From an uncultured Hyphomicrobiales bacterium (GTDB taxonomy: Bacteria; Pseudomonadota; Alphaproteobacteria; Rhizobiales; Aestuariivirgaceae): a stretch of 32,140 nt of DNA. Shown piece after piece: positions 1 to 32,140 of the stretch. The stretch's first letter is position 1, and each line of letters begins with the position of its first letter. The position numbers and the translations under genes are program-made. The stretch covers positions 1 to 32,140 of the forward strand of contig CADEEO010000020.1 of the NCBI GenBank assembly GCA_902826365.1. The letters run 5' to 3'. The notes below the pieces were generated by a model. The model saw nothing but the letters and a program-made list of their open reading frames with translations, made no database searches and was not told the origin of the DNA.

Positions 1-62
1 GGCCTTGATGTTCTATGAGGCCATTAAGCCCTGAGTAACAGAACGGGTGATAATCTCGCCCA

Positions 63-413
63 ATGACCGGCTTTGCCTACATTTGTTTTGTTCTTGCGGC
101 CTCGGTTGTTGGCGCACTTTTGGGTGGGCTCGGCCATTTCTGGCGGGCCCATGCGACGATGTTTGCGGAAGACCTGGGCCTCGGCGAACCGCTGGATACG
201 CTGACGCGCGACAACTACCAGTTTGAAAAACATGTGGTGGGCGCCGAGTGGGACGATGCGGGGTTTTGGGCCCCGGACAGCGTGCGCAATTTCATCTATT
301 ACGTGGCGAGCGGCTTTGCCGCGCCGCTGTTGCTCGGCGGTGGATTTTGGAGCCTCCGCGCCGAAATCGTGCAAGCAGTTTGCAGTGGCCTGCCGTCACC
401 GATCTGCCCCTGA
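63..413 (+). CDS. Small membrane protein of unknown function (116 aa)
   Basis: I do not recognise a family. The protein opens with a hydrophobic, Ala/Gly/Val-rich segment (about residues 4-25) and has a second one at about residues 78-96, with a polar, acidic middle region containing two WD/WA-type aromatic stretches. This suggests two membrane passes with a soluble loop of about 50 residues. The ATG at 63 has no clear Shine-Dalgarno sequence, but a GATAAT box lies at 49-54, so the transcript may begin almost at the start codon. Its TGA is directly adjacent to the stop of the minus-strand SH3-like gene; the two stops share the palindrome TGATCA. An overlapping antisense frame of the same length lacks hydrophobic character and is taken as a shadow. 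That this is a real gene is likely but not certain. Confidence 0.55.
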   Translation: MTGFAYICFVLAASVVGALLGGLGHFWRAHATMFAEDLGLGEPLDTLTRDNYQFEKHVVGAEWDDAGFWAPDSVRNFIYYVASGFAAPLLLGGGFWSLRAEIVQAVCSGLPSPICP

Positions 414-734
414 TCACGGGCAGTCGCTGTCCCTGACATAGCGGGCTTTTACCCAGCCGTGGGTCACAATTTCTGCGTTATAATGGCTGACCCGGCACCA
501 GCGCTGGGGCCATGGGCTGCTAAGCGGCCGGCATGGCGCGTCCAAATGGATAATGCCGTGCTGGCCCGGCACCAGTTGGTCGACAATGCGCGATGAGGCG
601 GAGGGCCGGCTGCGCATATTCAGCGCATCATCCTCGGCCACATTGGTGACGATCAGGCAGCCGGGACCCGAGGTGGCATAAGCGGCGGGGGTGAGAGAAA
701 CAGCGAAAAACAAAATGGCTAGAAGCTTGCGCAT
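414..734 (-). CDS. Exported SH3-like (bacterial SH3b) domain protein
   Basis: A small secreted or periplasmic protein of 106 aa. I chose the internal ATG at 734 because the sequence AGGAGG lies 7 bases before it and a clean signal peptide (MRKLLAILFF..., ending near AYA) follows; the longer frame adds 13 non-signal residues. The mature part has the SH3b pattern: LNMRSRPSASSRIVDQL, then a Gly turn, and a terminal HGWVKARYV strand. Such domains often bind peptidoglycan or protein peptides in the envelope. Three or four Cys in the mature part could form disulfides. No catalytic domain is attached, so it may be an accessory or binding protein. The gene is divergent from the FAD-dependent oxidoreductase gene and convergent, with zero spacing, with the small membrane protein upstream in the window. 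Confidence 0.75.
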   Translation of the reverse strand: MRKLLAILFFAVSLTPAAYATSGPGCLIVTNVAEDDALNMRSRPSASSRIVDQLVPGQHGIIHLDAPCRPLSSPWPQRWCRVSHYNAEIVTHGWVKARYVRDSDCP

Positions 735-845
735 GGCGAATCCTCCTGAGTTTTCTACACTCGCACCGCCCACCTGAACCTCCCATGAACCAATTGGTGG
801 TGAATCTCCCTCACCTCCGGCACAAGAAACTCGCTTGCGCGGCGC

Positions 846-875
846 TTGAGAACATGAGCACTCACGGTTTACAGT
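846..875 (+). promoter_or_regulatory. Candidate sigma-70-type promoter of the FAD-dependent oxidoreductase gene
   Basis: TTGAGA (846-851) and TACAGT (870-875) are separated by 18 bases. The predicted transcript would start near 882, giving a leader of about 17 bases that contains the GGAGGA ribosome binding site at 888-893 before the ATG at 899. Both boxes deviate from consensus, so this is a pattern match only. Confidence 0.3.
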
Positions 876-898
876 ATTTTGTTTCTCGGAGGAATCGA

Positions 899-3322
899 AT
901 GAAGTCCCATGCGCGGGTGGTTGTGGTCGGTGGCGGCGTGATGGGCGTAGGCCTGCTTTATCATTTGGCGCTGGAAGGCTGGACTGATATTGCGCTCATC
1001 GAAAAGGGCGAACTGACCTCCGGTTCCACCTGGCATGCGGCGGGGCAATGCCCGCAGTTCAATGGCTCGCTCAACATGTCCAAGGTGCATCTCTATGGCA
1101 CCCAGCTCTATCCGCAATTGGAAAAGCGCACGGGGCAAGCCGTGTCCTGGCATGGCTGCGGGGGCTTGCGGCTTGCCACCACGGACGAAGAGGTGAACTG
1201 GTTCAAATATGTCTATGGCGTGTCGCGCCTTGCGGGCTATGAATGCGAAATCATAGGCCCGAATGAGATCAAGCAGTACCATCCCTTCCTTGAAACCTTC
1301 GGGGTGAAGGCGGCATTCCACACCATTACGGACGGCCATGTAGCCCCCGCAGACATAACCAATGCGATGGCGGCCGGGGCGCGGAAGCTTGGCGCTGAAA
1401 TCTATCGCCGCACGCGGGTGATGGACATCAAGCAGTTGCCTTCGGGCGAATGGAATGTGATTACCGACAAGGGAAACATCATTTGCCAGCATGTGGTGAA
1501 TTCCGCCGGCTCCTATTGCGACGTAGTGGGCTCATGGACGGGGCACAATGTGCCCATCGCCAACATGCTGCACCACTACATGATCACCGAACCGCTGAAG
1601 GAATTGATTGATCTCGCGCCGGAGCTGCCGGTGGTGCGTGACCCCTACTCACATGCGTATCTCCGCGAGGAAACCAATGGCGTGCTGGTAGGCCCTTACG
1701 AAACCGAAACAGCGCATCTCTGCTGGGATGGGCAGCCGCCCGCCTGGGATTTTGAAAGTGAACTTGTCGCCCCCGAACTCGATCGTCTTACGCCGTGGCT
1801 GGAGCGCGCCACGGAACGCATGCCGATTTTCGGCAATGCGGGCCTCAAGTCCATCATTTCCGGGGCTATCACCCATACACCGGACGGCACTTATCTTTCC
1901 GGCCCTGCTCCCGGCCCCAAGAATTACTGGATGCATTGCGGGGCTTCCATCGGCATCTGCCAGGGTGGCGGGGCGGGCAAATACCTGGCGCAGTGGATGG
2001 TGCATGGCCAGGCCGAGATTAACATGCGGGAATTTGATCCGCGGCGCTTCGGCAATTGGGCGAGCAAGGATTACACTGCGGAAGTCTCGGTCGCCGACTA
2101 TCACCACATGTATTACTGCTACAAGCCGGGCGAGCAGCATGAGGTTGGCCGGGGCCTGCGCAAATCATCGCTCTACGACAAGCTGAAAGAGGAAGGGGCG
2201 CAGTTCGCGCAAATCTTCGGCTGGGAACGGCCACGCTGGTATGACACCACAGGCAAGGGCGAGGCCTATTCCTATAAGCGCTCGAACTGGTTTGAGGCAG
2301 TGCGCGCGGAAGCATTGGCAGTGCGCGAAAAGGTTGGGCTTATGGACCTTTCGACTTTTTCCAAGTTCGAGGTGAAAGGGCGCGATGCCTATGCGTTCCT
2401 TGAGCGGATTTGCGCCAACAAAATTCCAACGAAGGACGGCGGCATTATCCTTGGCCATCTGCTGAATGAGAATGGCTTCATTGAATCGGAGATCACCGTC
2501 ACGCGGTTGGGGCCTGAGCATTTCTACGTGCTATCGGCTGCCGTTGCTCAATTGCATGACAAGGACCAGTTGGAGTGGCGCAAGCTTGTCACCGAGAAGG
2601 TAACGATCACCGATGTCACCGATGAGTTCGGGGTGCTGGTTCTGGCGGGTCCGCTGGCGCGCGAGGTGCTGGGCAAATGCACCGCCACGGATCTTTCCAA
2701 CGCAAGTTTCCGCTGGCTCACGGGCAAGGAAGCCGAAGTTGCGGGGGTCAAGAAGGTAAGGCTGCTGCGGGTCAATTATGTGGGTGAACTGGGCTGGGAA
2801 CTGCATGTGCCCATGGCAGAAATGCCTAAAATTTTCGACCGTTTGAAAAAGGCCGGGAAACCCTACGGATTAAAATTATTCGGCACCTACGCCATGAACT
2901 CGCTCCGCATGGAAAAATCCTATCGCGGCTGGGGCTCGGAACTCACGACGGAAATTGACATGTTCGAGGCCTCGATGGAACGCTTCATCCGCCTGGACAA
3001 GCCGGACTTCATCGGCAAGGCCGCCACCCTTTCCAAGCATCAGCGCGGGGTGCGCATGAAGCTCGTGTCGCTTGAAGTTGCCAATACGGATTCAGATTGC
3101 GTGGGGAATGAACCGGTTTACCGCGGCGAGAAGATCGTGGGCCTCACCACATCGGGCGGCTACGGCCATGCGGTCAAGAAATCCCTGGCCTTCGCCTATG
3201 TGGACCCCGCCATGACCGCCATGGGCGAGGGCTTCGACGTTCTCATGTTCGGCGAGAAGCGCAAGGCAAGCATCGTCAGCGAATCACCCTGGGACCCCAC
3301 GAACGCCCGCCTGAAAGCCTAA
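899..3322 (+). CDS. FAD-dependent oxidoreductase with GcvT-type folate domain (dimethylglycine/sarcosine dehydrogenase family)
   Basis: An 807-aa enzyme expected to oxidise an N-methylated glycine derivative and pass the methyl-derived carbon to tetrahydrofolate. Residues 7-35 form the FAD-binding beta-alpha-beta (VVVVGGGVMGVG, then IEKG). SGSTWHAAG at 41-49 contains His46, which aligns with the His that covalently holds FAD in dimethylglycine and sarcosine dehydrogenases. The N-terminal half (to about 400) is the DAO/FAO_M oxidase; the C-terminal half (from about 430) is the aminomethyltransferase (GcvT)-like folate domain with its C-terminal barrel. Length fits the family (about 800-860 aa). 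The ATG at 899 is chosen because GGAGGA sits 5 bases upstream and the FAD motif starts at once; an in-frame ATG at 785 would add 38 unrelated residues. No other one-carbon or betaine genes lie nearby, so the exact substrate cannot be set. Its TAA overlaps the stop of the next, convergent gene by 4 bases. Confidence 0.9.
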   Translation: MKSHARVVVVGGGVMGVGLLYHLALEGWTDIALIEKGELTSGSTWHAAGQCPQFNGSLNMSKVHLYGTQLYPQLEKRTGQAVSWHGCGGLRLATTDEEVNWFKYVYGVSRLAGYECEIIGPNEIKQYHPFLETFGVKAAFHTITDGHVAPADITNAMAAGARKLGAEIYRRTRVMDIKQLPSGEWNVITDKGNIICQHVVNSAGSYCDVVGSWTGHNVPIANMLHHYMITEPLKELIDLAPELPVVRDPYSHAYLREETNGVLVGPYETETAHLCWDGQPPAWDFESELVAPELDRLTPWLERATERMPIFGNAGLKSIISGAITHTPDGTYLSGPAPGPKNYWMHCGASIGICQGGGAGKYLAQWMVHGQAEINMREFDPRRFGNWASKDYTAEVSVADYHHMYYCYKPGEQHEVGRGLRKSSLYDKLKEEGAQFAQIFGWERPRWYDTTGKGEAYSYKRSNWFEAVRAEALAVREKVGLMDLSTFSKFEVKGRDAYAFLERICANKIPTKDGGIILGHLLNENGFIESEITVTRLGPEHFYVLSAAVAQLHDKDQLEWRKLVTEKVTITDVTDEFGVLVLAGPLAREVLGKCTATDLSNASFRWLTGKEAEVAGVKKVRLLRVNYVGELGWELHVPMAEMPKIFDRLKKAGKPYGLKLFGTYAMNSLRMEKSYRGWGSELTTEIDMFEASMERFIRLDKPDFIGKAATLSKHQRGVRMKLVSLEVANTDSDCVGNEPVYRGEKIVGLTTSGGYGHAVKKSLAFAYVDPAMTAMGEGFDVLMFGEKRKASIVSESPWDPTNARLKA

Positions 3323-3621
3323 AGCGAGGTCAGATTCTTGCTTGGGGGCAAGTCTTCCCATGAATTGCCGGCGGCGATAATGCAGGATTTGCCCTCAGGC
3401 GTTGTGACCAAAATGGTCCAGGTGCCCGCTTTCGAGGCGAAGACTTCGACAAGATTGACCTGGCCCGCGATGCCGAGCGCCTTGCCTGTTTCCTGGTACT
3501 TATCCGAGAGGGCCTTGATGAAATCGGCGCGGCTGCCGCACATGCCAAGGGCCTGCGCCGGGTTTGACGAACCCAGGGCGATGAGTGAAATGCACGCAAA
3601 TACGATATTGAACTTAGTCAT
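3319..3621 (-). CDS. Small exported protein of unknown function (100 aa)
   Basis: A signal peptide (MTKFNIVFACISLIALG..., probable cleavage after AQA near residue 24) is followed by a mature domain of about 75 residues. It has two Cys (in MCGSRADF and KSCIIAAG) that could pair, a helical segment with the KALSDKYQETGKALG pattern, and a beta-rich VEVFASKAGTWTILVTTPEGKSC stretch. From memory this resembles short, uncharacterised periplasmic proteins that are common in alphaproteobacteria; no function is known to me. The ATG at 3621 has GGAGG 5 bases upstream, which supports translation from there. It converges on the FAD-dependent oxidoreductase gene and their stops overlap by 4 bases, so their transcripts must overlap. 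Confidence 0.75.
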   Translation of the reverse strand: MTKFNIVFACISLIALGSSNPAQALGMCGSRADFIKALSDKYQETGKALGIAGQVNLVEVFASKAGTWTILVTTPEGKSCIIAAGNSWEDLPPSKNLTSL

Positions 3622-3804
3622 AGGTCCTCCAGTTCGCCGTCCGAGGCGCCGCCGGAGGATAGAACCCCCTGAGGTTAGGCGGGTCTCGGAGCGGTTATGC
3701 CGATTTGATCAATCATAAACAGCTCCAACTACGCATACCCGCCAATCATGCGCTCAAGTTGTAAACAAATTGCCAATGATCCGGCGATGGGATAGCTAGC
3801 CGCC

Positions 3805-4725
3805 ATGCCTTCTGCCCATTCCCCGGCCACCACTCCTAATACTTTGTTAGGCATCGCCCTGATGATCGCGGCGATGATTGTGCTGCCTTTTCTTGATGTT
3901 GTGGCCAAATTCTTGGGCCAGCAGAATGTGCCGATCATTGAAATCGTCTGGGCACGGCTGTTCTTTGGCATGGTGATGACGGCCCCGATGGTGTGGAAAT
4001 TCGAGGGCGCGCGCAACCTCCTTCCACAACGTCCGGTCATTCACACGATTCGGGCAATATTCCTTGTTGCGGCAACGGGACTCTTCTTCTGGGCCCTGAA
4101 GTTCCAGGGAATCGCCGAGACCCTTGCCATCTTCTTTGTACAGCCCCTGATCATCACGATGCTGTCGCCGCTGGTGCTTGGTGAAAAGGTTGGGCTGCGC
4201 CGCTGGCTTGCGGTGGCGGTTGGGTTCATGGGCACCCTGATCATCATTCGCCCAGGATTTCAGAGTTTGAATCCAGGGGCCTTCATGGCTTTGGGAGCCG
4301 GCGCCTCGCTGGCGCTTTACATGCTGCTCACGCGGCGCATTGCGGGCAGCGCCAGCGCCATGACCACCACATTTCGCACCAGCCTTGCTGGCGCCGTGCT
4401 CACGTCGATAGCCGTGGTCTTTGTCTGGCAGGCGCCTACGCCGCAACAGTGGGGGCTGTTCCTTTTGCTCGCCTTCATTGCCACGGCGGGGCACTATCTC
4501 ATCGTGCGCGCCTATGATTATGCTGAGGCCTCGCTGCTGGCGCCGCTGGGCTATACGGAAATGATCATGGCTGTTGCGGTCGGATGGTATTTCTTCGGGG
4601 ACTTCCCCGATACGTGGACTTTCGTTGGCGTGGGCATCCTGATTGCCTGCGCGATCTATATTTCCTACCGTGAACGGGTGCAGCGTGTGCCCCCGCTGGA
4701 AACGCCGCCAACAATGATAGGCTAG
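3805..4725 (+). CDS. EamA/DMT-superfamily inner-membrane transporter
   Basis: A 306-aa protein with about ten hydrophobic segments arranged as two similar halves, as in EamA (DUF6) drug/metabolite transporters. The family signature is visible in the first half (EIVWARLFFG, then ALKFQGIAETLAIFFVQPL, then GEKVGLRRWLAVAVGFMGTL) and repeats in the second (YDYAEASLLAPLGYTEM, then FGDFPD, then VGVGILIACAIYIS). Such proteins usually export amino acids, metabolites or drugs; the substrate is not predictable here. No strong ribosome binding site precedes the ATG, and a GATAGC box ends only 9 bases before it. The LtrA-like gene follows 27 bases later on the same strand and may be co-transcribed. A 521-codon antisense frame across this gene and the next is a GC-driven shadow. 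Confidence 0.9.
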   Translation: MPSAHSPATTPNTLLGIALMIAAMIVLPFLDVVAKFLGQQNVPIIEIVWARLFFGMVMTAPMVWKFEGARNLLPQRPVIHTIRAIFLVAATGLFFWALKFQGIAETLAIFFVQPLIITMLSPLVLGEKVGLRRWLAVAVGFMGTLIIIRPGFQSLNPGAFMALGAGASLALYMLLTRRIAGSASAMTTTFRTSLAGAVLTSIAVVFVWQAPTPQQWGLFLLLAFIATAGHYLIVRAYDYAEASLLAPLGYTEMIMAVAVGWYFFGDFPDTWTFVGVGILIACAIYISYRERVQRVPPLETPPTMIG

Positions 4726-4752
4726 ATACAGCAAACCAACCGGAGAGCGCGA

Positions 4753-6021
4753 ATGACCACGCCGAGTGCCCCGCCACGCAATCCACTGGCGCATCATGCC
4801 ATCCGCATGGGCGGACGTGACCCGCACGAGGCGCACCGGGCCGCGACGCCGCTGGAACTGCTGTTTGACCTGACCTTCGTCATAGCCTTCGGACTGGCGG
4901 CGGCGCAGTTCGCCCACTTGCTGGCGGACGGGCACTATGTGGCGGGGCTGATCGGTTTTGGCTTCTCCACCTTCGCCATCTGCTGGGCCTGGATCAATTT
5001 TTCCTGGTTTGCATCGGCCTATGACACGGACGATTGGATATTCCGGGTTGTGACCATGGTGCAAATGACCGGAGTGCTGATCCTGGCAATCGGATTGCCG
5101 GCACTGTTCAAGTCGATCGAACACGGCGAGCACCTGGACAACAGCGTCATGGTGCTTGGCTATGTCATCATGCGTGTGGCGATGATCTTCCAGTGGCTGC
5201 GGGCGGCGCGGCAGGATCCGGCGCGGCGGCGGGCTTGCATGACCTTTGTGACGACCATCCTGATTGCGCAAATCGGCTGGGTCGCATTGATCTTCACGAA
5301 TTTTTCCCTGCCCATGACGTTTGCTTTCACCTCCCTCCTGACGGCTATTGAGATGGCCGGCCCGGTGATTGCCGAACGCCGGGATGGCGGGACGTCCTGG
5401 CATGCCCACCATATCGCCGAACGCTACGGGCTGCTCGTTATCATTGCCCTTGGCGAAGGCGTGGTCGGCACGGTTGCCTCCCTATCAGCGGTGATCGAGG
5501 GCCAGGGCTGGACACTGAATGCCCTGCTCGTCTGCATCGCGGGAACCGGGCTGACCTTTGGCATGTGGTGGATGTACTACATCATGCCGAGCGCTGAAAT
5601 TCTCCACGCCCATCGCAGCCGCGCCTTTGTCTGGGGCTACGGGCACATGCTCATCTTCGGATCGATTGTCGCAACGGGCGCGGGACTGCATGTCGCGGCC
5701 TACTACATCGATCACAAGGCTCATATTGGTGCTGTCGCCACGGTGTTGACAGTGGCCGTGCCGGTGTCGGTCTATGTGTTGATGATCTACGGGCTTTATA
5801 CTTACCTTCTGCGCCAGGGCGACCGCTTTCACTTGTGGCTGCTGGCGGGAACGGCCCTTGTTTTGGCTGCATCGGTCGTAGCGGCCATGGCGGGCGTCGA
5901 TATGGCCGTGTGCCTGATCATTTTGATGCTTGCACCGATCGTGACGGTTGTCGGCTACGAGATGGTCGGCCACCGCCACAAGATGGAAGCGATCGCGCGG
6001 GCCGTAGGCAGCCCTTCGTAA
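4753..6021 (+). CDS. Low temperature requirement protein A (LtrA) family membrane protein
   Basis: A 422-aa polytopic inner-membrane protein. The N-terminal signature of the family is clear: a short basic segment, then RAATPLELLFDLTFVIAFG around residues 29-47. Further typical patches are FSWFASAYDTDDW (about residue 80), WHAHHIAERYGLLVIIALGE (about 215-234) and a run of hydrophobic helices to the C-terminus. LtrA was named from a Listeria mutant that grows poorly in the cold; the biochemical role is unknown, so this is a family name and not a function. GGAGAG lies 7 bases before the ATG. It lies 27 bases after the EamA-type gene and ends 3 bases from the convergent iron-sulfur gene. Confidence 0.88.
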   Translation: MTTPSAPPRNPLAHHAIRMGGRDPHEAHRAATPLELLFDLTFVIAFGLAAAQFAHLLADGHYVAGLIGFGFSTFAICWAWINFSWFASAYDTDDWIFRVVTMVQMTGVLILAIGLPALFKSIEHGEHLDNSVMVLGYVIMRVAMIFQWLRAARQDPARRRACMTFVTTILIAQIGWVALIFTNFSLPMTFAFTSLLTAIEMAGPVIAERRDGGTSWHAHHIAERYGLLVIIALGEGVVGTVASLSAVIEGQGWTLNALLVCIAGTGLTFGMWWMYYIMPSAEILHAHRSRAFVWGYGHMLIFGSIVATGAGLHVAAYYIDHKAHIGAVATVLTVAVPVSVYVLMIYGLYTYLLRQGDRFHLWLLAGTALVLAASVVAAMAGVDMAVCLIILMLAPIVTVVGYEMVGHRHKMEAIARAVGSPS

Positions 6022-6024
6022 GAA

Positions 6025-6660
6025 CTATTCACTCAAGAAACCCACCCTGGCATGGGAGCCGTCGCAATAGGGCTTGTTGGCGGAATTGCCGCAGCGGCAG
6101 AGGGTTGTTTTGGTTACGCGGTTGATGGTCCGGCCGGTGCCGCTCACCACTTCGAGATTGCCGCTGACCAGAAGCGGTCCATTGAGCTTTGGCGTGATGG
6201 CGACGGGGCCATTGCGGGCTTCCAGGGCTTGCGAGTCCTTTTGGGGCGGCTCACCAGTGGCAGCAAAGCCTGCAGCCGAATGGCTGCCATCGCAATAGGG
6301 TTTCTTCTTTGACTGGCCGCAGCGGCACAGGGTGGCCCGCAGGCCCTGCTCTGCTCCATCGATAATGAGAGGGGCGTTGATAGCAAGCGGACCGTTCTCG
6401 CGTACCCGCACGGTGTTCACGAGGGGCGGAGCTTCGCCCAGGCCGCCATCCACCCGTTCATAACGAATGGCGCCGGACGGGCAATTATGGGCAAGCTGAG
6501 AGATGCCTTCCGAATTGGCCTTGTCAGGGTAAATCCATTCGCCCTTCACGTTGGGCACGAAGACATCAGGACGGTCCAGCACGCAATTGCGGGAGTGGAT
6601 GCAGCGGCTGCCGTCGAAATGGATGATGAATTCGTGGCCGCGAACCGTTTCTATCGCCAT
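6025..6660 (-). CDS. Iron-sulfur protein: ferredoxin-like domain plus two CDGSH domains
   Basis: A 211-aa cytosolic protein predicted to carry three iron-sulfur centres. The N-terminal domain (1-70) has Cys20, Cys26 and Cys60 in a divergent mono-cluster ferredoxin layout ending NCPSGAI. Then come two CDGSH (iron-binding zinc-finger-like) motifs: Cys112, Cys114, Cys123, His127 and Cys188, Cys190, Cys199, His203, each with the CRCG...KPYCDGSH pattern that binds a [2Fe-2S] cluster through three Cys and one His. Proteins with this order occur in bacteria; roles in redox sensing or electron and cluster transfer are proposed for the family but unproven here. GGGAGG lies 8 bases before the ATG. The gene starts 18 bases after the VUT transporter and is probably the last gene of an ndk-VUT-CDGSH operon. 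Confidence 0.9.
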   Translation of the reverse strand: MAIETVRGHEFIIHFDGSRCIHSRNCVLDRPDVFVPNVKGEWIYPDKANSEGISQLAHNCPSGAIRYERVDGGLGEAPPLVNTVRVRENGPLAINAPLIIDGAEQGLRATLCRCGQSKKKPYCDGSHSAAGFAATGEPPQKDSQALEARNGPVAITPKLNGPLLVSGNLEVVSGTGRTINRVTKTTLCRCGNSANKPYCDGSHARVGFLSE

Positions 6661-6678
6661 GTATTCAGCCTCCCAAAT

Positions 6679-7164
6679 TCAGTGTACGGCGGCTGGGGTC
6701 CTGTCCATCCGGAGCTTCAGGAGATACCAGACGATGGCCACGCCGAGCGCCTTGCTCAGCACTTCAGTCGTGAAGGCCGCCGGGGTCAAGTAGCCCGCGA
6801 GATACTGGAACGCCACTGTATCGAGAGGCACCGCCACCAGACTGGAGATCAGGATGCGCGATTGCAGGGGGCGCTTGGTGAAGGAATAGATGGCCCAGTC
6901 GGCCATTTCGGACAGCACGAAGGCCGTAACGCTGGCGATGGCAATGGCGGGGTCCACCATGAAATAGGTGGCGATGCCGGCAAACAATGTTGCCAGCAAA
7001 ACCTTATGGCCGATTTCTCGCTGGGCGTAGTCGCGCAAAACAAATACGAAGCCGACGACGACATTGGCCAGGTAGAGGTCGCCCAAGACCGTGCTCCAGG
7101 GTGCAACGGCGGTGAACAGCCAGTTCACCAGCACAATGGCAACAATGTAAAGGGCGACCCACAT
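6679..7164 (-). CDS. VUT/YhhQ-family transporter (queuosine-precursor transporter family, DUF165)
   Basis: A 161-aa inner-membrane protein with about five or six hydrophobic segments. It matches the VUT family: YIVAIVLVNWLF at the N-terminus, VVGFVFVLRDYAQREIGHK, FVLSEMADWAIYSF and SSLVAVPLDTVAFQ. Members import queuosine precursors such as preQ0/preQ1, needed for tRNA modification; some members have other vitamin-like substrates. I placed the start at the ATG at 7164, 4 bases after the ndk stop, because the longer frame would run 62 codons back inside ndk with non-hydrophobic sequence. The ribosome binding site is weak, which fits translational coupling to ndk. There are no queuosine biosynthesis genes in the window, so the substrate is inferred from family only. 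Confidence 0.82.
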   Translation of the reverse strand: MWVALYIVAIVLVNWLFTAVAPWSTVLGDLYLANVVVGFVFVLRDYAQREIGHKVLLATLFAGIATYFMVDPAIAIASVTAFVLSEMADWAIYSFTKRPLQSRILISSLVAVPLDTVAFQYLAGYLTPAAFTTEVLSKALGVAIVWYLLKLRMDRTPAAVH

Positions 7165-7168
7165 GGTT

Positions 7169-7591
7169 TTAGCCAACGATCTCAGCGGCTTTGAAGCAGA
7201 GCTTGATTTCCTTCTTGGCGTTTTCGGCGCTGTCGGAGCCATGCACGGAATTGGCTTCGATGGATTCGGCGAAATCCTTGCGGATGGTGCCTGCATCAGC
7301 GTTTGCGGGATTTGTGGCGCCCATGATTTCACGGTATTTGGCCACCGCATTGCTGCCTTCCAGCACCTGGATGACGATGGGGCCCGAGGTCATGAACTTC
7401 ACCAGGTCCTTGTAAAACGGGCGCTTGGCGTGAACGGCATAGAATTTCCTGGCATCGGCCTGTTTCCACCTGGTGCGGCGCTGGGCAATGATGCGCAGGC
7501 CCGCAGCCTCGATCTTGGCGTTGATGGCGCCGGTCAGATTGCGCCGCGTTGCGTCCGGCTTGATGATCGAGAAGGTGCGTTCGGTGGCCAT
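7169..7591 (-). CDS. ndk: Nucleoside diphosphate kinase
   Basis: A 140-aa enzyme that transfers the gamma phosphate between nucleoside triphosphates and diphosphates through a phospho-histidine, balancing NTP and dNTP pools. The N-terminus [15 protein letters not shown] is the family start, and [12 protein letters not shown] contains the catalytic His117. Length is typical. The ATG at 7591 follows AAGGGAAAA; a longer in-frame start at 7615 would add eight residues not seen in the family and would fall inside the terminator hairpin of the upstream gene. It is the first gene of a likely operon with the VUT transporter (4-base gap) and the CDGSH protein. Confidence 0.96.
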
Positions 7592-7615
7592 AATTTTCCC
7601 TTGTGTTGAAATCAA

Positions 7616-7642
7616 TTGGGCCGCGTTTTAGACGCGGCCCAA
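7616..7642 (-). terminator. Rho-independent terminator after the OmpA-family gene
   Basis: An 11-base-pair perfect stem: arm 7616-7626 (TTGGGCCGCGT) and arm 7632-7642, with a 5-base loop. Read on the minus strand it lies 21 bases after the OmpA-family stop and is followed by TTGATTTC, a modest T-rich tail. It separates that gene from ndk, whose ATG is 25 bases further on. Confidence 0.7.
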
Positions 7643-7663
7643 GGGACTTGCAAGGGAAAGACG

Positions 7664-9505
7664 TTACTCGTCAAGCTCGCCCAAAACGGACGTGGCGCGG
7701 CTCACGGAAACCCGGCGGTTTTCCTGTTCCGCCTCGGCGGTGGGAATTTTCAGGTAGCGCTCGCCATAGCCTACGGTTTGCAGGTTTTGCGGCTCAATGA
7801 CGTAATAGGTCGTTAGCGCCTTCTTGATGGCGGCAGCGCGCTCGCGCGACAGCTTCAAGTTGGCGGCATCGGAACCCACCGCGTCGGTGTGGCCTTCGAT
7901 CAGGAACACCTCGCGCGGGTGCTTGCTCAGGACACGCTCCATGATCTCGCCGATACGGTCGAGATTGCCCACCTCTTCAGGGCGCACGAAGGCTTCGTTG
8001 AAGCCAAAGCGCACGGTATCGATTTCGATGCGCGGCAGGGCCTCGCGCAGATCAGGAGAGGCTTCAATTTCCTCTACCGTGTATTGGCGGTCAATTTTCC
8101 GGCGCGGCGCCGCGACGAGCACGTCTTCCAGCTCCTCGTCGTCAACTTCGGCGGCATAGACATCGTCCTGCTGGTCCGGATCATAGCCTTCGCCCAGTTC
8201 AATATCATACTGGTCATCCTCATATCGCGAGGCAAGCTCAGCCTGGCGCTGACGGCGTTCGCGCATCAGCCGTTTCTGGAGCAGCGCTTCATCACGCTGC
8301 CTGACTTCCCGCCAATAGGCGCGCTGATCTGCGCCATAGCGTTCGTCCCGGTCATACTGACGGTATACTTCCAGACGGCGGCGAAGCTCGTAGTCCTGCA
8401 GCTCATCGGACGGCCGGCGGTCATTCAGCACGATATCAAGGTTGAAGGTGTAATCCCTCTTGCTGAATTTTGACGGCTTGGGGGCCGGCTGGCCTCCAGC
8501 ATCGGGCTTGGATGGTTTGGGCGGCTCGGCCACCGCCACGCGGTTACGCAGGATTTCACGCTCGACACGCAGCTTCTTGCGCAGCGCCTGCTCGGTTTTG
8601 CGGGAGAGTTCATTGCCTGCCATCAGCTCACGAATGCCATCAAGCCGCTTGCGCAGATCTTCATCGGAGAGCTTGTCGGCGGGCGTTGGATCGTCAAGAT
8701 AGACCTTGGCCTTGGCTTCGGCTGCGGGAACTGCCGCGTTGCCGTCCAGTTGCTGGGACTGCTTTGCATCGGCTGGCGCAGCGGCGGCCGGCGGCTGTGC
8801 CTCAGCGACGGGCGGCTGTTCAATAACGGGAGGCTGCTCCACGACGACAGGCGGCGGTTCGGCTGCTGGCGGCTGCGCAGCGGTTTCGGGCTGCGCCTGT
8901 GGCGGCGATGTCTGGGCCGCGGTCTCGCGCGCCATCAATTCTTCGCGGGCTGCCTTGGCCATCCCGGCCAACTGCGCCTTTGTTTCATCAGGCAGTTTCT
9001 TGGCCTTGGAGAACTGGCGGGCCGTCTTGAAACGGTGGTCCAGTTCCTTGGTGCTGAGTTCGCTCAACGGGCGCTGATCGTTCAGAAGATTGGCCACGTC
9101 AGGCGGAAGTTCCACTGCCGCCGGGGCTGCGGCCTCGGCGGGCTGTTCAGCCGGCGCTTCACCTGCTGGCTGTTCGGCTGCAGGCTGGGCTGCCTGCTGT
9201 TCGCGGGCGGCTATTTCACTGCGCGCCGCCTGGGCCATGGCCTGCAACTGGTCGCGCGTTTCGGACGGGAGGCCTTTCATTTTCGAGAAACTGCGGGCCT
9301 GCTTGGCGCGGTTGCCAAGTTCATCGACTGAAAGTTCGGCAAGAGGCCTGCCGTCATTAAGCAAGACCAAAACTTCTTCCGGAACTTGCGGCGCTGCCTC
9401 TTCAACAGCAGGTTGCTCTTGGGCCGGGGCCTCGTCCTGGGCAAATGCCGGGGCCGAAAATAATGCCAAAGCCATAAGACTGGCGGTCAGGGGTAGGAAC
9501 TTCAT
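7664..9505 (-). CDS. Exported OmpA-family peptidoglycan-binding protein with four degenerate repeats
   Basis: A 613-aa envelope protein. A signal peptide (1-22, cleaving after AFA) is followed by four related units of about 58 residues at 44-102, 135-193, 266-325 and 355-420. Units 1 and 2 share the pattern LLND.RPL.ELS..EL..R.K.AR.FSK.K.LP.ET..QL; units 3 and 4 keep only the core and are more basic and Arg-rich. They are joined by long Pro/Ala/Glu/Gln linkers (103-134, 194-265). The C-terminal OmpA domain (about 494-603) has GHTDAVGSDAANLKLSRERA, with Asp541 and Arg556 in the positions that contact diaminopimelate in peptidoglycan. GGAGG lies 8 bases before the ATG at 9505. No beta-barrel is evident, so it is probably a periplasmic or lipid-free linker protein and not a porin. 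It has its own terminator. Confidence 0.85.
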   Translation of the reverse strand: MKFLPLTASLMALALFSAPAFAQDEAPAQEQPAVEEAAPQVPEEVLVLLNDGRPLAELSVDELGNRAKQARSFSKMKGLPSETRDQLQAMAQAARSEIAAREQQAAQPAAEQPAGEAPAEQPAEAAAPAAVELPPDVANLLNDQRPLSELSTKELDHRFKTARQFSKAKKLPDETKAQLAGMAKAAREELMARETAAQTSPPQAQPETAAQPPAAEPPPVVVEQPPVIEQPPVAEAQPPAAAAPADAKQSQQLDGNAAVPAAEAKAKVYLDDPTPADKLSDEDLRKRLDGIRELMAGNELSRKTEQALRKKLRVEREILRNRVAVAEPPKPSKPDAGGQPAPKPSKFSKRDYTFNLDIVLNDRRPSDELQDYELRRRLEVYRQYDRDERYGADQRAYWREVRQRDEALLQKRLMRERRQRQAELASRYEDDQYDIELGEGYDPDQQDDVYAAEVDDEELEDVLVAAPRRKIDRQYTVEEIEASPDLREALPRIEIDTVRFGFNEAFVRPEEVGNLDRIGEIMERVLSKHPREVFLIEGHTDAVGSDAANLKLSRERAAAIKKALTTYYVIEPQNLQTVGYGERYLKIPTAEAEQENRRVSVSRATSVLGELDE

Positions 9506-9664
9506 GTATGTCGCCTCCGAGGATGTGATGTGCGGAATGCACGCCAAACTGTTGATTCCGCCCCGGATTTAGGGGAGGTATGCGGCAGAACTATGGGATA
9601 ATTGCGTAGTTTTGCCACAAGTCTGAACGCCGATCTGCGATGTTTGTTCCCGGCAAAACCGGAA

Positions 9665-10408
9665 TTAAAGCCGTCCGGCCTCGATGATGCGCTTCAGAAA
9701 AGCCCGGGTGCGCTCCTCTTTGGGTTCGCCAAAAAGCTGCTCGGGCGGGCCTTCTTCATGGACAACACCCTCATAGAGGAAGCAGACCTTGGAGGCCACT
9801 TCGCGGGCAAAACCCATTTCATGGGTGGCGAGCAGCATGGTCATGCCCTGGATGGCGAGATCACGCACGATGTTCAAAACTTCCGACACCAGCTCGGGAT
9901 CAAGGGCGGAGGTGATCTCGTCCAGCAGCATGAGCTTGGGCTCCATGGCCAAGGCCCGGACAATGGCCACGCGCTGCTGCTGGCCGCCTGAAAGGCGATC
10001 CGGATATTCATCGGCCTTGGCTTCGAGGCCAATGCGCTTCAGGAGAAGCATGGCGCGGTCATCGGCTGCGGCCTGCTCCATCTTCAACACCCTGGTGGGC
10101 GCCAGGGTCACGTTTTCCAGCACGCTCATGTGCGGAAACAGGTTGAAGCTTTGGAAGACAATGCCAACCTGCTGGCGCAGCTTGTTTACGTCGACGCCAG
10201 GCCCGGACACCCGGTCATCCTCGAGCCGTATTTCGCCGCCCTGGATTTTCTCAAGGCCATTGATGCAGCGCAGGAGCGTGGATTTCCCGCAACCAGAAGG
10301 GCCAATAAGGCAGACGACCTGATGCTCGTTCACCTCCAGATTGATGCCGCGCAGCACGCGGATGGAGCCGAATTCCTTTTCAACGTTTTTCATTTCGAGA
10401 AAAGCCAT
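9665..10408 (-). CDS. Polar amino-acid ABC transporter, ATP-binding protein
   Basis: A 247-aa cytoplasmic ATPase that powers amino-acid import with the permease next to it. Walker A is GPSGCGKST (36-44), the Q-loop is at FQSFNLFPHMSVLEN, the signature is LSGGQQQR (139-146), Walker B is LMLLDE (159-164) and the switch His lies in LATHEMGFA. It resembles GlnQ/AapP-type subunits. The usual Pro after the Walker B Glu is Ile (LLDEITSALD); I recall DEV/DEI-TSALD in some members, so this need not be a defect. The ATG at 10408 is 1 base after the permease stop and follows AGGGGG; the longer frame would begin inside the permease gene. It is the last gene of the importer operon. Confidence 0.93.
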   Translation of the reverse strand: MAFLEMKNVEKEFGSIRVLRGINLEVNEHQVVCLIGPSGCGKSTLLRCINGLEKIQGGEIRLEDDRVSGPGVDVNKLRQQVGIVFQSFNLFPHMSVLENVTLAPTRVLKMEQAAADDRAMLLLKRIGLEAKADEYPDRLSGGQQQRVAIVRALAMEPKLMLLDEITSALDPELVSEVLNIVRDLAIQGMTMLLATHEMGFAREVASKVCFLYEGVVHEEGPPEQLFGEPKEERTRAFLKRIIEAGRL

Positions 10409-10409
10409 G

Positions 10410-11585
10410 TCAGCCCCCTGCCCTGGTGCGGGCATTGTCGCGCTCGATGAGCTTGTCGACAAAGCGGGCCTGCGGGATGGTGATCAGCACAAAGAGGATC
10501 GCTACAATGGTCACGGCCGACAGGTTGAAGGCATTTGAGGCAATGATGCGTGACTGGTTGAAGGCGTCGATGACGCCCACCACCTGCACGAGCGCCGTGT
10601 CCTTCTGCAGCCCAATGAAATCATTAAGCAGCGGCGCCATGATGCGGCGCACGGCTTGCGGCACAACAACATAGCGCATGGTCTGCATGTAGGAGAGGCC
10701 AAGCGAGCGCGCCGCCGACACTTGGCTCCAGTGGATGCTTTCAATGCCGGACCGGTAGACTTCGGCCACGTAGGCGCCATAGGTGAGGGTAAGCGCCAGG
10801 ATGCACCACCAAATCACGGGAATGCGGGTGGCCGTCTTGAGTTCCGCCGGGGTCATGGCCGACAGGTCCATGAACAATCCCATGACCTTTGGCACGATGA
10901 GTTCGGGAAGCCCTGAAATGGGAATGCCGAAGCCGATGAGATACAGGGTGACAACGGCCGGCAGGCCGCGGAAGACATCGCAGTAGATGATAGCCAGTGC
11001 CCGAATGGGCCTGCCCGCCGGGCCCGGCAGCATGCGCGCCAGGGCCACAACCAAGCCCCACGCCAGCACCAGAATTTCGGCCACCACAAAGATGAACAGG
11101 TTGTTGAGAAAAAATGACTTGGTGACCAGCCACCACTTCTCGCTCATCAGGGGCAGGAAGAAAAAGGTTTTCCCCACCGCCGCATCGTTGGTGAGGATGA
11201 AGCAAATGAAGGCCAGCGCCACGAGGCCGAAGCTGCCCCAGCCAAAGGTGAGCCAGGCGGAATCGCGTGCCTCCGATGTGGCAATGCGCATTTCGGCGAG
11301 ATCATTTCTGGAAAGCGCCGCCCTTGCGACGGCTGATTTTCTCAGCGCCCTGAGAGCCGGAAGAAATGTCAGCGCGGACAGCAACAGGACAGCGCCAAAA
11401 AGCAGCTCCCAGCCAAGCCCGTAAAAATCCAGGCCGCGTAGCGCAATGCGCACGAGGGCGGTTGCGCCAAAAGTCGCCACCACGCAGAGACCGGCAAACC
11501 ACACGGCCGTGAGGCTGATCCGCGTCGCATCATTGGGATTTTTTACGGAAGTTTCCGGTGCGTTCAATGTTTGGCCTGGGTGCAA
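10410..11585 (-). CDS. Polar amino-acid ABC transporter, permease
   Basis: A 391-aa inner-membrane subunit. The HisM/GlnP-type permease core is in the C-terminal 240 residues: DVFRGLPAVVTLYLIGFG, YGAYVAEVYRSGIESI, then the EAA loop (SAARSLGLSYMQTMRYVVVPQAVR) that docks on the ATPase. About 150 extra N-terminal residues hold two or three more hydrophobic segments, as in AapM-type long permeases. Only one permease gene is present, so a homodimer or a distant partner is implied. The first in-frame start is TTG at 11585, which lies in the T-rich tail of the terminator just upstream; another TTG is 6 codons on. The start is therefore uncertain. The stop is 1 base before the ATPase ATG. Confidence 0.9.
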   Translation of the reverse strand: MHPGQTLNAPETSVKNPNDATRISLTAVWFAGLCVVATFGATALVRIALRGLDFYGLGWELLFGAVLLLSALTFLPALRALRKSAVARAALSRNDLAEMRIATSEARDSAWLTFGWGSFGLVALAFICFILTNDAAVGKTFFFLPLMSEKWWLVTKSFFLNNLFIFVVAEILVLAWGLVVALARMLPGPAGRPIRALAIIYCDVFRGLPAVVTLYLIGFGIPISGLPELIVPKVMGLFMDLSAMTPAELKTATRIPVIWWCILALTLTYGAYVAEVYRSGIESIHWSQVSAARSLGLSYMQTMRYVVVPQAVRRIMAPLLNDFIGLQKDTALVQVVGVIDAFNQSRIIASNAFNLSAVTIVAILFVLITIPQARFVDKLIERDNARTRAGG

Positions 11586-11592
11586 AAAGAAA

Positions 11593-11613
11593 CCCCCGCG
11601 CGCAACGCGGGGG
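11593..11613 (-). terminator. Internal terminator between binding-protein and permease genes
   Basis: An 8-base-pair GC-only stem (CCCCCGCG at 11593-11600 and CGCGGGGG at 11606-11613) with a 5-base loop. On the minus strand it is followed by TTTCTTTTT, a good rho-independent terminator. It lies 14 bases after the binding-protein stop and directly before the permease start, so it should make the binding protein more abundant than the membrane subunits. Confidence 0.8.
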
Positions 11614-11627
11614 CTCCAGCCTAGATG

Positions 11628-12467
11628 TTATTCAAAGTAGGGAATTGTGGCGGGATCCTTGCCCCAGGCGGCAGCCAGGTATTTTTCCCCGAGCTTTTTC
11701 ATCGTGCCGTCGTCAATCATGGACTGAAGGATTTTGTCGATGACGGCCCCATTGGCATAGCCTTTTTCATAGATCGCGCCATAGGCCTCGCCGGTCTTGT
11801 ACTGGCCGACCACCACGGATTTGCCTCCAGTGCTCTTCTCTTCGGCCAAGGTAATGGAGGTATCCGTCATTGCCGCGTCAATCTGGCCGGCACGCAGCGC
11901 GGTGAACATGTCACCCTGGTCCGGGTACATCTGAACATTCGTCAAACCGAGCTTTTCAGTTGCAAACGCGGCGCCCGTCGTCGCCTGCTGCAGGCCCACC
12001 TTTGCCGTCTTGATGCTTGTGGCGTCAACTGGCGCGTCAGCACGGGTAAGCACGCCAATATCAGAGTAGAAATAGGGAATCGAGAAATCGACCACTTTCT
12101 TGCGGTCGTCGGTGATCGAAACTTCCGACAGGGTGAGATCGTAGCCCGAGGTCTGGCCGGCAACCAATGGGTCCCAGCCGACGTTGACCACTTCCAGCTT
12201 GTCATAGCCGGCGCGCCAGGCAATTTCAGCGGCCATGCAGTATTCCATGCCGTCCTTGATGGCTTCTGGCGTATCGCCATTCCACCAAATGGGGGCTGGC
12301 AGGGAAACCTGGACCGTAAGCTGGCCGGGCTTGGCGGGGGTGGCGATAGGAATGGAGCCCTTGGCCCCGGACAATTCACAATTGCCGATCATGTCCATGG
12401 ACATGGCGGAGCTTGAGAAGGCCAGCAAAGCGGCAAGTGCGAGGAAACTGCGTTTAGTCTGCGTCAT
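11628..12467 (-). CDS. Polar amino-acid ABC transporter, periplasmic binding protein (SBP family 3)
   Basis: A 279-aa exported binding protein that captures the substrate for the adjacent permease/ATPase. The signal peptide (about 1-23: TQTKRSF, then a LALAALLAFSSSA core) is followed by a family-3 bilobed fold. Family features are GWDPLVAGQTSGYDLTLSEVSITDDRKKVVDFSIPYFYSDIGVL, then ALRAGQIDAAMTDT and the C-terminal IDKILQSMIDDGTMKKLGEKYL. The residues do not identify the amino acid bound. Two adjacent ATGs exist (12470 and 12467); the second has the better 6-base spacing from GGGAG. The next gene in the operon is reached only through a terminator. The gene is divergent from a small exported orphan across 113 bases. 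Confidence 0.92.
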   Translation of the reverse strand: MTQTKRSFLALAALLAFSSSAMSMDMIGNCELSGAKGSIPIATPAKPGQLTVQVSLPAPIWWNGDTPEAIKDGMEYCMAAEIAWRAGYDKLEVVNVGWDPLVAGQTSGYDLTLSEVSITDDRKKVVDFSIPYFYSDIGVLTRADAPVDATSIKTAKVGLQQATTGAAFATEKLGLTNVQMYPDQGDMFTALRAGQIDAAMTDTSITLAEEKSTGGKSVVVGQYKTGEAYGAIYEKGYANGAVIDKILQSMIDDGTMKKLGEKYLAAAWGKDPATIPYFE

Positions 12468-12568
12468 CATATTCTCCCAGTTTTTAGTCTTGATACGGAG
12501 CATACACCGAAATGGGGGAGAGGCTACAGGGGTTAAATGCGACATATTTTGACCTCGTTTTCAGGCCT

Positions 12569-12574
12569 TATACT
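12569..12574 (+). promoter_or_regulatory. Possible -10 box for a leaderless transcript
   Basis: TATACT ends 6 bases before the ATG at 12581, so transcription would begin at or next to the start codon. No Shine-Dalgarno sequence precedes that ATG. A TTGACC at 12549-12554 is only 14 bases away, too close for an ideal -35 box. Leaderless mRNAs are common in alphaproteobacteria such as Caulobacter; here it is an inference from spacing only. Confidence 0.3.
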
Positions 12575-12580
12575 GATGCC

Positions 12581-12859
12581 ATGAGCATGAAGATTCCCGT
12601 GGCCCTGTCTGCTTTTGGAATAGCCGGCCTCGTCTTTGCCATGCAAGCTGACGCAGACGACGGCAGGGCAATTCCACTGGAAAAGCGGGGCATGATCCCA
12701 GGCACCATGGCGCACCTTGGAAACGTGAAACTCCGGGAAGCTCCCCCGTTTCCGGCCTACATCGTAAACAATGACAATATACAGCGGGCGGACGAAGAGA
12801 CGGCAAGATTTATCACCGGACTCTCACGTAACTGCTTGCAGGGATCCTGGGACGAGTAA
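12581..12859 (+). CDS. Small exported protein of unknown function
   Basis: About 92 residues. After MSMKIP a hydrophobic stretch (VALSAFGIAGLVFAMQADA) reads as a signal peptide with cleavage near ADA; the mature part is about 67 residues, rich in charged residues, with one Cys near the C-terminus (RNCLQGSWDE). No family is recognised. The start could be ATG 12581 or ATG 12587; neither has a clear ribosome binding site, and the first sits just after a TATACT box. Further in-frame upstream sequence (from 12512) has no signal-peptide logic. Its TAA is one base from the convergent ppc stop. The signal peptide and position support a real gene, but codon evidence in so short a frame is weak. Confidence 0.55.
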   Translation: MSMKIPVALSAFGIAGLVFAMQADADDGRAIPLEKRGMIPGTMAHLGNVKLREAPPFPAYIVNNDNIQRADEETARFITGLSRNCLQGSWDE

Positions 12860-12860
12860 A

Positions 12861-15554
12861 TCAGCCCGTCCAGCCGAGGCCGCCGGCGACGCAGTTCATG
12901 GTCATCAGCAGCGGCATGTTCACCCGGTCGTCGCCTTTTTTCTCACGCGCCTCGCGCAGCAATTGCACCTGCCAAAGATTGGCCCGGTCAACGATGGGAC
13001 GCACCCGTTCAAAACGCCGCCTGAGACCCTGGAAGCGTTCGCACAGAACTTTCTCTCCGGTGAGCTCCAGAATGGAGCGGCTGGTGCGGCGGTGCTCGTG
13101 GCTGATGACGGCGAAAATGCGTTCGGCATCAATCCGGTCTGGGACAAGTTCGGCGTATTTCTCGGCGACGCGCATGTCGGCCAGGAAAAGGGACTTTTCC
13201 ACTTCGTCAACGGCGAGCCTGAATCCGCGCGATTTGTTGAACATGTCGCGGAGCAACGTGAGGCCCTGGGGGCCACGGGCCGAGAGAAAGTCGTCAAGCG
13301 CGTAACCCAGCCCGTACCAGCCGGTAAGCAGGTGGCGGTTCTGGCTCCAGGCGAAGACCCAAGGAATGGCGCGAAGGTCTTCAATGCCCTTGGCGCCGAA
13401 GCGGCGCGCCGGGCGCGAACCGATTTTCAACAGCGCCAATTCCTCTACCGGGCTTGCGGCATGAAAATAGCTGAGCAAGGCCTTGTCCTCCGCCAGCTTG
13501 CGGTAGGCCTTGAACGACAGGCTGGCGATTTCCTCAACCGCCTTCTGATGTTCGGGGTTGAGGCGCAATTCCGGCTCTTCGCCGGATTTCAAGGTGTGAA
13601 CCAGGACGCTGGACGTCAGCACTTCCAGATTGTTCTGCGCGGTTCCGCGGTTGGCGAATTTCGAGGAAACAACTTCGCCCTGCTCGGTCACGCGCATATG
13701 GCCATTGATGGTGCCTGCCGGCTGGGCGGCAATGGCCCTGCCGGTTGGCGCGCCGCCGCGGCTCACGGAACCGCCGCGGCCATGGAAGAAGCTGATGGCA
13801 ACGCCCGCCTCCTTGCCGACACGAAGGAGCCGGCGCTGGGCTTCAAACAATTCAAAGCTGGCGCAGAAAAAGCCGCCGTCCTTGTTGCTGTCGGAATAGC
13901 CCAGCATGATTTCCTGCCGGCCGCCGCTGTCGTTCACGGATTTCTTCACAACGCCGGTTGCCAGGAGTTCCTTCATGATGGCGGGGCCGGCGCGCAGATC
14001 GTCAATGGTTTCAAAGAGCGGCACGATGCGCAGCCTGCAGCTTTCGCTGCTGGTATCATCGCGGAACAGGCCGCAGTATTTGGCGAGCAGGTAAAGCCCG
14101 AGCACATCGGCGGCGGAGCGCGTCATGGAGAGAATGAAAGTGCCAACGGATTGCGGATCGGGGCCATCCAGGGTTTCGCGGATGAGATAGAGGAGATCGA
14201 GAAGTTCGCGCGCCTCCTCGGAAACGCCGAAGAAATTGGGCAGGAAGCCCAAGGGCTTGTTGAGTTCATCGACGATCCAGGCGGTCCATTCCGGACTGCC
14301 TTCCTGGGGAACGCTGACCTTCGCAAGCGGATTCATCTTGTGCCAGATTTCCTGCAGCACCCGGTTCGTCACTGTGGTGTTCTGGCGGATGTCGAGGCTT
14401 ACGGTGCGGAAGCCGAATATTTCCGCTTCCCAGCGCACGGGGCGCACGAGGGTTGCGGCAATGCTCACTGCTTTCACGTCAACGAGCGAGCGCTCCGCAG
14501 CGGCGAGTTCGGCAATGAACTCAGCCACATCGCGAAACGGCTTTGCCCCCGGCGCATCCTTCAAGCGAAGGCGCAGGGCACTGAAGAGCTGGCGGAAGGG
14601 TTCATGCGGATTGCGCTGCCTTATGCTTTCGCCCTGCCCTGAAGCTTCCAATTGCTGCGTCAGGCGCGCGGCGAATTCATCAGAAAAATTCACTTCATTG
14701 CCGCTGAGTGAAATGAGCTGGATCAATTCGGTCAGGCGCTTTTCCAGCCGCTCGACCGCGGCTCTGCGGTTTTCCAGCAGGGCGTTGCGCGTGGTGGCAA
14801 CTGTGACAAAAGGATTGCCGTCGCGGTCACCGCCAATCCAGGAGGAAAATTTCAGGGGCGGGCGCACGTGGCTTGGCAATTCCGGATAGTGCCGCTGCAG
14901 GGCGGATTCCATAAGATCGCAAAGCGAGGCAGTGCGGTCAAACAGGGCTTCCCTGAAAAAATGCAGTCCCCAGGAAATTTCCGATTCAACGGTTGGCTTT
15001 TCAATGCGGATTTCGCCGGTCATCCAGAGGAGATCGATTTCATTGCGCAGGAGACCGATCAGCGCCTTGCGCTCACGCGGCGTCCAGCGCGGGCTTTCCA
15101 GTTCATAGAGCTTCAGATAGATGCGGCGATGAATTTCCAGGACGGTGACGCGCTTGGCCTCGGTGGGGTGCGCCGTGATCGTGGGTTGAACGTCAATCGT
15201 GTCCAGGGCCTTCTGAACGTTTTCGGGGGTCACGCCAAAAGCCGCAATCTGGGAGAAGGCATGGGACAGAGAACCCGTCACCACATCTGGACCGCCCTGC
15301 TTTTCAGATTCGCGGCGGTTGCGGATGGCGGCATTTTCCTCGGCGATGTTGAGGAGCTGCAGCCAGATGCCAATGGCCTGCAAGGCGTGTTCAATGAGGT
15401 GGGGCGGGATGCCGGCGGCCTCTTCGGGCTCGTCAATGACGCTCAAAACCGAGGGTTCGCGCAGGCGAATGACCTGACGAAGGAGATCGCGGAGCATGAC
15501 GGTGATTTCGTCGATATAGGCGCTGTCTTCAGCGGCCAACACGCGCTTGTCCAT
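12861..15554 (-). CDS. ppc: Phosphoenolpyruvate carboxylase
   Basis: An 897-aa cytosolic enzyme that carboxylates phosphoenolpyruvate to oxaloacetate, refilling the TCA cycle. The active-site motifs are present: TAHPTEAKR with catalytic His129, SSWIGGDRDGNPFVT, MLGYSDSNKDGG, and the Gly-rich FFHGRGGSVSRGGAP loop. Length matches bacterial enzymes (about 880-940 aa). The C-terminus, normally ending in an Asn-Thr-Gly that reaches into the active site, here reads GLGWTG, with Trp in place of the usual Asn. The ATG at 15554 follows AAGGG; in-frame starts at 15569 (ATG) and 15587 (GTG) lack good ribosome sites. The gene is alone on its strand and divergent from the ABC-F operon. Confidence 0.95.
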   Translation of the reverse strand: MDKRVLAAEDSAYIDEITVMLRDLLRQVIRLREPSVLSVIDEPEEAAGIPPHLIEHALQAIGIWLQLLNIAEENAAIRNRRESEKQGGPDVVTGSLSHAFSQIAAFGVTPENVQKALDTIDVQPTITAHPTEAKRVTVLEIHRRIYLKLYELESPRWTPRERKALIGLLRNEIDLLWMTGEIRIEKPTVESEISWGLHFFREALFDRTASLCDLMESALQRHYPELPSHVRPPLKFSSWIGGDRDGNPFVTVATTRNALLENRRAAVERLEKRLTELIQLISLSGNEVNFSDEFAARLTQQLEASGQGESIRQRNPHEPFRQLFSALRLRLKDAPGAKPFRDVAEFIAELAAAERSLVDVKAVSIAATLVRPVRWEAEIFGFRTVSLDIRQNTTVTNRVLQEIWHKMNPLAKVSVPQEGSPEWTAWIVDELNKPLGFLPNFFGVSEEARELLDLLYLIRETLDGPDPQSVGTFILSMTRSAADVLGLYLLAKYCGLFRDDTSSESCRLRIVPLFETIDDLRAGPAIMKELLATGVVKKSVNDSGGRQEIMLGYSDSNKDGGFFCASFELFEAQRRLLRVGKEAGVAISFFHGRGGSVSRGGAPTGRAIAAQPAGTINGHMRVTEQGEVVSSKFANRGTAQNNLEVLTSSVLVHTLKSGEEPELRLNPEHQKAVEEIASLSFKAYRKLAEDKALLSYFHAASPVEELALLKIGSRPARRFGAKGIEDLRAIPWVFAWSQNRHLLTGWYGLGYALDDFLSARGPQGLTLLRDMFNKSRGFRLAVDEVEKSLFLADMRVAEKYAELVPDRIDAERIFAVISHEHRRTSRSILELTGEKVLCERFQGLRRRFERVRPIVDRANLWQVQLLREAREKKGDDRVNMPLLMTMNCVAGGLGWTG

Positions 15555-15599
15555 ATTGCCCTTAACCATTTGAGTGGCGCACCTCACGCCGCACGATAA

Positions 15600-15628
15600 T
15601 TTGTGCAGCGCAACATTGTTTCTGTCAA
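15600..15628 (-). promoter_or_regulatory. Candidate ppc promoter
   Basis: On the minus strand a consensus TTGACA (15628-15623) is followed 17 bases later by CACAAA (15605-15600), or with one more base by ACAAAT. The -35 box is perfect but the -10 box is poor. The start of transcription would be about 40 bases before the ppc ATG. On the plus strand GATAAT (15632-15637) might serve the ABC-F operon, but has no convincing -35 partner. Confidence 0.3.
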
Positions 15629-15679
15629 TGCGATAATGAGGGTTTCCCGTTTCACATTCTGCCGCTAGAACGCCGCTCC

Positions 15680-17530
15680 ATGTTACAAATCAACAATCTC
15701 ACCTTTCGAATCGGCGGAAGGCTCCTGCTTGAGGGGGCCTCGGCCTCCCTGCCGGACGGCCACAAGGTGGGCTTGGTGGGGCGGAACGGCACCGGCAAAT
15801 CCACGCTTTTGAAGCTTATTCTCGGCGATCTCATTTCGGAGGCCGGCTCGGCCAGTGTGCCGAAAAATGCCCGCATCGGCACGGTGGCGCAGGAAGCCCC
15901 AGGCGGTCCTGAAAGCCTGCTCGATACGGTCATGGCCGGCGACAAGGAACGGGAAGCCCTTCTGGCCGAGGCGGAAACGGCAACCGAGCCGCACCGCATT
16001 GCGGAAATCCAGATCCGGCTGGCGGATATTGAGGCGCATTCGGCACCGGCCAGGGCGGCCATCATTCTGGCTGGCCTCGGCTTCAGCGAAGAAGCACAGA
16101 ATGGCCCCTGCTCGGCCCTCTCCGGCGGCTGGCGCATGCGCGTTGCCCTGGCGGCGGCGCTGTTTGGCGCGCCCGATGTTCTGCTTCTCGACGAGCCCAC
16201 AAACTATCTCGACCTGGAAGGCACGATCTGGCTCAAGAGCTACATCCGGGATTATCCGCACACCATCCTGCTGGTGAGCCATGACCGCGACCTGCTCAAT
16301 GAAGCGGTCGATTCCATCCTGCATCTCGATCAGGGCAAGCTCACCATCTATGTGGGCAACTATGACAACTTCGAGCGCCAGCGCCGCGAGAAGCAGGCGC
16401 TGACCCTGAAAATGAAAAAGAAGCAGGACGAGCAGCGCGACCACATGCAAGCCTTCGTCGACCGATTCCGCTACAAGGCTTCCAAGGCGCGGCAGGCGCA
16501 GAGCCGGTTGAAGGCACTGGCCAAACTCGAGCCCATTGCCGATATGGTTGAAAGCCGTGTGGCCCCTTTCCTGTTTCCCAATCCGGAGAAGGCCCTGGCG
16601 CCGCCGCTGGTGCGCTTGGACAAGGCATCCGTCGGCTATGGTGACGGCCCGCCGGTTCTCAAGAACATCACCTTGCGGCTTGATCCGGATGACCGGATTG
16701 CGCTGCTGGGGTCAAACGGCAACGGCAAATCGACCTTTGCCAAGCTGCTCTGCGGCAAGCTGCAGGTATCTGGCGGCGAAATGCGCCATCCGCCGCGCAT
16801 TACCATGGGCTATTTCGCCCAGCACCAGTTGGATGAACTGTCGGAAGACCTTTCGCCTTACGAATATATTTCGGCGCTGATGCCTGATGCCACGGTTTCA
16901 CAGCGGCGCGCCAAGATTGGCGCTGCCGGTTTCGGCGCTGCCCTTGCCGATTCAAAATGCTCAACCCTTTCGGGCGGCGAGAAGGCGCGGCTGCTGTTCA
17001 TGCTGGCCACCTTCCATGGCCCTCACATCCTCATCCTCGACGAGCCCACCAACCATCTTGATGTGGACAGCCGCGAAGCCCTGATCATGGCGATCAATGA
17101 TTACGAGGGCGCCGTCATTCTCATCAGCCATGACCGCCACATCATTGAAACCTGCGCGGACCAGTTGTGGCTGGTCAGGGATGGCACAGTGAAGCCCTTC
17201 GAGGGCGACATGGATGAATACACGGATATCGTGCTGGGCCGTGCCGCTGCCGTGAAGAAAGTGGAAAAGGCCGCGGCTCCGGCCGCAAAGCCGCTCAAGA
17301 AACTGATGACTCCGGTTATCAAGAAAAAGATCCAGGAACTTGATCTCAAGATGCTGAAGATCAAGGACAAGATCATCCTGCTTGAACAGGCTCTTGCGGA
17401 TCACACCATTTATACACAGGAGCCCAAGAAGGCCGCCGATTTTGCGCGACTCAAGAGCAAATTCGAGTCAGAACTGGAACGCGAAGAAACCCACTGGCTT
17501 GAATTGCATGAAAGTACCCTGAATGCTTGA
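15680..17530 (+). CDS. ABC-F family ATPase (YheS/Uup-type)
   Basis: A 616-aa soluble protein with two ABC ATPase domains and no membrane segments. Domain 1 has Walker A GRNGTGKST (34-42), signature LSGGWRMR and Walker B VLLLDEPTNYLD; domain 2 has Walker A GSNGNGKST (about 344-352), signature LSGGEKAR and Walker B ILILDEPTNHLD. The two are joined by a Lys/Arg/Gln-rich linker (about 235-290: RQRREKQALTLKMKKKQDEQ), the P-site tRNA-interaction motif of ABC-F proteins. The C-terminus (about 540-616) is a basic, Ala/Lys-rich linker and a coiled coil. ABC-F proteins act on ribosomes or DNA-repair intermediates; the exact role is unknown. Its stop overlaps the nhaD start by 8 bases, so nhaD is likely translationally coupled to it. 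Confidence 0.93.
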   Translation: MLQINNLTFRIGGRLLLEGASASLPDGHKVGLVGRNGTGKSTLLKLILGDLISEAGSASVPKNARIGTVAQEAPGGPESLLDTVMAGDKEREALLAEAETATEPHRIAEIQIRLADIEAHSAPARAAIILAGLGFSEEAQNGPCSALSGGWRMRVALAAALFGAPDVLLLDEPTNYLDLEGTIWLKSYIRDYPHTILLVSHDRDLLNEAVDSILHLDQGKLTIYVGNYDNFERQRREKQALTLKMKKKQDEQRDHMQAFVDRFRYKASKARQAQSRLKALAKLEPIADMVESRVAPFLFPNPEKALAPPLVRLDKASVGYGDGPPVLKNITLRLDPDDRIALLGSNGNGKSTFAKLLCGKLQVSGGEMRHPPRITMGYFAQHQLDELSEDLSPYEYISALMPDATVSQRRAKIGAAGFGAALADSKCSTLSGGEKARLLFMLATFHGPHILILDEPTNHLDVDSREALIMAINDYEGAVILISHDRHIIETCADQLWLVRDGTVKPFEGDMDEYTDIVLGRAAAVKKVEKAAAPAAKPLKKLMTPVIKKKIQELDLKMLKIKDKIILLEQALADHTIYTQEPKKAADFARLKSKFESELEREETHWLELHESTLNA

Positions 17531-18821
17531 TCTCACGGCGACCTGGTTTGGCTATCTGGCGCTGGCGATATTTTTCGTGGCGTATGTTCTGGTTATTTTC
17601 GAAGAAACAACGCAGCTCCGCAAATCAAAGCCGGTGCTCATGGCCGCGGGCCTCATCTGGGCTCTGATCGGCATGGCCTACGCAGCAGCCGGCATGGGCG
17701 ACAAGGCGGAAGAGGCTGCGCAGCATGTCATCATGGAATATGGCGAACTGTTCCTGTTCCTGCTGGTTGCCATCACCTATGTGAATACCCTCGAAGAACG
17801 GCGGGTGTTCGATGTCCTGAGAGTGAAGCTCACAGGAAAAAAGCTGTCTTACCGCAACCTGTTCTGGCTAACCGGCACACTAGCGTTTTTCCTGTCAGGG
17901 GTTCTCGACAATTTAACCACGGCTTTGGTCATGGGCGCCGTGGTCCTGGCGATTGGCAGGGATTCGGCAACATTTGTCGCCATAGGCTTCATTAACATCG
18001 TTGTGGCGGCTAACGCGGGTGGCGCTTTTTCCCCTTTCGGTGACATTACAACCCTGATGGTCTGGCAGAAGGACAAGGTGACGTTTTTCGAGTTCTTCGT
18101 GCTTTTCGTGCCTTCACTGGTGAACTGGCTGGTGCCCGCCGTCATCATGCAACTAGGGATTCCCCACAAGACACCGGCGGCCCACACGGAAGCTGTGCGC
18201 ACCAAGCCAGGGGCCAGAGGCGTGATCGTCTTTTTTGCGTTGACAATCGCAACTGCGGTTTCGTTCCGGAACTTCCTGCACCTGCCCCCAGCCATGGGCA
18301 TGATGCTCGGCCTGGGCTACCTGCAGGTCTGGTCCTATTTCCTTCAGCGCAAAGGGGCGCGCCTCGGGAATGACGATATGGTGCTCAACTCCTTCAAGCA
18401 AATTGAACGGGTTGAATGGGACACGCTGCTGTTCTTCTTCGGCATCATATTCGCTGTGGGCGGGCTCGGCGTCATGGGTTATCTCGCAATGGCAAGCCAG
18501 TTTCTCTATGTCGATTTGGGGGCAACGACCGCGAACGTCGCCGTCGGACTTTTGTCGGCGGTTGTCGACAATATCCCCGTTATGTTTGCGGTTCTCACCA
18601 TGGACCCGGCCATGAGTCATGGCCAATGGCTGCTTGTCACCCTGACTGCCGGTGTCGGCGGAAGCTTGCTTTCCATAGGTTCCGCGGCCGGTGTTGCACT
18701 CATGGGTCAAGCCCCCGGGCAATACACTTTCTCCAGCCACCTGAAGTGGAGCTGGGCTATCGCGCTGGGATATGCGGCGAGCATCGCCGCGCATCTTGTG
18801 ATCAATTCTGCGTTGTTCTGA
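17523..18821 (+). CDS. nhaD: Na+/H+ antiporter NhaD
   Basis: A 432-aa inner-membrane protein of the ion transporter superfamily that expels Na+ (or Li+) in exchange for protons, mainly at alkaline pH. Diagnostic stretches are FLSGVLDNLTTALVMGAV (about 121-138), NAGGAFSPFGDITTLM and the second-repeat VDNIPVMFAVL, the paired Asp/Asn motifs of the two inverted repeats. Ten or more hydrophobic helices cover the length. Its ATG overlaps the end of the ABC-F gene by 8 bases (ATG at 17523, upstream TGA at 17528-17530), and nhaA follows after a single base. The arrangement implies one transcript giving two different antiporters. Confidence 0.93.
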   Translation: MLDLTATWFGYLALAIFFVAYVLVIFEETTQLRKSKPVLMAAGLIWALIGMAYAAAGMGDKAEEAAQHVIMEYGELFLFLLVAITYVNTLEERRVFDVLRVKLTGKKLSYRNLFWLTGTLAFFLSGVLDNLTTALVMGAVVLAIGRDSATFVAIGFINIVVAANAGGAFSPFGDITTLMVWQKDKVTFFEFFVLFVPSLVNWLVPAVIMQLGIPHKTPAAHTEAVRTKPGARGVIVFFALTIATAVSFRNFLHLPPAMGMMLGLGYLQVWSYFLQRKGARLGNDDMVLNSFKQIERVEWDTLLFFFGIIFAVGGLGVMGYLAMASQFLYVDLGATTANVAVGLLSAVVDNIPVMFAVLTMDPAMSHGQWLLVTLTAGVGGSLLSIGSAAGVALMGQAPGQYTFSSHLKWSWAIALGYAASIAAHLVINSALF

Positions 18822-18822
18822 A

Positions 18823-19992
18823 ATGAACGACCAGTCAGCGCTCACACGATTTATCAACCATGAAGCCACAGCGGGACTAGCCCTGGTGGTTGCAGCGGCT
18901 GCCGCGCTGGTTCTGACAAACATCGGCTTCGCCGAAACTTATGACTACTTCCTCGAACTGCCGGTCTCGGTCCAGATAGGACCAATCGGATTGGACAAGA
19001 CCCTGGTCCACTGGATCAATGACGGCCTCATGGCCATCTTCTTTTTCCTGGTGGGACTGGAAATCAAGCGTGAGGTTTTGCAGGGCAGTCTTTCGTCGCG
19101 CGAGCAAATCACCCTTCCCGCCATGGCAGCACTTGGCGGCATGCTGGCCCCTGCCCTGATTTATGTTTTCTTCAACAGGGGAAATCCGGAAACATTGCAG
19201 GGTTGGGCCATCCCTGCGGCCACAGACATTGCCTTTGCGCTTGGCGCCTTGGCTCTCGTGGGCTCGCGCGTGCCGTTGTCGTTAAAGGTGTTCCTGCTTA
19301 CCCTTGCCACCCTTGATGACCTCGGCGCCATTGTCATCATCGCCATTTTTTACACGTCCGATCTTTCGCTGGTCGGCCTCGGCCTTGCGGGCACAGCCTT
19401 TGCCCTGTTGATCGTTCTCAACCGTCTGCGCATCGATCGAACGGGCCCCTATATTTTCCTTGGCTTTGCCATGTGGGTGTTTGTGTTGAAGTCCGGCGTG
19501 CATGCCACGCTTGCCGGTGTCGCCCTTGCCATGACCATTCCGCTTTTGCGCCGCGACGGATCAAACTTCATCCACGCACTGGAAGAAGGCCTGCACCCCT
19601 ACGTAAAATTTCTTATCCTGCCGCTGTTTGCCTTTGCCAATGCGGGCATACCGCTGGCCGGATTGTCGATAGACTCACTCGCAGCGCCACTGCCACTTGG
19701 AATTACCATGGGCCTCGTGGCCGGAAAGCCCTTGGGCATTGCGCTGGCGGTTTTTGCCTGCGTGTCACTTGGCCTTGCGAATTTGCCGGAGCGGGCCACG
19801 TGGCCGCACATGATTGGCGTTGGCTGCCTCGCCGGAATTGGCTTCACCATGAGCCTTTTCATCGGCACCCTCGCGTTCAACACGCCAGCGCAAATTGATG
19901 CGGTCCGGCTTGGAGTTATCGCCGGATCGGTTGTTTCCACCATTCTGGGTCTGGCGATCTTGTGGCTGGGGTCGAGAAAAACGGTGCATTAA
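18823..19992 (+). CDS. nhaA: Na+/H+ antiporter NhaA
   Basis: A 389-aa electrogenic antiporter (two H+ in for one Na+ out). The active-site aspartates are visible: TDIAFALG with Asp135 and TLDDLGAI with Asp165/Asp166, the equivalents of Asp133, Asp163 and Asp164 of the E. coli protein. FFFLVGLEIKREVL (about 73-86), FANAGIPL and the C-terminal GIGFTMSLFIG are also family hallmarks. About twelve membrane helices fit the length. The ATG at 18823 is one base after the nhaD TGA, so translation is probably coupled; no separate promoter is seen. It converges with holC, 7 bases between stops. Confidence 0.96.
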   Translation: MNDQSALTRFINHEATAGLALVVAAAAALVLTNIGFAETYDYFLELPVSVQIGPIGLDKTLVHWINDGLMAIFFFLVGLEIKREVLQGSLSSREQITLPAMAALGGMLAPALIYVFFNRGNPETLQGWAIPAATDIAFALGALALVGSRVPLSLKVFLLTLATLDDLGAIVIIAIFYTSDLSLVGLGLAGTAFALLIVLNRLRIDRTGPYIFLGFAMWVFVLKSGVHATLAGVALAMTIPLLRRDGSNFIHALEEGLHPYVKFLILPLFAFANAGIPLAGLSIDSLAAPLPLGITMGLVAGKPLGIALAVFACVSLGLANLPERATWPHMIGVGCLAGIGFTMSLFIGTLAFNTPAQIDAVRLGVIAGSVVSTILGLAILWLGSRKTVH

Positions 19993-19999
19993 AGCCGCT

Positions 20000-20461
20000 T
20001 CAGTTTCCGCTCTTTGATTTATTCTGCCAGCGGTGATTTTCATCCTGCTGCCAATAGGAAATCTCGTGGCCTTCGGCTTTCAGGCGCTTCCAATCGGTGC
20101 GCGCCGTTGCGACCGCGGCTTCATCGCGCCCGTCAAACAGGATGGCAGCGCGGGCGAGCCCGGCCACATCGCCAACGACGGCGCCTTCGATGAAAAATCT
20201 CACGGTGGCGGAGTTGGGATTATCGGTTTCGGCGGTCAGCCAGATGGGTTGCCTGTCGGCCTTGCCGTCGGCTTTGCAGCCATGGGCGAGAAACACGTCC
20301 GCCTCATTCTTCCACAGGATTTCTGAAACCTCCTCAACACGCTCTTCGCGCCCAACCTGAACCACGCAGCGCCAGCCGCGCTCAAGGGCGGTTGCAAGCT
20401 GTCGGGGCAGCACTTGCTCCCAAGGCTTGTGCTCGAGGTGATAGAACATGATTTCGGCCAT
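20000..20461 (-). CDS. holC: DNA polymerase III subunit chi
   Basis: A 153-aa clamp-loader accessory subunit that in E. coli links the replicase to single-strand-binding protein. The N-terminal MAEIMFYHLEHKPWEQVLPRQL is the family start, followed by RGWRCVVQVGREERVEEVSEILW, DVFLAHG and the PIWLT strand; the C-terminus ends in a WQQDENHRWQNK tail. Length is typical for alphaproteobacteria (about 150 aa). In many alphaproteobacteria holC lies right after pepA; here they are 2.3 kb apart, with a small exported gene, an ene-reductase and an HxlR regulator between. It is divergent from the small Cys-rich gene across 100 bases. Confidence 0.9.
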   Translation of the reverse strand: MAEIMFYHLEHKPWEQVLPRQLATALERGWRCVVQVGREERVEEVSEILWKNEADVFLAHGCKADGKADRQPIWLTAETDNPNSATVRFFIEGAVVGDVAGLARAAILFDGRDEAAVATARTDWKRLKAEGHEISYWQQDENHRWQNKSKSGN

Positions 20462-20505
20462 GGCCCGTTTCAGCCCAGCCAGCCCCTGATATCAAGTGCC
20501 AAAGT

Positions 20506-20533
20506 TTGCACGGCCTGTTTTTCGCGCTAGTGT
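20506..20533 (+). promoter_or_regulatory. Candidate promoter of the Cys-rich exported gene
   Basis: TTGCAC (20506-20511) and TAGTGT (20528-20533) are 16 bases apart. Transcription would begin near 20540, leaving a leader of about 20 bases that carries GGGGGA before the ATG at 20562. Pattern match only. Confidence 0.3.
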
Positions 20534-20561
20534 TCACGGGCGATTCTGTGGGGGATGAGCA

Positions 20562-21023
20562 ATGCGGAAATTTTTGGGATTGGCCAGCCTGGGCCTGTTT
20601 TTGGCATCAGCACCGGTGAACGGCGCAAGCCTGTGTAACTGTTGCGCCACCGGAATTGCGGAGAATTGCAGGACTGTATGCGCTCCCGCCAAGCCAGCAT
20701 CCAATCAATGTGTTGCCAGGGTGGACTATGCCGGAGAGGCCGTGATCGCTGATGGGGATAACCCGCTTTATGGCATTTCGCTTCTCAGCCTGGACCTGAA
20801 AGATGCCGCGCGGCCGGAGCTTGAAGGAGTCCGGCGGCTGCTTGAAGATTCGCGGCGCGGGGTTGAGAAGGACCGCAAGGCTTCGGCGCGGGATTTCCGG
20901 AAAGGCCTGATTGATGACGCCGCGCTTTTGGTGAATACCAGGCGCTATGAGGATGCGATCGTAAACTATTATCTCGGCCTGCGGGCCTACCGGGACCGCC
21001 TTTCAGCGGCCCCGAGACGATAA
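20562..21023 (+). CDS. Exported cysteine-rich protein of unknown function
   Basis: A 153-aa protein with a signal peptide (MRKFLGLASLGLFLASAPVNG). Right after the predicted cleavage site come six Cys in 26 residues (25, 27, 28, 36, 40, 50: C.CC.......C...C.........C), then no further Cys. The C-terminal 90 residues look alpha-helical, with charged heptad-like stretches (VRRLLEDSRRGVEKDRKASARDF) and a terminal YEDAIVNYYLGLRAYRDRL that resembles half of a TPR unit. The Cys cluster could form disulfides in the periplasm or bind metal; neither can be decided. I do not recognise a family. GGGGGA lies 7 bases before the ATG. The gene lies between holC and the ene-reductase. Confidence 0.75.
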   Translation: MRKFLGLASLGLFLASAPVNGASLCNCCATGIAENCRTVCAPAKPASNQCVARVDYAGEAVIADGDNPLYGISLLSLDLKDAARPELEGVRRLLEDSRRGVEKDRKASARDFRKGLIDDAALLVNTRRYEDAIVNYYLGLRAYRDRLSAAPRR

Positions 21024-21027
21024 ACCT

Positions 21028-22095
21028 TCAGGCTACCCCCGCCAGGGTCGGATAGTCAGTAAAGCCCGCGGCACCTCCTCCAAAGAAGGTGGCCGGGTTT
21101 GGCTGGTTCAGCGGGATCTTCTTCCGCAGGCGGGTGACGAGGTCCGGATTTGCCAGCGCCATTTTTCCCACCGGCACCACATCCGCCAGGCCGGTTTTCA
21201 CGTCCTGATCAAGATTTTCCGGGGTTGCATTCGGGCGGTTGATCAGAAACGAATGGGTCCAGGCCTTGCGCAGGTCCTGCACCAGCTTTTCATCGCCCGT
21301 ATGCAGGATGTGCAGGTAAGCGAGGTTGAGCTTGTTCAGTTCCGGGACGAGGTAGCGATAGAGATCGCCAGCCTCGGGGCCTTCGGCCAGGCCACCTGCC
21401 GTGTTGAGGGGCGAAAGGCGTATGCCGGTGCGCTCCGCACCAATCTCTGCCGCCACGGCTTTGGCCACTTCGATGGCAAAGCGCGCGCGGTTTTCGATCG
21501 AACCACCATATTCATCGCTGCGCGTGTTGGCGTTTGGCGCAAAGAACTGCTGCACCAGATAGCCGTTGGCGCCGTGGATTTCCACGCCGTCAGCACCCGC
21601 CTCAATGGCTCGCTTGGCGGCAAAAGCGAAATCCTTCACCGTCTGCTTCACTTCGGCAGTGGTCAATGCGCGCGGGGTTGGCGCGTCCTGCATGCCGGTG
21701 GGGGTGAACATCTGCTGCCCAGGAGCCACAGCTGAGGGGGCAACCGGCTGCCGCTGGTGGGGGGTGTTGTCCGGGTGGGCCATCCGGCCGGCATGCATGA
21801 TCTGGAAGAATATTCTGCCGCCTGCCTTGTGGACCGCCGAGGTCACCTTTTTCCAGCCTGCGACGTGAGCGTCGGTGTAAATCCCGGGGGTTGTCGTATA
21901 GCCTTGGCCATCATCGGATGGCTGGGTGCCCTCAGTTATGATCAGGCCAAGCGAGGCCCTTTGGGCGTAGTATTCCGCGGCCAGATCACCCGGTGTGCCG
22001 TCGGGTTTGGCGCGGCTTCTGGTCATCGGCGCCATGGCAAAGCGGTGCGGCAGGGTGATATTTCCGAGTTTTACGGGGTCCCAGAGGCTGTTCAT
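21028..22095 (-). CDS. Ene-reductase of the old yellow enzyme family (NemA-type)
   Basis: A 355-aa FMN flavoenzyme that reduces electron-poor C=C bonds (enones, maleimides, quinones) or nitro compounds with NAD(P)H. The TIM barrel shows APMTRSRA (22-29), FFQIMHAGR (96-104) and VEIHGANGYL, with His174 and Asn177 as the substrate-binding pair, followed by NTRSDEYGGSIENR. Length and C-terminus (GKMALANPDLVTRL) are typical of the classical group. AAAGGA precedes the ATG at 22095. It is divergent from an HxlR regulator over 120 bases containing a 17-base palindrome, so control by that regulator is likely. The physiological substrate is unknown; NemA proteins usually detoxify electrophiles. Confidence 0.93.
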   Translation of the reverse strand: MNSLWDPVKLGNITLPHRFAMAPMTRSRAKPDGTPGDLAAEYYAQRASLGLIITEGTQPSDDGQGYTTTPGIYTDAHVAGWKKVTSAVHKAGGRIFFQIMHAGRMAHPDNTPHQRQPVAPSAVAPGQQMFTPTGMQDAPTPRALTTAEVKQTVKDFAFAAKRAIEAGADGVEIHGANGYLVQQFFAPNANTRSDEYGGSIENRARFAIEVAKAVAAEIGAERTGIRLSPLNTAGGLAEGPEAGDLYRYLVPELNKLNLAYLHILHTGDEKLVQDLRKAWTHSFLINRPNATPENLDQDVKTGLADVVPVGKMALANPDLVTRLRKKIPLNQPNPATFFGGGAAGFTDYPTLAGVA

Positions 22096-22152
22096 GATGG
22101 TTTCCTTTGTGTGCGGGTTGAAATTCCAGAGTCCAGTTGCTATTTGTGCTCT

Positions 22153-22169
22153 GGTAACGTATTGTTACC
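22153..22169. promoter_or_regulatory. Probable HxlR-family operator in the divergent promoter region
   Basis: A perfect inverted repeat, GGTAAC (22153-22158), 5-base spacer GTATT, GTTACC (22164-22169), in the intergenic region between the ene-reductase and HxlR genes. Dimeric winged-helix HxlR proteins bind such short palindromes. The right arm overlaps a possible -35 box (TTACCC, 22165-22170) of the hxlR-like gene, so binding there would block its own promoter. Confidence 0.6.
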
Positions 22170-22194
22170 CACACTAAATATGAAACTCTAATAT
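22165..22194 (+). promoter_or_regulatory. Candidate promoter of the HxlR regulator gene
   Basis: TTACCC (22165-22170) and TAATAT (22189-22194) are 18 bases apart. Transcription would start about 22201, leaving a short leader carrying the AAGGAGG ribosome site. The upstream box lies within the palindrome, which suggests autoregulation. Confidence 0.35.
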
Positions 22195-22215
22195 GTAATA
22201 CAAGGAGGCACATTT

Positions 22216-22680
22216 ATGGAACCGGGTATCAATACTGATAGCGGCAACTGCCGCGCGGTGGCGGATGTGCTGGCCCGCATCGGGGACAAGTGGACGGTTT
22301 ATATCGTGGCACTTTTGTCCAACGGCCCCATGCGCTTCAACGAAATCCGCCGGGCGGTGAGCGCTATCTCCCAGCGCATGCTATCTTTGACGCTTCGTGG
22401 GCTGGAGCGCGACGGGTTGGTCACGCGCACGGTGTTTCCCACCATTCCGCCGCGCGTCGACTATGAATTGACGGAAGTGGGCCGCACGCTGATTGCGCCC
22501 CTCAAGCAAGTGGGCTCCTGGGCGATTGCCAACCGGGATTATGTGGAAAATGCCCGTACGAAATTTGACGCGGCCAACGCCGGCAGCAAAACAGCTGAGG
22601 CCCTTGGCAGGCGGCGCACCAACGCGCTTCCAAAAACCCCAAGCTTTACGTCAACCAGCGCACCACCCTTGGCGGAATAG
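22216..22680 (+). CDS. HxlR-family winged-helix transcriptional regulator
   Basis: A 154-aa DNA-binding protein. The HxlR domain spans about 12-105: [77 protein letters not shown]. Cys12 is the only Cys and sits just before the first helix, the position used by YodB/HypR-type members to sense quinones, diamide or other electrophiles. The last 45 residues form a low-complexity Ala/Ser/Thr/Pro-rich tail of no known role. AAGGAGG lies 8 bases before the ATG. It probably controls the divergent ene-reductase and itself through the palindrome at 22153-22169. The assignment is firm; the signal is inferred. Confidence 0.93.
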
Positions 22681-22706
22681 TATTTTTCGGAGGCATACTC
22701 CCATTT

Positions 22707-22741
22707 CTCATCATGACCGCGCTTGACGCCGTCATGATGAG
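22707..22741. repeat. Long hairpin between convergent genes
   Basis: An 11-base perfect inverted repeat, CTCATCATGAC (22707-22717) and GTCATGATGAG (22731-22741), with a 13-base GC-rich loop; one more T-A pair can be added. It sits between the hxlR-like stop and the pepA stop. Neither side has a T-tract in the right orientation, so it is not a standard rho-independent terminator. It could act as an mRNA 3' stabiliser or be a member of a dispersed palindromic repeat. Confidence 0.7.
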
Positions 22742-22754
22742 ATAAAAAAGCAAC

Positions 22755-24239
22755 CTACTTTTCGTAATGCTCCGCCACCAGCCGGTTGAGCAGGCGCACG
22801 CCCCAGCCTGAAGCCCAGTTCTGGTTGATCGGGGTCTTGATCGAATCCATGGCGGTTCCGGCCACATCGAGATGGGCCCAGGGAACCTTGTTCACGAAGC
22901 GTTGGAGGAATTGCGCGGCGGTAATCGAGCCCGCATTGCGGCCGCCGATGTTTTTCATGTCGGCCACGTCATGGTCGATCAGCTTGTCATATTCGGCGGT
23001 CAAGGGCATGCGCCAGACCTTTTCGCCCGTGGCGTTGCCGGCCTCCGACAGGCGCGCGGACAATTCATCATTGTTGGAGAACAGCCCGGCATGTTCCTTG
23101 CCGAGAGCGACGAGAATTGCGCCGGTCAGAGTGGCCAGGTTCACCATGAATTTCGGCTTGAAGCGGTCCTGGATGTACCAGAGCACATCGGCGAGAACGA
23201 GCCTGCCTTCCGCGTCCGTGTTGAGCACCGCAATGGTTTGGCCGGACATGGACTTCACCACATCGCCGGGGCGCTGGGCCTTGCCGTCAATGGCATTTTC
23301 CACAATGCCGATGGCGCCGATGGCATTGACCTTGGCCTTGCGCTTGGCGAGCGCCAGCATCAGGCCAGTAACACAGGCCGCACCTCCCATATCGCCCTTC
23401 ATGTCTTCCATGCCCGCCGCGGGCTTGATGGAAACGCCGCCGGTATCGAAGGTGACGCCCTTGCCGATAAAGGCCACGGGCTTCTCGCCCTTCTTGCCGC
23501 CATTCCATTTCATCACCACGAGGCGGGCCTCGTGGGGCGAGCCCTGGGCCACGCCGAGCAAGGCGTTCATGCCCAGTTTTTTCATTTGGGCGGCGTTCAA
23601 GATTTCAACCTGCACGCCGCTCTTGCCCAGCGCCTTGGCGCGGGCGGCAAATTCAATCGGGTATAGAATGTTGGCAGGCTCGTTGACGAGATCGCGGGCC
23701 AGATGAACGCCCTCACGGATGGCGCTTAAAGGTTCAAAGGATCTCTTTGCCTTTTCGGCCACTGAAGACAAGATCGTCAGGCTGTCAATCGCGCCATTCT
23801 TTTCCGGCTTCTTGGTTTTATAGGAGTCAAAACTGTAAACGCGGAGGCTGGCACCCGAAGCAATAAGAGCGGCAGCTTCCTCCAGTTTCACTTTTGTTTT
23901 GGCGGGAAGCTCCACGGCGATACTGGCCACCTTGGCCTTTGCGGTTTGCAGGGCTCCGGCAATGACGCCACCGAGCAACTCAATCTCTTTTTCGCCAAGA
24001 GAATCACCGGCCCCGGTGCCTATAATCAAAATGCGGTCAAAGCCGCCGCCGGGCGCCAGGCAATCCAGGACAGAATCACGCTTTCCCTCGAACTTGGAAG
24101 CCTTGATGGCTTTCGCCAGCTGGCCATTGCAGCGTTTATCGGCAAGGGTTCCCAGGGGGAGCAGCTTTCCGCCTTCATCGGCAAGGACGGCAAGGACTCC
24201 AGACTTCGGCGGGACGGCACTGGCAAAATTGATTTTCAT
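22755..24239 (-). CDS. pepA: Leucyl aminopeptidase (M17 family)
   Basis: A 494-aa cytosolic dizinc enzyme that removes N-terminal residues from peptides; in some bacteria it also binds DNA. The M17 signature NTDAEGR is at 340-346, and the metal and catalytic residues are in place: Lys260 and Asp265 ([10 protein letters not shown]), Lys272, Asp283 (KGDMGGA), Asp342, Glu344 and Arg346. The N-terminal domain (1-170) is the less conserved macro-like domain. The ATG at 24239 begins the conserved [18 protein letters not shown] segment. It is divergent from lptD with 178 bases between, where lptF and lptG would lie in many relatives. Confidence 0.96.
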
Positions 24240-24417
24240 GATTTATTCCATTGATTTGCTTACGCAATTGCTTAGCTGCTTCGGCCGCACTGTTCAACTG
24301 CAAGACTTGTCCGCCCTGCCATAATCACGCCTTTTCAGGAACATGTTGATCGCCCAGATTGCCGGAATTCTTTGCTTCCCGGCGTCCGTGAAACCAGTTA
24401 AGAAAGTGTAACGTGTT

Positions 24418-26706
24418 GTGAGTGATTTGGCTGGGGACGTGGTGAACGCGGCAATTCCAAGAAAAACGGTATTGGGCGTGGGGGCTTTGGTCTCCCGCAG
24501 CGCGTTGCCGATCTGCGCCAGCCTTGCAGCAATGCTTGTGGCGGCTCCCCTCGCCCAGGCCATCGTCAAAAAAGAATTCGTCAACCCGGTGCTGAAAAAG
24601 CCGGCTGCCGGAACGCGCGTCGACGTCGTGGCGGACCGCATTACGTTTGAAGGCAAGAGCAAGGTTGCCACGGCCACGGGAACGGTGAGAATCACCTATG
24701 GGCCCTATACCCTGATTGCCACCAAGGTTGTCTATGACCAGGATGGCGACAGCTTCAAGGCCAATGGGTCGGTGGAGATCCGTGAGCCGAACGGCAATAT
24801 CCTGCAAGCCGAAACCGCCGATCTGCACAACAAGTTCAAGGAAGGCTTTGCCCGGCACCTGCGGGCCCTTCTCACCAATGACGTGACGATCACGGCGGAA
24901 TACGCCAAGCGGCAGGAAGGCGGCATCACGATTTACGAGCACGCGAGCTATACCGCATGCAAGGACTGCTCCACTGATGGCGGCGCGCCGCTTTGGGAAA
25001 TTACAACGACGAAAACGGTTCACGATGAAAAGGCAAAGAACCTCTACCACACCAATCCAACACTCAAAATCGGCGGCGTTCCGGTAGCCTGGCTGCCTTA
25101 TGCGTCGATGCCCGATCCAACTGTCAAGCGCCGCACCGGGTTCCTGCTGCCAAGCTTTGGTTCAGGCAGCACTTATGGCTTCGGCGTGACCACGCCCTTT
25201 TTCTGGGAGCTTGGCCCCAGCGCCGATCTGACCTTCCGCCCCATGTGGACGACAAAGCAAGGTCCTGTGGCCGATGTGGAATTTCGCCAGCGCTTGAATT
25301 CAGGGAGCTATAAGGCCCGCGGCTACGGGGTTTATCAATTAACCGAAGCCACCCGTCCCGGGGACACCAGGTGGCGCGGTGCGCTTACGACATCAGGCGA
25401 TTTCAGCCTGAATGACACTTGGGACTGGGGCTGGGACGGCACCCTTACCAGCGATAAAACCTTCCTCGACAAGTATGATTTCGATGACCGGGACTTGGCC
25501 ACCAGCAAGGTCTATCTGACCGGAATGGACGACCGCAGTTACTTTTCGGCGCAAGCCCTTCATTTTAGAACCCTGTCGCGGGATGAAGATCAGGATGATT
25601 TTCCCCTCGTGCTGCCCTACATTAACTCAGAATACACATTTGACCAGGCGGTGCTTGGGGGCGAATTGAGCTTTGACGTCAGCGCTTACTCGCTATCGCG
25701 CGACGACCCTGGAACTCCCTACGATACAATCAATCATGGCACCGACCAGACCCGCGCCGTCACCAATGTCAATTGGCAGAAGCAAATGACGACAGGCGCC
25801 GGGCAGGTCATTACGCCTTTTGCAAAGATGCGCGGCGACCTCTACATCACCAGCAATGTGCCAGATGGCGCCGGCGGGTTTCAGGATGAGGAAGTAACCG
25901 GGCGCATGCTGCCCTCTGCGGGAGTTGACGTGCGCTGGCCATTTATCGCGTCCACCGATTATGGCCAGAGCATACTGACCCCGGTGTTCCAGGCCATTGC
26001 GGCAACCGACGAGACGGACGAAGAAGAAATTGGCAATGAAGATGCCATCAGCTTGAATTTTGACAACAGCAGCCTGTTTCTGCACGACCGCTTCACGGGC
26101 CAGGATCGCTATGAAGGCGGCACCCGCGCCAATATCGGGCTGCTCTATTCCTTTCTGGCTGACAATGGCGGTTTTGCGCGGGTGAGCCTTGGCGAATCCT
26201 TCCATATTGCCGGCGAGAACAGTTTTAGCCTGGGCTCCGGGCTGGACGGCAGCAAGTCTGATCTGGTCGGCGCCATCGTTTTCCAGCCATGGGACAATCT
26301 CGGCCTTTCTTACCAGGCGCGGGTGGAAGAGGACCTCTCGGGCATCAATGTCCAGGAGGCATTTGCCAATTTCACCATGGACAGGTTTTCAGCCTCGCTC
26401 GGCTACCTCTATCTCCATAACGAGCCCAGCGCCGGCCGCGACGAGACCATCGAGCAGATTGGGAGCGACGCCAGCTTCAGGTTCACCGAGGCGTGGAGCC
26501 TGTTTGGCGGCGTTAAGTATGATCTGGCCGACGCGGTATTTCGAAGCAAAGCAATCGGGATTGCCTTTGACTGCGACTGCATGAGCGCAAAATTGACATA
26601 TTCAGAAACCAACAAAGTAGATGACGGCGACGAAATTGACCGCGCGCTGAAGCTTTCTGTTGAGTTGCGGACCATTGGCCAGACTGGCTATTCCGCGGGC
26701 CTCTGA
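24418..26706 (+). CDS. lptD: LPS-assembly outer-membrane protein LptD
   Basis: A 762-aa outer-membrane beta-barrel that places lipopolysaccharide in the outer leaflet, with LptE as plug. A basic n-region and a hydrophobic segment ending APLAQA (about 14-48) form the signal peptide. The OstA/jelly-roll domain follows (about 66-160: VVADRITFEGKSKVATATGTVRI), then a barrel of alternating aromatic strands. Four Cys match the disulfide-bonded pairs of the family: Cys181 and Cys184, and Cys719 and Cys721. The first start in frame is GTG at 24418, with no strong ribosome site; GTGs further on are possible. The surA gene follows after 11 bases. The neighbours surA, pdxA and rsmA are the standard order. 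Confidence 0.93.
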   Translation: MSDLAGDVVNAAIPRKTVLGVGALVSRSALPICASLAAMLVAAPLAQAIVKKEFVNPVLKKPAAGTRVDVVADRITFEGKSKVATATGTVRITYGPYTLIATKVVYDQDGDSFKANGSVEIREPNGNILQAETADLHNKFKEGFARHLRALLTNDVTITAEYAKRQEGGITIYEHASYTACKDCSTDGGAPLWEITTTKTVHDEKAKNLYHTNPTLKIGGVPVAWLPYASMPDPTVKRRTGFLLPSFGSGSTYGFGVTTPFFWELGPSADLTFRPMWTTKQGPVADVEFRQRLNSGSYKARGYGVYQLTEATRPGDTRWRGALTTSGDFSLNDTWDWGWDGTLTSDKTFLDKYDFDDRDLATSKVYLTGMDDRSYFSAQALHFRTLSRDEDQDDFPLVLPYINSEYTFDQAVLGGELSFDVSAYSLSRDDPGTPYDTINHGTDQTRAVTNVNWQKQMTTGAGQVITPFAKMRGDLYITSNVPDGAGGFQDEEVTGRMLPSAGVDVRWPFIASTDYGQSILTPVFQAIAATDETDEEEIGNEDAISLNFDNSSLFLHDRFTGQDRYEGGTRANIGLLYSFLADNGGFARVSLGESFHIAGENSFSLGSGLDGSKSDLVGAIVFQPWDNLGLSYQARVEEDLSGINVQEAFANFTMDRFSASLGYLYLHNEPSAGRDETIEQIGSDASFRFTEAWSLFGGVKYDLADAVFRSKAIGIAFDCDCMSAKLTYSETNKVDDGDEIDRALKLSVELRTIGQTGYSAGL

Positions 26707-26717
26707 GTGAGACGTTA

Positions 26718-27719
26718 ATGATCAAGAGCATCTATTGTTTGGCGGCCCTGTTGTGTGCGTTGTATTTCCTGGACAGCAACCAGCATTCCGCCCGTGCGGC
26801 CGATCAAGGGGTCGTGGCCACGGTCAACGATATCCCCATTACCAGCTTTGATATTGACCAGAGGCTGCGTCTGCTGGAGATCCTGGGGCAAAAGCTGGAA
26901 ACAAGCGATGCCCGCAAGAAGGCGCTGCACATGATGATCGACGAGGTCATCAAGATCGCCGAGGGCACAAAATATAAAGTCAATGCCACCGATAAGGAAA
27001 TTGATGCCCAGATGGCGCGTGTCGCCAAGGGGCTGCAGACGGACGTGGCGGGGCTCCGCTCCAAGCTCGACTCGCAAGGAATTGCCATAGCCTCGCTGAG
27101 GCAATATGCGGCTGCGCAAATTTCCTTTGCAAGGATTCTGAAAGGAAAATACCAGCTCAAGATCACGGTGGAGCCCGGCGAAGTCGACAGAAAATATGCC
27201 GAAGTAAAGCAGGACCTGGAAAAAAAGGTCAGCGCCATGATGAACGATCCGCGCATGAAGGCGGTGCAAGTCTACACCATTCTTGAAATCGATTTGCCGG
27301 TTGAGGGCGACGATTCCATGCTCCTGCAGGCGCGTGCCGTTGACGCCGTCCAGCTCATCAGGAATTTCAAGGGATGCGGCACGGCGCGCGCGGCGGCTTC
27401 GGGAATTTTCAACGTCAGGATCGGAAAGCCGATTGATGCGATTGCGGCTAAAATCCCCAAACCGATGAGGCAGGCCCTGGACAAGGTCGGGCCGGGAAAA
27501 GCCATGGGGCCGGCACGCGGGCGGAAAGGAATTCAAGTCATCGGCTTCTGCAGCAAGCGCACTGTCCAACCGCCGAAGCCAAAATATGAAATGCCTACGC
27601 GCGAGCAAGTTGAAGCCGCCGTATCGAACGAGAAGTACGACGCCGCGGAAGAAAAATACATGAAAATCCTGCGCAAGAATAATCTGATCGAATATAAAGA
27701 CCCAAGCTACGCGCCTTAA
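26718..27719 (+). CDS. surA: SurA-like periplasmic chaperone / peptidyl-prolyl isomerase
   Basis: A 333-aa exported protein with a signal peptide ending SARA (about 27). The SurA N-terminal chaperone domain is clear: GVVATVNDIPITSFDIDQRLRLL, then ALHMMIDEVIKI and a helical region to about 150. The parvulin part (about 170-280) is divergent, and the usual HI(L/V)...A motifs are hard to see; a Cys pair (FKGCGTAR and GFCSKR) is present, so isomerase activity is uncertain. It should escort barrel proteins such as LptD, encoded 11 bases upstream. The gene ends 3 bases before pdxA. The symbol is given for synteny and the chaperone domain. Confidence 0.82.
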   Translation: MIKSIYCLAALLCALYFLDSNQHSARAADQGVVATVNDIPITSFDIDQRLRLLEILGQKLETSDARKKALHMMIDEVIKIAEGTKYKVNATDKEIDAQMARVAKGLQTDVAGLRSKLDSQGIAIASLRQYAAAQISFARILKGKYQLKITVEPGEVDRKYAEVKQDLEKKVSAMMNDPRMKAVQVYTILEIDLPVEGDDSMLLQARAVDAVQLIRNFKGCGTARAAASGIFNVRIGKPIDAIAAKIPKPMRQALDKVGPGKAMGPARGRKGIQVIGFCSKRTVQPPKPKYEMPTREQVEAAVSNEKYDAAEEKYMKILRKNNLIEYKDPSYAP

Positions 27720-27722
27720 ACC

Positions 27723-28748
27723 ATGAGGCTCTCCGCATCAGACCTCAATTCCATTGCCCTCACATCCGGCGAGCCTGCAGGCATTGCGCCAGAGATCACC
27801 GCCAAGGCATGGCTGACATTGCGCGATACAAGTGCTGCCGCATTTTTCCTGATCGGCGATGACGATTACTTCAGCAGCCGCGCAGCCGTTGCGGGTGTTT
27901 CAATTGCCACAGCAAAAATTTCTGCGCCCCATGAAGCGCATGGAATTTTCCCTACGGCCTTGCCCGTTCTGCACCGGCCTCTCGCGGCTCATCCCAAACC
28001 CGGCGTTATCGATCCGGCTACGGCAAAGGGCGTAATCGCCGCCATCGACGAGGGCGTTGATCTCGTCATGTCCGGCAAGGCGGCGGCCCTTGTCACCAAT
28101 CCCATCCAGAAAGAAGCGCTTTATTCCGCCGGCTTCAGGCACCAGGGCCATACGGACTATCTGGCATCGCTTGCCAGCAAGACGGGCCATAAATCCCACG
28201 AAGTCATGATGCTCGTGGCGCGGGATCTGCGCACCGTTCCGCTGACGGTTCACATTCCTCTCAAGGAGGTTCCGGCGGCTCTCAGCGCGGACATGATCGT
28301 CACCCAGGCCCATGTCGTGGCCCGTGACCTGCAGAAGTATTTTGGCATCATGGGGCCACGCCTTGCTTTCACCGGGCTTAACCCGCATGCGGGTGAAAAT
28401 GGCGCCATGGGACGGGAGGAACAGACGATCATCATCCCGGCGATAAACCAGTTGCGCGCCGAAGGGCTGGCGGTTGCGGGGCCGCTGCCGGCGGACACGG
28501 CGTTCCATGAAGAAGCCCGGGCAAACTACGATGTCATTCTCTGCATGTATCATGACCAGGCGCTGATCCCGGTGAAGACGCTGGATTTTCATGGCGGGGT
28601 GAATGTCACCCTGGGCCTGCCCTTCATCCGCACCTCGCCGGACCATGGCACGGCGCTTGGCATTGCCGGCACGGGAAAGGCCAATCCGCAAAGCCTCATT
28701 GCGGCGCTCAAGCTGGCAGGTGAAATGGCGGCCCATGTCGGCCGCTGA
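27723..28748 (+). CDS. pdxA: 4-hydroxythreonine-4-phosphate dehydrogenase
   Basis: A 341-aa enzyme that oxidises 4-phosphohydroxy-L-threonine in pyridoxal 5'-phosphate biosynthesis, using NAD+ and a divalent metal. The metal ligands expected from E. coli PdxA (His166, His211, His266) appear as His177 (VHIPL), His222 (NPHAGE) and His277 (YHDQALIP), with the same spacing. GEPAGIAPE near the N-terminus and [17 protein letters not shown] near the C-terminus are also conserved. It starts 3 bases after surA and its end overlaps the rsmA start by 14 bases, so the four genes from lptD form one operon. Confidence 0.96.
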
Positions 28749-29580
28749 AGACGGGCTGCCGCCGCTTCGCGACGTCATCGCGCGCTATGATCTGGGCGCA
28801 AGGAAAAGCCTGGGGCAGAATTTCCTTTTTGACTTGAACCTCACCCGCAGGATTGCGCGCAGTGCGGCACCCCTGGATGGTTTCACCATTATTGAAGTTG
28901 GCCCCGGCCCCGGCGGGCTGACGCGGGCGCTTCTGATGGAAGGGGCAACCCGCGTTGTCGCCATTGAGCGGGATGCGCGGACCCTGCCCGCTTTGGCTGA
29001 AATTTCCGCGGCCTATCCCGGCAGGCTTTCGGTCATTGCCGATGATGCGCTTGCCATGGATTGGCCCGCGGTAGTTTCAGGCCCGGCAAAAATTGTCGCC
29101 AACCTGCCCTATAATGTAGCCACCGCCCTGCTCACCGGCTGGCTGACGCAAGGCACCTGGCCGCCATGGTTTTCGTCCCTCACGCTGATGTTTCAGAAGG
29201 AAGTGGCGGAACGCATTGTGGCCAAACCGGGCGGCAAGGATTACGGCAGGCTGTCCGTGCTGTGCCAGTGGCGCTGCGAAGCAAAGAAGCTTTTCGACGT
29301 CAACCGCAGCGCCTTCACGCCGGCGCCCAAAGTCACCTCCAGCATTGTTCAGCTTGTTCCCCGGCAGTCCTTTGAAGTTTCCTGTGAGGTGAATGACCTT
29401 GAGAAAGTGACAGCGGCGGCTTTCGGGCAGAGGCGAAAGATGCTGCGTTCAAGCCTGCGCGGGGCGTTTGAAACACCGGAAACCATTCTCAGTGAACTGG
29501 GCATCAATCCGGAACTGCGGGCCGAGCAGCTTGCAGTGAATGATTTTGCGCGATTGGCCAAGGTGTTCGGAGAACGGTGA
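28735..29580 (+). CDS. rsmA: 16S rRNA dimethyladenosine transferase (KsgA)
   Basis: A 281-aa enzyme that dimethylates two adjacent adenines near the 3' end of 16S rRNA (A1518/A1519 in E. coli numbering) during ribosome maturation. [12 protein letters not shown] begins the family fold; the S-adenosylmethionine motif is IEVGPGPGG (53-61) and the catalytic motif is NLPYN (123-127). SVLCQWRC and FTPAPKVTS are also typical. The ATG at 28735, inside the last codons of pdxA, is chosen because the longer frame from 28603 is simply out-of-frame pdxA sequence. A 14-base overlap with pdxA suggests coupled translation. A clover-leaf repeat follows the stop. Confidence 0.96.
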
Positions 29581-29591
29581 TTCCAAATAAA

Positions 29592-29690
29592 TTGTCATCC
29601 CCGCACTTGTTGCGGGGACCCATTTGTCAAGCCGCTCTGGCATCTGGAAATCTGCGCCATGGGTCGCCGGAATAAATCCGGCGATGACAA
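29592..29690. repeat. Clover-leaf palindromic repeat element (99 bases)
   Basis: Nested inverted repeats fill the gap between rsmA and gmk. The outer stem is TTGTCATC (29592-29599) with GATGACAA (29683-29690). Inside are hairpin 1, CCCCGCA (29599-29605) with TGCGGGG (29611-29617); an inner stem, ACCCAT (29618-29623) with ATGGGT (29659-29664); and hairpin 2, CGCCGGA (29665-29671) with TCCGGCG (29677-29683). The parts tile almost without gaps, giving a clover-leaf. I recall similar tgtcatcc...ggatgaca palindromes scattered between genes in alphaproteobacterial genomes. It could be a REP/MITE-like element or a transcript-end structure. Confidence 0.75.
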
Positions 29691-29699
29691 GATTGAAGG

Positions 29700-30341
29700 T
29701 CACAGCCCTTTGGTCAAACCTCGCACGAATTCCGTCAACCCCTCGCGCCGCCGCCGCCGCAGCCTCTCGGCGGTCAGGATGGCGGTTACCTGCGCATGTG
29801 AATCTTCAAGCTCGTCATTCACAATCACATAGTCATATTCCGCCCAGTGGCTTATTTCGTTTGAGGCTTCCGCCATGCGCTTGGCAACGACGGTGGAGGA
29901 ATCCTGGGCGCGGTTGATGAGGCGGTTCTGCAATTCATCCGACGAAGGCGGCAGGATGAATATGCGCACCAGGTCTTCCTTCATCACCTGGGCGATTTGC
30001 TGGGTGCCCTGCCAGTCAATGTCAAACAGCACATCGCGGCCTTTGGCCAATGCTTCATCCACAGGCTTGCGCGGCGTGCCATAGTAATTGCCGAAGACTT
30101 CGGCCCATTCCAGCAGTTCCTTCCGGTCGCGCATCTGGGCAAAGCGGTCCTTGCTGATGAAGTGATAGTCCTTGCCATCGGTTTCGCCAGGGCGCGAAGG
30201 GCGGGTTGTGACCGACACGGACATGGTGACATTCTTGTCCGCAGCCAGGAGCTTGCGCGACAGCGTCGTCTTGCCGGCGCCGGAGGGCGAGGACATGACG
30301 AGCAGCAGGCCCCTCCGGGCAATCTCGGTTTTCTTGACCAT
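29700..30341 (-). CDS. gmk: Guanylate kinase
   Basis: A 213-aa enzyme that phosphorylates GMP to GDP. The P-loop SSPSGAGKTT is at 17-26, the GMP-binding segment SVTTRPSRPGETDGKDYHFIS at about 43-63, and WAEVFGNYYGTP and FDIDWQGTQQI follow. Length fits. I chose the ATG at 30341, one base after the yicC stop, over an in-frame TTG at 30350 that would lie inside yicC. The very tight junction suggests coupled translation with yicC, an order common in alphaproteobacteria. Confidence 0.96.
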   Translation of the reverse strand: MVKKTEIARRGLLLVMSSPSGAGKTTLSRKLLAADKNVTMSVSVTTRPSRPGETDGKDYHFISKDRFAQMRDRKELLEWAEVFGNYYGTPRKPVDEALAKGRDVLFDIDWQGTQQIAQVMKEDLVRIFILPPSSDELQNRLINRAQDSSTVVAKRMAEASNEISHWAEYDYVIVNDELEDSHAQVTAILTAERLRRRRREGLTEFVRGLTKGL

Positions 30342-30342
30342 C

Positions 30343-31230
30343 TTACTCAATGTTTTGCACCTGTTCGCGCATCTGATCGATGACTGTTTTCAGCTCAAGG
30401 CCAATGGCGGTCAAGGTCTTGTCGAGAGCCTTGGAGCACAGCGTGTTGGCTTCACGGTTGAATTCCTGGGCGAGAAAATCAAATTTCCGGCCTGCTGGTT
30501 CGGGCGAGGCGATCAGGGCGCGGGCGGCTTCCAAATGGGCAAACAGGCGGTCCAGCTCCTCCTGAATGTCGGCGCGGGTGGCGATCAGGATCGCCTCCTG
30601 ATGCAGCCGGTCCTTGTCAAAGCCGGCGCCCGTATCCAGCAGCTTGGCGATTTGCTCCTGCAAGCGCTGCCTTATGGCTTCCACCGACCTTGCCGGGCAA
30701 TCACGGGCGGCTATGACGAGGCCCTCGATCTTTGCAAGCTGGGCTGAAATCACGGTAGAAAGCCTGGCTCCTTCGGCCCGCCTTGCGGCGTCGAGGGCGA
30801 CAGCCGCCTGCTCCAGCGAGCTTGAAACATCGGCCAGGCGGGCGGCAATCTCGGCCTCGGTCTGGGTGGGCTGGACCACCTCCAAAACACCGCGCAGGCC
30901 CATAAGGTCCACGGCGCTGAGCGGCACGCCGCCGATGCGGTCGCGCAATCTTTCGGCAATGGCGAGGACCTGCTCCAGAACGGCCTCGTTCACGACAATG
31001 GCTTCCCGCGAAACGCTGCCGCTGGTGGTCAGCGTTACCTGCAGGTTTCCGCGCTTGATGTGTTGCGCCAGGGTGCTGCGGGCGGTAGCCTCAAGGCTCT
31101 CAAAACCTGAAGGCAAGCGGCAGCGCAAATCCAGCGCCTTGCCGTTCACGCTCTTGATTTCCCATTGCCAGTGCAGGCCATCCTTTTCGCCCGAGCTTTG
31201 TGCAAACCCCGTCATGCTCGAAAGCGCCAT
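30343..31230 (-). CDS. yicC: YicC/YloC-family endoribonuclease
   Basis: A 295-aa cytosolic protein of the YicC family. SSMTGFAQSSGE is the invariant N-terminus, WEIKSVNGKALDLRCRLP follows, and the C-terminal RKFDFLAQEFNREANTLCSKA is the DUF1732 signature. E. coli YicC is an endoribonuclease reported to cut small RNAs such as RyhB; YloC in Bacillus is related. Its role here is inferred. GGGGA lies 5 bases before the ATG at 31230. It is the first gene of a pair with gmk. Confidence 0.92.
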   Translation of the reverse strand: MALSSMTGFAQSSGEKDGLHWQWEIKSVNGKALDLRCRLPSGFESLEATARSTLAQHIKRGNLQVTLTTSGSVSREAIVVNEAVLEQVLAIAERLRDRIGGVPLSAVDLMGLRGVLEVVQPTQTEAEIAARLADVSSSLEQAAVALDAARRAEGARLSTVISAQLAKIEGLVIAARDCPARSVEAIRQRLQEQIAKLLDTGAGFDKDRLHQEAILIATRADIQEELDRLFAHLEAARALIASPEPAGRKFDFLAQEFNREANTLCSKALDKTLTAIGLELKTVIDQMREQVQNIE

Positions 31231-31323
31231 ATGGTCCCCGTTGCCAGAATCAATCTGTGGAAAGTCTAACAGGAGGCTGGCCCCTACTCCACTTTAGTCC
31301 TCGCCAGCGCCCCATTTGGCCTT

Positions 31324-31352
31324 GTATTATGCGCTATTCCACCCCTCAGCAA
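31324..31352 (-). promoter_or_regulatory. Candidate yicC-gmk promoter
   Basis: On the minus strand TTGCTG (31352-31347) and TAATAC (31329-31324) are 17 bases apart, giving a leader of about 90 bases before yicC. The same bases read on the plus strand contain TATTAT (31325-31330), a possible -10 box for the epimerase gene, so divergent promoters may overlap here. Confidence 0.3.
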
Positions 31353-31362
31353 AGGATAATCC

Positions 31363-32140
31363 ATGGGCAAGCGCATTGTTTTTACGGGCGGTTCGGGCAA
31401 GGCGGGGCGGCATGTTGTGCCGTGGCTAAAGGCCAAGGGCCATGAGATACTCAACCTTGACCTCAAGCCGCTGGATTGCCCGGAGGTGAACACACTGATT
31501 ACAAATGTCACCAAAAGCGGAGAGGTTTTCAATGCGCTGTCCATGCATTTTGACTTTGGCGGCTATGACACGGGAAAAGGGCCAGCCAAGATAGATGCGG
31601 TGGTTCATTTTGCCGCGATCCCACGGGTTTTGATCCAGCCTGACAATGTCACTTATTCAGAGAATGTGATCAGCACCTACAATGTCATTGAGGCCGCCAT
31701 GAAGCTTGGCATCCGCAAGGTCATCATTGCCTCGAGCGAGACGACCTACGGCGTGTGTTTTGCCGAGGGCGACAAGGACTATCACCACTTCCCCCTGGAG
31801 GAAGATTACGACAGCGACCCCATGGACAGCTATGGATTGTCCAAGGTGATCAACGAAAAAACGGCGCGGGCCTTCGCCATGCGGTTTGGCGCCGACATTT
31901 ATGCGCTTCGCATCGGCAATGTCATCGAGCCCCATGAGTATGAGCGTTTTCCGGGGTTCATGGCCGATCCCCTGTCGCGCAAGCGCAATGCCTGGAGCTA
32001 CATAGACGCGCGCGACCTCGGCCAGATCGTCCATCTCTGTTTGGAAAAAGACGGAATGGGTTACCAGGTTTTCAACGCGGTAAACGATACCATCACGGCG
32101 CGGGAAGACACGGAAGGATTTCTCAAGCGCTGGTGCCCCA
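31363..32140 (+). CDS. NAD-dependent epimerase/dehydratase family protein (C-terminus beyond the window)
   Basis: An extended short-chain dehydrogenase, 259 residues visible before the window ends. The NAD-binding Rossmann motif is TGGSGKAGRHV (8-18), then DLKPLD, HFAAIP, and the catalytic pattern SSETTYG with YGLSK (Tyr-x3-Lys). RIGNVIEP and WSYIDARDLGQIVHLCLE are typical of sugar epimerases, dehydratases and uronate dehydrogenase-like enzymes. The substrate cannot be set from sequence. AAAGGA lies 6 bases before the ATG. It is divergent from yicC. Confidence 0.88.
   Translation, partial: MGKRIVFTGGSGKAGRHVVPWLKAKGHEILNLDLKPLDCPEVNTLITNVTKSGEVFNALSMHFDFGGYDTGKGPAKIDAVVHFAAIPRVLIQPDNVTYSENVISTYNVIEAAMKLGIRKVIIASSETTYGVCFAEGDKDYHHFPLEEDYDSDPMDSYGLSKVINEKTARAFAMRFGADIYALRIGNVIEPHEYERFPGFMADPLSRKRNAWSYIDARDLGQIVHLCLEKDGMGYQVFNAVNDTITAREDTEGFLKRWCP

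Follow-up and report, generated by a model that had tools for sequence, protein, structure and literature searches.

Gene layout and neighbourhood

The DNA analysed here (hereafter the window) is a stretch of 32,140 nucleotides from an uncultured Hyphomicrobiales bacterium (contig CADEEO010000020.1), which carries a gene for an OmpA-family protein between positions 7664 and 9505. The gene lies on the minus strand; coding on the plus strand of this interval was ruled out by in-frame stops. As an initial annotation of this DNA had proposed, an array of four repeat units is framed by a signal peptide and a C-terminal OmpA domain, and the unit limits suggested there lie very close to the profile-derived ones in the following list.

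7664..9505, minus strand: whole gene, 613 residues, OmpA-family protein with four helical units; ATG at 9505, stop codon ending at 7664
9440..9505, minus strand: signal peptide, residues 1-22; AFA precedes Gln23, cleavage site judged by eye
9203..9364, minus strand: unit R1, residues 48-101, of the variable upstream type A; from the unit profile
9089..9202, minus strand: Pro/Ala-rich linker, residues 102-139, between R1 and R2
8927..9088, minus strand: unit R2, residues 140-193, type A; alone folds at mean pLDDT 89.8
8702..8926, minus strand: Pro/Ala-rich linker, residues 194-268, between R2 and R3
8540..8701, minus strand: unit R3, residues 269-322, of the conserved penultimate type B
8432..8539, minus strand: linker, residues 323-358, between R3 and R4
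8270..8431, minus strand: unit R4, residues 359-412, of the conserved last type C; first helix below pLDDT 50 in the full-length model
8033..8269, minus strand: acidic connector, residues 413-491, net charge -15
7715..8008, minus strand: OmpA domain PF00691, residues 500-597, containing Asp541 and Arg556
7616..7642, minus strand: terminator-like hairpin of 11 pairs directly after the stop codon; consensus match

The 613-residue protein contains no cysteine and is therefore not a lipoprotein. Terminator-like hairpins are not enriched in the region (two found, where shuffles average 3.3). An ABC amino-acid transporter is encoded upstream of the gene, and a nucleoside diphosphate kinase and a protein of a vitamin-uptake family are encoded downstream. 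Among the matches listed, these neighbours are conserved in part of the relatives only, and those examined indicate no pathway. Elsewhere in the window, the minus strand at 6025-6660 encodes a protein that combines a divergent 4Fe-4S domain with two iron-binding CDGSH stretches.

Statistics and identity of the repeat

Four units (R1 to R4) of 54 residues each were located in the window protein by profile search. When pairwise local alignments were compared with 2,000 shuffles, R1 and R2 scored 170 (shuffle maximum 56), R3 and R4 66 (49), R2 and R4 63 (43), R2 and R3 55 (50), and R1 and R4 47 (46); these five of the six pairs were never equalled, and the score of 43 for R1 and R3 was equalled by 11 of the 2,000 shuffles. 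A profile of 117 units, from which the window protein as well as loci L002 to L006 were excluded and which is not wholly independent, as its units were first found with a window-seeded profile, recovered R1 to R4 at 61.8, 59.1, 57.9 and 42.3 bits, respectively, whereas none of 1,000 shuffled versions of residues 23-491 scored above 13.2 bits. With the same profile, the reversed window protein gave no score above zero. The units thus align well above chance, and the four-copy repeat claimed in the initial annotation is real. Its consensus is roughly FLADRRPASELSDEELRQRLKAARDLSADNGLSPDTRQALRQKARADRAELRAR. The description of units 3 and 4 as Arg-rich holds for their Arg counts (9 and 13), yet their net charge is near balance (+2 and +1).

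In a Pfam scan of the window protein, OmpA (PF00691) was the sole family above its cut-off, so that the repeat, which the initial annotation had not recognised as a named domain, indeed receives no name from Pfam. When 28 diverse units were scanned singly, 19 families were matched, each from one unit only, DEK_C giving the best match (E 0.0004); a Pfam name that fits one of 28 units does not describe the repeat family. The LEM domain (PF03020), considered for unit 3, was rejected at 10.8 bits against a cut-off of 24. Among the matches listed, the open-licence literature held no description of the 54-residue repeat.

Predicted fold

Modelled alone by AlphaFold2 from an alignment of 12 rows (taken from the window, L002 and L003), unit 2 formed three helices with a mean pLDDT of 89.8. 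In a full-length model, units 1 to 3 had three helices each, in blocks at pLDDT about 73-88. Unit 4 also had three, the second and third at about 74-83 and the first (residues 349-360) below 50, which makes it the least certain bead. Most linker residues fell below 50. The full-length model had a pTM of 0.21 and an OmpA domain below pLDDT 50, its alignment of only 3 nearly identical rows being too shallow for this domain. AlphaFold2 thus predicts the small helical module that had been anticipated, confidently for units 1 to 3 and partly for unit 4, and the region did not turn out to be disordered and devoid of a conserved repeat. No beta-strand was predicted before residue 492 in the full-length model, and hence no N-terminal barrel.

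A Foldseek search against the PDB returned no match with E <0.3 for the unit fold. A second structural comparison matched it to various helical bundles with Z values no higher than 7.6. These include one chain from the EMC2-EMC9 structure (6y4l_A; identity 15%, Z 7.6 and rmsd 2.4 across 68 residues) and the VPS4B MIT domain (4u7y_A; identity 9%, Z 7.0 and rmsd 2.5 across 68 residues), many bundles scoring alike. Z values of such size are common among helical bundles, so no kinship with MIT or EMC chains follows.

Distribution of the repeat

HMMER's composition filter hides Arg/Gln-rich units (L071 showed none with the filter and two with filters off), and the family, order, class and phylum counts are therefore lower bounds. 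On this basis, the unit itself was matched in at least 54 of 69 genomes of the window's own family at E 1e-5, and the whole-protein query in at least 66 of the 69, partly via the OmpA domain alone. At E 1e-3, the unit was matched in at least 21 of 199 genomes of an order sample. Three of these genomes (G108, G147 and G216) were matched only in a SecA-like protein and were set aside as chance matches; of the remaining 18, 5 belong to the window's own family and 13 to four further families. In a class sample (385 genomes) and a phylum sample (299 genomes), the window's own genome was the sole match at E 1e-5, likewise as a lower bound. A single-unit query was far less sensitive, matching 3 of the 199 order genomes. 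In a scan reaching close relatives only, the two named carriers were metagenome-assembled genomes of Aestuariivirga sp. and of a Hyphomicrobiales bacterium. At E 0.01, no unit was found in some congeneric genomes that are nearly complete (G012, G013 and G026), so the gene may be dispensable.

An OmpA-like domain was present in all 39 proteins that we analysed, which are a subset of all matches; as the whole-protein query had retrieved 30 of them, this co-occurrence is partly circular. A fair test is provided by the 18 order-sample genomes found via the unit alone, and in 18 of 18 the unit-bearing frame also holds an OmpA-like C-terminal domain, in line with the association expected from the initial annotation. 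Unit-bearing frames in G022 and G068 stop at the end of the sequence and are silent on the OmpA domain; the frame in G061 contains it.

The SecA-like frames include one of 943 and one of 982 residues, and the matching stretch is nearly identical among them. The name is our own assumption, made from one sequence, the two others being judged by the matching stretch. With the repeat profile, the N-terminal region of this protein (L072, L073 and L074) reaches 14-17 bits, which calls for caution with E values near 1e-4. A second OmpA gene with units is present in some genomes of the family, namely G039, G040 (on C13 and C17) and G044 (on C417 and C460), and the pair in G039 is adjoining (C93, 20942-24129).

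The OmpA domain and related systems

PF00691 matched residues 500-597 at 52.8 bits, against a cut-off of 27.2. Asp541 and Arg556, which we take to be the conserved residues of the OmpA diaminopimelate site, are invariant in 39 of 39 proteins, counted, as for unit types and copy numbers below, after L004 and L005 had been dropped as duplicates of L003 and L002. They sit in TD and RA motifs, aligned with solved OmpA-like chains including Omp38 (3td3). According to PMC6572160, it is by two conserved residues that the C-terminal domain of OmpA holds the wall. Given the invariant Asp and Arg in the OmpA motif, peptidoglycan binding by the domain of the window protein is likely, as judged from sequence.

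The window protein thus has the same C-terminal domain as OprF (5u1h) and Omp38 (PF00691), with the conserved Asp and Arg, but in front of it carries helical beads on linkers instead of a beta-barrel. A classical OmpA porin was rejected on the grounds that the model has no N-terminal barrel and that the NCBIfam porin OmpA model scored 25.4 bits against a cut-off of 277, its best stretch being residues 498-581. A Pal lipoprotein was also rejected (no lipobox Cys; TIGR02802 at 40.1 bits against 125.35). Overall, NCBIfam models match the C-terminal part, and none of the 25 listed (of 29) reaches its cut-off.

Unit types, copy number and constraint

Units were labelled by their position from the C-terminus, the last being C, the one before it B and all others A. 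The nearest unit in another protein carried the same label for 138 of 141 units, a count that includes close orthologues. In 500 trials in which labels were shuffled within proteins, such matches averaged 52 and never exceeded 76. Only 8 of the 141 units had their closest relative in their own protein. Between proteins, B units were on average 47% identical, C units 45% and A units 33%, the last value mixing several positions; between types, identity was 24-28%. From these position-specific types and nearest-neighbour counts, the third and fourth units of the window protein are read as two old conserved types, not decayed copies, and the first two as members of the class that grows and shrinks. 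The earlier view of a "graded" array of "decaying" copies was therefore wrong, as units 3 and 4 belong to types that keep their position across bacterial families and have low pN/pS (see below).

Copy number varied among the 39 proteins: two units in 4 proteins, three in 12, four in 19, five in 3 and six in 1, these being minima, since some proteins (probably L016 and L023) end at a contig or locus end. In L018, units 3 and 4 are 89% identical, the result of a recent A-unit duplication. Across the 39 proteins, linkers located upstream of unit B ranged from 23 to 286 residues in length, and the linker between B and C from 23 to 92.

The mean net charge was +1.6 for type A, +2.4 for B and +1.1 for C, and in the window protein the first three linkers carry negative net charges (-7, -7 and -6). 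Mildly basic units of this kind, set against acidic linkers and present in three or four copies in 31 of the 39 proteins, could themselves bind peptidoglycan or another envelope polymer, the array then making many weak wall contacts and being no spacer. We consider this unlikely, as the units have no Pfam likeness to a named wall-binding domain and their position-specific types suggest distinct tasks rather than interchangeable repeats.

In a codon comparison of the window protein with its two nearest relatives only, for which synonymous divergence was high and unevenly estimated, pN/pS was 0.05-0.13 for units 2 to 4 and 0.09-0.12 for the OmpA domain. Unit 1 (0.17-0.27) resembled linkers 1 to 3 (0.20-0.33), and the acidic connector lay at 0.16-0.17. 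Moreover, the N-terminal linker (residues 23-47) was constrained like the units (0.08-0.09). These values bear on the idea that the whole region is a low-complexity, disordered spacer and the repeat a decaying relic with no fold. The long Pro/Ala linkers, the big length differences among relatives and the low confidence that the full-length model assigns to part of unit 4 would fit such a relic. It is nevertheless very improbable, because the units are kept across several bacterial families, unit 2 has a confident helical model, and units 2 to 4 are under constraint, the most conserved units being those that had been called decayed.

Proposed role in the envelope

The best explanation as a whole, to which we give an even chance, is that the protein forms a peptidoglycan-anchored periplasmic arm built as beads on a string. 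After export, the protein would probably be soluble in the periplasm, where its C-terminal OmpA domain may grip peptidoglycan non-covalently via the diaminopimelate residue of the latter. The N-terminal part would consist of compact three-helix beads strung on flexible Pro/Ala linkers. The two beads nearest the OmpA domain (types B and C) probably contact another envelope component specifically, and the upstream type A beads and their linkers may set the reach or the number of contacts, which duplication would alter. The suggestion of an envelope spacer with a putative binding module, made in the initial annotation, is thus plausible. Several observations count against the arm: the N-terminal linker is conserved like the units, a constraint that a mere spacer does not need; unit 4, one of the two beads proposed to be functional, has the weakest fold in the model; the gene neighbours examined indicate no pathway; and no unit was found in the congeneric genomes named above.

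What we describe appears to be a new version of a well-known type of wall-anchored spacer, made with a repeat that is real, conserved in one bacterial group and unnamed in Pfam. We also entertain, as a possible if doubtful extension, that this undescribed three-helix repeat of the Hyphomicrobiales, joined to OmpA in complete frames, provides in its two wall-proximal copies a site at which an envelope partner docks specifically, and in its upstream copies an evolvable ruler of the distance between contact and wall. The repeat would supply a name and a profile for many proteins presumably annotated just as "OmpA family protein". It would also offer a testable system of barrel-less OmpA proteins in bacteria with their own tie between outer membrane and wall, and the conserved wall-proximal units, as opposed to the variable distal ones, would point to where a search for the partner belongs. 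The finding alone alters no pathway.

PMC11527210 reports that Hyphomicrobiales barrels are tethered covalently to the wall by LD-transpeptidases, and lists 'ompA' among the hits of a transposon screen in an Agrobacterium strain that apparently retains one LD-transpeptidase. Both observations, the second tied to the window gene by name only, suit a protein that is attached by its N-terminus to an outer-membrane protein, or covalently to the wall, as an extra link between outer membrane and wall beside the covalent barrels. The N-terminal linker conserved between close relatives would suit it as well. We rate this link as improbable, since the sequence gives no membrane anchor, a lack that, for the outer membrane, counts against the arm too, and since four OmpA relatives from rhizobia and Methylobacterium are without the units.

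These four relatives are encoded on megaplasmids (in Shinella, Sinorhizobium meliloti, Mesorhizobium and Methylobacterium aquaticum) and were among the best rows of a plasmid collection, in which Roseinatronobacter also appeared. Their C-terminal part is 42-49% identical to the window protein over residues 467-608 or 467-611, and, as in the window protein, the N-terminal part is long and of low complexity, but the four contain no units even with filters off. In the rhizobial relatives L084, L086 and L087, a similar-looking stretch replaces the units, with motifs like RETI.R..G..IVTI.N recognised by eye; it is perhaps a different N-terminal module. Finally, besides the gene described here, five further places with OmpA domains were observed in the same genome (G000; C171, two on C7, C94 and C126), the one on C94 in a frame of 679 residues.
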